Source: Flavobacteriales bacterium
Lineage (GTDB): Bacteria; Bacteroidota; Bacteroidia; CAIKAF01
Reading direction: 5' to 3'
NCBI GenBank assembly: GCA_025055635.1
Contig: JANWWQ010000009.1
Span: 2,857-62,666, forward strand
DNA: 59,810 bases
Position 1 is the first letter of the stretch. Every line of letters begins with the position of its first letter. A program made the translations under genes and the position numbers. Positions 1-59,810 of the stretch are shown one piece after another. The notes under the pieces were generated by a model, which saw only the letters and a program-made list of their open reading frames with translations, did no database searches and was not told the origin of the DNA.

Positions 1-620
1 CTTTGGGGCTTCACCTCAGCAAATCCCGTAAAATGACCAAAAGCTGGCATTACAAGATTATGAGCTTTGAGCCAAAAGCAGGGATAACGCTTTAAGCCCA
101 CCTTAAAACCGGGATGCATATGGCCAGAAACAAAGAGGGCCTCTTCAGTGCCTTCAATAGATGTGGTCTCATGGATAAACTTGAGTTGCTTTCTGTGCTG
201 CCACCTTGTTACGTAAATGTCCATGGCTTGATATTCACTCTCGCTGAGCACATCATGGTTGCCTTTCACTAAGGTTATCTTTAGGCCTTTCTGCCGACTT
301 CTCCACGATCCAAAAGCTTCTACGGCATAGCTGGAGGTACTGTGAAACAAATCTCCTAATACCAGTAATTCCTTTGGTTCATAACGTTTTAAGAGGGCTT
401 CAAGTTTTTGAAAATTTTTCAACTCCGTTTGCCAAGGTACAGGAACTCCGTGGCGACGAAAATGTGCAGATTTACCCACGTGTAAATCAGAGACCACCAA
501 CAGCGATTCGCCCGGAAGCCATAAGGCTCCCTCAGGTAAAAGAGTTATACCAAACGCGGTAACACTGCGTAGGCCCAGTGCCATAGCCAACAAAATTACA
601 GGGAGTCTGACTCGGAACAT
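1..620 (-). CDS. pdeM: Ligase-associated DNA damage response endonuclease PdeM-like metallophosphoesterase (3' end outside window)
   Basis: Reading the minus strand from 620 gives an open frame running off the left edge. It carries the calcineurin-like phosphoesterase motifs in order: SDLHVGK (D-x-H), LGDLFHS (GD), KGNHD (GNHD) and SGHMHPG (GH-x-H). Together with the LPEGALWLPGE start of the fold, this is the PdeM pattern, a family usually found beside an ATP-dependent DNA ligase and a ligase-associated helicase; those would lie to the left and cannot be seen. About 206 codons are present, so only the last few residues should be missing. An in-frame ATG at 584 gives an N-terminus more like the family's than the ATG at 620, so the start is uncertain. 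Nuclease function is inferred from family membership; the metal-binding motifs are seen directly. Confidence 0.85.
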   Translation of the reverse strand, partial: MFRVRLPVILLAMALGLRSVTAFGITLLPEGALWLPGESLLVVSDLHVGKSAHFRRHGVPVPWQTELKNFQKLEALLKRYEPKELLVLGDLFHSTSSYAVEAFGSWRSRQKGLKITLVKGNHDVLSESEYQAMDIYVTRWQHRKQLKFIHETTSIEGTEEALFVSGHMHPGFKVGLKRYPCFWLKAHNLVMPAFGHFTGFAEVKPQ

Positions 621-855
621 TGGAGTAGGGTTTTCTGATCGGCGAGCATGAGGAATTGTGACTCCATAAAGAATAATCCTTCATTGAAAAGTTCATTTTA
701 AGGAGAAAAAGGATACCTCTCATGGAATTTTTCATACATTTTTTTATATAATCTCTTAAAAGATTTCTTTTTTCAAAATCAATAAAAAGGTCTTTTTTGT
801 GAAAAAGATAAAAACTTTTACCATATTGTCCCATGACGATCTTCATAATGGACCT
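621..855. other. AT-rich intergenic region between pdeM and tRNA-Leu
   Basis: No convincing gene. A minus-strand open frame here is basic and low-complexity, then runs into pdeM in the wrong frame, so I take it as chance. The region should hold the pdeM promoter, but no clear TAnnTTTG box is visible on that strand. Confidence 0.5.
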
Positions 856-863
856 TACTTTTG
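856..863 (+). promoter_or_regulatory. Bacteroidota -7 box TACTTTTG for tRNA-Leu
   Basis: TACTTTTG matches TAnnTTTG exactly and ends 8 bases before the first base of the tRNA, the right spacing for a transcript with a very short leader. No good TTTG -33 box sits at the expected 18-19 base distance. Confidence 0.65.
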
Positions 864-871
864 CAGTGCAG

Positions 872-955
872 GCCCGGGTGGTGGAACGGTAGACACGCAG
901 GACTTAAAATCCTGTGGCCCACAAGGCCGTACGGGTTCAAATCCCGTTCCGGGCA
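872..955 (+). tRNA. tRNA-Leu (anticodon UAA)
   Basis: The 84-base sequence folds as a cloverleaf. Acceptor arms GCCCGGG (872-878) and TCCGGGC (948-954) pair with one G-U; the discriminator base is A955. The anticodon stem CAGGA/TCCTG (898-902, 910-914) encloses loop CTTAAAA, placing anticodon TAA at 905-907. There is a long variable arm typical of Leu, and a T arm with loop GTTCAAATC. CCA is not encoded. The gene converges on the AI-2E permease gene, which ends 4 bases away. Confidence 0.97.
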
Positions 956-959
956 CTCA

Positions 960-1988
960 TTAGCTTAAAGGACTGTCCTCAGCTCTCCCATATTCCTCAG
1001 CATAAAACCGTAGCAGAAGAAAGAAGGTAGCGATCAACACTGGGCCAAAGATGAGGCCCAGAAAGCCAAAGAGGTTAAGACCCAGAAAAACGCCCAGAAA
1101 AGTGGTGAGTGGATGAATGTTACCCAGTCTTTTTTGCAAAATTAAGCGAGCCACATTGTCGCTACCGCCTATAACAAGAAAGCCGTAAAGCAGGACCCAC
1201 AGAGCCGTTAAATAATTGCCGAGGGACACCTGATACAAGGCCATGGGTACCCACACCAACATGGTACCTAAAATCGGAACCATACTAGCTATCCCAGTGA
1301 TGAGTCCCCAGAATATTGGATCGGGTATACCGATAAGGGCATAGCCTGCCATGGCTACCCCAGCCTGAACCAGGGCAAGTAGAGGAATACCTATAGCGTT
1401 GGCCAAAATGAGAAACTTCAGTTCGCGTTGAAGTCTAAGAGCGTAACCACTTCTAAGCGGTACAAGCCGATTATAAAGCCTCTGAAATAACCTCCGCTCT
1501 GTAAGCAGAAAAAACAATAAAAAATACATCACCACTCCATTGAGTACAATATTCCCGAAGGATCCCAGCATGCGGGGTATTATTTTTTCAGCGTGGGAAG
1601 CGAGAAAATGCAAGGTCTCTTCTGTGGCCAAATGGTAGCCGGTTAAATCATAAAAACCATCCTCCAGGGAGGTGAGGAGATCCAGGATAGTCTGCTGGTT
1701 CAACCGGGAAAGTCCTGCTTTGTGTGCAACTACGTATATAGACCCTGCCAAGGGGAGCGCAATGGCTGCCAACGAAAAGATCATCAATACCACGGAAGAA
1801 AAGGCCAAGGGAAGCCGGTATTTTTCCGTGAGCCAGCGCTGGGGCTTATCTAAAAGAATAAATAAAGTGACGGCACCTAAAAACGCAGGGAGTAGCGCAT
1901 ACAGTTCGGCCAGGATGACCATGCCCAGCGCCACCAGGACAGCAATGAGCGCTATTTGCCTGATCCGGAGGGGCGACAGGGTGTCCAT
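960..1988 (-). CDS. AI-2E family transporter (PerM/YdiK-type membrane protein)
   Basis: 342-residue polytopic membrane protein of the usual length for the AI-2E exporter family. It opens with two hydrophobic segments (about residues 10-65), has a hydrophilic loop around 90-130, then five or so further membrane segments. The family's most conserved patch is near the C-terminus: G[27 protein letters not shown]. Family members export small molecules or act as Na+/H+ antiporters; the substrate cannot be read from sequence. The start lies 9 bases after the stop of the upstream surface-protein gene, so the two are probably co-transcribed. It ends against the tRNA-Leu gene on the other strand. Confidence 0.88.
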
Positions 1989-1997
1989 CCGGTGGTA

Positions 1998-4900
1998 TCA
2001 ACGAACCAGGGTCACTGTGCCGTGCAGCGTCTTGCCCAAGGCATCCACAATGTAAAAATATACCCCTTCGCTGGCTACCTGGTCGGATTTCCACACCCTA
2101 CCATCCCAGCATTTTTTATTGAGTTCGCGCGAATCAAATATCAGATTGCCCCAGCGGTTATAAATCAACATGTCGTAACAATCCTCCAAGCCAATTGGTG
2201 CAAAGCAATCATTCAGTGTGGGCGAAACCACAGGAGTAAAGATATTGGGCATGAGCAGCTCTCCGAAGTAGTGTTCCAGCGCTTTGGTTTTATGCGATTT
2301 GCATATTGTGTCACGGCATAATCCGTACTCGGCTGCCACGCATACAGTAATTAGACTGTCGTAAGGTACAGCAACATCGTTAGGGGTTTCAATGGGACCT
2401 CCGTTTTGGAAAAACCATTGCAAAGTATCGGCACTACCACCCGGAAAAAGTTCCAGTTTTAGGCTTAGGCCGAGGCATGAAGCGTATTCAGTAATGGCAA
2501 TACTATCGCTACCCAGGTTAAACACCTGCACTTGTACGGTATCGGAGTTCACACAGGCGGTGGAATCGTTGACCAAGTGCACTGTGAGAACGTAGGAAAT
2601 GGTGGAATGCGGCGTGGCCACAGGGTTTGGCACGTTGGGATCGCTCAACCAGGTCGCCGGACTCCACTGGTAGGCCAGGGCTGGTTCAGGGTTGCCAGGG
2701 CCCAACTGAATAGACTCTCCTTCACAGATGCTTGTATCATTACCCGCTACGGCAGGATAATCCAACACTACGACGAGCTTGGTCAAGGTGTCGCTGCACT
2801 GACTGTTACTCACAACCACTGTGTATTGCGTAGTAGCCAAGGGTGTACAGTAAGGCTGGAGCGAATTGGTGGATGATAGACCATCAGGAGGAGTCCACTG
2901 AGCAGTTAGTCCAGGCGTCAGAGGGAGGTCGGTGATCTGAAAAGTTTTTCCCTTGCACACGCTGGTATCCGCTAGAGTGAAAGTACCGAGTGAAATCACC
3001 GTAATCTGTCGTGAAATGGTGGTAGAGCAATTGCCCAACGTCACCGTTACCGTGAAAGTGGTGGTCTGCGTGAGATTTGCCAAAGGATTAGGCAATGTGG
3101 GGTCGTTTACGGCCGAAGCCGGACTCCATGAATAGGTGGCTCCCGGGATGGCTGAAGCAAAACCAATGTGCACAGGGCCCGCACATACGGTAGTATCATT
3201 AAGCACCAGGTTGGGAAAAGGCTGCACCACTACGGGGTAGATGATGGTGTCAGTGCATATACCATTTGATATTAAAAGATTATACGTGATGCTTCCCACA
3301 TTTGAATCAAAGATGGGATTTGAAACACTGGTATTGCTCAGGCCCGTTGCGGGCGTCCATTGGTAAGTAACTGAAGGATCGCCCGAGGGTGGAAATCCAA
3401 TCTGCGCCGGTTGCGAGGCACATACATACACAGGAGGATTTTGGGTGGTGCTGTTTCCAAAGATGTATACCTGTTTTACTATGCTATCTTCCGCATTGCA
3501 AGTAGTTCCAGTATTATTGAAGGCCACCAGGGTGACATTGTACGTACCTGGGGTGGTGTACGTCACCGTGGGATTGGTTTGGGTGGATGTTTGACCGTTT
3601 CCGAAATCCCAGTGGTATGAAACACCGTTAACGCTTAGATTATTAAAAGTGATAGTAGCGGGCGCACACTGGGCTGGAGGCACCGTAAAGTCAGCCAGTA
3701 AGGTCGGGAAGTCAAAATTAATTTTGAAAACACCATTGTTACAGTTGATGGAATTGTTGGTAGCCGACCAGGCACCAGGAGAGGTAGGAAAATCCGACCA
3801 GCCTCCGCATCCTGCACATACTGCCTGATAAATTTCCCCTTTCCGGTTAAAGCGGCTGGTGCCCCCGTCCACATGTTCTGCGGAAGTACCTCCACCAAAG
3901 AAGGTAGCGTAATACAGAGAGGCAGCATTCTCCTCCAGGATCATGACGTAAAAGTCACTACCATTGGTTGTAGTCTGCAGGGCGCCGGTGGTAACGGGAA
4001 GCCCTGTGGTGGTACATCCGGGAATTGGGGAATTTACAATACCTCCCCAGCCACTCATATAAATCTTATTGCACACGTCCACCAAGAACGCCGAAGGCAC
4101 AATATTGATTTGTCCGGGTGAAGTCCCCCACTGGGTACTCCAAATTATGGAGGTCAGACCATTATTTAATTTGCTCACAAATTGGGCTCCACCTACATTG
4201 AAGAATGTGGCATTCTGTATGAGCTGGCTACCTGTATGTTGCGTCTGCCCGAACACATACACTTCACCCACTTTATTAGTCTCCACGAAGTAAGTTTGGT
4301 CGTAAGAACTGGTGCCGAAGTAAATGGAAGTCAAAATCTGAGTCCCGTCAGCCTTAATGCGGCTGATAAAACCGTCCACATCACCATTGAAATTGGAAAA
4401 ACCGGGAATGCCCGTCGTGGGAAAATTGGTGGAATTTGTACCGCCTGACACCAGCACATTACCATTTTTTTCTATCGCCAGGGAGTAGCCTGCATCCGCA
4501 CCGCTGCCACCCAAATATCCAGCCCAGAATAGGGTTGTAAGATTATTGTCCATTTTGAAAACCACCGCATCTTGAGCCCCCCCCGCATAGACCGGCCCAA
4601 AGGAGTTCTGTACCCCAGGAAAATTCTGAGATTGTGTGGTCGTAGCCACATAAATGTTATTAAATAAGTCTATATCAATTTCACCCCGAGCCACATCGGC
4701 ATAATTTTTATCCAATCCCGGTGTGGGATTCACCCCATCATTGCCACTGCCACCTACGTAGGTACTGGCCATCAATTGACTGCCGTCATTCTTAATTCGA
4801 CTTATGAATATGTCGCAGCCTTGAGGGTAATTGAAGGAGTAAATCATATTTAAACTGGTACCCCCGTTAAATGTATTGTCATAGGCACCAGGGGTGGTAG

Positions 4901-5921
4901 GAAAATTGGCCGACCCCGTGGTCCCTAACACGAATAATTCCCCATAATTGTTAACCACTAGGCTATGAGGATTTTCGGCTCCTGATCCGCCCAGATAGGT
5001 GCTCCACAGGTTGGAAGTGAGAGTCGCATTAAATTTGGTCACAGATACATCGGTTAAGCCAGCTCCAAATGTGGGTTGAAACACCCCTGTTGTAGTGGGA
5101 TATCCTACATTAAAGACATTGCCTGCAATGAACACGTTTCCGTAGGCGTCATAGGTAGCCGTGAACCCAAAATTATCGGCCGTGCTACCGGTGTAGGTGG
5201 CGTAGAATATTACAGGGTCCAACACTAGGGTTCGGCGGGAATCGTACCCTTGCGGAAAAACGAACCTCACCCGCTGGCCCTCTACGGCATATTGGCAGGC
5301 TACTTTTTCTTCAGGAGCATCCGCATACCAGGCCACAGGCTGGTCTTCCTTGACATAGCCTACTTCCGTCCCTATTAAAAGGCGGCCAAATTCATCAATG
5401 GCGATTTGATCAGCCCCCTCCACATCCAAGTAAAGAAGAGCAGGATCAAATCCGGGTTGGAGCAACAGATTGTATTTGGCTCCAGGATGGCGAGTCAACC
5501 ACTCCTGTACAATCCGTCCCTCCGACCCAATCAGGCGTACTTTCCTGAAGGAACGGGCCCGTGAGGCCCAACGGGAGGGATCTTGACCTATGAAAAAATT
5601 TTCATAATAGGACGTCTCTTCCAGACTTTCTGGACGGGTGCCTACCAGCCAGCCGCAGGTGATTTTAATATGGGCAAGCTTTATTGGCCGGCTCTCCGGA
5701 TTAGAAGTACCGTTGTGCCATGATTCGAGTATCCCTTTATCATATAAAACATGCGAGTATCCATTAGGCCTTAAAAACAGCGCTCCTCCGGAAATCAATA
5801 AACGGTGGGTTACTTCCGCGGACCACTGCCCTTTATTCTCAATGAATAAAGGCTCTCCCGTGGCTCCAACAGAAGAAATGCCAATTAAGAAAAATGCAGC
5901 AAAATGCCCAGCGTATTTCAT
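1998..5921 (-). CDS. Giant T9SS type-B surface protein with SBBP-like propeller repeats and PKD domain
   Basis: 1307 residues. A Sec signal peptide (residues 1-20) is followed by FIENKGQW, the opening of the Bacteroidota N-terminal domain (DUF7948-like) that precedes SBBP beta-propeller repeats. Residues about 240-720 hold repeats of the form YLGGSGAD...GNVLVSGGT...FPTT, typical of SBBP. A PKD domain (YHWDFGNGQTS, about 745-820) follows, then several Ig/PKD-like modules with W-x-P-A-x-x-L motifs (830-1210). The last ~85 residues form a gliding-motility type C-terminal domain (NIFTP...LIYNRWGNLIF...GVYFYIVD...GTVTLVR), the type-B T9SS signal. It is therefore likely exported by SecYEG, then T9SS, and fixed at the cell surface. 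Ligand unknown; adhesion is only a family-level guess. Confidence 0.93.
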   Translation of the reverse strand: MKYAGHFAAFFLIGISSVGATGEPLFIENKGQWSAEVTHRLLISGGALFLRPNGYSHVLYDKGILESWHNGTSNPESRPIKLAHIKITCGWLVGTRPESLEETSYYENFFIGQDPSRWASRARSFRKVRLIGSEGRIVQEWLTRHPGAKYNLLLQPGFDPALLYLDVEGADQIAIDEFGRLLIGTEVGYVKEDQPVAWYADAPEEKVACQYAVEGQRVRFVFPQGYDSRRTLVLDPVIFYATYTGSTADNFGFTATYDAYGNVFIAGNVFNVGYPTTTGVFQPTFGAGLTDVSVTKFNATLTSNLWSTYLGGSGAENPHSLVVNNYGELFVLGTTGSANFPTTPGAYDNTFNGGTSLNMIYSFNYPQGCDIFISRIKNDGSQLMASTYVGGSGNDGVNPTPGLDKNYADVARGEIDIDLFNNIYVATTTQSQNFPGVQNSFGPVYAGGAQDAVVFKMDNNLTTLFWAGYLGGSGADAGYSLAIEKNGNVLVSGGTNSTNFPTTGIPGFSNFNGDVDGFISRIKADGTQILTSIYFGTSSYDQTYFVETNKVGEVYVFGQTQHTGSQLIQNATFFNVGGAQFVSKLNNGLTSIIWSTQWGTSPGQINIVPSAFLVDVCNKIYMSGWGGIVNSPIPGCTTTGLPVTTGALQTTTNGSDFYVMILEENAASLYYATFFGGGTSAEHVDGGTSRFNRKGEIYQAVCAGCGGWSDFPTSPGAWSATNNSINCNNGVFKINFDFPTLLADFTVPPAQCAPATITFNNLSVNGVSYHWDFGNGQTSTQTNPTVTYTTPGTYNVTLVAFNNTGTTCNAEDSIVKQVYIFGNSTTQNPPVYVCASQPAQIGFPPSGDPSVTYQWTPATGLSNTSVSNPIFDSNVGSITYNLLISNGICTDTIIYPVVVQPFPNLVLNDTTVCAGPVHIGFASAIPGATYSWSPASAVNDPTLPNPLANLTQTTTFTVTVTLGNCSTTISRQITVISLGTFTLADTSVCKGKTFQITDLPLTPGLTAQWTPPDGLSSTNSLQPYCTPLATTQYTVVVSNSQCSDTLTKLVVVLDYPAVAGNDTSICEGESIQLGPGNPEPALAYQWSPATWLSDPNVPNPVATPHSTISYVLTVHLVNDSTACVNSDTVQVQVFNLGSDSIAITEYASCLGLSLKLELFPGGSADTLQWFFQNGGPIETPNDVAVPYDSLITVCVAAEYGLCRDTICKSHKTKALEHYFGELLMPNIFTPVVSPTLNDCFAPIGLEDCYDMLIYNRWGNLIFDSRELNKKCWDGRVWKSDQVASEGVYFYIVDALGKTLHGTVTLVR

Positions 5922-6401
5922 TTTTAGTTAAAAGAGAGTTCAGTTTTTTGACGTTGAACTGTAATTTTTCGCTGCATATACCGTTTAATAATGTTTAGAA
6001 ACTATGGCACACTTTTACCCCTTTGTACCCTCTTTTTTCATTTACAAAAATAAAGAATTCTGGAACAAACCCTCTGAATTTACCTTAAAGTTTGTTATCG
6101 GATATGCATCGGCCCTGTATATCGTTCATTCCCGCCTCTGTGGAGAAATAGCGCTATTCCTGAATTAATCTGAAGGTTCGGGAGATAGTTTGTACCCTTT
6201 CCCGGCTTTCCTAATTTTAGAGCTATCCTTCGGACTATTCCAATGTTTTAAGCAAAAGTTTTAAATGCCTTTAATCATTTTATTGACAATTTTACAAGGA
6301 TATCTCAAGAAGCTCCCTTATTAATCCCTCCCTATTTTTGGCTTTTGAAAAGCTCCTAAAAACCTTCCTTTGAACGGGTAATTTCAAGCAGGCAACTCTT
6401 T
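5922..6401. other. 480-base intergenic region
   Basis: Lies between divergent genes for the surface protein (minus) and the channel (plus). I see no gene or stable hairpin. It must hold both promoters. The only clear match is TATTTTTG at 6333-6340 on the plus strand. Confidence 0.6.
6333..6340 (+). promoter_or_regulatory. Candidate -7 box TATTTTTG upstream of ion channel gene
   Basis: Exact TAnnTTTG match, giving a leader of roughly 55-60 bases before the ATG at 6402. No clear TTTG -33 partner. Confidence 0.45.
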
Positions 6402-7211
6402 ATGCTGAGTCATTTTTTTCTTAATAACAAATTTATCCTTTGCCTTATTGCAGCTAACGCACTAATAATTTTTTTCCAGGGTTTTCTCCAAGCTGAAAGT
6501 GTTGAAAACAAACTGCTAGATACCGCTGACCATATTCTCACCCTCATGTTTCTTATTGAAGCCCTGGTTAAATTGAGATCTTGGGGCATTCGCACCTATT
6601 TTTCAGATGGGTGGAATGTGTTTGACTTTATTCTGGTAGTGGTGGCTTTGCCGTCTCTTGTCTTCTGGCTCACGCCTGTCCAGGTGATTCAGATGGATTT
6701 TCTGCTGGCCCTGCGGGTGTTACGCATTTTCAAGTTTTTCAGAGTTCTGCGCTTTATTCCTAATGTGGAACATCTGATATTGGGAGTGCTTCGGGCTCTG
6801 CGTTCATCCATTCTTGTAGTGTTTGCCTTTGTGATCTTTAATTTCATTTTTGCCATCCTGTCCTTTTACTTCTTCGGTCACCTGGCCCCAGAATACTTCG
6901 GTAATCCTCTTCTGGCTTTTTACTCCACTTTTAAAATTTTCACGGTGGAAGGCTGGTACGAGGTGCCCGACCTCATCGCCGAGCGCAGTAATTCGGTGTG
7001 GCTATCCGTGGCAGCCCGCATTTACTTCGTCCTGATGCTATTTGGAGGAGGAATATTTGGACTCTCTCTCATAAACTCCATTTTCGTGGAGAGCATGATG
7101 AGCGATAGCAATCGGGATTTGGAAATTAAAGTGGATGAGCTTCGCCTAGAAATTCAACAACTACGCCAATCCTTGGAGTCCCGCACAAAAACCGATAGAG
7201 AAAATTCCTGA
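6402..7211 (+). CDS. Single-domain voltage-gated cation channel (NaChBac/Cav-like ion transporter)
   Basis: 269 residues with the six-segment plan of a prokaryotic Nav/Cav subunit, expected to act as a homotetramer. S1 is about residues 10-28, S2 40-58 with conserved acidic residues, and S3 71-90 with WNVFDF. S4 carries five positive residues at every third position (R105, R108, K111, R114, R117), so voltage sensing is intact. S5 is about 136-158, the pore helix 168-180 and S6 198-228. The filter reads TVEGWYE (181-187): E183 is the ring glutamate, and Gly replaces the usual Ser after it, with an extra Glu at 187. A short coiled coil (about 230-260) follows, as in NavAb-type tails. It stands alone between two convergent/divergent surface-protein genes. 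Ion selectivity is inferred, not shown. Confidence 0.92.
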   Translation: MLSHFFLNNKFILCLIAANALIIFFQGFLQAESVENKLLDTADHILTLMFLIEALVKLRSWGIRTYFSDGWNVFDFILVVVALPSLVFWLTPVQVIQMDFLLALRVLRIFKFFRVLRFIPNVEHLILGVLRALRSSILVVFAFVIFNFIFAILSFYFFGHLAPEYFGNPLLAFYSTFKIFTVEGWYEVPDLIAERSNSVWLSVAARIYFVLMLFGGGIFGLSLINSIFVESMMSDSNRDLEIKVDELRLEIQQLRQSLESRTKTDRENS

Positions 7212-7234
7212 AATGGGGTGGATTTCTTGGTCCA

Positions 7235-10200
7235 TTAACGAATGAGGGTCACTGCTCCCCTGACAGTTTTGAGCTTATTGGCATAGTTACGAAATTGAAT
7301 CAAATACACGTAAGTGTCTTGTTTCATCATGCTGCCACGGTTCATGTAGCGGCCATTCCAGCCCTCATAGACGTCCTCGCTGTAATATACCACCTGGCCC
7401 CAGCGGTCAAAGATCCACACCTTGTAATCTCTGATATAGCTTAAGACAGGCCTCCACACCTCATTGTGGTTGTTGCCGTCGGGGGTAAACGCCGTGGGAA
7501 TAAAAACCTCCGTCACAGGATTCACGAGCACATGGGCCGTGGCCGTGTCGGTACATCCGAAAGGCGTACGTACAATTTGGGTGATGGTGAATAGTCCCTC
7601 ACTCTGATAGAGGTGTGAGGGGTTCTGCTCGGTGGATTGCCAACCGTCGCCAAAGGTGTAAAACCACTGGGTTGCGTAAAGCGAATTGTCTGTAATTACC
7701 ACGTGGGCGTCTTCCAGATCCACGACCGGCGGGTGGGCCGAAAAGCCTGCCTCCGGCGACGGATAGACAGCCACAACATCAGATAGTTGGACCGAGGCTG
7801 AGCAGCCGTTGCCATCTGTCACCATTAGGGTAACACTGTAGGTGCCATGGTCTGTATAGACAACTGAAGGGCTGAGACCTGCACCACTTTCCCCATTACC
7901 GAAGTTCCACGTAGCCAACAAAGGAGGCGCACCCGTGCTGGTACTTGTGAATTGCACTGTGAGCGGGGCACATCCTGAGGGGGGAGAAAGCGTGAAGGAT
8001 GGCACAGGCTCCGCCCAGACCTCCACGGAAGCCTGGGCCTGGGCCTGACATCCGTTGTCGTTCACGAAGAGCGAAATCGGATGTACCCCTGCCTGATTCC
8101 AGGTAATGTTCTGTGGGTTTTGAGCGGAGGAAGTGGCCGGAGAGCCACCTGGGAAGCTCCATTGGAAAACGGCTGTGGGTCCCCAGGAGCCCTGTACGGT
8201 AAAGTCAAATGAGTTGCCCGTGAGGCATTGAGGAGGGGGAGCCACAATATTTACTTGTGGCAAAGGCAACACCGTGAGATTTTGCACGTACGGCTGGGAT
8301 GTACAACCGTTTTCCGACACGGCTAGGCTAATGGACACCTGGCCGGGCTGGTTATAGGCTACCTGATAAGGCCCGGCAGAAGCGCCGCTAAGTATCTGGC
8401 CTCCCCCAAAGTTCCAGTTGAAAGCGGTGGCCGGACTGCCGTTCCCCGTATAGGTAATCGTGGTGGCTTGGCCGGCACAGATAGGTGTGGTAATTGTGAA
8501 GGTGGCTGAGGGACTGGCATTTACAGTTACTGTTTGGGAGAAAGGCTGTGAAGCGCAACCATTTTCAATGACCTGCAAGGAAATAGTGTAGTTGCCGGCT
8601 GTGTTCCAGCTGACCTGGTAAGGACCAGCCGCGCTGCCAGATTGTACGCTGCCGCCTGCAAAATTCCACATAAACTGGGCTGCGGCACCGGCATTACCAG
8701 TGTAGGTAATCGTGCTATTTTGACCGACGCAAACGGGGGTGGAGGCCGTAAAGAAGGCGGTAGGGGAAGATAAAATAACAATATTGTGAACGGTGGTTGT
8801 GGGGGGGCAGCCGGCTTCCGTCACGGTCAGTGACACAGCATACTGCCCAGAAACAGGCCAGGAAACCTGATAAGGCCCCTGACCCGAGCCTGAAAGAACC
8901 GTACCTCCACCAAAATCCCATTGGTAAGTAGCTGTGGGCTGTCCGGTACCCGTATAAGTGATGTCTACGGATTGGCCCACGCACGCCGTCGCAGGAAGGT
9001 TAAAATCGGCCGTGGGTGGTGAACCCACCGACACGGTGGTCTGAGCGGAGGCAGATTGGCCGCATTGGTCGCTCACCGTAACCGTGTAAGTGGTGGTAAC
9101 AGCGGGGTTCACCGAAATTGTCGGGGTGTTGCCTGCGCCATTATCCCAATTATATGTGATATTGCCGTAGCCTCCTGTTGCCGTGGCAGTGATGGTGGTG
9201 CCCGTTCCCCCAGCGCATAGGCTGATGTTTGGGGGTACGGACACCGTGAGAGGTTCGGTATCTCCTATCTGAAGCGTGTAAGCCCCAGACCCACAAACTG
9301 AATTTTGAAGCGTGATGGTAACGGTCTCTAAACCTTCGGTTATGCCATCGGGTAGAGCATTAATATAGAGATTAGCAGAGGTTTGGCCCGCTGGGATTGT
9401 AATAGAATTAGGAATAGCCTGATAGTCCACGCCGTTGATGGCAGTACCGCCCACAGTAAAGGATATAGTGATATTAGACACAGCCGGGGAGGCCAATGAG
9501 AAGGTAAAGTAGTTCACATCTATTCCGCAGGCCTCGTAGGCTGTGCCTCCAGGAAAGAGGGTAGTGGACGTTACGGTCACCGTATTTCCACCGGGTGAGT
9601 AAAGTCCATCCTGTTTGATGAAAACCCAGGAGTCATAAATCTCATCTCCGCCATCGGCAATCATCAGCCGGATATGATAAGTGGAACAAGGTATCACTGT
9701 GGCGGTGGCCGTGAGCACAGTAGTGAAAGCATCCATCGCCAGGGAGTTGCCAGTACAGTTGTCCACGAAATAGGCACAGTTGTAGCAAGGTCCGAAGGCA
9801 CACCCTCCCCAATTGCCGTTATTGATATTATCAATGGTCACAGGCAAGGAGGTTCCTGGTACGAGGGCAATGTTTTGCTGGCCCACTATCCCCGGCCCAC
9901 TTATGAAAAAGGCAAACGCATCGTTGTATCCAGAGTTTACCCATTCGTTGTACTCCTCGGAACCGAACACATACTCCACGTTGATTTGATTGGAAAGAGG
10001 AACAAAATCAAATTCCAACACCAATCCGTCGTAAGTGGTGGCTCCGGCGATGGAATTCAGCTCGGGGTAAGTGGTACCGCCATTCTGACCACTGATAAAA
10101 TTGGATGCCGGGCCCGCAAAACTGGCCGCGTTTGCAGGATCCAAAAGACCTGTACTCATGACTACGCCACTATTCAGGCCCAGGTTCGTACTGCTGCCAT

Positions 10201-10435
10201 TGGTGAATACACCGATGGCGTTCGGGTCGCCATTGTAGAAGACATTGGAATAAATGATACCTGGCCCGGTAAGAGTGGCCACATACTGATTAATAGTTTG
10301 TTGGGTTATAGAAATTTGTGAAAAAATTGGAAAGAAGCCGCTAAAAAATGAGAGTAAGCTTGCTAATGTTTCACGAGTCCTCACAGGTTGAGGTCTAGCC
10401 ACATGCACTTGATTTTTTATAAACTCAAATAGCAT
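7235..10435 (-). CDS. T9SS type-B surface protein with choice-of-anchor L, Calx-beta-like and PKD repeats
   Basis: 1066 residues. After a long basic N-terminus and hydrophobic signal (LASLLSFFSGFFPIFSQ, about 24-40) comes a choice-of-anchor L domain (about 40-270; LNLGLNSGVVMSTG and EYVFGSEEYNEWVN are characteristic). A Calx-beta-like module (about 290-390; GTAINGVDY...ITIPAGQTS) and about six PKD/Ig-like modules with Y-x-WDFGGG or WNFAGG motifs follow (390-975). The C-terminal ~85 residues (VFIPTAFTPDGNNHNE...IFDRWGQVVY...GAVTLIR) are a textbook gliding-motility/type-B T9SS domain. It probably forms a surface adhesin or matrix protein. The gene converges on the channel gene with a 23-base gap and has no co-transcribed partner downstream. 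Confidence 0.93.
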   Translation of the reverse strand: MLFEFIKNQVHVARPQPVRTRETLASLLSFFSGFFPIFSQISITQQTINQYVATLTGPGIIYSNVFYNGDPNAIGVFTNGSSTNLGLNSGVVMSTGLLDPANAASFAGPASNFISGQNGGTTYPELNSIAGATTYDGLVLEFDFVPLSNQINVEYVFGSEEYNEWVNSGYNDAFAFFISGPGIVGQQNIALVPGTSLPVTIDNINNGNWGGCAFGPCYNCAYFVDNCTGNSLAMDAFTTVLTATATVIPCSTYHIRLMIADGGDEIYDSWVFIKQDGLYSPGGNTVTVTSTTLFPGGTAYEACGIDVNYFTFSLASPAVSNITISFTVGGTAINGVDYQAIPNSITIPAGQTSANLYINALPDGITEGLETVTITLQNSVCGSGAYTLQIGDTEPLTVSVPPNISLCAGGTGTTITATATGGYGNITYNWDNGAGNTPTISVNPAVTTTYTVTVSDQCGQSASAQTTVSVGSPPTADFNLPATACVGQSVDITYTGTGQPTATYQWDFGGGTVLSGSGQGPYQVSWPVSGQYAVSLTVTEAGCPPTTTVHNIVILSSPTAFFTASTPVCVGQNSTITYTGNAGAAAQFMWNFAGGSVQSGSAAGPYQVSWNTAGNYTISLQVIENGCASQPFSQTVTVNASPSATFTITTPICAGQATTITYTGNGSPATAFNWNFGGGQILSGASAGPYQVAYNQPGQVSISLAVSENGCTSQPYVQNLTVLPLPQVNIVAPPPQCLTGNSFDFTVQGSWGPTAVFQWSFPGGSPATSSAQNPQNITWNQAGVHPISLFVNDNGCQAQAQASVEVWAEPVPSFTLSPPSGCAPLTVQFTSTSTGAPPLLATWNFGNGESGAGLSPSVVYTDHGTYSVTLMVTDGNGCSASVQLSDVVAVYPSPEAGFSAHPPVVDLEDAHVVITDNSLYATQWFYTFGDGWQSTEQNPSHLYQSEGLFTITQIVRTPFGCTDTATAHVLVNPVTEVFIPTAFTPDGNNHNEVWRPVLSYIRDYKVWIFDRWGQVVYYSEDVYEGWNGRYMNRGSMMKQDTYVYLIQFRNYANKLKTVRGAVTLIR

Positions 10436-10483
10436 GGTGAGGGAAATTTGGCATAAATTTAAACCAAATAACTACCGATTAAA

Positions 10484-10657
10484 ATGTCTACGAAAGAGTT
10501 GGTTCCGTATTTCAATTTTTTAATTTTTCAAAATAAAAAGGCTAAAGGAGTGGCACATAACCTCTCCAATACGCTGCGTGGGCGTGGCGTAAGGGAAGCG
10601 GAGGCCGGCCCTCCCGGCCACCGGCCCATGCGGGACACGCCCCCAAAACCAAACTAG
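10484..10657 (+). CDS. Possible 57-residue ORF overlapping a GC-rich palindrome
   Basis: ATG at 10484 opens 57 codons ending in TAG. The first third (MSTKELVPYFNFLIFQNKK) is ordinary and AT-rich. The second half is Arg/Gly/Pro-rich and is simply what the GC-rich inverted repeat reads in this frame, which argues against a real protein. No domain recognised. I list it because it starts with ATG and would be missed by length filters; it is more likely a by-product of the repeat than a gene. Confidence 0.2.
   Translation: MSTKELVPYFNFLIFQNKKAKGVAHNLSNTLRGRGVREAEAGPPGHRPMRDTPPKPN
10580..10642. repeat. GC-rich nested inverted repeat in intergenic region
   Basis: Arms GGGCGTG (10580-10586) and CACGCCC (10636-10642) enclose GCGT/ATGC (10587-10590, 10628-10631), a bulge GGGA, and an inner stem GGCCGG/CCGGCC (10603-10608, 10614-10619) with a five-base loop. 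The element is far richer in G+C than the flanking intergenic DNA. There is no T-run on either side, so it is not a simple terminator. It could be a REP-like dispersed element or a structured RNA; only one copy is visible in this window. Confidence 0.6.
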
Positions 10658-10723
10658 TTTACATTCCAGGGTTGAAGGCTCTTAACTACCTTTCGGGCCG
10701 CCCTAATAGAAGCCTCCCTATAC

Positions 10724-11563
10724 ATGAAACTTTATACCATAGACACCGGGTTTTTTAAGTTGGATGGCGGCGCCATGTTTGGGGTAGTCCCCAAATCCAT
10801 CTGGAATAAATTGAATCCCGCCGATGAAAATAACATGTGCACCTGGGCTATGCGATGCCTACTTGTAGAAAATGCAGGGCACCTCACCTTGATCGACTGC
10901 GGAATCGGCAATAAACAGGATGAGAAATTCTTTTCCTACTACTATCTTCATGGTGAAGACAGTTTGGAAAAATCCCTGCACCGGTACGGTTTCACAGCAG
11001 AGGACGTGACGGACGTGATACTCACGCATCTACATTTTGACCATTGCGGCGGGGCGGTGAAGCGAAGTTCAGACGGCAGGCTGGAACCAACCTTTCCCAG
11101 GGCCCGCTACTGGAGCAACAGGGCCCATTGGCAGTGGGCATCAAATCCTAATTTGCGAGAAAAGGCTTCTTTTCTAAAGGAAAATTTTGCTCCTCTTAAG
11201 GAGTGGGGGCAGATCTATTGGTGTGAGGACGGGCAAGAAGTCACCCCAGGTGTGAGCGTAAAATTTTTCTACGGGCATACCGAGGCTCAGATGATTCCTT
11301 ACATTCAAATAGGGACAAAAACGCTGGTATACTGTGCGGACCTGATACCGTCCTCAGCTCACATAAAACCGGCTTATATCATGGCCTATGATGTAAGGCC
11401 CCTGGTGTCTTTGGAAGAAAGGGAGGACTTTGTGGAGAAAGCTGTGGCAAATAAGTACATCCTGTTTTTTGAGCATGACCCTCGCTATGCCTGTGGTATC
11501 CTTACCCAAAAAGACGATCGTCTAGAAGGGAAGTTTTTTGTTCATTTAGAGGAAGTACTCTAA
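10724..11563 (+). CDS. MBL-fold metallo-hydrolase
   Basis: 279 residues with the metallo-beta-lactamase fold signature THLHFDHCGG (H-x-H-x-D-H; about residues 101-110). Downstream ligands fit the fold: the GHTEAQ His (about 189), CAD Asp (about 206) and the FEHD His (about 249). The LIDCGIGN strand before the motif is also typical. The family includes lactonases, glyoxalase-II-like enzymes and others; nothing in the sequence or context fixes the substrate, though the overall length and N-terminal layout resemble the AHL-lactonase/YtnP-like group. It lies 22 bases upstream of the sugar isomerase gene, so an operon MBL-isomerase-lipB is likely. Confidence 0.87.
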   Translation: MKLYTIDTGFFKLDGGAMFGVVPKSIWNKLNPADENNMCTWAMRCLLVENAGHLTLIDCGIGNKQDEKFFSYYYLHGEDSLEKSLHRYGFTAEDVTDVILTHLHFDHCGGAVKRSSDGRLEPTFPRARYWSNRAHWQWASNPNLREKASFLKENFAPLKEWGQIYWCEDGQEVTPGVSVKFFYGHTEAQMIPYIQIGTKTLVYCADLIPSSAHIKPAYIMAYDVRPLVSLEEREDFVEKAVANKYILFFEHDPRYACGILTQKDDRLEGKFFVHLEEVL

Positions 11564-11585
11564 GTTTTTAAATATTTCTTGACTT

Positions 11586-12602
11586 ATGGCGCAGATGCGT
11601 GACCTGATATTAGGATTTTGGGACGATGTGGAGAAGGCTCTGGCACAGCCGATACCGGATCTGACTAATTGGTCCCAACCCAATCAAATAGGACATTTAC
11701 TGTTATGTGGTATGGGTGGGAGCGGCATTGCGGGCAGTCTGATTCAAAAATTATGGGCCACAGAGGCCCATGGGATAAGGTCGGTGACCTTGATGGTGCA
11801 TAGAGATTATCAATTGCCCTGGATAGGGGGTCTCTGGGGCGTCTTTCTTTCCTCTTATAGCGGACAGACGGAAGAGACGCTGGAGTGTGCGGCGGAAGCG
11901 CGTTCCAGGGGCTTGCCCTGTATGGTATTTACCTCTGGCGGTCAACTCCAGGAGGAAGCCCAGAAAGCAAACTGGCCTGTCTGCATATTACCGTCGGGAC
12001 GGCCACCGCGCGCCTGTCTCGGTTATTCCTGGTTCCTTCAGATGCGCGCCTTAAGGAAACTGGGTGTTCTCCAATCGGATTGGTGGCAGGCACTCCCTGA
12101 ATTACTTAAAAAATTTCGTCAGAGGCAACCGCTTTTAGACGAAGATGCCCAGGAACTGGCTCATCACCTCGCCTATCGTTTCCTTCTTCTGGTCACGGAC
12201 GACATGTTGCATCCTGTCGCAGAGCGCTGGATGCAGCAGTTGAGTGAAAATGCCAAAGCCTTTTCCCACATTTCTTATGTACCGGAAATGAACCACAACG
12301 AGTTGGTGGGCTGGCAGAGTCTACCTGACAACACGACGGTTATCTTACTGGAACATGAATCCCAACATCCCCGCGTGCGCCTGCGCTACCAATTCCTTCG
12401 CCGTTACCTGGAAGAACGCTCGCAACCTTATGTGCGTGTACGCTCGCCGGAAAAGACTCTGCTGGAGTCTTACCTTTACCTCATCCACCTAGGAGATTTG
12501 CTCTCAGATCACTTAGCCACACGGAAGGGAGTGGATTCCATGGATATCACCGTGCTGCAAGAACTGAAGCGTTTTTTGGATGAACATCGGACAGAAACCT
12601 GA
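11586..12602 (+). CDS. Bifunctional phosphoglucose/phosphomannose isomerase-like SIS-domain protein
   Basis: 338 residues with two SIS subdomains. LLCGMGGSGIAGSLI (about 38-52) and SSYSGQTEETLEC (about 88-100) are the sugar-phosphate-binding motifs, and MNHNELVGW (about 236-244) the catalytic Glu/His region of the PGI/PMI family first characterised in archaea. The predicted reaction is interconversion of glucose-6-P or mannose-6-P with fructose-6-P in the cytoplasm. It lacks the longer architecture of classical Pgi. The 3' end overlaps the lipB start by 23 bases, so the two are translationally linked. Confidence 0.88.
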   Translation: MAQMRDLILGFWDDVEKALAQPIPDLTNWSQPNQIGHLLLCGMGGSGIAGSLIQKLWATEAHGIRSVTLMVHRDYQLPWIGGLWGVFLSSYSGQTEETLECAAEARSRGLPCMVFTSGGQLQEEAQKANWPVCILPSGRPPRACLGYSWFLQMRALRKLGVLQSDWWQALPELLKKFRQRQPLLDEDAQELAHHLAYRFLLLVTDDMLHPVAERWMQQLSENAKAFSHISYVPEMNHNELVGWQSLPDNTTVILLEHESQHPRVRLRYQFLRRYLEERSQPYVRVRSPEKTLLESYLYLIHLGDLLSDHLATRKGVDSMDITVLQELKRFLDEHRTET

Positions 12603-13419
12603 GATTTTAGTGGCCGATCTGGGCTACATCGGGTATGTGAGAGCCTGGAAACTTCAGGAATACCTGATGCAGCAGGCAATGGCGGTAAAGCTCTGGAACC
12701 GCGACCATCCGCCCTCGGCGCAAAAGCAAGTGCGGCATTTTCTTCTTTTGTGTGAGCACAACCCGGTTTACACTCTGGGAAAACGTGCTCGCCTGGAGCA
12801 CCTGCTATGGAAAAAGGATGAACTGCTTCGCAAGGGAGTAGAAGTTTATCGTATCAACCGGGGGGGAGATATTACCTACCACGGACCGGGGCAAATCACC
12901 GGATATCCGATTTTGGATTTGGAATTTTTTTTCACCGACCTCCACCGTTACATGCGCTATTTAGAAGAATTCATCATCAAAACGTTGAGTGAATATGGGA
13001 TTCAGGCAGGAAGGATTCCTGGGCTCACCGGTGTGTGGGTGGGCCATCAGGAGGAACGAAATGCCCGTAAGATTTGTGCCTTCGGCGTGCACATGAGCCG
13101 GTGGATCACCATGCACGGCTTTGCCTTGAATGTGAACCCCCGCCTGGATATGTTTGGGGGAATTGTACCCTGTGGAATCCGCGATAAAGGAGTCACGTCC
13201 ATGGCCTTGGAATTAGGTCAAATTCCAGATTTTACGGAAGTGAAAAAACGACTTATTCAAAACTTTTGTAGCCAATTTAGGGCCACTTTTCGCATCTTAT
13301 CACCAACCGAGATGGCCGATATGCTTGGGAAGGCTGAAGAAATTAGTTTGCCCGTCTTGCCCCTTGCTTCTTCAGATGCTACTCACGGGCATATGAATAA
13401 AGAGACAGAGGAAAGCTGA
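12580..13419 (+). CDS. lipB: Lipoyl(octanoyl) transferase
   Basis: 279 residues. It transfers octanoate from acyl carrier protein to lipoyl domains, the first step of lipoate synthesis. Signatures are RGGDITYHGPGQITGYPILDL split over the active site (RGGDITYHGPGQ, about 90-101), the catalytic Lys in ARKICAFGVHMSRW (about 166) and catalytic Cys in IVPCGIRDKGVTS (about 198). It is longer than the usual ~220 residues owing to a Ser/Thr/His-containing tail of about 30. No lipA lies nearby. It ends before a 261-base convergent gap facing dapB. Confidence 0.95.
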   Translation: MNIGQKPEILVADLGYIGYVRAWKLQEYLMQQAMAVKLWNRDHPPSAQKQVRHFLLLCEHNPVYTLGKRARLEHLLWKKDELLRKGVEVYRINRGGDITYHGPGQITGYPILDLEFFFTDLHRYMRYLEEFIIKTLSEYGIQAGRIPGLTGVWVGHQEERNARKICAFGVHMSRWITMHGFALNVNPRLDMFGGIVPCGIRDKGVTSMALELGQIPDFTEVKKRLIQNFCSQFRATFRILSPTEMADMLGKAEEISLPVLPLASSDATHGHMNKETEES

Positions 13420-13680
13420 ATGAGATGAGACAGTCCTGCACCAGAAAAAGACCAGAATTTTTCCTTTCTAACTTCTTGTGTTTAGGGTATTCATAAAAAA
13501 ATGACCATCATAATCGCTAACTAAAAGGTTGGGGCAATCTCAGTGATGTGCTGAAAAAATTTAGCTATTCATCATTATTTTACTAACCAGGATGATGTAA
13601 AGTGGGATGAGCACTTTTGTTAATACTTAACCACGAAAAGAATTTTAATGAATTTCTTCACAGACAAAAGATAAAATTGA

Positions 13681-14412
13681 TCAAAATTTAAGACCTAAAA
13701 CATCGCGCATTGTGAAAAGGCCTTTTTTCCCATGAATGAATTCTGCGGCCCATACCGCACCTTCTGCAAAAGCCTCCCGGCTAAAGGCTTTGTGAGAAAT
13801 TATCAACTGATCCATCTCAGAAGTCCAGATTACTTCATGAAAACCCACCTCACCAGGCACTCTTGATGCAAAGACAGGAACTTTCTCAGGATCGCTAACT
13901 TGGTTAAGCTGATAGCCTTTTTTTCCGCAGATCTCCGCAATATCAGCAGCAAGGGAGAGGGCTGTGCCGCTGGGCATGTCTTTTTTAGCGGTATGGTGGG
14001 TTTCACGCAGAGTAGGTGTATATTGAGGAAATTTTTTCATCAGGCTGGTTAATAGCCTGTTAATCTCAAACAAGACATTCACCCCAATGCTAAAATTGGA
14101 AGCCACAAGCAGAGTACCTTCCAAGCGCCGGCATATCTGCTCAGCTTCCTGGACTTGAGAATACCAACCTGTGGTACCACAGACAACAGGAATGCCCGCT
14201 TCCAGGCATGCCACAACATTTGTAAAGGCTGCCTGAGGCGCTGTGAATTCCAAGGCCACGTCTGGCAAAGGCTTATCTTTTAGCCACACCGAAAGGGGAG
14301 GTTCAGCGCAATCTTTGATAGCGGCAATGAGGTGACCTCGTCTTAGAGCCACGCGTTCCACCATCTGGCCCATGCGCCCGTAACCTATTATTAGGAGAGA
14401 AAGAGCTTTCAA
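13681..14412 (-). CDS. dapB: 4-hydroxy-tetrahydrodipicolinate reductase
   Basis: 243 residues, usual length. NAD(P)-binding motif GYGRMGQM lies at residues 10-17; CGTTGW and ASNFSIGVN carry conserved dinucleotide/substrate contacts. The catalytic signature reads ETHHTAKKDMPSGTA (about 137-151), with the paired His and Lys required for hydride transfer. It reduces dihydrodipicolinate intermediates in lysine and meso-diaminopimelate synthesis, so it also feeds peptidoglycan. Last gene of an apparent operon outer-membrane protein-efp-dapB with gaps of about 10 bases. Confidence 0.96.
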   Translation of the reverse strand: MKALSLLIIGYGRMGQMVERVALRRGHLIAAIKDCAEPPLSVWLKDKPLPDVALEFTAPQAAFTNVVACLEAGIPVVCGTTGWYSQVQEAEQICRRLEGTLLVASNFSIGVNVLFEINRLLTSLMKKFPQYTPTLRETHHTAKKDMPSGTALSLAADIAEICGKKGYQLNQVSDPEKVPVFASRVPGEVGFHEVIWTSEMDQLIISHKAFSREAFAEGAVWAAEFIHGKKGLFTMRDVLGLKF

Positions 14413-14421
14413 CAGAGAAAT

Positions 14422-14985
14422 TTAGTCTTTCACGCGTTCTAAATATTCACCTGTTTCGGTGTTTACGCGGATTTTTTCTCCCTGATTGATAAACAATGGT
14501 ACCGATATTCTAGCCCCCGTTTCAAGCGTGGCAGGCTTCAGGGCCTTGGTGGCTGTGTCACCACGAACACCAGGCTCCGTGTAAGCCACCACGAGTTCCA
14601 CTACCTTAGGCGGCTTTGCCAGGACAGGACTATCTCCCACAAAACCCACAATCACCTGCTGCCCTTCCTTTAAAAAAACAGCTGCTTCCCCAAAAAGATC
14701 AGAAGCGATATAATATTGCTCAAAAGTGTTTTCGTCCATACATACAAAGTCATTTCCATCCCTGTACAGGTACTGCATAGGCCTTTCCTCTACACGCACC
14801 TGCTCCACCTCTTCGTCAGGACGGAAACGGTTTTCAGCAAGCTTTCCAGTGCGAACATTCCGCATTTTACCCTGGTAAAAGGCACGGAGATTTCCAGGGG
14901 TTCGGTGGGTGTACTCAATGATTTGACATAATTCACCATTAAATTTAATGTAGTTGCCAACCGACAATTCAGAAGCTTTTACCAT
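14422..14985 (-). CDS. efp: Elongation factor P
   Basis: 187 residues with the three beta-barrel domains of EF-P and the C-terminal signature (LVVAYTEPGVRGDTA, then KPATLETGA). It relieves ribosome stalling on polyproline. Domain I tip reads RTPGNLRAFYQGK: the loop that normally holds a modified Lys or Arg has Asn/Leu in that place. This NLRAFY form is known from other Bacteroidota and suggests an EF-P without the lysine modification system. PKD-rich surface proteins in the window carry Pro-rich segments that would need EF-P. Nine bases separate it from dapB downstream and nine from the upstream membrane-protein gene. Confidence 0.97.
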   Translation of the reverse strand: MVKASELSVGNYIKFNGELCQIIEYTHRTPGNLRAFYQGKMRNVRTGKLAENRFRPDEEVEQVRVEERPMQYLYRDGNDFVCMDENTFEQYYIASDLFGEAAVFLKEGQQVIVGFVGDSPVLAKPPKVVELVVAYTEPGVRGDTATKALKPATLETGARISVPLFINQGEKIRVNTETGEYLERVKD

Positions 14986-14994
14986 GCGGCAAAT

Positions 14995-15651
14995 TTACTC
15001 CTTTTTAAAGGGGTTTTTCCAATATTTCATGAAGGAAGAAGATAGTGAAAGCCACCATAGAGTGCTTTGGGTATCCTTGAAGGGCTTGGAGCCGGAGGGA
15101 TCCGTAAAGCCCCTGTTCAGGTAATGAAACAAAGAGTAGTTGAGTTTCACTACTAATCCCCACACCTGGAGGCCAGCATGAATGGACAGATTTATTGGAT
15201 ACACTTTGTCCGAGGTAATGGTGAAAGTTTTTAGTTTTTGACCTTGAAGTTTTTGAGTTTCTTTGTAAAAGACCATCAGATTAACGGAAGTGCCAAATAC
15301 AGCGGCTAATTGAGGCTTTTTGAGCTGACCTATCCTGAATGTGACCGGAAGGTGAATGGCAATGTTGCGGCGTTTTATACGCATGGTATCGTTCGCTAAA
15401 ATCAAGCCCATATTTCTGAGTCCCAGACCCATTGATAGCCCGAAAAAATCCAGAAAATTGTAATGCATCTGCGGAGCCACATTGGGAAAAGCTGTGTAGC
15501 GTATTCTGGGCGTAAGGTTGTCATGGGGACTGGAGTAAAAACTCCCGGATAGCATGTGTTCCCACTCAAGGATGGAGGCCAGTTTTTGAGCTTTAGATGG
15601 AAGGAAAAAGGAAAAAATAGAAAAAAGCAAAAAATTTAAAAACTTTCTCAT
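14995..15651 (-). CDS. Predicted outer-membrane beta-barrel protein of unknown function
   Basis: 218 residues from the ATG at 15651. I prefer this start over the ATG at 15699 because it gives a normal signal peptide (MRKFLNFLLFSIFSFFLPSKAQ) and because a TAnnTTTG box lies at 15674-15681, between the two. The mature part alternates hydrophobic and polar residues in short strands (GLSMGLGLRNMGLIL, INLSIHAGLQVWG, LWWLSLSSSFM), as in small porin-like barrels of Bacteroidota. I do not recognise a specific family. It is the first gene of the operon with efp and dapB. Confidence 0.7.
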   Translation of the reverse strand: MRKFLNFLLFSIFSFFLPSKAQKLASILEWEHMLSGSFYSSPHDNLTPRIRYTAFPNVAPQMHYNFLDFFGLSMGLGLRNMGLILANDTMRIKRRNIAIHLPVTFRIGQLKKPQLAAVFGTSVNLMVFYKETQKLQGQKLKTFTITSDKVYPINLSIHAGLQVWGLVVKLNYSLFHYLNRGFTDPSGSKPFKDTQSTLWWLSLSSSFMKYWKNPFKKE

Positions 15652-15673
15652 GCCAAATGTTGTTGATTTAAAA

Positions 15674-15681
15674 CAAAGGTA
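15674..15681 (-). promoter_or_regulatory. -7 box TACCTTTG for the barrel protein-efp-dapB operon
   Basis: Minus-strand TACCTTTG, 23 bases upstream of the preferred ATG at 15651. It lies only 20 bases from the divergent sod box, so the two promoters overlap. Confidence 0.6.
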
Positions 15682-15701
15682 TTTAAAGAACATTTTCACC
15701 T

Positions 15702-15709
15702 TAATTTTG
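15702..15709 (+). promoter_or_regulatory. -7 box TAATTTTG for superoxide dismutase
   Basis: Exact TAnnTTTG match, 17 bases before the sod ATG, giving a leader of about 10 bases. No TTTG -33 box at the usual distance. Confidence 0.6.
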
Positions 15710-15725
15710 CTTCCAAAATAAAGCC

Positions 15726-16340
15726 ATGAGTTTTCAACTAACTGCCCTTCCTTATGCTTACAATGCGTTGGAGCCTCATATTGATGGGCTCACAATGGAA
15801 ATCCACCATACCAAACATCACCTGGCTTACATAACCAACCTTAACAACGCCCTGCCTGGTTCGGGAGCTGAGTCCCTCAGTATTGAGGAAATTTGTCGGA
15901 ATGTATCTCGGTTTTCGGCAGCGATCCGCAATAACGGGGGTGGCCATTGGAATCACAGTATGTTTTGGGAAATCATGTCTCCTCAGGGTGGTGGAGAGCC
16001 CTCCGGTGCCCTAGCCGAGGCTATTAAAAAATACTTCGGCTCATTTTCTGAATTCTGGAATCAATTTGCTCAAGCAGGACTAAACCGTTTTGGCAGTGGT
16101 TGGGCCTGGTTGGTGGTTAAAGACGACAAATCTTTAGCTGTTTGCAGCACCCCTAACCAGGACAATCCTCTTATGGATGTTTCAGAATGCCGAGGCATTC
16201 CCATCCTAGGGATGGATGTGTGGGAGCATGCTTACTACCTCAAATACCAGAACCGCCGCGCCGATTACATCGCAGCCTTCAAGAATGTCATAAATTGGCC
16301 GGCTGTTCAGAAGCGCTATGACGATGCTCTAAAAGCTTAA
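15726..16340 (+). CDS. sodA: Superoxide dismutase, Mn type
   Basis: 204 residues, full length. Metal ligands are seen as the His in MEIHHTKHH (about residue 27), the His in GHWNHSMFW (about 78), and Asp and His in [10 protein letters not shown] (about 163-167). GGGHWNH together with the Gln in TPNQDNP favours the manganese form over the iron form, which has Gln in the former position instead. It dismutates superoxide in the cytoplasm. It has its own promoter and terminator, so it is probably monocistronic, divergent from the barrel protein operon. Confidence 0.96.
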
Positions 16341-16360
16341 ATTTCCGGACGTTCATTTGA

Positions 16361-16389
16361 AAAGCCCCGAATTCATTCGGGGCTTTTTT
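16361..16389 (+). terminator. Rho-independent terminator after sodA
   Basis: Stem AAGCCCCGAA / TTCGGGGCTT with a four-base loop, followed by TTTTTG. It begins 21 bases after the sodA stop. The A-run on the 5' side also makes it a weaker terminator on the minus strand. Confidence 0.9.
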
Positions 16390-16438
16390 GTTAAAAAAAT
16401 TTTTGTTGAAGATTTTTCGGAAAAAGTTAAACAAAACA

Positions 16439-16446
16439 TACATTTG
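16439..16446 (+). promoter_or_regulatory. -7 box TACATTTG for ECF sigma factor
   Basis: Exact TAnnTTTG match. It overlaps the GTG at 16446 that a gene caller could choose, so translation must start downstream, at the ATG at 16476. Confidence 0.6.
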
Positions 16447-16475
16447 TGGAGTTTTTATTGGAAAAAGTTCCACAA

Positions 16476-17009
16476 ATGCACTCCGACGGATATTCCTTCA
16501 CCGAAGAAGTCATCAGGCAAGCCTCTCATCTCCGGTACTTTGCCCTGAGCCTTACAAAAAACGAGGCTGATTCCGAAGATCTGGTTCAGGAGACCATGAT
16601 GAAGGCGTTCATTTACAGGACCCGCTTCACAGAGCACACTAATATGAAGGCCTGGCTTTTTACAATCATGAAGAACATATTTATTAATGACTATAGGCGC
16701 AAAATCAGGGCTAAAACAATGCTAGACAACACCCAAAACGGTTTTTATCTCAATTATCCTCAAATTGCTAGAACACCAGATCCTGATTCCGAATTTCATT
16801 TCCGGGAGATTCTAGATTTTGTAGAAAAACTTCCAGAATCCTTTCGCGTACCCTTGAAAATGTATTTTGAGGGCTACAAGTACAAAGAAATTGCCGATCA
16901 TTTGAATCTACCCATAGGCACAGTAAAAAGCAGGATATTCCTTGCCAGGCGGCAGCTTATGGCCTTGAGAGATGAAAAGAGATTAAGCTCCCCTTCCTTA
17001 CATTCCTGA
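16476..17009 (+). CDS. RNA polymerase sigma factor, ECF (sigma-70 family)
   Basis: 177 residues from ATG 16476. The upstream GTG at 16446 lies in the promoter box and is rejected. Region 2 spans about residues 10-80 (ADSEDLVQETMMKAF is sigma 2.2; WLFTIMKNIFINDYRRK is 2.3-2.4). Region 4 spans about 112-165 (LPESFRVPLKMYFEGYKYKEIADHL...PIGTVKSRIFLARRQL), a helix-turn-helix for the -35 element. No anti-sigma factor gene is adjacent: the next gene is sppA. The arrangement resembles the stand-alone ECF factors common in Bacteroidota. Regulon unknown. Confidence 0.93.
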   Translation: MHSDGYSFTEEVIRQASHLRYFALSLTKNEADSEDLVQETMMKAFIYRTRFTEHTNMKAWLFTIMKNIFINDYRRKIRAKTMLDNTQNGFYLNYPQIARTPDPDSEFHFREILDFVEKLPESFRVPLKMYFEGYKYKEIADHLNLPIGTVKSRIFLARRQLMALRDEKRLSSPSLHS

Positions 17010-17026
17010 CTCTGCAAGGTCTTAAT

Positions 17027-17034
17027 TACCTTTG
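17027..17034 (+). promoter_or_regulatory. -7 box TACCTTTG for sppA
   Basis: Exact TAnnTTTG match, 19 bases upstream of the sppA ATG and 17 bases after the sigma-factor stop, so sppA can be transcribed independently. Confidence 0.6.
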
Positions 17035-17053
17035 ACATTTTGAATTTTTTATC

Positions 17054-18850
17054 ATGTCAGGATTTTCATCCTCATTCTGGGGAGCGGTTGTAGGTGTACT
17101 TGTAGGGTTTTTCATTTCGCTAGCGGCGCTTTTTGTTTTCGGATTTATTCTATTTGGCATAGTCGCATCAGGACTGGAGCAGAAAGCCTTTTCTCCAGAG
17201 GTGGAAAAGGGTACTTTTTTGCATTTGAAATTAAGCGGCGCTATTCCGGATAAACCTATTCAAAATACCTTTAAAAAAATCTGGACTTCTTTTCAGGGCG
17301 AGGATGTGCTTTCCCTTCCCGAACTTTTAGAGGTAATTTACGATGCAAAAGACAATCCTGATATTAAGGGAATTTTTCTGGACAACATCCAACTCAGCAC
17401 TGGCTGGGCCACCCTGGAAGAGCTTCGGCAGGCCCTAGTTGATTTCAGGACTTCCGGTAAGCCGATTCTGGCCTACGCCGATTGGCTGGACCAAGCCAAT
17501 TACTACCTGGCCAGCCTATCGGACAGACTTTTCCTTAACCCATCCGGGAGCGTGGCGCACATTGGGCTCACAGCCCAATTCATTTCTTTCAAAGGTATGC
17601 TAGATAAATTGGGAATTAAAGCCCAGGTCATAAGGCCCGATTCCAATGCATTCAAAAGCGCCGCAGAGTCCTTCATCTATGAAAAAATGAGCCCAGAAAA
17701 CCGACTCCAACTGAAGGCGCTCGTGGCAAGCATGTGGACGCATATCACCGCCAGCATAGCGGACACGCGAAAGACTTCTCCTGATTCTGTCCGTGCATGG
17801 GCTAACAGGTTGGATGGTTTGGATCCGGAGTTGGCTTACAGAAAGGGACTTGTGGATGGACTGCGGTATTACGACCAGATTGTTGACACCCTGAAAATTC
17901 TTACAGGTACAGGAAAAGAACCCCCGCGGCTTATTCTGGCTTCTGATTATTTCAAAAGGTTGAATAAAGTAAAAGCAAAAAAAGATAAAAAAATAGTCAT
18001 TTTGTTTGCTGAAGGAGAAATAGTTGACGAGAACGGGAGTAACGATGAAAATAAGATAGTGGGTGCTCGTTATGCTGAATTGCTTCGCAAAGCCAGAGCC
18101 GATGAAAATGTTAAAGGAATTGTCCTACGGGTGAATTCCCCCGGCGGCAGTGCTCTGGCCAGTGACCTCATACATAGGGAAGTTATCCTCACGCGCGCCG
18201 TCAAACCCGTTTATGTGTCTATGGGAAATAGGGCAGCCTCGGGCGGGTATTACATTTCTTGTGGAGCCGATAGCATTTTCGCAGATTACAACACCATTAC
18301 CGGATCCATCGGGGTTTTTGGCTTGCTTCCCGATCTAAGTGAATTATTAAATCAAAAGCTGGGCATTCGTCGTGATACGGTGTCCACGGAAAAGTTTTCT
18401 GACTCTTTTACCTTAGGAAAGCCTTTAACCAAAGAGGAATTCAGTATTTTCAAAAAAACAGTAGAACGGGTATATCAAAGATTTCTTGAACATGTAGCCA
18501 GGGGTCGTAGGATGACGTGGGTTCAGGTGCGCCGCCTGGCCCAGGGGCGCGTTTGGGGAGGTTCGGATGCCTTACAAGTGGGACTTGTGGACAGGCTCAC
18601 AGGCCTCCAAGGAGTGGTGACTTCCCTTAAGAGAACTCTGGGTTCTGACAATGTGCATTTAGAATACTGGCCTTCGGAAGAGGATTTCTGGAAAAGATTT
18701 TTTGGAAAAAATGTCATTTCTGATATTTTTTTCAGGCAACTTTTTTCACAATTCTCATCACCGCCTGAAGGTTCATTACAAATACTTGACTATGAGGCAC
18801 TTTTGAAAACAAAGATTTGGGCTCGTGCCCCTGAAATACAAGTTTTTTAA
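17054..18850 (+). CDS. sppA: Signal peptide peptidase SppA, 67-kDa type
   Basis: 598 residues with an N-terminal membrane anchor (about 8-35) and two tandem S49 peptidase domains, as in the long E. coli-type enzyme. The catalytic Lys is K201 in NAFKSAAE of the first domain and the nucleophile is S396 in RAASGGYYIS of the second, so the dyad is complete. It degrades signal peptides after release by signal peptidase, acting from the periplasmic side of the inner membrane. GLDPELAYRKGLVDGL and GLVDRLTG are typical conserved boxes at the ends of each domain. Confidence 0.95.
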   Translation: MSGFSSSFWGAVVGVLVGFFISLAALFVFGFILFGIVASGLEQKAFSPEVEKGTFLHLKLSGAIPDKPIQNTFKKIWTSFQGEDVLSLPELLEVIYDAKDNPDIKGIFLDNIQLSTGWATLEELRQALVDFRTSGKPILAYADWLDQANYYLASLSDRLFLNPSGSVAHIGLTAQFISFKGMLDKLGIKAQVIRPDSNAFKSAAESFIYEKMSPENRLQLKALVASMWTHITASIADTRKTSPDSVRAWANRLDGLDPELAYRKGLVDGLRYYDQIVDTLKILTGTGKEPPRLILASDYFKRLNKVKAKKDKKIVILFAEGEIVDENGSNDENKIVGARYAELLRKARADENVKGIVLRVNSPGGSALASDLIHREVILTRAVKPVYVSMGNRAASGGYYISCGADSIFADYNTITGSIGVFGLLPDLSELLNQKLGIRRDTVSTEKFSDSFTLGKPLTKEEFSIFKKTVERVYQRFLEHVARGRRMTWVQVRRLAQGRVWGGSDALQVGLVDRLTGLQGVVTSLKRTLGSDNVHLEYWPSEEDFWKRFFGKNVISDIFFRQLFSQFSSPPEGSLQILDYEALLKTKIWARAPEIQVF

Positions 18851-18868
18851 AATTTTTTTCCAATAAAA

Positions 18869-18899
18869 TTTGGAGGTTTGATTTTTGACTGTATTTTTG
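18869..18899 (+). promoter_or_regulatory. Strong Bacteroidota promoter for OmpA-family gene
   Basis: TTTG (18869-18872) is separated by exactly 19 bases from TATTTTTG (18892-18899). It is one of the two best complete promoters in the window, fitting an abundant outer-membrane protein. Leader about 25-30 bases. Confidence 0.8.
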
Positions 18900-18930
18900 C
18901 GCCGACACAATTAGATTAAAAACTTTGATT

Positions 18931-20625
18931 ATGAAAAGAAATTTTATTTTTTTATTAGGATTCGGCATCTTCCTGAGTTTGATGCCTAATGGGTTCTCCC
19001 AAGGCGACGAAAAAAAGGAGAAAAAAAACAACAAAGAGAACTCTGACGATCCCAATGCCAAGCCTATGTCTTGGCATATTGGGCTATTTGGCGGGCTTAA
19101 TCATTCTTACACTGATATAAGGAAAAGGGAATATTTCAGTATTAAACAGTTTGGTTGGAATTCGGGCCTTTTTCTGACGAAAATGTTCAATCCTATGCTG
19201 GGCTTACGTGTCCAGCTCGGTGTAGGTGGCACACGCGGAAGCGCAGATTCCCCGAACTTCCTCAATTACACTCAGGCTTACTGGCATCCGAACCTAAAAG
19301 GTCGCCCGCTTCGGTATAAAAATTTCTTTCAAGAGGGCTCCTTACAACTCTTAATTAACTGGAGCGGAATAACGCTGAATGATTATCCTCCCCGTGTTCA
19401 CAAATCCGGCCATAGGAAGTTCGGATTTTTTAGTGTCCTTGGAGCTGGCATCAACCGTTACGAGGCAAAGGTGTATGACTTAGTTACAGGAGAATTTCTG
19501 GGTGGGGACAAACCTATTGGTGCTGGTTGGTCAGGGACCATGCACGATTTCGCTTTCGTTGCTGGATCAGGATTTTCATTTAAAATTTCTCCCAAATTTC
19601 ATATTGATTTAGAAGGTGGCGTGCGCCTTTTGGGTACCGATAAATTTGACGCTGTCCTCATGCGTCCTCGTGTAATTGACTCTAACGGGCCTTTTGATGG
19701 TCGCTATCAGTTTGGAAGGGATCAGGATTTTTATGCCTATGCCAATGTGAACCTAGTGTTTGCGCTGGGTAAAAAAGGTCAAACACGTTCCCGGTATTGG
19801 AATAATCCCGTGTTAGCTTTCTACCAGGATATGGAGAAGCGCCTCAGCGAAATTGGCAAAGTGGACATTGAGCCCCTTAAAAAGCAGATAGATGAAAAAT
19901 TGGCCGATTTCGAAAAAGCACTAAAAACAGACACAGATAATGACGGTGTTCCCGATCTTTACGATAAAGAAAAGAATACACGCTGGGATGTTTCCGGCTT
20001 AAAGCCTTCAGAACATGGATGGACTGCTGAAGAAATCAATATGCTTCGCGAAAAAGCCAGCCGCAATGAAAGAATTATCGTAGATGGAAGCGGTATCGCT
20101 ATGGATATTGACCGCGATGGCGTGCCCGATCACCTGGATAAATGCCCATTTGAACCAGGGTCGCCTCAACATCATGGTTGTCGCGTGAAGCCTTCAGCTG
20201 AAGTAATCAAAATTCTCACAGACCTTCAGCACGTAGAGTTTGAATTTGACAAAGATTACTTTGTGGACTGTTCCAAGAAAAAGTCAGCAGCTTTGCGTGA
20301 GCGTTGCCAAAAGAAACAGGCAGCTGATCAGGCTAATCTGAAGCGATTGGCTGAAATACTCAACTCTCCCGATTACAAGGATGCAAAGCTCCGGATCGAA
20401 GGCCATACTGACGATCGTGGTACCGATGAATACAATCTGGATTTGTCAATAAGAAGAGCTAATAATATCAAAAACCACCTCGTCAAGTTGGGTGTGGATG
20501 CTAATCGCATCAAAACCATCGGAAAAGGTGAGCGCGAACCCCGGGTTGGGCCTAGCGGAAAGAATGGCACCTTCACGGAATTTGAACGTGATCGTAACCG
20601 CCGCACCGAGTTCTTCATAGAATAA
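18931..20625 (+). CDS. OmpA family outer-membrane protein with TSP3-like repeats
   Basis: 564 residues from the ATG at 18931; a TTG six bases earlier is in frame but unlikely. Signal peptide MKRNFIFLLGFGIFLSLMPNGFSQ, then a charged Lys-rich stretch and an N-terminal beta-barrel (about 45-285). A linker carries two calcium-binding thrombospondin type 3-like motifs (DTDNDGVPD and DIDRDGVPD, about 333 and 392). The C-terminal OmpA domain (about 430-564) contains the peptidoglycan-binding core RIEGHTDDRGTDEYN and LSIRRANNIKNHL. It links the outer membrane to peptidoglycan. Own strong promoter and terminator. Confidence 0.93.
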   Translation: MKRNFIFLLGFGIFLSLMPNGFSQGDEKKEKKNNKENSDDPNAKPMSWHIGLFGGLNHSYTDIRKREYFSIKQFGWNSGLFLTKMFNPMLGLRVQLGVGGTRGSADSPNFLNYTQAYWHPNLKGRPLRYKNFFQEGSLQLLINWSGITLNDYPPRVHKSGHRKFGFFSVLGAGINRYEAKVYDLVTGEFLGGDKPIGAGWSGTMHDFAFVAGSGFSFKISPKFHIDLEGGVRLLGTDKFDAVLMRPRVIDSNGPFDGRYQFGRDQDFYAYANVNLVFALGKKGQTRSRYWNNPVLAFYQDMEKRLSEIGKVDIEPLKKQIDEKLADFEKALKTDTDNDGVPDLYDKEKNTRWDVSGLKPSEHGWTAEEINMLREKASRNERIIVDGSGIAMDIDRDGVPDHLDKCPFEPGSPQHHGCRVKPSAEVIKILTDLQHVEFEFDKDYFVDCSKKKSAALRERCQKKQAADQANLKRLAEILNSPDYKDAKLRIEGHTDDRGTDEYNLDLSIRRANNIKNHLVKLGVDANRIKTIGKGEREPRVGPSGKNGTFTEFERDRNRRTEFFIE

Positions 20626-20650
20626 ATCTAAGGTAAGAGTAACTGTCAAG

Positions 20651-20685
20651 AAACTCCGGTCGCATGGCCGGAGTTTTTTATTTTT
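20651..20685 (+). terminator. Rho-independent terminator after OmpA gene, overlapping a possible start of the next gene
   Basis: Stem AACTCCGG (20652-20659) / CCGGAGTT (20668-20675), loop of 8, then TTTTTATTTTT. The ATG at 20664, the longest possible start of the GH3 gene, lies in the loop. Confidence 0.85.
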
Positions 20686-20705
20686 ACAGCCAACGAAATA
20701 TCCCG

Positions 20706-22211
20706 GTGTTTTTAACCTCGTTAATTAAGCGTTTTATCAAAGTCCGACAGTCTTCGCTGCGCCGTCATTACACAGAGCCCCTTGTGCTGCAGGAGAAGGT
20801 GTTTTCCCAGCTTATAAACTACGGGGCCTCAACTCAATTTGGTAAGTATTACGGCTTCCGCTACATCCGTTCCAGAGATGATTTTGCGCGCAAGGTCCCC
20901 ATTCAGCCTTATGAAGCTCTGTTTCCATGGTTCCAAAAAGTCATGCGGGGCGAACCTTCTGTGCTTTGGCCGGGCAAGGTCTCGTGGTTTGCAAAAACCA
21001 GTGGCTCCACCAACGACCGTAGCAAGTATATTCCCATTACACGAGAGGCATTATATCAGTGCCACTACCGAGCGGCTCAGGATGCTTTGGCCATTTATTT
21101 CATTCACAACCCTTCCTCGCGTCTTTTAGACGGCAAAGCTTTCATATTAGGAGGCTCCAGTGCTTTACACCCAGAATTTAAAGGGATCCACACTGGGGAC
21201 CTATCGGCGGTTCTTATGCACAACTCCCCCTGGTTATCGCGGTGGCTTCGAGTACCATCAAACAAAATTGCTCTTCTAGGGGATTGGGAAAAAAAGATGG
21301 CTATTCTCGTAAAGTTGCTGCCTCGTTATTCCCTTACAAGTCTTTCAGGAGTGCCTTCATGGATGCTGGTACTACTGGAAAAAATATTAGAATCCTGCCG
21401 TGCCCAAACCCTGGAAACCATATGGCCTCGATTGGAACTCTTCATCCATGGTGCCGTAAACTTCGAACCCTATCGGGAACGTTTTAGAACAATATTCGGA
21501 AACTTACCGGTCCAATTTCTGGAAACTTACAATGCTTCTGAAGGATTTTTTGCTATTCAGGATTCACCAGACAGCGACCAGATGCTCCTGCTTCTGGACC
21601 ATGGAATATTCTACGAGTTTGTGCCCTTAGACAAGATTAATGAACCCTCTCCCCCGGCCTATCACTTGGGTGAAGTAAAAACAGGAATCACTTATGCTAT
21701 GGTGATCTCAACCAACGGGGGGTTGTGGCGCTACTTGATTGGAGACACGGTGCGCTTCACATCCTTACATCCCTTCCGCATTCGGATCGCAGGCCGTACC
21801 AAACACTTTATCAATGTATTTGGGGAGGAGCTTATGGTGGAAAACGCTGAGCGGGCCATTTCAGAATGCGCCCGTAAGTTCGGCGTCACGGTTCTAAATT
21901 TCACTGCAGGGCCCGTATTCATGAAAGCCGGAAGCCCCGGAGCCCACGAATGGTTCATAGAATTTGCTGAAGAGCCACCTCCCCTAGAAGCATTTGGGAG
22001 AGCTTTAGACCAGGCTCTTAGGAAACTCAATTCTGATTATGATGCCAAGCGCGTGGGTGACTATGCCCTGGGACCACCCATATTACACGCTGTGCCCAGA
22101 GGCACCTTTGACCGCTGGCTAAAACTAAAAAACCGTCTGGGAGGCCAACATAAGGTGCCCCGGCTTAGCAATGAGCGAACCATTCTGGAGGAGATTCGCC
22201 AGTTGCTGTGA
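20706..22211 (+). CDS. GH3 family acyl-acid-amido synthetase-like protein
   Basis: 501 residues from GTG 20706, or 515 from ATG 20664. I prefer the GTG because the ATG lies inside the preceding terminator and its extra residues (MAGVFYFYSQ) are the reading of the hairpin and T-run. The ANL-superfamily motifs of GH3 enzymes are present: KTSGSTNDRSKYIPI (ATP binding), FLETYNASEGFFA, and LWRYLIGDTVRF. In plants GH3 enzymes join amino acids to auxin or jasmonate; bacterial substrates are mostly unknown. It overlaps the next gene by four bases (GTGA), and the exported protein-kinase pair downstream looks co-transcribed. Confidence 0.88.
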   Translation: MFLTSLIKRFIKVRQSSLRRHYTEPLVLQEKVFSQLINYGASTQFGKYYGFRYIRSRDDFARKVPIQPYEALFPWFQKVMRGEPSVLWPGKVSWFAKTSGSTNDRSKYIPITREALYQCHYRAAQDALAIYFIHNPSSRLLDGKAFILGGSSALHPEFKGIHTGDLSAVLMHNSPWLSRWLRVPSNKIALLGDWEKKMAILVKLLPRYSLTSLSGVPSWMLVLLEKILESCRAQTLETIWPRLELFIHGAVNFEPYRERFRTIFGNLPVQFLETYNASEGFFAIQDSPDSDQMLLLLDHGIFYEFVPLDKINEPSPPAYHLGEVKTGITYAMVISTNGGLWRYLIGDTVRFTSLHPFRIRIAGRTKHFINVFGEELMVENAERAISECARKFGVTVLNFTAGPVFMKAGSPGAHEWFIEFAEEPPPLEAFGRALDQALRKLNSDYDAKRVGDYALGPPILHAVPRGTFDRWLKLKNRLGGQHKVPRLSNERTILEEIRQLL

Positions 22212-23029
22212 GAATTATTATTCCGGTTGTTGGGCTGTGTGGTCTCTTCTGGTCAGTATCCCCTGCCCAAAGCTGGCGCTGTGGTCCCGAAATCACTCTG
22301 GCCCCCCCGGTACGATGGGAAGTGGACAAACTAGGACAGGTGGTTATATATAACAATAAGGAAATTATCAAAATCACATCGGCCGATACCTTATTCAATC
22401 GTTTCAGCCAGATGTCACTGGGGCCAATCCACACTATTGATGTCACCAATCCTATGAAAATTCTTGTATTTTACAAAGACGCTGGCCGGATTGTCTTTTT
22501 GGATAATACGCTTTCCCCAAACGGCCAGATTGTAGACCTTATCGCTCTGGGCTACGACCAGGCCGAGCTGGCCTGCACCTCCTTTGATAACGGATTGTGG
22601 ATATACGACAGGTTGAATTTCCGCCTTCTCCGTTTCAATAGCAATATGCAGGTCACCGTAGAGGTTCCTAATCTTAACCAAGTGCTTGGCGGCAGGGCCA
22701 AGGACAGCCTTTCTTTTTGTCGTTTATCCGAAAGCAATAATAGGGTGTACCTCCAGAGTAGCAGCGGGGATGTACTGGTCTTTGATGTTTATGGAACTTT
22801 GCTTACTAATCTTCAATGCCCCGTGCCTTGCCAATGTAGGAGCCATGAGTTAGGACTGCAATACGTTTTGGAAGGTCAGCGATACCTGCAGCCGCTAAAA
22901 CCGGCGAGCCCAGCAAAAAGGATAGCTGAGCCTAAAAATTTTCCTTATCATTTCTTAGATTGGCTAGATTCCAATAAGATTTTGTGTCGTAGCGAGGAGA
23001 GTAAATACCGTGTATGCCGGCTTGACTGA
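22208..23029 (+). CDS. Exported propeller-like protein of unknown function
   Basis: 273 residues from a GTG that overlaps the GH3 stop (GTGA). Signal peptide about 1-21 (IIIPVVGLCGLFWSVSPAQ). The body has repeated short strands with patterns such as VLVFYKDAGRIVFLDN, GLWIYDRLNFRLLRFNSN and DVLVFDVYGTLL, suggesting a partial beta-propeller like those reading NHL/WD-type folds. I recall similar exported proteins next to deoxynucleoside kinase genes in other Bacteroidota, but no function is known. No lipobox, no T9SS tail. Coupled to GH3 upstream; 32 bases to the kinase. Confidence 0.75.
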   Translation: MRIIIPVVGLCGLFWSVSPAQSWRCGPEITLAPPVRWEVDKLGQVVIYNNKEIIKITSADTLFNRFSQMSLGPIHTIDVTNPMKILVFYKDAGRIVFLDNTLSPNGQIVDLIALGYDQAELACTSFDNGLWIYDRLNFRLLRFNSNMQVTVEVPNLNQVLGGRAKDSLSFCRLSESNNRVYLQSSSGDVLVFDVYGTLLTNLQCPVPCQCRSHELGLQYVLEGQRYLQPLKPASPAKRIAEPKNFPYHFLDWLDSNKILCRSEESKYRVCRLD

Positions 23030-23061
23030 AACCTCATTACATTTGAACTGCCAAAAGCCCT

Positions 23062-23676
23062 ATGCATATCGCTATAGCTGGTAATATTGGTTCTGGGAAA
23101 ACCACCCTCACAGGTCTGTTGGCAAAGCATTTAAAAATGGAGGCCCACTACGAAAACGTTGAAGACAATCCCTACCTTCTGGACTTCTACGAGGATATGC
23201 AGCGGTGGTCCTTCAATCTGCAAGTGTATTTTCTACAAAACCGATTCCGGCAAATTCTGGAAATCAGAAAAAAAGGAAAAAACGTCATTCAAGACCGCAC
23301 CATTTACGAAGATGCCTACATCTTCGCCCCCAATCTATACAACATGGGGCTCATGACCACACGGGATTATAATAATTACCTGGAGCTATTTAACTTAATT
23401 TCTGAATTTGTTAAGCCTCCCGATCTTCTTATTTATTTGAGAGCTTCGGTACCCGTACTGGTGAAACAGATTCAAGCCCGCAACAGGGGTTTTGAGGCTA
23501 ACATCCGCCTAGATTATTTGAAAAGACTCAACGACCGCTATGAGGAGTGGATTGAGCAATATGATTTAGGTAAACTGCTGATTGTGGACGTGGACACATG
23601 TAATTTCATAGAAGATGAAGAAGCTTTGGGGGAAATAATTAACGGTATACAAGCCGAACTTTTCGGACTCGTGTAG
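23062..23676 (+). CDS. Deoxynucleoside kinase
   Basis: 204 residues. P-loop GNIGSGKTT lies at residues 7-15. ENVEDNPYL (about 32-40) corresponds to the substrate-binding Glu region; QDRTIYEDAYIF (about 76-87) is the DRS-type motif carrying the catalytic Arg; RNRGFEANI (about 142-150) resembles the LID. These mark the dCK/dGK family, which phosphorylates deoxyadenosine, deoxyguanosine or deoxycytidine for salvage. The base preferred cannot be read. It is the last gene of the GH3 cluster and is followed by a 631-base AT-rich gap. Confidence 0.92.
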   Translation: MHIAIAGNIGSGKTTLTGLLAKHLKMEAHYENVEDNPYLLDFYEDMQRWSFNLQVYFLQNRFRQILEIRKKGKNVIQDRTIYEDAYIFAPNLYNMGLMTTRDYNNYLELFNLISEFVKPPDLLIYLRASVPVLVKQIQARNRGFEANIRLDYLKRLNDRYEEWIEQYDLGKLLIVDVDTCNFIEDEEALGEIINGIQAELFGLV

Positions 23677-23894
23677 ATAAAACCTACTTATCAAAAAATT
23701 ACATTAGTTTTTAAATAATAGGCTGACATATAAATAGTTTAATGCAATCAAAAAATCTCTTTCATTTTTCTTTTATCTCAGTTATAATAAAAGTTTACCA
23801 GAGTCTTATTAATCCTAATTCCTATTAAAATTTAAAAAAGTTAATATAACCTTTAAACAAAATATAAATTCAAGCTGAGAACAATACTAAAAAC

Positions 23895-24058
23895 TCAAGT
23901 TAGCGCCCAAAAGTCGGACAATTGCATGTATTTTTTGATGTTTTGCAACCAATCGTAGTCATGGTTGAAATAATAATAAAAAAAGCCCCATAAATCAAAT
24001 AGAAACCAACCCTCCTCCTCATACAATACAAAGTTAATACCCTTTTTATGATATTTTT
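23895..24058 (-). pseudogene. Aromatic-rich C-terminal gene fragment without a start
   Basis: The minus strand is open for about 50 codons ending in TGA at 23895. It reads with strongly protein-like composition: LYEEEGWFLFDLWG, then FFYYYFNHDYDWLQNI, and ends SDFWALT. There is no ATG at its head; the frame is closed by TAA beside a run of eight A residues, where a one-base slip could join it to more sequence. It looks like the end of a decayed gene, possibly a small immunity-type or accessory protein, but no family is recognised. Could be chance in AT-rich DNA. Confidence 0.35.
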
Positions 24059-24250
24059 TTTAATTACCAACTTATCCTCCCATACATTTTATTTTGTATC
24101 TGATCATAACATTAATTTCAGAATTTTAAGGGCTCATCATCGGAAGTCATAAAATAAGGAAGTGTGAAACTGATTTTTGGGCGCATCAAGAGGTATGAGT
24201 TTAAGTAAGAGATTGACTCTATCTGTGAAGGAGCAAGCCTTGCTCTCCCC

Positions 24251-24258
24251 TACTTTTG
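24251..24258 (+). promoter_or_regulatory. Candidate -7 box TACTTTTG for secA
   Basis: Exact TAnnTTTG match about 50 bases upstream of the secA ATG. No clear -33 box. Confidence 0.5.
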
Positions 24259-24307
24259 TGGATTAATTTTTGTAGATAAGTTAAACCCATTCATTCTATC
24301 GTCACCT

Positions 24308-27633
<3,326 letters not shown>

Positions 27634-27637
<4 letters not shown>

Positions 27638-28194
27638 AGCTTTCCATGTGGTTGGCCTTTAGAGCCTTCCTCCTGGGCCTAGGCTTGCCCTTGACTTTGG
27701 TCGCTCAGGGCGAAAAGAGCGATCCTCGTCATGCCCTCAGCCTGGAAGTACTGGGGCCGGGGGGAATCTTTTCTCTGGCTTATGCCTACCAGTTTTTCCG
27801 CGATGAGGTTGTGACGATGACAGCTCGTATCGGAATCGGTACCTACTTCGATGACCATGTGCTGGCCGGCACCTGGCCTGTGGAGATTTCGGTGGGAGGC
27901 TTTCGGCATGCCGCCGTCACATGGGAAACCGGCGCTGCCTTTATACCTATCCTCTTTTCAGGGACAGGTCGGGTGGACGGCCAATTGGCTGAAAGCGGGC
28001 GCCAAGCAGCTCTGGGATTCTCCCTGCGCGCAGGCATGCGGTTTCTGTTGCCCCAAAATCTGGCTTTACGAGCTGCTTTCCACCCCCAATGGCTGATTGC
28101 AACCCCAACAGATTACGTAGTTAAGGCAGTTTTCCCTCCTGCGCGTGGCTTTGTGCCTTGGGGCAGCATAGGCCTTCTTTGGCAATTTAAGTGA
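27634..28194 (+). CDS. Small exported beta-barrel-like protein coupled to secA
   Basis: About 186 residues from a GTG overlapping the secA stop (GTGA); ATG 27646 and TTG 27604 are alternatives. Signal peptide ([19 protein letters not shown]), then alternating strands ([38 protein letters not shown]) ending [11 protein letters not shown], as expected for an outer-membrane barrel of eight or so strands. No named family recognised. The overlap suggests co-translation with secA, although there is no known functional link. Confidence 0.65.
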
Positions 28195-28533
28195 AAAATA
28201 CCAAAAGTGAATGTAGTGTGCAATAACAGGCCCTAACCTTACGTCCACTAAAATATCATCTGGGGTTCCTGTTTACATCACAAGTTATACCTCTAGAAAC
28301 TTCACCTTAAAAGAGTAGCATCCCTGTTGGCACATCATTTGAGCCAAAAGCCTTTTTCCAAACTAACCAATGGTAGAATAAAAATTCCAAAGGAAGCTAT
28401 TGTAAAGCTAGCTGCCGGGAGATTTTTATTATAGTGGCTTGGAGAAAGCATAGTTTATTTCTACTACACCAAAATACAATCGCCACTTCTCATTACTTGC
28501 AGCGTAATTTCGGGGCGAAAAGAAAGGGTACAT
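28195..28533. other. 339-base intergenic region
   Basis: No intact gene. A plus-strand open stretch of about 40 codons (around 28300-28432) reads somewhat protein-like (SKLTNGRIKIPKEAIVK) but is bounded by stops with no start; probably chance. No TAnnTTTG promoter was found for the downstream porin gene. Confidence 0.5.
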
Positions 28534-30543
28534 GTGGGCCTGAGAAAGGGATGGTTTTGGTGTTTAGCGAAATGGGCCGCACCTATTTTCCTAGATAGCA
28601 GTGCAATTGCTCAGAATCAGACTGTTCGGGAAGGCTATCAGGATTTCCTCCATAAACAACGGGATACGCTCCAGGTCTATCAATGGTTTGAAGGGGAATA
28701 CGGACTGAAGGGTTATCGTATCCTCTATCGCCGCGACAGTGTATCATCCAGACTACCATACGAATTTATGGCAATTCAGGGGATGGGATTTCCTGCGGAG
28801 GACAACACGGGTCGGGCCCCTGTGCCGATGTGGTTTGCCCCAGACAGCGGGACGGCCTTTACGTGGGGTACGCGCTGGCCATTTTACCTAAGGCGTACAC
28901 CGGAGCAAATGGGATATTACCTGACGCGAAGGCCTTACACGCAACTCATGGTGGCTCTGGGGACGGCCGGTCCTCCTAAAAACAACCGGAGAGGCGACCA
29001 GCGCCTGTACCTCCTTCACACTCAGCCCGCAGGACGCCGAGCCCAGTGGTTTTTAGATTTTCTGCGCTTGGCGTCAGCGGGATTTTACAACCGGCAATGG
29101 AGCAGCGTATCGCGCTTGACGGGGGGCGGATATGTGCGGAGTTTAAAAGGTCGTTTCCTCGCCCGCGGTGCGGTATTGTGGCATAGGTGGCGCCAGGAAG
29201 AGAACGGCGGTCTCACCGAGGCGGTGAGCCTTAAGGAACAAGGGTTCAACCAAATAGACCCCAGCGGACAGGAACAATTCGTTCCTATCCGACGTAAGGA
29301 TACTTGGCCGGTGAACCTTAGTGCAGCTGAAGTGGTAGCCAACTGCTGGGAGGCTTTTCTGCAGCAGGAGCTTTCGCTGGGTCCCTGGCGAAGCGATAGC
29401 GCACGGATGCGTGTCCTGACGCCATGGACCTTGACGGCCCGGCTGTTCTTTGTGGCAGATCGGAGACAGTTCACCAATGGCGCTGGTCAAAGCGACAACT
29501 TTTTCAACCATTACTACTATACAACAGGGCCTTCAGCCTGGTTCGGGCAAGCAGCTCAGGGGGGAGCCGAGGCGGGTTTTCGCTGGGCACCTTTCAGAGG
29601 TAAGCTTCGTTTTTCGCAAATCGGAGCTTTTGTACAATATGCTGCCCTGCAACTGGGTCAGGATACTATACGCCGGGTACGGGAAAGGAAAATTTACCAT
29701 AACCTTTCCTTGGCAGGGCGCGTCCATCTTAACTGGGACGACAAGTTGGAGTTCAATGGGCGCATAGACCTTCAATTTACAGGCTATAACGCCGGAGCAT
29801 TTCGCTGGGAAGCCATACTGCGAAAGATGTCCACGCCCTTTTCGGGACGCCCATGGAGGCCGGAAGGCGCACTGGTCTTCGCCATGCACAGGGTAGCCCC
29901 ACCCTTTCTACAAAGGCGGATGGATTCTAACCATTTCATGTGGGATGTCCAGTTATCTCCTCAGACATGTTCTTACGTTGGGACGGACATTTACATACCG
30001 AAAAAGTTTCTACGTTTCAGGGGTGGAACCTATTTTGTAAGTCGATATTTGTATTATGATGAAGAGGCACTGCCTAAGAATTTTGAGAAGTTTTTTCTGG
30101 TTTTTCAGGGAAAACTTGAAGGGGACGGCCTCTTTTTCTCAAGGCATTTCAGTTTACCCGTTCAATTGGCATATCAAGAGAGTACAAGCGAAGTAGTGCG
30201 GGTGCCCCGGGTGTACGGGATGACGGGATTTCTCTACAAGGGACGGATGTTTGGCCAAAAGCTCGCAGTGGAGGCTGGCGTGGATGTGTATTGGTATACC
30301 CGTTACCAACCTTTACGCTGGATGCCGGGCCTGCAGATTTGGCATCTGCAAGAGGGAAAGTTTTCCGGACCATATCTTGTGACTAACGCCCACCTGTCGC
30401 TGGGAGTGAAGCGCTTCCGCTGCGCCCTTTTGGGATTTCACCTGAACCGGGGGGTCCCGAAAGTGGATTACTGGTTGGCCCCAGGCTACCCCGTTTTTGA
30501 CCGGTCCGTTTTGCTCAGTATTCAGTGGGGTTTGTATAATTGA
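28534..30543 (+). CDS. Putative outer-membrane porin (Porin_10-like)
   Basis: 669 residues from a GTG start; signal region about 1-26 (ending SAIAQ). It resembles the Bacteroidota putative-porin family: YYLTRRPYTQLMVALGTAG with a following LYLLHTQ strand, a GGGYVRSLKGRF strand and an EENGGLTEA motif after the first barrel strands. The rest alternates aromatic-rich strands up to the final SIQWGLYN. It should sit in the outer membrane as a large barrel; solute unknown. Trp and Arg are unusually frequent. The Nif3-like gene starts 8 bases after the stop. Confidence 0.75.
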   Translation: MGLRKGWFWCLAKWAAPIFLDSSAIAQNQTVREGYQDFLHKQRDTLQVYQWFEGEYGLKGYRILYRRDSVSSRLPYEFMAIQGMGFPAEDNTGRAPVPMWFAPDSGTAFTWGTRWPFYLRRTPEQMGYYLTRRPYTQLMVALGTAGPPKNNRRGDQRLYLLHTQPAGRRAQWFLDFLRLASAGFYNRQWSSVSRLTGGGYVRSLKGRFLARGAVLWHRWRQEENGGLTEAVSLKEQGFNQIDPSGQEQFVPIRRKDTWPVNLSAAEVVANCWEAFLQQELSLGPWRSDSARMRVLTPWTLTARLFFVADRRQFTNGAGQSDNFFNHYYYTTGPSAWFGQAAQGGAEAGFRWAPFRGKLRFSQIGAFVQYAALQLGQDTIRRVRERKIYHNLSLAGRVHLNWDDKLEFNGRIDLQFTGYNAGAFRWEAILRKMSTPFSGRPWRPEGALVFAMHRVAPPFLQRRMDSNHFMWDVQLSPQTCSYVGTDIYIPKKFLRFRGGTYFVSRYLYYDEEALPKNFEKFFLVFQGKLEGDGLFFSRHFSLPVQLAYQESTSEVVRVPRVYGMTGFLYKGRMFGQKLAVEAGVDVYWYTRYQPLRWMPGLQIWHLQEGKFSGPYLVTNAHLSLGVKRFRCALLGFHLNRGVPKVDYWLAPGYPVFDRSVLLSIQWGLYN

Positions 30544-30551
30544 GAGTCTGA

Positions 30552-31646
30552 ATGGCCACTGTAACAGATATCCTTAAGAAACTGCAGCAACTGGCTCCCC
30601 TCACACTGGCTGAGGAATACGATAATTGCGGACTCCTGGTAGGTGAAGGACAGACTGAGGTGCGTGGCGTGCTGTGTGCTCTGGAACTGACATCTGAGGC
30701 CCTTGAGAAGGCCCTGGAGTGGGATTGCAATTTGGTGCTATGCCACCATCCACTGATTTTCAGACCCCTGAAACGGTTGTCGCCCAGAAGCGGCGCGGGC
30801 GGCTTGTTGTATGCTCTGGTGCGCCACAATGTGGCTGTGATCGCCATGCACACCAATTGGGATCGTATTGCGGGCGGCACCAGTTTTTACATGTGTCGGA
30901 GGATGGGTCTTAAAAATCTGCGTGTACTGGCTCCCGAACCTAGGCTGAGCCGGTTGAGTGTGGTGGTGCCGTGGGAGAAATCCGAGAAGGTAAAACAGGC
31001 CATCGGCAACATAACCTTCTCAGAGAGTCTTTATCAGGGTGAACGAATCTTGAAAGAACTAGTGGATTCAGAACTCTTTAGTCAAAAGGGTGCGAATCCG
31101 GCGGAGCTGGAAACCCAAAAAGTGGAAAATGAAAAAAGGGTGCGGTTATCTTTTTTGCTCCGAAAAGATGATGGACCAGCAATAATTGAAGCCATCCCCA
31201 AAATAATACCTGGCGAGGAATGTTGGCTGGAATGGAATAGCCTAGACAACATGGATCCCACAGTGGGCTACGGCTGCGTAGGGGAATTTCCAGAGCCCTT
31301 AAACTGGCCACAGCTGGCACTGCGCCTTAAGGAAATTTTTGGATGCCAGATTATTAGACATTCCCCCCCACCAGGCCGCCCGTTACGGATAGTAGCTTTC
31401 TGTGGCGGCAGCGGGGCTTTCCTATATACTCAGGCCTGTGCAGCTGGAGCCGATATTTTCATAACCGGCGATGTTAAATACCATGATTTGGCAGAGGCCT
31501 TGCCAGGGACTATGCTGGTAGATATCGGGCATTATGAATCGGAGCATTTACTCGCTGAGCAATTTGCAGAGGTTTTGCGGGAACAGTGGGGAGAGGCTTT
31601 CCCCGTTTATTTTTTTAAAGGGAAAAATCCCATTTTATATACCTAA
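30552..31646 (+). CDS. Nif3-like dinuclear metal centre hexameric protein
   Basis: 364 residues, the long YqfO-type version with an insert between two halves. Metal-binding motifs are DNCGLLVGE (about 21-29), LCHHPLIF (about 62-69) and AMHTNWD (about 98-104) in the N-terminal half, and ITGDVKYHD (about 305-313) and DIGHYESE (about 327-334) in the C-terminal half. The family is hexameric and widely conserved, sometimes called GTP cyclohydrolase I type 2, but its biochemical role is unsettled. In Bacteroidota it usually precedes a zinc-ribbon protein gene; here plsY follows instead. Confidence 0.93.
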   Translation: MATVTDILKKLQQLAPLTLAEEYDNCGLLVGEGQTEVRGVLCALELTSEALEKALEWDCNLVLCHHPLIFRPLKRLSPRSGAGGLLYALVRHNVAVIAMHTNWDRIAGGTSFYMCRRMGLKNLRVLAPEPRLSRLSVVVPWEKSEKVKQAIGNITFSESLYQGERILKELVDSELFSQKGANPAELETQKVENEKRVRLSFLLRKDDGPAIIEAIPKIIPGEECWLEWNSLDNMDPTVGYGCVGEFPEPLNWPQLALRLKEIFGCQIIRHSPPPGRPLRIVAFCGGSGAFLYTQACAAGADIFITGDVKYHDLAEALPGTMLVDIGHYESEHLLAEQFAEVLREQWGEAFPVYFFKGKNPILYT

Positions 31647-31657
31647 AATATTTAGAT

Positions 31658-32326
31658 ATGTATTCCTACATGGGGGCTGCTATTTGGATGATAACTGCAT
31701 ATTTGCTGGGATCATTACCCTGGTCGATATGGATAGGACAGTTATTTTATGGTGTGGACGTACGCCAGCATGGATCAGGCAATGCGGGAGCTACCAATAC
31801 TTTCCGGGTCTTAGGTCGTAGGGCCGGCCTCGTGGTACTGGTTTTGGATATTGCGAAGGGCATGGCCGCTGTGAAGTTGGGAGAATTGTTCGGTTGGATC
31901 TTTGGAAAGGAATCCATGATTTTACTTCAGGAGCTTCGGCCATTGGCAGGGGCTTGCGCCATTCTGGGGCATGTTTATTCGGTGTTCTTGCATTTCAAAG
32001 GTGGAAAAGGGGTGGCTACTGCTCTGGGTGTGATGGCATCGCTGGCCCCTTGGGCCACATTGAGTTCCGCAGGTATTTTCATATTGGCCTGGCTCTTTTC
32101 GGGTTATATATCTGTGAGCTCTCTAAGCGCTGCCTTGGCTTTTCCCCTATTTCATTTCCTTTTTTATAAAGAAGTTTCATTAATACAATGGACACTCGTA
32201 GTAGGTTGCAGCCTGTTCATTTTTTACACGCATCGTTCCAATATTCGGCGTCTACTGAAAGGAGAGGAAAGCAAAATGCCCTTGTTTAAAAAAGTGGTTA
32301 AAAAACCAAAAGAAAAAATTTGCTAA
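31658..32326 (+). CDS. plsY: Glycerol-3-phosphate acyltransferase PlsY
   Basis: 222 residues, five or more membrane segments. The three conserved loops of PlsY are present: GSLPWSIWIGQ near the N-terminus, GSGNAGATNTFRVLG (about 40-54, substrate binding) and HFKGGKGVATALG (about 110-122, acyl-phosphate binding). It makes lysophosphatidic acid from acyl-phosphate and glycerol-3-P at the inner membrane. PlsX is not in the window; the next enzyme, PlsC, is at 37.0-37.8 kb. The C-terminal tail is Lys-rich. Confidence 0.95.
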   Translation: MYSYMGAAIWMITAYLLGSLPWSIWIGQLFYGVDVRQHGSGNAGATNTFRVLGRRAGLVVLVLDIAKGMAAVKLGELFGWIFGKESMILLQELRPLAGACAILGHVYSVFLHFKGGKGVATALGVMASLAPWATLSSAGIFILAWLFSGYISVSSLSAALAFPLFHFLFYKEVSLIQWTLVVGCSLFIFYTHRSNIRRLLKGEESKMPLFKKVVKKPKEKIC

Positions 32327-32348
32327 TTTAATTTTTTCTCTACCTTTG
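32319..32348 (+). promoter_or_regulatory. Complete Bacteroidota promoter for the lipoprotein gene
   Basis: TTTG (32319-32322), 18-base spacer, TACCTTTG (32341-32348). It overlaps the end of plsY and gives a leader of about 20 bases before the ATG at 32374. Confidence 0.75.
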
Positions 32349-32373
32349 CGCTGCTTCAGAAAAACCTACTGAA

Positions 32374-32832
32374 ATGAAAAAAATCAGCACATTCGCCACA
32401 GCCGTAATGGCTCTTTCATTAATGGTTTCCTGCGAAAAGCCGGGGCCGGAAGCGGCCGTCAAAAATTATTTGACGGCTTTAAAAGATAAAAAAGTGGATG
32501 AGGCCAAAAAATACTCCACTGAATCCACACAAAATATGCTGGATGCTCTGAACCAGCTTAAAATGCTTCCGGAAATTACCGAAATTAAGGATATCAAATG
32601 TGATGTAAAGGATACCGCTGCTACCTGTACCTTCTGTTGCATGAAAGAAGGTAAAAATGAGCTAAAACTTGTAAAGCGAGGTGAAAAATGGCTCGTAGAT
32701 GAGAAAAAAGAATCCGCCCCTGACATGAACGCCGAGCAACCTGCTGATACTACCAGCGCTGGTCAGCCTGCTGCTGAAGTCACACCCGCTGAAGGAAACC
32801 CGGCTGCTGGGGGTCAGGGGGCTGGCCATTAA
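32374..32832 (+). CDS. Lipoprotein with DUF4878-like fold
   Basis: 152 residues. Signal peptide with lipobox LMVSC, lipidated Cys about residue 20. The body (PEAAVKNYLTALKDKKVDEAKKYS...LKLVKRGEKWLVDEKK) fits the small NTF2-like/DUF4878 lipoproteins whose strands end in a KW(L/K)V motif. The last 35 residues are Ala/Pro/Gly/Thr-rich, likely a flexible tail. Located on the periplasmic side of the outer or inner membrane; function unknown. It has a good promoter and a terminator placed after its stop. Confidence 0.75.
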   Translation: MKKISTFATAVMALSLMVSCEKPGPEAAVKNYLTALKDKKVDEAKKYSTESTQNMLDALNQLKMLPEITEIKDIKCDVKDTAATCTFCCMKEGKNELKLVKRGEKWLVDEKKESAPDMNAEQPADTTSAGQPAAEVTPAEGNPAAGGQGAGH

Positions 32833-32838
32833 GGTCCC

Positions 32839-33504
32839 TTGAAAATAAATCTTTTTAAGGTCGGCATCGCTTCAGCGGTGCCGGCATTTTTTTTTCTTTC
32901 TGACCGTATTCTAAGGCTCACTAAATATCGCGAAATTCCAGAGAAGGCATTTCACGAAACTTATAGGCTCACCGAAGAGGAAATAGGCCTACTGCGCAAT
33001 GGCGATATTATTCTGCGCCGCGGCCATGGCTTTGTATCTTCGGTAATCAATGAGCTATTCCATACGGGCTATAATTTGTCACATTGTGCCTTATTATATA
33101 ATGACAAGGGAAAATGGAAAGTGATACATTCTGTATCTTCTGAGCTTTCGGAGACTGACGGGGTGCAATCGGAAACATTAGAAAAATTTGTCCGGGAGAG
33201 TGTACCCGGTTCTCTCATAGTAGTGCGCCTGAGCCAGCCCAACCTGGACCCGGAAGAACCCATAAAATTTGCCAAACAATATCTGGAACGCCGCATTCCT
33301 TTTGACAATAGGTTTGACCTGAAGGATACTTCAAAAATTTACTGTACTGAACTGATCTATTTGGCTTACCTGCGGGCCTTCGGCAAGGACCTTTTCGCTA
33401 AAAGATTAACCTCCGATCATCCGGAATTTTTAAGTCTTTCGGCTTTTTTAGACAGCACCCTTTTCCAGGTGGTGATCAATCACCAGATAAATACGGGAAG
33501 ATAA
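32839..33504 (+). CDS. YiiX/YebB-like papain-fold hydrolase (NlpC/P60 relative)
   Basis: 221 residues from TTG 32839; GTG 32878 is an alternative because the upstream terminator occupies 32862-32896. N-terminal hydrophobic anchor, then the YiiX fold: NGDIILRRGHGFVSS (about 54-68), the conserved His in NLSHCALLY (about 80-88), and the catalytic Cys in YCTELIYLAY (about 168-177). Members are permuted NlpC/P60 cysteine hydrolases acting on acyl or amide bonds in the envelope; the substrate here is unknown. The last codons and stop lie in the first copy of a 28-bp tandem repeat. Confidence 0.82.
   Translation: MKINLFKVGIASAVPAFFFLSDRILRLTKYREIPEKAFHETYRLTEEEIGLLRNGDIILRRGHGFVSSVINELFHTGYNLSHCALLYNDKGKWKVIHSVSSELSETDGVQSETLEKFVRESVPGSLIVVRLSQPNLDPEEPIKFAKQYLERRIPFDNRFDLKDTSKIYCTELIYLAYLRAFGKDLFAKRLTSDHPEFLSLSAFLDSTLFQVVINHQINTGR
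32862..32896 (+). terminator. Terminator hairpin within the 5' end of the YiiX-like gene
   Basis: Stem CGGCATCGC / GCGGTGCCG (one G-U), loop TTCA, then GCA and nine T. It follows the lipoprotein stop by 30 bases and lies within the first 20 codons of the next ORF when that is started at TTG 32839. Confidence 0.8.
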
Positions 33505-33561
33505 GAATCACCAGATAAATACGGGAAGATAAGAATCACCAGATAAATACGGGAAGATAAG
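33478..33561. repeat. Three perfect 28-bp tandem repeats spanning a stop codon
   Basis: Copies at 33478-33505, 33506-33533 and 33534-33561 are identical; each starts AATCACCAG and ends GGGAAGATAAG. The first copy encodes the last codons of the YiiX-like gene (NHQINTGR) and its TAA at 33502-33504. Twenty-eight is not a multiple of three, so copies two and three are out of frame and untranslated from that gene. Confidence 0.98.
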
Positions 33562-33579
33562 TAAGGAAAAATTTTTTCT

Positions 33580-34356
33580 TTACTCAAAACGGAGATGCTT
33601 GACACTTTCGCCCGAGTCCCGTAGTTCTTCCAGAGCAGATATGCCAATGTCCAGGTGCAGACCAACGTAGTTTTCGGTGACGAGCCTATCGCTATCGGTG
33701 GTTTTAACCCCTTCGGGATGCATGGGGTTATCCGATACTAAAAGTAAAGCTCCGTGGGGAATTTTGTTGATAAAACCTACCGTGAATATGGTAGCCGTTT
33801 CCATATCAATGCACATGGCACGGATTCGTCGGAGGTAATTTTTGAATTCCTCATCGTGTTCCCAGACGCGCCGATTAGTAGTGTACACTGTACCTGTGAA
33901 ATAATCCCGTTCAAATTTTCGGATGGAGTAGGATACGGCCATTTGCAGCCTGAAGGACGGCAGAGCAGGCACTTCGGGTGGCAGATAATCATTGGAAGTG
34001 CCTTCCCCGCGGATGGCTGCAATAGGCAATATGAGGTCTCCAACTTTGGTAATTTCTTTTAACCCCCCGCATTTTCCTAAGAAGAGAAGGGCCTTAGGTT
34101 GCACCGCTGATAGCAGGTCCATAATGGTGGCTGCCAGAGCGCTACCCATTCCAAAATTCACGATAGTAATGTTGGCATGAGTGGCTGTTTGCATGGGATG
34201 GGTCCCTTTCCCACGCACTTCTACACCAAATTTATTAGCAAATAATTGTACATAATCTAAAAAATTACATAGTAAAATGTATTTTCCGAATTCTTCCACA
34301 GCTGTTCCTGTGTAACGCGGCAACCAGTTTCTAACAATTTCTTCCTTTGTTCTCAT
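33580..34356 (-). CDS. amn: AMP nucleosidase
   Basis: 258 residues, the short form found in Bacteroidota that lacks the N-terminal regulatory domain of E. coli Amn. The phosphorylase-fold core is clear: NFGMGSALAATIMDLL (about 67-82), FLGKCGGL (about 92-99), AAIRGEGTSNDY (about 112-123), and CIDMETATIF (about 180-189) with the Met-Glu pair that binds ribose. It hydrolyses AMP to adenine and ribose-5-phosphate in purine salvage. It converges on the YiiX-like gene with the tandem repeats between. Confidence 0.92.
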   Translation of the reverse strand: MRTKEEIVRNWLPRYTGTAVEEFGKYILLCNFLDYVQLFANKFGVEVRGKGTHPMQTATHANITIVNFGMGSALAATIMDLLSAVQPKALLFLGKCGGLKEITKVGDLILPIAAIRGEGTSNDYLPPEVPALPSFRLQMAVSYSIRKFERDYFTGTVYTTNRRVWEHDEEFKNYLRRIRAMCIDMETATIFTVGFINKIPHGALLLVSDNPMHPEGVKTTDSDRLVTENYVGLHLDIGISALEELRDSGESVKHLRFE

Positions 34357-34502
34357 GATAAGCCAATATAGAATTATTAAATGGGTGAAGACGGCTACTG
34401 CAATGAAGGCCTCTATTTAAAAAACGCGCTTCTCTATATAATAAAATTCTTTTAGGGGTACTGGGAAAGATTCTAAGTTTTTGAATGAAAAAAATGATAT
34501 TG

Positions 34503-34525
34503 CTGAAAAATTAGGGAGGCCTCCC
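34503..34525 (-). terminator. Weak terminator after the gmk-mrp-FKBP operon
   Basis: On the minus strand the palindrome GGGAGGCCTCCC is followed by TAATTTTTC, 10 bases beyond the FKBP stop. The stem is short, so termination efficiency is uncertain. Confidence 0.45.
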
Positions 34526-34535
34526 CACAAAATGA

Positions 34536-35240
34536 TTAGCGGAAATCGAGCAATTCCACTTCAAAAATAAGCGTGGAACCCGGCTTGATGTTAGATCCCG
34601 GTGGAGGATTATTACCGTAAGCCAAGTCGGGAGGAATATAAAATTTATATTTACTTCCCTTGCTCATAAGCTGCAATCCTTCCGTCCAGCCTTTGATCAC
34701 CTGGTCAAGACGGAATTCAGCCGGTTTGCCGGGTTTGGTAGCGTCAAACTCAGTGCCATCAATGAGTGTTCCTCTGTAATATACTTTAACAGTACTTGTG
34801 GCCACGGGCTTGGGGCCGGATGCCTCCTTCAGAATTTCGTACTGAAGACCACTGGGAGTTTCTTTGATTTCCTTGCGTTGACGGTTACGTGTAAGAAACT
34901 CTTCCCCTTTCGCACGTTCGGGCCCCGCTTCGCGAGCGGCCTGCTCCTGCATTTCCCGCATCTTGTCTTGCTGGTATTCCTGCATCGCCTGCGATATCTC
35001 TTGTTCCGTCATTAGGAAACCAGAGTTTTCTACACCGTGACGGATACCTTCAAAAAGGTATTCGTAGTCGGCTTTAATGTTGTTATTACGGAGGCTTGTG
35101 CCGATATCCTTCCCTATGGCATAGCTCAATCTTTGTTCTTTTGTTTGAGGCTTAGGTTTGGACTGGGTTTCTTTCTGGCCGGTGCCTTTGCAGGCCCAAA
35201 ATAACAGGACCGGTATTACAAAAAATAGGACTTTTTTCAT
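34536..35240 (-). CDS. FKBP-type peptidyl-prolyl isomerase lipoprotein (Mip-like)
   Basis: 234 residues from ATG 35240 (the ATG nine bases earlier adds only MVC). Signal peptide with lipobox FWAC, lipidated Cys about residue 17. An FKBP_N dimerisation region with a long helix follows (about 30-125; RLSYAIGKDIGTSLR...QQDKMREMQEQ). The C-terminal FKBP domain (about 130-234) has the binding-pocket residues in VYYRGTLIDGTEFDAT, VIKGWTEGLQLM and GSTLIFEVELLDF. It folds envelope proteins in the periplasm. 62 bases separate it from mrp. Confidence 0.93.
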   Translation of the reverse strand: MKKVLFFVIPVLLFWACKGTGQKETQSKPKPQTKEQRLSYAIGKDIGTSLRNNNIKADYEYLFEGIRHGVENSGFLMTEQEISQAMQEYQQDKMREMQEQAAREAGPERAKGEEFLTRNRQRKEIKETPSGLQYEILKEASGPKPVATSTVKVYYRGTLIDGTEFDATKPGKPAEFRLDQVIKGWTEGLQLMSKGSKYKFYIPPDLAYGNNPPPGSNIKPGSTLIFEVELLDFR

Positions 35241-35302
35241 GCAAACCATAGTTTTAAGGACCCAAAAGTAGAGAAAATTGGAGCTCTAAAAAATTACTCT
35301 TT

Positions 35303-36406
35303 TCAGTTGGAGCTGGAAGGCAATAGCGTGTTTATGGAACTTAGCAGGTTCTGTGCCAGGCTTTTGTAAATTTTACCAAGCGGGCTCTGAGTATTTAATG
35401 TGATCGGCATCCCCTTATCAGACTGTTCACACAGCGACTCATCCAAAGGTATTTGGGCCAGAAGGGGAACATTCAACTCTGCTGCAAGTTCTTCGCCGCC
35501 ACCCTTCCCGAAAAGATAATATCGTTCCTCTGGATGGGCAGAGGGACTAAACCAGGCCATGTTTTCCACAACGCCGAGTATGGGTACCTGAATTGCCGGC
35601 ATACGAAACATTGCAGCTGCCTTACGGGCATCTAAAAGGGCCACTTTCTGAGGTGTGGTTACGATGATAGCCCCTGTGAGGGGCAACATTTGCACAAGTG
35701 TTAGATGTATATCCCCAGTGCCGGGCGGTAGATCTACAATCATGAAATCTAAATTGCCCCACCAACAATCCACAAACATCTGGCGCAGGGCCTTAGAAGC
35801 CATTGGTCCCCGCCAGGCCACAGCTTGGTTCACTCCGGCAAAAAAACCGATGGACATCATAAGTACGCCATAGTTTTCAACAGGAATGATGAAAGGTTTT
35901 TCGCCGAAACGGCGTACCTCAGGCCGTCGGTATTCCACATCAAACATCACTGGAACCGAAGGACCGTAAATGTCTCCATCCACTAAGCCCACTGCAAACC
36001 CTTCAGTTCGCAAGGCCACGGCCAGGTTCACGGCGACGGTACTTTTCCCCACCCCTCCCTTACCGGAAGCCACGGCCACCACATGCTTCACACCAGGTAA
36101 AATATTTTCCTTACTGTTCCCGATGGCAGGCGGCACATACACTGTCACTTCCACACTGTGAGGGCGGTCGCCTAATTTCTGAGCAATGGCATCCTTAATT
36201 TGGCGCTCTAATTTCTGACGGGCATGAAGGGCCGGATTTTGACCTTCCACCTCCAGGCGGATCAGAGACCCTTGAATCTCAAAGAAACGTACTTTACCGG
36301 CGCTCCAAAGGCTTCCCTCCCCAGCAGGATTAGGTACACTGAGCAGGGCCTGCTTCAGGTCTTCCTCAGTAATAATCTTTTCTGATAAAGGATTTAGCTC
36401 ACTCAT
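35303..36406 (-). CDS. mrp: Mrp/NBP35-family Fe-S cluster carrier ATPase
   Basis: 367 residues. N-terminal MIP18/DUF59 domain (about 10-90), then a deviant Walker A P-loop SGKGGVGKSTV (about 114-124), Walker B-like FMIVDLPPGTGD (about 220-231). Family members bind and transfer Fe-S clusters as dimers. The start overlaps the gmk stop by four bases (ATGA), so the two are translationally coupled. Confidence 0.94.
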   Translation of the reverse strand: MSELNPLSEKIITEEDLKQALLSVPNPAGEGSLWSAGKVRFFEIQGSLIRLEVEGQNPALHARQKLERQIKDAIAQKLGDRPHSVEVTVYVPPAIGNSKENILPGVKHVVAVASGKGGVGKSTVAVNLAVALRTEGFAVGLVDGDIYGPSVPVMFDVEYRRPEVRRFGEKPFIIPVENYGVLMMSIGFFAGVNQAVAWRGPMASKALRQMFVDCWWGNLDFMIVDLPPGTGDIHLTLVQMLPLTGAIIVTTPQKVALLDARKAAAMFRMPAIQVPILGVVENMAWFSPSAHPEERYYLFGKGGGEELAAELNVPLLAQIPLDESLCEQSDKGMPITLNTQSPLGKIYKSLAQNLLSSINTLLPSSSN

Positions 36407-36984
36407 AAACCAGCGAATTGACGAATGTGGTCGTAGGCCTCTTGGACCACTTTATCTAATTGATCATTAAAGAGGACCACATCAAATTGAGAGTGGTATT
36501 CCATTTCCTTTCGTGCTTTGGCCATACGGATTTGCAGCATTTCTTCCGATTCAGTGCTGCGGGCGCGCAGTCGTTTTTCCAGTTCCTCCAAAGAGGGGAG
36601 CATTACAAAGAAAGACAGGGCATCTGCCCCGTAGAGTTTCTTTAAATTCAAGCCACCTTCCACATCCACATCAAACAATACATGCAGACCCTTTCGTCTC
36701 AGGGACTCTACCTCTGATTTCAATGTTCCATAGTAAAGATTATCATAAACCATTTCCCACTCGGCAAAAGCATTCTCAGCTATTCGTTTTTTGAACTCCT
36801 CCACGGAAATAAAATAATATTCACGGCCGTGTTGTTCACCGGGACGCGGGGGTCTAGTGGTGCAGGACACACTAAAAGCTAGGCGCGGGTCGCGCTGTAA
36901 TAAGGCTTTGACAATAGAGGTCTTGCCCGAGCCGGAGGGCGCCGAAAAAATGAATAATTTGCCAACGGAATGTGGAGAGCCCAT
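36403..36984 (-). CDS. gmk: Guanylate kinase
   Basis: 193 residues, usual length. P-loop SAPSGSGKTSIVKAL (about 14-28), GMP-binding SCTTRPPRPGEQHGREYYF (split: CTTRPPRPGE and GREYYF, about 40-59), and DVDVEGGLNLKK (about 101-112). It makes GDP from GMP. The N-terminal ends of gmk and plsC overlap divergently by 15 bases, so the promoters must lie inside one another's coding region or the plsC start is further in. Confidence 0.97.
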   Translation of the reverse strand: MGSPHSVGKLFIFSAPSGSGKTSIVKALLQRDPRLAFSVSCTTRPPRPGEQHGREYYFISVEEFKKRIAENAFAEWEMVYDNLYYGTLKSEVESLRRKGLHVLFDVDVEGGLNLKKLYGADALSFFVMLPSLEELEKRLRARSTESEEMLQIRMAKARKEMEYHSQFDVVLFNDQLDKVVQEAYDHIRQFAGL

Positions 36985-37776
36985 CAGGAAAGCAACAAAA
37001 TTGCATACAAAGCTTTAAAACCCAGGAACAGGCCCGGAATCACCGACTACCTACGAACGTTATGGGCTTGGGGAATTTTCGGCTTATACCTGGTGGTTAT
37101 GTATCCTGTAGTGCTTTTTTTTTCATTCGTCCGTAAACCTCTTAACAGCGCTCTTTTCGTGCAGATTACAAGGAAATGGGTTAAAGTTATATTGTGGCTT
37201 GCAGGGGTACGTTGGAAGTTCATCAATCCCCAAAATCTTCCCCGCGGCTCATCGTACGTAATCATCAGTAACCACACCAGCTTGCTGGATATTTTCACAG
37301 CAGCCCTGGCTGTAGAAGATAATATTAAAGGCCTTGCTAAAAAGGAAATTGGTGAACTCCCGTTTTTGCGGTTCTACTTTGGCTTGGTTAGCATCTTTGT
37401 GGATCGCAGCAGCTCAGTCAGTCGTCAAATTAGCCTTGAAAAGTGCGCGGAGGCCCTTCGATCCGGGCATACACTTCTCATCTTCCCCGAAGGCACACGC
37501 AACCGTACGGAAGAATTACTTTTGCCTTTCAGGGACGGAGCTTTTAGAATTGCAATAAAAGCTCAATGCCCCATTGTACCATATGTCACCCCGGACAACC
37601 GGTTCCTGATGCCTATGAAAGATAAAATTCTTCGGCGGGGCTGCCTGCGCATTATATACCTGGAACCCATATTCACCAATGGGCTAAGGGAAGAAGATGT
37701 GCCTCTATTGCGCGAACGGGTTCGCGACCTTATGGCGCAGGCTTTAAGGGAAGCCGGAGAAACTGGTATCCAATAG
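36970..37776 (+). CDS. plsC: 1-acyl-sn-glycerol-3-phosphate acyltransferase
   Basis: 268 residues with one or two N-terminal membrane segments (about 30-55). Acyltransferase motifs: ISNHTSLLDIF (NHx4D, about 97-107), FVDRSSS, and IFPEGTRNR (about 173-181). It acylates lysophosphatidic acid, the product of PlsY. The annotated ATG overlaps the divergent gmk start; there is no in-frame ATG until within the membrane segment, so the start is uncertain. Followed by a 158-base gap before the efflux operon. Confidence 0.92.
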   Translation: MWRAHQESNKIAYKALKPRNRPGITDYLRTLWAWGIFGLYLVVMYPVVLFFSFVRKPLNSALFVQITRKWVKVILWLAGVRWKFINPQNLPRGSSYVIISNHTSLLDIFTAALAVEDNIKGLAKKEIGELPFLRFYFGLVSIFVDRSSSVSRQISLEKCAEALRSGHTLLIFPEGTRNRTEELLLPFRDGAFRIAIKAQCPIVPYVTPDNRFLMPMKDKILRRGCLRIIYLEPIFTNGLREEDVPLLRERVRDLMAQALREAGETGIQ

Positions 37777-37934
37777 GAAAGTGGGCCTGTAAAGAATTTT
37801 GGATATTTGCCGGCATCCCAAGAATTATACCTGTGCTTTTTGAGAAATTCCTCATTTTTCCATATTGAGAGGTGAGTGGTATGTGGCATTTCACGAATAG
37901 GCTGCGTTTGGTTATCTGCAGAGGGCCGGGAGCC

Positions 37935-39263
37935 ATGTACAGAATGCTCTGTTCAAGCAGCCTTTTTGTTTGTATTCACTTCCTTGCAGGGGGTCAAAAG
38001 CCCCTTAGTTTGCAGGAATGCGTACGAATAGCATTTGAAAATCGACCAGATATTCAGGATGCCCAGCTCACTTTGATGTACACAAAGGCGCAGATTAAAG
38101 AAGGTTACAGCGCCTATCTACCTCAGGTATCGGCTTCCTTCACCCTGGACGACAACCTTAAGCTTTTGGCCAATGTAATTCCCGGTGGTGTGTTGGGGCC
38201 TGAGCCAGTCGTGGTGCGATTTGGTACTACCTATGCCGCATTTGCCACCGGGCTGGCCGAGCAAAAAATCTACGATCAAAGCCTCATTACGGGGTTTAAA
38301 GCCTTTAAACCGTCGTTGGAAGCAGCCGTGGAAAACATCGAGAAAATGCGCCAAGAAGTGGCTATGGAAGTGGCCACTGTGTACGTCCAGGCAGCTGTGC
38401 TCACTCTACAAATAGAGCCTTTGGAGGAAATCCGAAAAGAATATAAAAAATTGCTTTCCATTGTAGAGCTACAAGCCAAAGAAGGATTTGCCCTGTCCAC
38501 GGATGTAGAACGACTTCGTCTGGCCCTTAGCAATGTGGAGGCCCAATGGCAGCTGCTTATTGTAAACAGGGAAATGGCCCTTCAAAAACTTAAAGCCTCC
38601 ATGTGGGTGCCTGAGACTGAACCGATAATTCCTGATACAGCTTCTATAAGGGAAATGTTCAGGCTTCAATTAACAGCCCCTCCGTTTGACCCTTTACGTT
38701 TGCCTGAGTTAAGGCTGCTAAGAAAAAACATTGACATCCAAAAAATTCAGATGATGCGCGTGAAACATGGCTATATTCCCAACTTGAGTGCATACGCCCG
38801 TTACGGTGTCCAAGCCCTTAACAACCAATTTGGCCCATTATGGTCACGATGGTTTGATTTTTCAAGTGTAGGCCTGCGGATTAGCTTCCCTGTTTTTGAT
38901 GGCTTTTGGAGACAGTCTCGCTATAGTCAGGCCCGGATTCAATGGCTCCAGATGCAAAATCAATACAAACATTCGGAACGGCTGCTAAAACTTCAATTTG
39001 AAAATGCCACTTTAGCTCGCAAACAGTCGGCCATTGATGTGTTACAGCAGGAACAAACCTTGCAGCTGGCCCGCCGCGTCCTGCTTAAAAGCCAAGCAGC
39101 TTTTGCGGAAGGTCGGCAAGCTTTAGCAGAGGTTCTGAATGCAGAAATTCAGTTTCAACAAGCTATGATTAACTACCACAACGCCCTGCTCATGTTTTTG
39201 AATGCCGAAATACAGCTCCAGAAAGCCGCTGGCAGGCTGTTGGAATATTTAAAAGTGAGATAA
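37935..39263 (+). CDS. TolC-family outer-membrane efflux protein
   Basis: 442 residues from ATG 37935. The upstream GTG at 37872 adds a 21-residue basic leader before the signal peptide (MYRMLCSSSLFVCIHFLAGGQ) and is less likely. Two OEP repeats: KPLSLQECVRIAFENRPDIQDAQLTLMYTK (start of repeat one, about 22-52) and a second beginning near the middle (LRLLRKNIDIQKIQM). Long helices form the periplasmic tunnel. First gene of a complete tripartite pump, followed after 9 bases by the adaptor. Confidence 0.93.
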   Translation: MYRMLCSSSLFVCIHFLAGGQKPLSLQECVRIAFENRPDIQDAQLTLMYTKAQIKEGYSAYLPQVSASFTLDDNLKLLANVIPGGVLGPEPVVVRFGTTYAAFATGLAEQKIYDQSLITGFKAFKPSLEAAVENIEKMRQEVAMEVATVYVQAAVLTLQIEPLEEIRKEYKKLLSIVELQAKEGFALSTDVERLRLALSNVEAQWQLLIVNREMALQKLKASMWVPETEPIIPDTASIREMFRLQLTAPPFDPLRLPELRLLRKNIDIQKIQMMRVKHGYIPNLSAYARYGVQALNNQFGPLWSRWFDFSSVGLRISFPVFDGFWRQSRYSQARIQWLQMQNQYKHSERLLKLQFENATLARKQSAIDVLQQEQTLQLARRVLLKSQAAFAEGRQALAEVLNAEIQFQQAMINYHNALLMFLNAEIQLQKAAGRLLEYLKVR

Positions 39264-39272
39264 CTTCCTCTT

Positions 39273-40328
39273 ATGAAAAAGTTAATCGCCCTGACAGTTG
39301 TGCTTCTGCTAACAGCCTTAGCTTCCGTGCGATTATTTCAGAATAAAAAGGTCCTGGATGCCCGAAAGACACCTCCTGCGGGCTTTGAACGGCGCATCCC
39401 CGTGAAGGTGGCTGCCGTACAGGAAGAGGTGTGGGAATACCGCATGGAAAAAACGGCCACCCTAATGCCCTGGGAAGAGGTGCAGATCATGGCCTGTCAG
39501 CCCGGTCAGGTCACGGAAGTATTTTTTGAAACCGGCGATCCAGTAAAGGCGGGGCAATTGCTCGTAGAAACCGATACACGTCAAAAAGAACTTTCCCTGC
39601 GTTCCTTGCAGTTGACTTTGGAGAAACTTTCTAAAGACCTGGAAAAATTGGAACGTTTGCGTCAGGGAGAGGCCATCAGCGAAAAGGATTATCTGGACCT
39701 GAAGTTTCAGAAAGAAAACACAGAAATTCAACTCCAACAGGCCCAGCAATCTCTTCAGGACAGCCGCATTAAGGCTGCCATAAGTGGTACGGTAATTATG
39801 AAAAATGTGCGCAAAGGTGAATTTGTAAATCCTGGAGTGCCCCTCGGAACGATTGCCGATTTGACGCGCCTGCGCGTATTCTGTAAGGTGAACGCCGAAG
39901 AATTGCAGCTGGTTCGCCAAAATCAGGAAGTGTTGGTTGCTATGGAAGCGCCTTTTCGGGACACTGTGGTGGGTCGTGTGCGCTTCATTAATCCACGGGC
40001 CGATCAGACTCAAAACTTCAGCGTGGAAGTAGTGGTGCCCAACCATGACCTAAAATGGAAAGCGGGCGGTTTTGTCAAAGTGTTATGGAGGGTGAAGGAT
40101 TCCCTCAGCCGCCTGACAGCCCCCAGAGAGGCCTTTGCGGGTAGCGTGGCTGAAGGAAAGGTGTTTGTGGTTCGGGATAGCGTGGCTAAGCTGCGGAAGA
40201 TCATCCCAGGCCGCATTCACGAAGGCCGTGTGGAAATCCTTTCAGGTCTTCAGGTGGGCGAAAATGTCGTGATTGCCGGGCACAACCACCTGGTGGACGG
40301 TAGCCCTGTACGCGTGGTAACACCCTGA
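39273..40328 (+). CDS. RND efflux periplasmic adaptor (MFP/HlyD family)
   Basis: 351 residues with an N-terminal membrane segment (about 4-22). Lipoyl-like half motifs GQVTEVFFETGDPVKAGQLLVE (GQVTEVFFETGDPVKAGQ, about 72-90) and IKAAISGTVIMKNVRKGE (about 166-183) enclose a coiled-coil hairpin. Beta-barrel and membrane-proximal domains follow, ending GLQVGENVVIAGHNHL. It connects the TolC and RND parts. Genes on both sides are 9-10 bases away, so the pump is one operon. No regulator gene is adjacent. Confidence 0.94.
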   Translation: MKKLIALTVVLLLTALASVRLFQNKKVLDARKTPPAGFERRIPVKVAAVQEEVWEYRMEKTATLMPWEEVQIMACQPGQVTEVFFETGDPVKAGQLLVETDTRQKELSLRSLQLTLEKLSKDLEKLERLRQGEAISEKDYLDLKFQKENTEIQLQQAQQSLQDSRIKAAISGTVIMKNVRKGEFVNPGVPLGTIADLTRLRVFCKVNAEELQLVRQNQEVLVAMEAPFRDTVVGRVRFINPRADQTQNFSVEVVVPNHDLKWKAGGFVKVLWRVKDSLSRLTAPREAFAGSVAEGKVFVVRDSVAKLRKIIPGRIHEGRVEILSGLQVGENVVIAGHNHLVDGSPVRVVTP

Positions 40329-40338
40329 TACCAACAGC

Positions 40339-43300
40339 ATGAAGCTGACCGAACTCTCCATCCGGCGCCCCCTGCTCATCACGGTCGTTTTCATCGCGTT
40401 GGTTCTTTTCGGGCTCATAGGTTATCGGCAGCTTAATTATAACCTGTTGCCCCGCTTTGATGCCCACACCCTCACGGTGATCACCACCTATCCTGGGGCG
40501 GCTCCCGATGAAGTGGAATCTGGGGTTACCAAAATTCTGGAAGATGCCTTATCAGAAACCGAGGGAGTATCGCGCATCACCGCAAACTCCTATCAAAATG
40601 CTTCTATTATCCAGATTGAACTGCGCGACGGGGTGGACGTGAATGAAGCCGTGGCCGATGCGCAACGTAAGATTGATGCTGTCATTGACCTATTGCCCGA
40701 AGAGGCTGAAAAGCCAATTCTTACCAAGTTTTCAACTGAAGATGTTCCCGTTTTGCGGCTTGCTGTAAGCGCTCAGGTGGACGACCAAAATCTCCATGCA
40801 CTGGTGGAAAAAGACGTGAAACCTGTGCTGGCCAGTGTACCTGGGGTGGGTGCGGTTAACATGCTTGGAGCAGTGCCCCGACAAATAAGATTAAATCTAC
40901 GAAGAGACCGATTGGAAGCCCTGGGCCTCACCTCTGTTCAAGTAATGCGTCTATTGGCATCTGCCGGTCTGAGTCTTCCCGCTGGTACCCTTCAGCGTGG
41001 GTCGTTGGACCTGACATTGAGATATGAGGAAAAATTCCAAAATGTAGAAGAGTTACGTCGCCTTTTGCTTTTCACTACGCCCGAGGGTAGTCCGGTGTAC
41101 TTGGCGGATGTAGCAGAAATTCACGATTATCACGAAGAGCCTTCTACCCTTACACGAATAAATGGACAGCCCGCCTTGGGCCTAGTGATCATGAAACAGA
41201 CTGATGCGAACAGCGTAGAAGTAAGTCGGGAAGTTAAAAAACGTTTGGCTGAGCTAGAGGACCGTTATAAACCCCTGCAACTGAAGTTTGAAATTGCTTC
41301 AGATCAGAGCCAATATACCCTGTCTTCGGCCAACGCCGTCGTAGGAGATCTTGTACTTGCAATAGGCATCGTGGCCCTGGTGATGCTGCTTTTTCTGCAT
41401 AGCATACGCAGCTCACTCTTTGTGCTCGTGGCGCTGCCATCTTCTATGATACCCACGTTCGCTCTTATGTACCTTTTTGATATGTCTTTGAATCTAATGA
41501 CCCTCATGGGTTTATCGCTGGTAGTGGGGATCCTGGTGGACGATTCCATCGTGATACTTGAAAACATCTACCGGCACATGGAAATGGGTAAAGACCGACG
41601 CCGGGCCGCGCTGGAAGGCCGCGAGGAAATCGGTTTCACGGCCATAGCCATCACGCTGGTGGATGTAGTGGTTTTCGTACCTATGAGTGTTGCCGGGGGT
41701 ATCATCGGGAATATTCTTAAAGAATTTGCTCTTGTGGTAGTGGCCAGCACGCTACTCAGCCTGTTTGTTTGCTTCACACTTACTCCTCTCTTGGCTTCCC
41801 GCTTCGGACGATTGCCCCATTTAGAAGGCATAGGATGGTGGCTGGCCTTTCATCGGCACTGGGAACGCCTATTTTCCTCTGCGCGCAACGCCTACGCCCG
41901 CCTTTTGCATTGGTGCCTGGGTCACAAGCGCTGGGTCCTGGGCTCGGCATTCCTGATGACAGCGGCCTCTTTTTCGCTTCCTGTGGCCGGATTCATAGGA
42001 TCTACCTTCGTAAGGCAAGGTGACCGCAGCGAGTTTAACCTTCGCATTGAATTGCCTCCCGGTACAAGCCTACAGGAAACCAATCGCATTGTGCAACAAG
42101 CAGAGGCCATGATTTCCTCTCATCCTGAGGTGACCACCGTTTTTACCAACGTAGGCTATTCCAGTACAGGTTTCACCGGACTGGTTTCCTCAGGGAGTCA
42201 TTTTGCTGAAATCACCGTCAAATTGGTGCCTCCTTCTCAAAGGTCTCTTTCTTCCATGGATTTGGCCGTGCTAGTGGAGCAGGAAATTTCTTCCATCCCT
42301 GGTACTCAGGTGACTGTGGCTCCCATCACCATCACAGGAAACACCGGTGAAGCCGATGTGTCCATTGCTTTGAAATCGCCTCAGCGCGATAGCCTGCAAC
42401 GGGCCGCCCTAATGGTGATGGATATCGTCAAGGGTACGCCAGGCACCAAGTACCATCAGTTCAGCACCCAAACTCCCCGACCGGCCTTGCGCATCAGGCT
42501 TGACAGGGAAAAGTTGGCCCGCTTGGGATTAAATGCTGCCGAGGTCGGTTACTCCCTTAGCACAGCCATCCGGGGCAACAACCAAATTAAAATCAGTGAA
42601 AAAGGTGAAGAGCATTCCATCCTCATTCAATATGATAAAATTCACAGGCAAACTCCCTCAGATTTGGCTCAGATGCCTTTCCCCACACCTACAGGGAATA
42701 TCGTGACACTTCAAGAGTTTGCATCCCTGGAAGAGTCCTTTGATCAAAGCGTTCTGGAGCGGATGGACCGTCAACCTGCCATAAAAGTGAATGCCAATGT
42801 AGTGGGTCGATCTGCCGGCACAGTGGGTCAGGAAATAGCCGGAGCCCTGAAGAATTTGCGCCTCCCCTCCAATGTATCATGGCAATTTGTAGGAAATCAG
42901 GAACGCATGCGCAACAGTTTTCGTTCTCTGGCCTTTTCCTTGGTGGTGGCCATCGTGCTTGTGTATCTTGTCATGGTGGCTTTATATGAAAGTTTAGTCT
43001 ATCCCTTCGTGGTGTTGTTCTCGCTTCCTCTGGCTTCAGTGGGGGCTTTTCTAGCCTTGGCTCTCACTATGGAAGATCTCAGCATATTCAGCATTATTGG
43101 TATCATCATGCTCATGGGCTTAGTGGCAAAAAATGGTATTTTGCTCGTGGACTTTACAAATCAGCTCCGAGCCGAAGGTATGGGCCTCACGGAGGCCCTG
43201 GTGGAAGCCGGTCGCGAAAGATTCAGGCCTATTCTGATGACCACAGTGACCATGATCTTTGGCATGTTGCCCATTGCTCTGAACAAAAGCGCTGGAGCCG

Positions 43301-43467
43301 AAGTAAAAAATGGCATGGCATGGGCCATCATTGGAGGACTCACTAGCTCTCTTCTGCTGACGCTCGTAGTGGTACCCTGTGTGTATTACATTCTTGAGGG
43401 CTTCAGGCTCCGGTTGGGCTTCCGTCCACCTTCACAGCCCGTTCCAGTGGCCGAAGAAGCCATCTGA
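40339..43467 (+). CDS. RND-family efflux permease (AcrB/HAE1-like)
   Basis: 1042 residues, standard AcrB-like length, with 12 membrane segments in two repeats. TM4 carries VVGILVDDSIVILENI (about 393-408), where the two Asp form the proton relay; TM10-12 region contains GLVAKNGILLVDFTN with the Lys and Asn that complete it. The second large periplasmic loop is also present. Proton-driven export of drugs or metabolites across both membranes with the two preceding gene products. Substrate cannot be read. Confidence 0.95.
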   Translation: MKLTELSIRRPLLITVVFIALVLFGLIGYRQLNYNLLPRFDAHTLTVITTYPGAAPDEVESGVTKILEDALSETEGVSRITANSYQNASIIQIELRDGVDVNEAVADAQRKIDAVIDLLPEEAEKPILTKFSTEDVPVLRLAVSAQVDDQNLHALVEKDVKPVLASVPGVGAVNMLGAVPRQIRLNLRRDRLEALGLTSVQVMRLLASAGLSLPAGTLQRGSLDLTLRYEEKFQNVEELRRLLLFTTPEGSPVYLADVAEIHDYHEEPSTLTRINGQPALGLVIMKQTDANSVEVSREVKKRLAELEDRYKPLQLKFEIASDQSQYTLSSANAVVGDLVLAIGIVALVMLLFLHSIRSSLFVLVALPSSMIPTFALMYLFDMSLNLMTLMGLSLVVGILVDDSIVILENIYRHMEMGKDRRRAALEGREEIGFTAIAITLVDVVVFVPMSVAGGIIGNILKEFALVVVASTLLSLFVCFTLTPLLASRFGRLPHLEGIGWWLAFHRHWERLFSSARNAYARLLHWCLGHKRWVLGSAFLMTAASFSLPVAGFIGSTFVRQGDRSEFNLRIELPPGTSLQETNRIVQQAEAMISSHPEVTTVFTNVGYSSTGFTGLVSSGSHFAEITVKLVPPSQRSLSSMDLAVLVEQEISSIPGTQVTVAPITITGNTGEADVSIALKSPQRDSLQRAALMVMDIVKGTPGTKYHQFSTQTPRPALRIRLDREKLARLGLNAAEVGYSLSTAIRGNNQIKISEKGEEHSILIQYDKIHRQTPSDLAQMPFPTPTGNIVTLQEFASLEESFDQSVLERMDRQPAIKVNANVVGRSAGTVGQEIAGALKNLRLPSNVSWQFVGNQERMRNSFRSLAFSLVVAIVLVYLVMVALYESLVYPFVVLFSLPLASVGAFLALALTMEDLSIFSIIGIIMLMGLVAKNGILLVDFTNQLRAEGMGLTEALVEAGRERFRPILMTTVTMIFGMLPIALNKSAGAEVKNGMAWAIIGGLTSSLLLTLVVVPCVYYILEGFRLRLGFRPPSQPVPVAEEAI

Positions 43468-43641
43468 AATACCGTTACGGTGAAAACGGAATTAAAATTC
43501 TTTTTAAATCCTAATCCTAAGAATCGGTTTTTAATGAACGACAAAACGGGGTTGCTCTTCCGAATGTGAAAACCATGTCTTGAAAATGGACGGGGTTTGA
43601 TGGGTTAATAGCAGGTCCGTCCGGAATGGCTGCCTAAAATT

Positions 43642-44214
43642 TCATTTGCCGGATTTAATATACTTCTTGAGTTCCTCAGCCAGGGCCCACCCACGAAGCC
43701 CCTTAGCCACAATAATCCCTTTAGGATCTATAAGAAAGTTGCTAGGAATTTTGTTAACACCATAATCCCTTGCAGCGCTGCATTTCCAACCTTTAAGCTC
43801 TGAAACATGCCAAGGCCATTCAAGCTTGTCGTCGTGAATGGCTTTTTTCCAGGCCAGCTCGTGGTTATCCAGTGATACACTAAAAATGCGGAACCCTTTG
43901 CCATTTTTGAACTTGGCCCGTCCATACTGTCGCCACAATTCCACTAAATAGGGGTTTTCCATGCGGCAGGGACGACACCACGAAGCCCAGAAGTCCACCA
44001 GTACGTAATATCCTCGCAGGTCTTTCAGGCTTAGGGTTTTTATACGGCTGGTATCGGGAATGGCTATTTCAGGCGCAATATCCCCAATATCAGGGACAGG
44101 TTTTTGGAGTTCATGCCGAATGTGATAGGCGGAAAGAACGGAAAAAACCAAAATGGCCGTAATAACACATACGCCCGCAGAAACTAAAGGCCGTTGCAGG
44201 AAAACCCTCGTCAT
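43642..44214 (-). CDS. TlpA-like thiol-disulfide oxidoreductase, membrane anchored
   Basis: 190 residues: N-terminal membrane anchor (about 11-30), then a thioredoxin fold of the TlpA/ResA type with active site WASWCRPCRMEN (C-R-P-C, about 76-87) and cis-Pro region NKIPSNFLIDPKG (about 156-168). It faces the periplasm. Its start overlaps the stop of the secreted protease by four bases (ATGA). The protease has many Cys, so it may oxidise or reduce that protein during folding; this link is inferred from context only. Confidence 0.9.
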   Translation of the reverse strand: MTRVFLQRPLVSAGVCVITAILVFSVLSAYHIRHELQKPVPDIGDIAPEIAIPDTSRIKTLSLKDLRGYYVLVDFWASWCRPCRMENPYLVELWRQYGRAKFKNGKGFRIFSVSLDNHELAWKKAIHDDKLEWPWHVSELKGWKCSAARDYGVNKIPSNFLIDPKGIIVAKGLRGWALAEELKKYIKSGK

Positions 44215-46121
44215 GGATTGGTGCGGACGAGCTTCAAAACAGCTTCCGGCTGGTTGTCAGATGTAATGCGTACCAGAAAAAGACCTTGTCCCTGGAAGGA
44301 GAAATTCAGCCTGCTTGTCTCTCGGGAAAGGACAGCTGTTTGAAGTATCCGGCCGCTCAGGTCGGTAACAGAAACCCTAACGTTTCCTACACGGTCCCAA
44401 TCGGTAAAAAATTCAATGCGATCCACGGCAGGGTTGGGAATGAAAGAAACCGTGGGAATACTTTCATCAAAGCCTTCAGGAGTACTGATATTACCCGTTA
44501 CTTTTATATAGGCTGTGCGGACTTTCGTTTCATAGCCAGCGGTGTTGGCTGCAGTGAGTGTGATAGTATAATTCCCCTGGTTGTTGAATTTCATTTTCGG
44601 ATTTTGGGAGGTGGCGCTCGTACCACTACTGAAACTGAATGTGGTGGGGCTGACCTGCCACGTCCATGCAAAGGGGTTTCCGGTCGTCAGGTCGGTAAAC
44701 GACACTTCTTCACCAGCCATCACATTGGTTTTGTCGGCCACAAAGTCTACTGTGGGCAATGAAGAGGTGCTACAATTGTTATTTCGGCCACTCAGAGTAG
44801 TAGGATTGGTGTTGGCCCTGTCCAGCCAGTTTTTCAGGCGTCGGTTGGCTGTAGTGCCCGTCTGATCCCAACTGTACCAGAGTTTACCGTAATAGTCTGG
44901 ATTGTTGGGCTGTGTGCAAAATGAACTTCCTCCAGATAAATGGCCAATGACCAATTTGGAACTATTAAATAAAGGTGAACCTGACGAACCCTCCTCCGTC
45001 ACGCCATGCCCATTAGTCGTAGAGGTCCATTTCACCTGCCAATGGGTGCCCGGTGTACCACCCCATGTAGCCGATAACAAGGCCTGCGTGTAGGTAGAAA
45101 TTTTCTTTATATCCCCTGCAGGATGATGAATCGTCACACCTGAGGAGGAGCCGGTGTTGGAGGTGCTCCATCCGGCCAAATAGGCATTGTAGGAAGCAGG
45201 AGGCCGCATTTTAAGGATAGTGAGCAGAAAATCAGACTTGGTAACAGTGGAAGCATCCGAAGAACTGGCTACCTTCAGCGATCCCGTCACCGTCTGGGTA
45301 GCCAGCGTGCCTTCCCCGGGAGGATTGGCACAGGCGGACGACTCATAATTGAAATAATATTTCCACGACTTGAAATCCGCCACCGAAGCACCTGCTCCAC
45401 AATGATTAGCAGTGAGTACGTAAGGTGTACAATCCTGCGCTGTGTTATTCACCATGGCCCCGCTACACCAGCCGTAGTAATTACCTTCTTTGACAAGAAT
45501 GCGTACCACCGAGCGTCGCTGATCGTGCCAATTATCGCCTTCCGGGCTGCACCGGGCATTCACCTGGCAACCGTCAGCATCGCCAAAATCTTTTTCGGAA
45601 ATTCTTGGAAAAAAAGGAAAGTGCAGCATTCTGTACGCCACAGCCACTTGATCCAGGTGAATGTCTGACACTCCGGGTGTCAAGGAGGGACCTACATATT
45701 GAACGGACAGCTCCTCAGTCGGGAAGAATTCACTAAGCCAACCGGCCGAGGGATCAAGATGCGCGGCTGTTACTTCTTCCCTAAGGCCGCAAGCTTCACA
45801 TTCCACGCGTAGTCTGCCACCTGGAGGCAGGATTAGTCTGTCAAAATAAAGAGCCATGCCCCGGGCTCCCGGTACAGCCACCTTAAAATGCCATTGTACC
45901 ATTCCATCGCTAAGCAACTCCCACGAGCCCACGGTGGTCGGGTCGAAGTCTGATACGGGCAGACCCACTGCACAGCGCGGAAATAAGCCTTCAGCAGCCC
46001 GCCGTGCATCCTCGGCTTCCAAGATGGTTGGTGAAGGATGTTGAAGCACAATACTTTTCTGAGAATTGGCAAGGACAGAAAAACCCGTGATAGCCGAGAT
46101 CAGAAAAAAAACTCGCCCCAT
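44211..46121 (-). CDS. Secreted trypsin-fold serine protease with PKD domain and T9SS type-A sorting domain
   Basis: 636 residues from ATG 46121. The longer start at 46232 is rejected: a TAATTTTG promoter box lies between, and this ATG gives a clean signal peptide (MGRVFFLISAITGFSVLANSQ). The catalytic domain resembles lysyl endopeptidase (family S1): WCSGAMVNN, TANHCG (catalytic His about 238) and EEGSSGSPLF (nucleophile about 380). A PKD domain (about 455-540; VSFTDLTTGNPFAWTWQ) and a type-A Por-secretion tail (FIPNPAVDRIEF...GLFLVRITS, about 550-636) follow. At least 12 Cys in the mature part suggest several disulphides. Substrate unknown. Confidence 0.9.
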   Translation of the reverse strand: MGRVFFLISAITGFSVLANSQKSIVLQHPSPTILEAEDARRAAEGLFPRCAVGLPVSDFDPTTVGSWELLSDGMVQWHFKVAVPGARGMALYFDRLILPPGGRLRVECEACGLREEVTAAHLDPSAGWLSEFFPTEELSVQYVGPSLTPGVSDIHLDQVAVAYRMLHFPFFPRISEKDFGDADGCQVNARCSPEGDNWHDQRRSVVRILVKEGNYYGWCSGAMVNNTAQDCTPYVLTANHCGAGASVADFKSWKYYFNYESSACANPPGEGTLATQTVTGSLKVASSSDASTVTKSDFLLTILKMRPPASYNAYLAGWSTSNTGSSSGVTIHHPAGDIKKISTYTQALLSATWGGTPGTHWQVKWTSTTNGHGVTEEGSSGSPLFNSSKLVIGHLSGGSSFCTQPNNPDYYGKLWYSWDQTGTTANRRLKNWLDRANTNPTTLSGRNNNCSTSSLPTVDFVADKTNVMAGEEVSFTDLTTGNPFAWTWQVSPTTFSFSSGTSATSQNPKMKFNNQGNYTITLTAANTAGYETKVRTAYIKVTGNISTPEGFDESIPTVSFIPNPAVDRIEFFTDWDRVGNVRVSVTDLSGRILQTAVLSRETSRLNFSFQGQGLFLVRITSDNQPEAVLKLVRTNP

Positions 46122-46144
46122 ATAAGGTATTATAAACTCAGAAG

Positions 46145-46152
46145 CAAAATTA
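46145..46152 (-). promoter_or_regulatory. -7 box TAATTTTG for the protease-tlpA operon
   Basis: Minus-strand exact TAnnTTTG, 23 bases upstream of ATG 46121. It decides between two possible starts. Confidence 0.6.
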
Positions 46153-46232
46153 GGAGTTAAAGGAGAATATTTGAAATTTCCTAAAACAGGTAATCGTTTG
46201 AAACTTAGCTTTAATTCATAGAAATTCTCCAT

Positions 46233-46805
46233 TTTAATAGAAACCTAAATAAAGTATAGTAATTCATCGTCATCATATTATTCTCTAAAATTTAAATTAC
46301 AATAATACTTCATCTCTGCACAAAAAGTTTATTTATTTGAATTTCAAAATTGGGGAATTATCATTTTCGTTGTTTTAATTAATAAAAAATGGTATTCGAA
46401 AATTATTAAAAATTATTTATAATTAAAAAAGAAATATAACATTTATTTTTATGATTAATTAGATATTCTTTTCAAAGAATTATCAAATAACGAATTTCAA
46501 ATTTTAAAAATTGTTTTTTTTATGATAAATACAGCTTTAATAATCTAGAGTAAGTTATTACTTTGTAAAAAGTCATTATCATGTCATTACTATTCAAATT
46601 TAATGTCAGAAAAAACTTTTTTAAACTCATTTTTTTGGCTATATTAAAATTAATGATTCATTAATAAAGTAATATCTAACTAATGAAAAAATGCTTTCAG
46701 AACTTTTTTAAAATAAGGCGAATAAAGGTTGAAACGTATACAGTAAATTTTAAAATTTATGTATGCATTCTTTTTTAGAATTCAAGAGTGTAGACAAACC
46801 GCAGA
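46233..46805. other. Very AT-rich gap with two short leader-like ORFs
   Basis: Composition is almost entirely A and T, with no stable hairpin. Plus-strand ATG frames at about 46580-46663 (MSLLFKFNVRKNFFKLIF...) and 46683-46778 (MKKCFQNFFKIRRIK..., 31 residues) resemble signal peptides or basic peptides. They may be remnants of decayed exported genes or chance products of AT-rich DNA. Confidence 0.5.
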
Positions 46806-47273
46806 TTAATCAACTCTATTATTTGGACCAAATAACGTAGAGTTGTTTGAGGTCTTAATATTCCCTAGTACTTTGCTTAGTCTGTTTTGGAGATTAATTA
46901 TACGCTCGTAGGCAGCCTGAAGACGTTCCTGAATATTGCGTAATTCCTGACAATTAGCAGAGGGAGGAGAAGCCACCTCTGATGGCTCCTCTGTGCAAGG
47001 TTGACTGGATGATCTGCTCCGTTTGTTAAGGTGTCGGCGGGCACCTTCCAAGGTGAAGCCCTCTACCTTTACCAAATGATAAATACGTTCCAGGAGTTGG
47101 ATGTCTTTTTTGGTATAAAGGCGCTCCCCCCGTGAGTTTTTCCGGGGCTTTAATTGAGGAAATTCTTTTTCCCAGAAACGGATCAGAGAAGCATTCACTC
47201 CCAGATGACGGGCCACCTCGCTGATGGAATAGAATATTTTCAGGTCCTCTTCGCCCAGGGTTTTTAGCGACAT
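46806..47273 (-). CDS. MerR-family transcriptional regulator
   Basis: 155 residues. Winged-helix MerR domain at about 11-80: YSISEVARHLGVNASLIRFWE, then GERLYTKKDIQLLERIYHLV. The C-terminal helix region (about 105-140; ELRNIQERLQAAYERIINLQNRL) is a coiled coil for dimerisation and lacks a Cys-rich or drug-binding effector domain. This compact form is common in Bacteroidota and its target is unknown. Located 36 bases downstream of fabG on the same strand, so possibly in its transcript. Confidence 0.9.
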   Translation of the reverse strand: MSLKTLGEEDLKIFYSISEVARHLGVNASLIRFWEKEFPQLKPRKNSRGERLYTKKDIQLLERIYHLVKVEGFTLEGARRHLNKRSRSSSQPCTEEPSEVASPPSANCQELRNIQERLQAAYERIINLQNRLSKVLGNIKTSNNSTLFGPNNRVD

Positions 47274-47309
47274 ACCCTGATTTTTCTCTACGAATGTAAG
47301 AATTAGATG

Positions 47310-48050
47310 TTAAGTGTACAACCCTCCGTTCACGTGAATTACCTCGCCGGTGATATAAGAGGCCTCTTCTGAGCAGAGGAAAGCCACCACGGCAGCTACC
47401 TCCTCAGGATTGCCAAACCGGCCGGCTGGAATAATGGCTTTATAATCGTTTTCAGAAATATCGGCGATCATATCCGTGCGGATAAAACCAGGGGCCACGG
47501 CATTGACCGTGATTTGACGGCGGGCTACCTCACGGGCCAACGATTTTGTGGCGCCTATAACAGCGGCCTTGGCGGCGGCATAATTGGTCTGCCCGGGCAT
47601 ACCCTGTACCCCACTCAGTGAGACGATATTGACTATCCGTCCACGCCGACGGCGCACCATACTGGGTAAAACCGCCCTTGTGATGTAAAAAAATCCGTGC
47701 AGGTGCACATCAATCACCCGATGCCAGTCTGACGGTTCCATAGTGACCATAAGCTGGTCGCGGCGAATACCGGCATTATTCACCAAGATATCAATGCCTC
47801 CTTCGGGCAAAAGGGGCTGAAGCTCGGCAAATACGTCCTGTACGGAGGGGGCATCTGAACAATCGAAGGGTACGAGGTGGACGATGGCGCCGCGTTCTTC
47901 GGCAAGTCTTTTAGTTTCTTCAGCAGCTTTGTGATTGGATAGATAATTGATAATGAGCATGCGGCCTGGTCGGGCAAGGCGCACAGCCACGGCCCTGCCG
48001 ATCCCCCGTGAACCTCCCGTGATCAAAGCGCAGGAATCCAATTTTTCCAT
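47310..48050 (-). CDS. fabG: 3-oxoacyl-ACP reductase FabG (SDR family)
   Basis: 246 residues from ATG 48050 (standard FabG length); ATG 48074 would add eight residues. SDR motifs: ITGGSRGIGRAVA (about 10-22), NNAGIRR (about 91-97), catalytic Ser in SLSGVQGM and YAAAKA (Tyr-x3-Lys, about 154-159), and PGFIRTDM. NADPH-dependent reduction in fatty acid elongation is the best guess, though single SDR proteins may act on other substrates. Other fab genes are absent here. Confidence 0.88.
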   Translation of the reverse strand: MEKLDSCALITGGSRGIGRAVAVRLARPGRMLIINYLSNHKAAEETKRLAEERGAIVHLVPFDCSDAPSVQDVFAELQPLLPEGGIDILVNNAGIRRDQLMVTMEPSDWHRVIDVHLHGFFYITRAVLPSMVRRRRGRIVNIVSLSGVQGMPGQTNYAAAKAAVIGATKSLAREVARRQITVNAVAPGFIRTDMIADISENDYKAIIPAGRFGNPEEVAAVVAFLCSEEASYITGEVIHVNGGLYT

Positions 48051-48121
48051 GGTGGAGGAATTTGAGGTTGGCAAATTGCAAAAAAATTTGATTTACCCTA
48101 AGAAATAGGCCTATACCCTAT

Positions 48122-49465
48122 TTAGCGTTGAAACATCAGGCGCTGTCCCGGTCGGAAGGCCGCAAAATGGCCATCCTCGTAAACCTTGTATCCATTCACA
48201 AAAGTGGCTTTCACAGCGTGCCCAAAAGTGTGGCCCTCAAAAGGGCTCCACTGGCACTTGTAAAGAATGTTTTCAGCGGTTACAGTCCAGGGCCTACGCT
48301 CCACAAGGACCAAGTCGGCCTGGTAACCCGGTTTCAGAAAACCCCGACCCACAATCCGGAAAAGACGCGCTACTCTATGGCTCATCAGTTCAGCCACGTG
48401 GGCCACACTCCAGCCCAACTGTTCAGCCAGGTCCATCATGGCCGGCAGGGCATGCTGCACTAAGGGTCCTCCCGAAGGGCACTGCCGATAAGGAAGAGCC
48501 TTCTCCTGACGGGTGTGCGGCGCATGATCGGTGGCCACAACATCAATACGCCCGTCGTGAACCGCCTGGCGGATTGCCTCCCGATCTGCGTATGACTTTA
48601 TAGCCGGATTCCACTTAATGAAAGCCCCCAGACGCTCATAGTCCTCCTCGGTAAACCACAAATGATGGATGCATGCCTCGGCAGTGACGCGTTTTTCTTC
48701 CAGGGGAAGATCGGCACGGAAAAGCTGACATTCCCGGGCCGTGCTGATGTGGAGCACGTGGATGCGGGCCCCGGTTTTTTCGGCTAGTTCAATGGCTTCA
48801 CAGGTGCTGCGATAGCAAGCTTCGGCACTGCGAATCATTGGATGTTCCCGTATAGGAATGTTATCTCCCCAATGGGCCAAGGCGCGGCGGAGTTGGTCTT
48901 GAATGAGGGGTTCCTTTTCGCAGTGCAGGGCAATCAAGAGGGGCGAAGCCCGGAACACCCTCTCCAACACTTGAGGGTCATCCACGTACAGCTCACCGGT
49001 GGAGGCACCAAGGAAAATCTTGAGTCCGCAGATGCGCGTGGGATCGCAGCGTTGTATTTCCTCCAAGTTATCGGAAGAAGTGCCCATATAGAAGCTGAAA
49101 TTGGCCCAAGAAGTCTCGGCCGCACGCTGGTATTTACTTTCCAGGAGCTCCAGAGTGAGGGTGGGGGGCTGGGTGTTGGGCATTTCCATGTAGGAGGTAA
49201 TACCTCCGGCCACGGCAGCGCGGCTTTCGGTGAAAATATCACCTTTGTGGGTCAGCCCTGGTTCCCGGAAATGAACCTGGTCATCAATGACCCCAGGCAT
49301 AAGGTAAGCTCGCTGGGCATCATAGCGTTCGGAGCTTTGCATTTGGATCTCTTCGGGAGGATTACCAAAGCCGAGGGATTCAATTTTTTCATCCCGGATC
49401 AGAAGCCAACCCAGCGCCACCTGACCTTCGTTGACCAGAAGCGCGTTATGGAGAAGGGTTTTCAC
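48122..49465 (-). CDS. pyrC: Dihydroorotase (amidohydrolase superfamily)
   Basis: 447 residues, type-I length. Metal-site motif reads DDQVHFREPG (about 61-70) where most dihydroorotases have H-x-H: the first His is Gln, a form I recall from other Bacteroidota. The carboxylated Lys is in LKIFLGASTGE (about 147), then LHCEKE, HVLHISTARE and ATDHAPHT. It closes carbamoyl-aspartate to dihydroorotate in pyrimidine synthesis. Symbol is by function; hydantoinase-like relatives cannot be excluded. Separated from fabG by about 70 bases. Confidence 0.88.
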   Translation of the reverse strand: MKTLLHNALLVNEGQVALGWLLIRDEKIESLGFGNPPEEIQMQSSERYDAQRAYLMPGVIDDQVHFREPGLTHKGDIFTESRAAVAGGITSYMEMPNTQPPTLTLELLESKYQRAAETSWANFSFYMGTSSDNLEEIQRCDPTRICGLKIFLGASTGELYVDDPQVLERVFRASPLLIALHCEKEPLIQDQLRRALAHWGDNIPIREHPMIRSAEACYRSTCEAIELAEKTGARIHVLHISTARECQLFRADLPLEEKRVTAEACIHHLWFTEEDYERLGAFIKWNPAIKSYADREAIRQAVHDGRIDVVATDHAPHTRQEKALPYRQCPSGGPLVQHALPAMMDLAEQLGWSVAHVAELMSHRVARLFRIVGRGFLKPGYQADLVLVERRPWTVTAENILYKCQWSPFEGHTFGHAVKATFVNGYKVYEDGHFAAFRPGQRLMFQR

Positions 49466-49764
49466 GGACGAAACAAAAGCTAATAACGAGAGCTAATATA
49501 GTCTGGTAGGATGGATGGGCTAAAAATTTTTAAAGCTTTAAATAGGGAAATGCCATGCTCCACGGTTTGGACTCTTTGAATCTCAAAGGTCAGAATAAAA
49601 AGCGTTGGAAAGTGTAAGCGTAAATGGATAAAACTTTTTACCCGATTTTTGAGAGGAATCATATCACAAATGACAGCTAGGACCATGAGGGGAACTGTAC
49701 GGATTTTCGTCGCCATGGGTGGTATGTTTTTGTTTGAAACCATTTTTCTAGAGCACAGGTTCAT

Positions 49765-51111
49765 TTGACGGTACGTATTCAGGGATTACCCACTGATACC
49801 GTGTGGTTGGGTACCACCTGGGGCAAACGGGCCAAACCCTTTTTGGCTGCGTTGAAAAAACCAAATGGCACTGCAGAACTACATACGGATTCTGTGTTAC
49901 CGGAAGGGGTCTATGCGATAGCTTACAAGAGAGGGCGTCATGCCAAATACACCTTCCTTTCTGTGTTGCTTACAAATGAGCACCGGCAATTTCGTGTAGA
50001 TACTCGGGTGGACCAGCCTTACGGCCAGGCCGAGCTTACAGGAGCCCCCCTGGCGGCAGCCTATGTGAAGTATTATGATAGCTTTCAGGCCCGTCTGCGC
50101 CTTAGGGATTCCCTGAACGACATGTGGCGCCTGCGAGAAACGGCTGAGGATTTCCAGGCTCTGGTCAGGTTTGAAAAAAGTTTTCGGGATTTTCAGTTAG
50201 AACAGCGCAGGGCCTTTCCTCACACTTTATTGGACACCCTTATAGGTTGGACCCTGCTTCCCGACCCTACAGCGTGGACTGATAGCACCAAGCCTTTGCA
50301 TGTGCGGCGCGTAGCCCGTGAGCAGGCTTACAGAGAAGCAGTCCTAAAGGCCTCCGCTACGCCGGATCTCCCACGTCGCATGACTTGTCCCCTTTGGGTG
50401 GACTGGCTGGACCTTGCTGTCTTCAAACTGTACAATCAGGTAGAACCCACACGTCGGTTGGTCGAGGAGGTTCTGAATAATCTCCGCCACCATGAAGCCA
50501 CATATCAATATTATTTCACGTACCTGATCAACTCCTTTGCGAACATGAGCCGTTTCAGTCTGGACGAAGTATTTCTCTACCTTTACAACACCTACGTGAA
50601 AACAGGAAAAGCACCATGGCTGGAGGAGGACAATCGGCAAAAGCTGGAAACCCAGGCCGCTGGTATGCCAGGCACCCTTATCGGCGACAGGGCTCGGAAC
50701 GGGCCTGTGGTGGACCGAAACAGCCAGAAAATGGCCTTGGACTCCCTCCTGAAAGGTTATACCCTTTTGGTTTTCTGGGACCCGGAATGCGGTCACTGCC
50801 AAAAGGAATTACCGGAACTGAAAACCCTGTATGCGCACTACCAGGCCCGAGGCCTTCGTATCATTACGGTCTGCATGGCCAAGGGACCAAGAGCCCAAGA
50901 ATGTTGGAATTTTGTGGACTCGGAGCAGCTTCCATCCGATTGGCTTTATCTGCGGGAGCCGGATGGTTCAGCTGTGTTGACAAAAGCTTACAATCTAAGG
51001 TCATTTCCTAGGTTCTATTTGCTTAATCCCCAAAAAACGATTATATACCGGCGTACGGGAGAAATACCGGCCCATGAGTTGCGCAGTATTCTGGATAAGT
51101 TAATTCCTTAA
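49765..51111 (+). CDS. TlpA/thioredoxin-fold exported protein with an apparently frameshifted leader
   Basis: 448 residues from TTG 49765, but the first residues (LTVRIQG) look like the mature start of an N-terminal domain whose signal peptide is missing. Just upstream, ATG 49685 opens another frame with a good leader (MRGTVRIFVAMGGMFLF) that stops at a TGA at 49766-49768. Inserting one base near the AAA at 49737-49739 joins them to a leader ending FSRAQ. The C-terminal thioredoxin domain (about 320-448) has active site PECGHCQKE (C-G-H-C) and cis-Pro SFPRFYLLNP. Such proteins with a long helical middle are common in Bacteroidota. Confidence 0.78.
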   Translation: MTVRIQGLPTDTVWLGTTWGKRAKPFLAALKKPNGTAELHTDSVLPEGVYAIAYKRGRHAKYTFLSVLLTNEHRQFRVDTRVDQPYGQAELTGAPLAAAYVKYYDSFQARLRLRDSLNDMWRLRETAEDFQALVRFEKSFRDFQLEQRRAFPHTLLDTLIGWTLLPDPTAWTDSTKPLHVRRVAREQAYREAVLKASATPDLPRRMTCPLWVDWLDLAVFKLYNQVEPTRRLVEEVLNNLRHHEATYQYYFTYLINSFANMSRFSLDEVFLYLYNTYVKTGKAPWLEEDNRQKLETQAAGMPGTLIGDRARNGPVVDRNSQKMALDSLLKGYTLLVFWDPECGHCQKELPELKTLYAHYQARGLRIITVCMAKGPRAQECWNFVDSEQLPSDWLYLREPDGSAVLTKAYNLRSFPRFYLLNPQKTIIYRRTGEIPAHELRSILDKLIP

Positions 51112-51334
51112 ATTTCCCCTTCTCAGGTTGAATTCCCTTCATTTGGAGAAAATTCGCTTCAGTCCCAATGTACGGAATGATTTTGTTTTAGTGCACCCAG
51201 CATGATGAAAAACCAATTTTGCTTTAGTATGATAATAAACGCATGTGGCATAGGTTTTGCCAAGATTTGAGCTTTGAGGCTATACCAGAAGTTTTTACAA
51301 TCCAAAAACACCTTAAACCATCATTTCTTTACCG

Positions 51335-51874
51335 TTGTTTCCGTTGCCTTTTGACCTTGATCAAGCGAGTCACTTGGCCCTGGTGGGACTGCCTTTCTCT
51401 GGAAAATCTACCACCGCTAATTTCCTGTCCAAAGCCCTAGCCAGAAAGGTTATTTCCACCGATGCTCTTATTTGCGAAAAATCAGGCCTGACCATAGAAG
51501 AGTGGTTTTCTTTAAAAGGGGAATTAGCATTTCGAAAGATGGAACGGGAAGTGCTTCATGAACTCCTGGGTGGCAACGAGCCTCTCATCATAGACACAGG
51601 CGGTGGACTTCCTTGCTTTTATGATAATATGGAGTATTTATGCCAATCGGCAACAGTGATCTGGTTAGATACGGCACCAGCTGTATTAGCCGCCCGTTCC
51701 CTCCTACATGCGGACAGGCCCCTGCTGCTGGGGCTCGCCCCCGATTTGACGAAACGTACGGAGTACTTCAGCATCCTGCGTCTGGAACGAATGCCTTTCT
51801 ATAGTAAAGCCTCCTGGATTTATCGCACCGATGGCCACACCCAGGAACGTTGGATACGAACTTCTTCTGAATAA
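51335..51874 (+). CDS. aroK: Shikimate kinase
   Basis: 179 residues from a TTG; no ATG is available. P-loop GLPFSGKST (about 18-26), the shikimate-binding Asp in STDALICEKSGLTI (about 42), DTGGGLPC (about 88-95; GGG motif) and the lid RPLL (about 129-132). It phosphorylates shikimate in aromatic amino-acid synthesis. No other aro genes are nearby. Next is a long AT-rich gap. Confidence 0.87.
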   Translation: MFPLPFDLDQASHLALVGLPFSGKSTTANFLSKALARKVISTDALICEKSGLTIEEWFSLKGELAFRKMEREVLHELLGGNEPLIIDTGGGLPCFYDNMEYLCQSATVIWLDTAPAVLAARSLLHADRPLLLGLAPDLTKRTEYFSILRLERMPFYSKASWIYRTDGHTQERWIRTSSE

Positions 51875-52738
51875 ATTCCCCCAGCATATAAGATTTCCCC
51901 TCCTGTTTGTAAGAATATTTCTTTTTGGTGTTCAAGGCTTAAAGGTGTTAAAAAAGTCATCACTACTTTATTGCACAGCTTGCGGCCTTATAAACAATAT
52001 TTGGCAAATAATTTAAAAGCTAATTTGGCTTATTTAGATTCCTTAATTTAAATATTTTCAATTTGGAAGAATTATTAGGCAATACACTTTTAACTCTATT
52101 TCTGTCTAAATTATTATTTATAAACGTAATAAATTATAATAAAAGCAAAAAACATGTATATGAAAAAATTATGTTTAAAAATTCATACCATTTGCTATTG
52201 CTACTCCTTTTTTTTGCAAATAGGAATGTAAGTTTAAATACTCTGCCATAATACCCACATAGATATCTCAATCACAGCTCTTTATTGTCCAATGTAGAAA
52301 AACAGATTATTTTGAAAAGTTATTCCAAGTTAGAGATTTCATTTATCTACCTCAGATAAAAAAGCCGATTCCGTATTCGAAAAAATTAAAATAAATATTT
52401 TATAAAATTTTTATCAAAACGGAATGAGTCAATGAATTAAAAGTTTGAAAAGATGTGAGCAGATTTTGTCAACATTATAAAAATAAGTCAAACAAATAGA
52501 AATAATTTGTACATATATTTTTAGAAGTGAGTTTTTTAGAATCTTTATTTCTTGTTTTTGGATGAAAATAGGTATAGTCAGATTGCTGAAGAATAAATGA
52601 AATTCTATTTTTACCTTTAATGATAAAAACCAACTGCTACGTTTTACATTTAAATTTACGGCTTGGCTATAAATATGAAATTTTATTCATTATTTTATAC
52701 CTCATGAGGGGTTAAAATTTTTGTTTGGAAGCCTAATT
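51875..52738. other. AT-rich 864-base region with a signal-peptide-like remnant
   Basis: No intact gene. Both neighbours end here (aroK on plus, acyltransferase on minus). ATG at 52171 opens 26 codons that read MFKNSYHLLLLLLFFANRN..., a convincing signal peptide cut by TAA at 52249-52251. A short inverted repeat ATTCCGT...ACGGAAT lies at about 52370 and 52421. I see no other element. Confidence 0.5.
52171..52251 (+). pseudogene. Signal-peptide remnant of a possible decayed exported gene
   Basis: 26 codons from ATG with basic N-region, L-rich core and FFANRNVS cleavage-like end, then a stop. There is no open frame after it in any phase that continues a protein. It may be a decayed gene, or a tiny real peptide. 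Confidence 0.3.
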
Positions 52739-53848
52739 TCATCTGATAGTCCCGTAGGGGTTTTTGTGTACCGCAGGAGGCCAGCTTTCTCTTATCCGCA
52801 GAGCAGGGCGTTCCACGCAGTGATGCAACAGGGCGGCTCCTCCGAAAACCATAAAAAAGTAACCACAGATTATTCCTACCGCTTCCCATGGGTTCAGAGG
52901 GGAAGGCATAAGGCGGCGCAAGGGCGCGACCACCCAGCCCATGTGAAAGAGATAAGCGGCGTAGGACCACCGGGCCATTCTCTCCACCACCTTAGCCAGC
53001 CCGATGGGGAGAGTACTCAAGTTGCGAAAGAAGGGCAAGGAAGCGGCTAAACCCAATGGAGCTACTCCAGCTGCCACCCACGAAAGATGGGATGGCCAAG
53101 GATAGAATCCTGCCGCTCCGGCTACGGTCCAGCCGATTAGTCCTATAGCCAACCATGCACCTTTCCTCCACATCCTCCCTTGAAGAGAAAGCTTGTCTTG
53201 ACAAGCTGCCACACAAACGCCCCATCCTAGGGCGTCCAAGCGCCCAGGTGCCATTTTGCGATACCATAAATCGTAAGGCAGTTGATCTGGCAAGAGCCAG
53301 CGATAAAGCCAACCGATAGCCACCAATATGAGGGCCGAGGTTAATAAGGCTTGCCGCGGTTGCCAATGGCTCAGACAGATTATTAAAAAGATATATACCA
53401 GTGGTAGGAGGAAATAAAACAGTTCTTCCACACACAACGACCACGATTCCCAGAAAAAAAGATCCACAGGTTTAACGACATTTTGCGCAAAAAAGAAATA
53501 CCACACCACGCCCTCACTGAGCTGGCCGGGCTGCCAACCCAAAGCCACGCCGGCCAGATTTAAAAGAAGAAACAGATAGTACAAAGGCCAGATACGCCAG
53601 AGACGACGCCACCAGAAACGCTTTAAGGCCTGGCGGAGGGGATAGTGCGAAGCCGTGTCCAGCCACAAACCTCCCACCAGAAAACCGCTCAGTACGAAAA
53701 AAACGTCTACGCCATCCACAGGTAGAAAAAAGCTATGAGAGGGCCAGGTGGCCTGAGCCAAAAACCGAATATGTTCCCAGAGAACTAATAGGATGGCCAA
53801 AGTCCTCATCAGATCCAATCCGGGCAAGCGACGGCCTTCGGTCGTCAT
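52739..53848 (-). CDS. Acyltransferase family 3 membrane protein (OafA/YrhL-like)
   Basis: 369 residues from ATG 53848, which overlaps the GT39 stop by four bases; a longer start at 53938 lies inside the GT39 gene. About ten membrane segments with RRLPGLDLMRTLAILLVLWEHIRF (split: LDLMRTLAILLVLWEH, about 9-24, with catalytic His), VFFVLSGFLVGG and FWWRRLWRIWPLYY motifs. Family members O-acylate surface polysaccharide or lipids. Coupling to a glycosyltransferase supports a role in modifying an envelope glycan. Confidence 0.88.
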   Translation of the reverse strand: MTTEGRRLPGLDLMRTLAILLVLWEHIRFLAQATWPSHSFFLPVDGVDVFFVLSGFLVGGLWLDTASHYPLRQALKRFWWRRLWRIWPLYYLFLLLNLAGVALGWQPGQLSEGVVWYFFFAQNVVKPVDLFFWESWSLCVEELFYFLLPLVYIFLIICLSHWQPRQALLTSALILVAIGWLYRWLLPDQLPYDLWYRKMAPGRLDALGWGVCVAACQDKLSLQGRMWRKGAWLAIGLIGWTVAGAAGFYPWPSHLSWVAAGVAPLGLAASLPFFRNLSTLPIGLAKVVERMARWSYAAYLFHMGWVVAPLRRLMPSPLNPWEAVGIICGYFFMVFGGAALLHHCVERPALRIRESWPPAVHKNPYGTIR

Positions 53849-55533
53849 GGAATCCACACCTTGTAAGAGTTGCGGCTCAAGCCTCCCTCCAGGGCGCCCT
53901 GGCGAAGGCTGAATCGTATCCCATAGGGGCCGCTGCATCGGGGCATGCGTAGTAAGGGCTGCCAGGCAGCCTGTGCCCCTGGCGGTAATGGAAAAAGATT
54001 CGGGGGCAAAGGCAGGTATTGCTCCAGGCTATCAATGCGGTGTCCCAACCGCCAGAAAGTGACCAACACATGTAGACCGCTGTCCACGTGGGATGGGGCT
54101 ACTGGTTTCTCGTAATGGTTGGTGAGGACAAGTGTGATGGGGACAAGGGCCCCTGCCGCATAAAATCTCCGATGATTTTGCCACGCCACTTCCAACTGAG
54201 GAAACACCCTTAGGTTAGGCAGTGGTAGCCCGTACAGAGGGCCTAATCCCGTCTCTATTCTTTGAAATCCCTGGAAAGGATATTGGGCCACCAGGAACAC
54301 TGGATTATTCCAGTACAGGGTATCCCATTGCCAAAGGTCATACTGATTGCGGCGATAGTTAAAATTGTTCAGGGAGTAAGCGGGTTGCCCGGTGTACCAG
54401 GTATAAGAGGCCGCCAGGTGGTAAGAATTTAGAAACACTACGGGGAGGCCAGCGGCCGAATGGCGAATATGGGGAATCCACTGATCGGCCGATGTAAAAT
54501 CCAATGGCCGCCAACGTTTTAAGGGCTCGGCAGCCATTCCTGCCCCCAGCCGCAATAAAAATACAGCTCCCCACAAGGGTATGAGGGTTGGGATGGCCTT
54601 GTGAGAATTGCGCAGAAAGTGCGGACTACTGGCTAAAAGCAACAAAGCTGCCAGCAATGCGGGGGCCGCCCAGTTAGCTTCCACGGCTGCATTGAAAGAT
54701 AGCGCACCGATAAGTAAAGGAAAGCCCACAGCCACCCACAGTAGTGAACGGCGCAACGATGGAGAGAGACCGGCCGCCTGGTCGCGTATCCCTGTCCATA
54801 GGGCCCAAGGATAGATCCAGACACCCGAAACCAACAACCATCCGCCCACAAACTCCAGGGGGAATTCGGGCACTTGCACAGCTGCGTGGCGCCCGCCCAG
54901 ATGCAACCGGAGGGACTCAAAACCACCCAAGGCTGCAGGCACATAGACCGGAATTACAAGGCCAGCCCAAAGCAGCAAGGCCGGAGCTAATGCGCGCAAG
55001 CGCTTCCAGAAAAAGCGCAAGTGAGGAGTAAGACACAAGGCCAGAAAGAGCCAACCATGATATTTGCTGGTAACGGTCCAGGCTGCTGAGAGTGCCATTC
55101 CTAATGCTGCCGACTGGCTCTCCGTTTCAAAAAATTGTTTTAAGAAGAACAAAAAAGCCGCGCACCCCAACAAATACGGGCTATCGGGAACCGCCAGCAA
55201 ACTATGGGCGTGGAAGAGGAGCGTCGCAGCCCCCAACGCAAAAAACCAGAAAAAAGAAAGACGATCCAATAGCAGCCTCGCCACACATTGGAGCGTGAGC
55301 ACGTGAAACAAGAGAGCCGGTAGCCTCAGACCCCACACTCCCGGGAAGAGGGCTTGGCCCACGTGAACAATCCAAGCTATGAGGGGAGGATGGTCAAAAT
55401 AGTACAGGGCCGGTCGGCGGGCCCATGTAGCATAATACATTTCATCGGTCAGCAGCGGCGTGGAAGCCGCTTGCCATACGCATAAAGCCAGCCAAAAAAC
55501 GAGAATACCAAAGAAGACTTTACGTTCAGGCAT
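53845..55533 (-). CDS. Glycosyltransferase family 39 (ArnT/PMT-like) membrane protein
   Basis: 562 residues from ATG 55533 (a TTG at 55542 also possible). First periplasmic loop has the conserved acidic motif LLTDEMYYATWA and FDHPPLIAWIVH (about 25-54) of GT39/GT83 lipid-linked sugar transferases. Some ten membrane segments follow (to about residue 360), then a periplasmic C-terminal domain of about 200 residues. It should transfer a sugar from undecaprenyl- or dolichyl-type carrier to a lipid or protein acceptor. Overlaps the cyclase gene by 8 bases and the acyltransferase by 4, so the three genes form one coupled operon. Confidence 0.9.
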   Translation of the reverse strand: MPERKVFFGILVFWLALCVWQAASTPLLTDEMYYATWARRPALYYFDHPPLIAWIVHVGQALFPGVWGLRLPALLFHVLTLQCVARLLLDRLSFFWFFALGAATLLFHAHSLLAVPDSPYLLGCAAFLFFLKQFFETESQSAALGMALSAAWTVTSKYHGWLFLALCLTPHLRFFWKRLRALAPALLLWAGLVIPVYVPAALGGFESLRLHLGGRHAAVQVPEFPLEFVGGWLLVSGVWIYPWALWTGIRDQAAGLSPSLRRSLLWVAVGFPLLIGALSFNAAVEANWAAPALLAALLLLASSPHFLRNSHKAIPTLIPLWGAVFLLRLGAGMAAEPLKRWRPLDFTSADQWIPHIRHSAAGLPVVFLNSYHLAASYTWYTGQPAYSLNNFNYRRNQYDLWQWDTLYWNNPVFLVAQYPFQGFQRIETGLGPLYGLPLPNLRVFPQLEVAWQNHRRFYAAGALVPITLVLTNHYEKPVAPSHVDSGLHVLVTFWRLGHRIDSLEQYLPLPPNLFPLPPGAQAAWQPLLRMPRCSGPYGIRFSLRQGALEGGLSRNSYKVWIP

Positions 55534-57274
55534 GTCCCGCAAGGAGGGCGGGCTGTCCCGCTACATTTTCTTCCCGGATCTCTTGCTGACGCTTGATGGT
55601 ATATAAGCTCACTTCGGCTTCCTTCCCCTTAAGCCTAAGAGTGGCCACGAATTCCGCATCGTAGCGGGGTGACAACGTCAATCGGCGGACCACAAATTCC
55701 GACACAAGGAACTTACGCCGTAGAGGAATACACTGATTAAGAATACGCTCACAGGTGTTGATCACATCGCCGTGGTACACCACATCCAGCTTGAGACTGC
55801 CCACCACGGCCGTGATCACCTTGCCCCCATGGAGGCCTACTTTGAAATCTGGACGAATACCATAGGCGGCTTCGTAGGCCGATCGCCGACGGGCCAGTTG
55901 CTTTTCCATTTCAAAAAAACACCGCACACAGTTGTTTTTCCGTATTCCGTCTTGCAAAGGCCAGGTCACCACGACTTCATCGCCCACATACTGGTATATC
56001 TCTCCACGTGTCTTTTTAATGGCCGGTGAGATGTCCTGAAAAAATTGGGTAAGCAAGCGATGATACCGGTCGGCACCAAGTCTTTCAGCCAAAGCCGTGG
56101 AGCTGTTCAAATCTACAAACATAAAGATGCGCTCCTCCGCCTGTGGTTTTGCATACCGTCCTAAGAGGTAACGCACCAGTACCCGGCGCCCGATGATGCG
56201 CGTGGTGAACTTCACATAGTTCAAAAGAAAACTGATTAAAAAAGTTATAATGGCAAAACGCATCAAATTCTCTGGATCAGAGAGAATGAATTCAAAGCGT
56301 TCACGATAAAGCTGGGAAGTAGGCCGTTGGGAAATGAGAAGGGCATAAATTACCGCTCCCGTACCGATGGAAAGAAGGAAAAGAACACCCATGATGCCGG
56401 TACGGGTGAACACAGCCAACGGGAAAATAATTTTTTGTTCAATGTTTTCTTCATAGGGTCTCTCAAAGAAACGGATCACCCCACCGATGAAGATACCGGC
56501 AATCAGCCCGATAGTGGCTGCGTGTTCGCGAAAACCCCACAGGCTGATGGAAATACTCAGGGAGATGAGTATCCCCAGGGAGAGAGCAAGGGCCATGGCT
56601 TCTGCCTGGCGCAGGTAGTTGCGCAGTGTCCGTCGGGGGATCAAGAGGGGTTTTTTGGCTTCCTCACTACGCAGGGCTTCCAATTTGGTTCGGACGAATT
56701 CTATATTTTTTTCTTTTAGAGGGGTATAATGCACCTCACAGTAGTGGGTATAGTACACAGTAGATTCCAAAAAAGCCAGTTGCATGGCCGCCCATTCGGC
56801 AGGCGTGTGGTATTTTCCCAGATGAACTTCCCATTCCGCTTTAAGCAACTGCCCCTTACTCCAAAAACTCATTTTGGCCGTATGGAGGTTGTCCGCGTCC
56901 TTAAGACAAGCTTCGGCGGAGCTGCGCGGCTTCTGGAGGAAGCGCGTGGCGTCAATGAGAGCCACTACTTTTTCAATCCGCTCGGCAGGAAATTCAATCT
57001 GGGTTAAAAAATGGCGGGCCAGCGCAATACTCTCATCCTCGTGGCCGATGTACGTGCGGGCGTAGCCGGTATCGTGAAACCAGGCCGCAATGAGCACTTC
57101 TTCCGTCTCTTCAGGTCCAAGGCCCTCTGCCAGGCAAATCTCCTCGGCAGCGCTCACCACTTCCTTTGTGTGCTGCAGGTTGTGAAAAGTCAGTGTGGAG
57201 GGTAATGTGGTGGCCAGGAATTCCTCACAGAATTCCTTCACCTTCTGCAGGCTCTGACTTCTCCAGCGACCCAA
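55526..57274 (-). CDS. HD-domain plus class III nucleotidyl cyclase membrane protein
   Basis: 582 residues from a TTG start. An N-terminal HD domain (about 25-130) has FHNLQHT (H31, H35), WFHDTG (H67, D68), GHED (H78) and LKDADNL (D126/D128). Five or so membrane segments lie at about 225-360. The C-terminal class III cyclase domain (about 381-555) has metal Asp D388 in FVDLNSS and D432 in YVGDEVV, plus HGDVINTCERI with N506 and R510 for the transition state. D503 in GD-x-N points to adenylate rather than guanylate. It should make cAMP at the inner membrane; the HD domain may bind or hydrolyse a nucleotide. Coupled to GT39 and acyltransferase genes. Confidence 0.9.
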   Translation of the reverse strand: MGRWRSQSLQKVKEFCEEFLATTLPSTLTFHNLQHTKEVVSAAEEICLAEGLGPEETEEVLIAAWFHDTGYARTYIGHEDESIALARHFLTQIEFPAERIEKVVALIDATRFLQKPRSSAEACLKDADNLHTAKMSFWSKGQLLKAEWEVHLGKYHTPAEWAAMQLAFLESTVYYTHYCEVHYTPLKEKNIEFVRTKLEALRSEEAKKPLLIPRRTLRNYLRQAEAMALALSLGILISLSISISLWGFREHAATIGLIAGIFIGGVIRFFERPYEENIEQKIIFPLAVFTRTGIMGVLFLLSIGTGAVIYALLISQRPTSQLYRERFEFILSDPENLMRFAIITFLISFLLNYVKFTTRIIGRRVLVRYLLGRYAKPQAEERIFMFVDLNSSTALAERLGADRYHRLLTQFFQDISPAIKKTRGEIYQYVGDEVVVTWPLQDGIRKNNCVRCFFEMEKQLARRRSAYEAAYGIRPDFKVGLHGGKVITAVVGSLKLDVVYHGDVINTCERILNQCIPLRRKFLVSEFVVRRLTLSPRYDAEFVATLRLKGKEAEVSLYTIKRQQEIREENVAGQPALLAGHA

Positions 57275-57321
57275 ATTTTACTCTATTTTAAGATTACACG
57301 TCCCTTGGAATAATTCCTAAT

Positions 57322-59358
57322 TTAGAGGTGAGCAATATTATTCCAAACCTCTCTATAAATTAAAAAGCGGCTCGGCTTGGCCATTTTCTGCTCAGACTTG
57401 TTTTTTCTTTCGTGCATCGTCAGAAAGAGTTGACGTTTGGCCCGCGTCACACCGACATAAAAAAGCCTGTGCTCTTCCTGTAATTCCTGGGGACCCTGAC
57501 ACCTGGAGTGCGGCAGCTGTCCATCGGCTAATCCCATGAAGTAGACGGTGTGCCATTCGCGACCCTTGGCCGAGTGAATGGTGGATAGTACCAGCATTTC
57601 CTGAGGCTCTTGGAGGTTTTCTTTACCGCTGCGGGGCCGCCGAGCCCCCCGACGGGGGGGCTCCAAAGAAAACGAATCTAAAAAAGCCTCCAAAGTGGGT
57701 GCCTCAGTAGCCATCTCCACCAGAATTTGTAGATCCTCCTTATTTTCCTCCTTCTCCTCCAAAGACGAACTGCTCATCAGAGGTAAATAAATCTGAAAAA
57801 CCTTCTCTGCCATGGAAGCAGGATTATTTTTTAAGCGATACAACTCTATTAAAATTTCTCGTAGACCGTTGAGGTCCTTAAATTTTTCTTTGGCCGTGGT
57901 GGCGGAAAGAGATTCTCGCTCTAAAAGGGGCCAATGATCGAAAATAATTTGACCCAAATCTGTGGCCTGGCTGGCGTACTGGTTCCATCTATTTACCTGG
58001 GAGGGAGAAATAGGGAAAAAAATCCTGAATAACCGAGGCCATGCCACAATGTCCGAAGGCTTGTGCACTACCCGGAAAAAGGCCAGAAAATCCTTCACAT
58101 GAGGTAATTCGGTGAAGCGCTTTCCGCCCCAGAGTACATAGGGTATGTTCCGTTTATTCAGCTCCACCTGTAAAACTTTGGAAGCCGACGTAGATCTGAA
58201 CAGCACAGCAATTTCGTTGAGGGGAATGTTTTCTTTCCATTTATTACGCCAGATGGAATTGCTCACCCATTCAGCCTCCTCGATGGGATTAGAAAACACA
58301 TGAAAGCGAGGCTTTTCCCCTTTTTCATTTTGCCCTTGCTCCTGCGGCACTTTTAAACGGCGCGGAATCACATTCTCTATGGTATCGGAGATGGCATTGG
58401 CCAAATCCAGGATAGCTTGGGTGCTGCGGTAGTTCTCCTTCAGAACGATGCGCCTGGGCAAGCGATCAGAGAAAGCCTTCTCAAAGTTGGTCAAGTTACG
58501 GGGTGAAGAGCCCCGAAACCCATAGATGCTTTGGGCATCGTCCCCCACCACAAGGATATTGCCAACGGCTTGTCCCATGAGGTGGACGATCTCCTCCTCC
58601 AGGGGGTTGGTATCCTGGAATTCATCTACCATGATGTAACGAAATCTTTTACCAAAAGCTTTCTGATAATCGGGATTTTTCAGTAGATCCCGGAAATCTT
58701 CCAACAGATCATCAAACTGCAGAAGGCCTTGGGCTCGTTTTCTCGCCCGAAAATGGACATAAAGCTCCTCTAAAAACTTTAAAACTTGCGGAAGAATAAT
58801 ATGATCCTCTGATTTGTCCTGGAGAAGTCTCCAGTAATTTTTTTTGATGGATTCTTCTAATGACCATCCTCGTATTTGATAGTGATGGAAAATTTCCAAG
58901 ATGATATTGACAGGAGGCCAAAGCTTTTTATCCGGCTCCTCTCTGTGCGAAAAATCATCCATGCATTGCTTCAGGAGATTCTCTGCATCCTCTTCATCCA
59001 GGACAGAAAAGGTCTGGTTATAGCCCTTGGCAGAAGCTTCTTCACGGAGCATTTTAAGGGCAAAGGCGTGGAAGGTACCTCCTTCTACAAAGCGGCATAA
59101 GGTATTGTGGCGGGCTGCCCGGGTGAGCATTTCCTGTGCGGCTTCTCGGGTAAATGTTATGAGTAGGATGCTGGAGGGATGTACCCCTTCACGGACTAAG
59201 CTGAGTGTCCGGTATTCCAAAATGCGGGTTTTTCCCGTACCTGCCCCGGCCACGACTATGGCAGGCCCCTTACGATGGGCCACGGCCTCCCGCTGGAGAG
59301 CATTGAGCGGAAGGTCATCAATCACAACACCGGCAGATTTTTTAAATAACGGGTCCAA
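57322..59358 (-). CDS. UvrD/PcrA/Rep-like ATP-dependent DNA helicase
   Basis: 678 residues from a TTG; GTG at about residue 12 is an alternative. Superfamily 1A motifs in order: Q motif LNALQREAV, I GAGTGKTR (about 38-45), Ia LLITFTREAA, II VDEFQDTN (about 244-251), III GDDAQSIYGFRG (about 272-283), IV LKENYRST, V TIHSAKGREWHTVYF (about 593-607), VI YVGVTRAKRQLFL (about 649-661). The length and lack of a long tail resemble PcrA/Rep. It unwinds DNA 3' to 5' in repair or replication restart. Two direct repeats lie just upstream. Confidence 0.93.
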   Translation of the reverse strand: MDPLFKKSAGVVIDDLPLNALQREAVAHRKGPAIVVAGAGTGKTRILEYRTLSLVREGVHPSSILLITFTREAAQEMLTRAARHNTLCRFVEGGTFHAFALKMLREEASAKGYNQTFSVLDEEDAENLLKQCMDDFSHREEPDKKLWPPVNIILEIFHHYQIRGWSLEESIKKNYWRLLQDKSEDHIILPQVLKFLEELYVHFRARKRAQGLLQFDDLLEDFRDLLKNPDYQKAFGKRFRYIMVDEFQDTNPLEEEIVHLMGQAVGNILVVGDDAQSIYGFRGSSPRNLTNFEKAFSDRLPRRIVLKENYRSTQAILDLANAISDTIENVIPRRLKVPQEQGQNEKGEKPRFHVFSNPIEEAEWVSNSIWRNKWKENIPLNEIAVLFRSTSASKVLQVELNKRNIPYVLWGGKRFTELPHVKDFLAFFRVVHKPSDIVAWPRLFRIFFPISPSQVNRWNQYASQATDLGQIIFDHWPLLERESLSATTAKEKFKDLNGLREILIELYRLKNNPASMAEKVFQIYLPLMSSSSLEEKEENKEDLQILVEMATEAPTLEAFLDSFSLEPPRRGARRPRSGKENLQEPQEMLVLSTIHSAKGREWHTVYFMGLADGQLPHSRCQGPQELQEEHRLFYVGVTRAKRQLFLTMHERKNKSEQKMAKPSRFLIYREVWNNIAHL

Positions 59359-59376
59359 GATTGAGGATTTTAAGAA

Positions 59377-59401
59377 TGTATACTAATAGTGTATACTAAT
59401 A
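59377..59401. promoter_or_regulatory. Paired 12-bp direct repeats upstream of the helicase
   Basis: TGTATACTAATA occurs at 59377-59388 and again at 59390-59401, a 13-bp period, 19-43 bases before the helicase start. Each contains the palindrome GTATAC. They could be an operator; 13 bp is not a full helical turn multiple, so a side-by-side dimer on one face is not certain. Confidence 0.5.
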
Positions 59402-59466
59402 TAGTTATTTAATTTCAACTTACCAAGAGACAGGTTTAGATCACTTAATAACTTTTTATGATTTTT

Positions 59467-59562
59467 TTATTTTTTCGTTTTCTTCGTAATTGTAAAAGAA
59501 ATGCATGGACAGGCCTCCAATGCGGAGGGATGCCCCTGAATATGGAATAAGAGTTTTTCCAT
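59467..59562 (-). CDS. Possible 31-residue Cys-containing peptide
   Basis: ATG at 59562 on the minus strand starts MEKLLFHIQGHPSALEACP and ends with a Lys-rich tail at a TAA. The other minus frame in the same place is also open over 43 codons (59456-59587), without an ATG, reading KTLIPYSGASLRIGG. Either could be the real reading; neither matches a family I know. It lies between the thiolase gene and the helicase. Confidence 0.2.
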   Translation of the reverse strand: MEKLLFHIQGHPSALEACPCISFTITKKTKK

Positions 59563-59613
59563 CCAGAGGCTTGGCGGAAATAATAAGTTAACCTTCCAGC
59601 AGGAAGTACTCTT

Positions 59614-59810
59614 CTAGTTTAACCGTTCAAAAATACCGGCGGCTCCCTGTCCTGTCCCCACACACATGGTCACCATGCCATACCGACCTCCAATTCGTTT
59701 TAGTTCGGCAAGAACTTGAACGGTGAGTTTGGCTCCCGTGCAGCCCAGGGGATGGCCAAGAGCAATGGCTCCTCCATTGGGATTAACTTTCTGCGTATCA
59801 AGATCCAAGT
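59614..59810 (-). CDS. Acetyl-CoA acyltransferase (thiolase), C-terminal part only
   Basis: The minus strand is open from the right edge to a stop at 59614 and gives the last 65 or so residues of a thiolase: [19 protein letters not shown] carries the catalytic His of GHP, and [15 protein letters not shown] the catalytic Cys. The rest of the gene lies beyond the window. It cleaves or condenses acyl-CoA chains, in beta-oxidation or acetoacetyl-CoA synthesis. Which of the two cannot be told from this part. Confidence 0.95.

Follow-up and report, generated by a model that had tools for sequence, protein, structure and literature searches.

The channel of Meiothermus ruber, CavMr, was the first native prokaryotic Ca2+ channel to be described (PMC7041947), and according to a 2026 paper it is still the only one that has been identified (PMC12919392). 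Its selectivity filter reads TLEGWVD; that of NavPp from Plesiocystis pacifica reads TLEDWTD, and those of NavAb and NaChBac start with TLESW. The glycine at filter position 4 helps to determine how selective CavMr is for Ca2+, the PCa/PNa being above 200 in the wild type, 11.9 in the G4S mutant and 7.7 in G4D. CavMr also stays Ca2+-selective when the acid at position 7 is replaced (D7M), Val6 is needed for selectivity, which is lost in V6T, and mutants at positions 4 and 6 are permeable to K+ and Cs+. Ca2+ blocks wild-type NavPp, which has a preference for Na+, and the D4G mutant of this channel acquires divalent selectivity. A "beacon" rule has been formulated, according to which Gly at position 4 of a one-domain channel predicts Ca2+ selectivity (PMC10120453). 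The NavAb mutant S178G, which has the filter TLEGW, keeps a PCa/PNa below 0.01 (PMC12919392), so that selectivity does not follow the glycine from one scaffold to another; when filters were exchanged between CavMr and NavAb, no current was obtained. Outside the filter, CavMr has an L6 loop containing a disulfide (PMC10120453), and its Gly240 is stated to correspond to Gly229 of NaChBac. The failure of S178G to turn NavAb into a Ca2+-selective channel has made the portability of the glycine a live question, and a second, distant group of channels with CavMr's Gly would test a portable rule against scaffold dependence.

The gene described here lies in a 59,810-nucleotide stretch of a Flavobacteriales contig (JANWWQ010000009.1; hereafter the window). 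It is one open frame of 269 codons on the plus strand, with its ATG at 6402 and its stop ending at 7211, and the antisense strand of the same interval is closed by several stops. The product matches PF00520 (Ion_trans) over residues 10-232 (E 4.7e-29; 101.7 bits against a Pfam gathering cut-off of 25) and is the sole Ion_trans match in its genome, which is 94% complete. Compared with a relative from the same genus, to which it is 75% identical, dN is 0.21 and dS is saturated, which argues that the protein is under selection. The AlphaFold monomer model (mean pLDDT 91) contains S1-S6 and two pore helices, with S6 continuing into a long C-terminal helix so that residues 199-268 form one unbroken helix. 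When this model was submitted to Foldseek, the top match was CatSper2 (chain 7eeb_B), followed by NavMs and NavAb. An NCBIfam search with the channel returned no family, and a search of plasmid records gave distant matches only. The open reading frame is a real gene, typical of its clade (Table 1).

Table 1. Features of the channel gene, with examples of paired genes in related loci
Feature	Position	Strand	Evidence or remark
Single-domain voltage-gated cation channel ORF (predicted), 269 aa	6402..7211	+	PF00520, AlphaFold, Foldseek
S1-S4 voltage-sensor domain, residues 9-118	6426..6755	+	alignment, AlphaFold model
S4 helix, residues 103-118	6708..6755	+	R105, R108, K111, R114, R117, spaced every third residue
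Selectivity filter T181-V-E-G-W-Y-E187	6942..6962	+	clade alignment, 100 rows
Pro189, two residues past the filter, clade marker	6966..6968	+	96/100 clade rows, 0/29 outside rows
S6 signature GGIFGLSLINSIFVESMMSD, residues 216-235	7047..7106	+	Ser222 replaces conserved Asn; Asn225 one turn lower
C-terminal helix, residues 236-268	7107..7205	+	AlphaFold monomer model, helix 199-268
Channel and ~617-aa protein pairs, examples	L069:6001-8630; L046:6001-8629; L065:4147-6771		

When 84,980 species genomes were scanned with degenerate patterns, 177 relatives were identified and the best 80 of them retrieved; protein and profile searches added nine clade loci from 149 near genomes and ten from 396 phylum-wide genomes, some of these being the same gene as in the pattern scan. 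The alignment counts given below compare 100 clade rows with 29 rows of channels outside the clade, and the reference sequences of NavAb and NaChBac agree with PDB 3rvy and 6vwx, respectively. Most hosts belong to the Bacteroidota (Bacteroidales, Marinilabiliales, Flavobacteriales, Cytophagales and Saprospirales), and several are Myxococcota; a clade channel is also carried by single MAG contigs that bear the labels Peregrinibacteria, Desulfobacteraceae or Spirochaetes and may be mis-binned. Members are found in the cultured Bacteroidota Marinifilum, Draconibacterium, Polaribacter and Labilibaculum, and genetics may therefore be possible. Two further Ion_trans-type channels (L136 and G328:C38:57484-58140) have frames of about 770-816 aa and are possibly fused to a large extra region.

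In a 93-row tree, which included NaChBac, NavAb, Bacteroidota channels with TLEDWTD and TLEGWVD filters and two human Cav domains as outside channels, a long branch with an SH-aLRT support of 100 splits the clade from all other channels included, and support for the clade was 98/97 once K+ channels had been added as an outgroup. Forcing the clade together with ancestor-like BacNav (AnclNav-like) rows was 9.9 log units worse, a difference that falls short of formal rejection (p-AU 0.062), in a comparison of long branches among which CavMr was not represented. Judged from these sequences, and from published features in the case of CavMr, the clade appears to be a deep lineage apart from NaChBac, NavAb and the CavMr/NavPp-like channels. 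No description of it, and no electrophysiological recording from a member, was found in the literature searched.

The window channel has, by its sequence, a complete voltage sensor, and voltage gating is thus predicted. The regular basic residues of S4 are accompanied by acidic partners in S2 (Glu53) and S3 (Asp75) that are invariant across the clade, and positions 105, 108, 111, 114 and 117 are basic in 100, 100, 100, 99 and 94 of the 100 clade rows. A sequence-only reading of this DNA had described a five-charge S4 as intact, and all five residues are indeed where it had placed them. Besides the voltage sensor and the C-terminal helix, Glu183 at the ring position, Gly184 next to it and Glu187 at the mouth can be seen directly in the sequence. 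The gene product would belong to the one-domain Nav/Cav superfamily, four copies of it forming a cation channel that is activated by depolarisation. We infer the homotetramer from the family, and the C-terminal helix is likely to be a coiled coil by which the subunits are kept together, as they are in BacNavs. Once the four subunits had assembled, depolarisation would move S4, S6 would open, and Ca2+ would flow inward along its gradient.

Instead of the TLESW of canonical BacNavs, the window channel has TVEGW. Across the 100 aligned clade rows, an acid at 183 and Gly184 are present without exception (100/100 each), and Trp185, Tyr or Phe at 186 and an acid at 187 are each found in 97. Since Gly184 and the acid at position 7 are kept to this extent in the relatives, the filter is not peculiar to the window gene, and its retention in about 100 relatives places it far beyond chance. 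The filter motif was one of the two patterns used in the 84,980-genome scan, and the conservation seen there is biased accordingly; among the 19 members from protein and profile searches, in which the filter pattern was not required, Gly184 and the acid at position 7 are present in all 19 and position 6 is aromatic in 18. Three clade members (L008, L009 and L010) have the filter SGDGFFD, with Phe for Trp and Ser for Thr, and these are the three rows without the filter Trp.

The Gly directly after the ring Glu, to which the sequence-only reading had drawn attention, is confirmed as G184, and the CavMr filter has the same Gly. The description of the filter as extra-acidic is valid with respect to NavAb and NaChBac, which have Met or Ser at position 7, but not with respect to CavMr, which has Asp. 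E187 had additionally been taken as a sign of Ca2+ selectivity, and this argument is not borne out: the position-7 acid is neither extra nor diagnostic, because it is present in CavMr yet dispensable there, and is also present in the Na+-preferring NavPp. The combination of Gly at position 4 with an acid at position 7, which had been named as contrary evidence should it prove common in confirmed Na+ channels, was absent from all those considered (NavAb, NaChBac and NavPp). The proposal of a Ca2+-selective or mixed channel in Bacteroidota thus retains its Gly4, its acid at position 7, its voltage sensor and its host, and is weakened by the insufficiency of Gly, by Tyr at position 6 and by the separateness of the clade.

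Ca2+ entry is proposed here because Gly may widen the entrance above the Glu ring, as has been proposed for CavMr and for animal Cav domains I and III. By the "beacon" rule, the window channel would be Ca2+-selective. Gly184 is suggestive of Ca2+ selectivity and insufficient alone; selectivity would be set by a different scaffold, comprising the aromatic residue at filter position 6, Pro189 and an altered S6. The loss of selectivity in CavMr V6T argues against a Ca2+ preference, the clade having Tyr or Phe at this position, and we regard the chances that the window channel prefers Ca2+ over Na+ as evenly balanced. Somewhat doubtful, by our estimate, is a voltage-gated channel of weak selectivity that passes Na+, K+ and Ca2+ alike through a wide, negative entrance made by Gly and the acids. 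Such a channel would be in keeping with the passage of K+ and Cs+ through CavMr mutants at positions 4 and 6, with an aromatic residue, not Val, at position 6 of the window channel, and with the joint setting of selectivity by filter and scaffold, but the filter hardly varies across a diverse clade, which suggests precise selection among ions. We consider it improbable that the channel is Na+-selective and performs the same job as NavAb or NaChBac. Although NavAb S178G keeps its PCa/PNa below 0.01 with TLEGW, and the fold was placed near NavAb and NavMs by Foldseek, the window channel has an acid at position 7 where NavAb and NaChBac have Met or Ser, and a long, fully supported branch parts the clade from both.

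The proposed Ca2+ channel also departs from known channels in S6. The canonical BacNav Asn of this helix (NavAb MINLVV, NaChBac IFNLFI) is replaced by Ser222; this position is Ser in 100/100 clade rows versus Asn in 29/29 outside rows, and an Asn three residues lower (Asn225) is found in 99 of the 100 clade rows versus none of the 29. The change from Asn to Ser agrees with the tree in setting the clade apart. By breaking an otherwise constant asparagine, the clade provides a natural experiment in how the pore is gated.

The window gene is isolated: the genes on either side of it, at distances of 480 bp and 23 bp, are large and lie on the minus strand, and no partner ORF was found in the upstream interval (5922-6401). 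The flanking genes (1998-5921 and 7235-10435) encode very large, repeat-rich, probably secreted proteins whose C-termini, judged by eye, resemble type IX secretion sorting domains. The nearest relatives of the window gene (L027, L094, L003 and L056) have no neighbour in common with it. Elsewhere in the clade, a nuclease-like or restriction-type gene adjoins the channel in 35 of the 80 loci examined (the best 80 of 177 relatives). A protein of ~617 aa is found directly beside the channel in 28 of these 80 loci, 3' of it in 19 and 5' in 9, and the spacing of the two genes is within -35 to +9 bp in 25 of the 28. These proteins are 57-85% identical to the Polaribacter copy (L069), with D498, E512 and K514 invariant, and an alpha-beta core is predicted where these residues lie. 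The C-terminus gave a sub-threshold Mrr_cat match (E 0.0014), Foldseek with the model of the protein gave weak matches only, the nickase N.BspD6I coming first, and a profile search of PDB sequences returned nothing. We infer that the ~617-aa protein is nuclease-like, with a putative Mrr-like PD-(D/E)xK C-terminus. In six loci (L034, L039, L040, L048, L079 and L085; for example, L079:5992-7845) the channel lies beside a ~350-aa HSDR_N (type I restriction R-subunit N-terminus) protein, the match having an E of 1.2e-11 in the one of the six proteins that was tested, and we read the channel neighbour in L029 as a restriction-modification enzyme. A small conserved ORF upstream of the L030 channel proved to be the tail of a 617-aa protein cut by the contig end.

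The pairs cluster in one derived part of the clade, and there are none on the window's branch. Of 396 Bacteroidota genomes, one encodes the 617-aa protein, which is thus rare; in this genome (L138, G326:C51:658-2499) the contig ends nearby and no channel is visible within the 4 kb examined. It is conceivable that the channel serves as the membrane component of a defence-like module linked to a nuclease, and that the DNA-acting partner is controlled by voltage or by ion entry. The partners counted in the clade loci (the 617-aa protein in 28 of 80, HSDR_N in six and a restriction-modification-like one in one), the rarity of the 617-aa protein and the variation of the module flanks between loci are consistent with such a module. 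The window gene has no partner, however, and neither do its four nearest relatives; the 617-aa protein was not found in the window genome, and PADLOC models match neither this protein nor the channel. We therefore judge this explanation to be very improbable.

PADLOC hits comprised 113 model families near module loci versus 48 near others, in a count of redundant models and not of proteins, and none of the ten flanking proteins closest to five modules had a PADLOC match. By eye, some flanks, those of L029, L035, L042, L069 and L088, contain defence or toxin-antitoxin-like genes, and many contain housekeeping genes. In the literature searched, nothing relevant was found on a system that combines a nuclease with a voltage-gated channel. 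A defence role of the channel/nuclease-like modules is a lead, not a result. The broadest proposal would be that the clade is a class of native voltage-gated Ca2+ channels of prokaryotes not described before, whose S6 Asn is shifted and whose gating is hence different, and that in a derived part of it the channel and a PD-(D/E)xK nuclease-like protein have become a mobile unit of two genes, the voltage sensor controlling the DNA-acting enzyme or being under its control, perhaps as a defence against phages; taken as a whole, this seems rather unlikely to us. The nuclease pairing in some relatives nevertheless provides a first handle on the role of such channels in bacteria.

Among known systems, NavAb and NaChBac resemble the window channel in overall fold, voltage sensor, Glu ring and C-terminal helix, and differ in having Ser at filter position 4, Met or Ser at position 7 and the canonical S6 Asn. 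NavPp and other ancestor-like BacNavs, which occur in several bacterial phyla, share the acid at position 7 but have Asp at position 4 (TLEDWTD), and the Bacteroidota channels with the NavPp filter differ from the clade in their canonical S6 Asn. CatSper and animal Cav domains I and III share Gly at position 4 (TVDGWTD in CatSper3, TLEGWVD in domain I of Cav3.1), but these are heterotetrameric or four-domain eukaryotic channels, and CatSper2, the best Foldseek match, is about 24% identical to the window channel.

CavMr is likewise a one-domain voltage-gated channel with Glu at filter position 3, Gly at 4 and an acid at 7, and its pairing of Gly4 with an acid at 7 recurs in the window channel as G184 and E187. 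The filters differ as TLEGWVD versus TVEGWYE, with Val versus Tyr at position 6. CavMr has Gly240 at the position of NaChBac Gly229, whereas the window channel has Ser226 and all 100 clade rows have Ser or Ala. The distance from the filter Thr (Thr183 in CavMr) to this position is 57 residues in CavMr and 44-46 in the clade; it is 58-59 in Bacteroidota channels with TLEGWVD and TLEDWTD filters. The clade also lacks the L6 disulfide loop of CavMr, two loop Cys being present in 0/100 clade rows; they occur in 10 of the 29 outside rows, all with TLEGWVD or TLEDWTD filters. The window channel lacks both the glycine at the NaChBac Gly229 position and the loop, and CavMr, as judged from its published features and not from its sequence, very probably falls outside this clade. 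Two channels from the window's own bacterial family, L012 (G010) and L013 (G008), have a filter identical to that of CavMr and two Cys in the L6 loop, and they are better Bacteroidota candidates for CavMr relatives than the window gene. We read the clade as a large, uncharacterised lineage of voltage-gated channels that are probably permeable to Ca2+ and may work like CavMr, and not as a member of the CavMr group.
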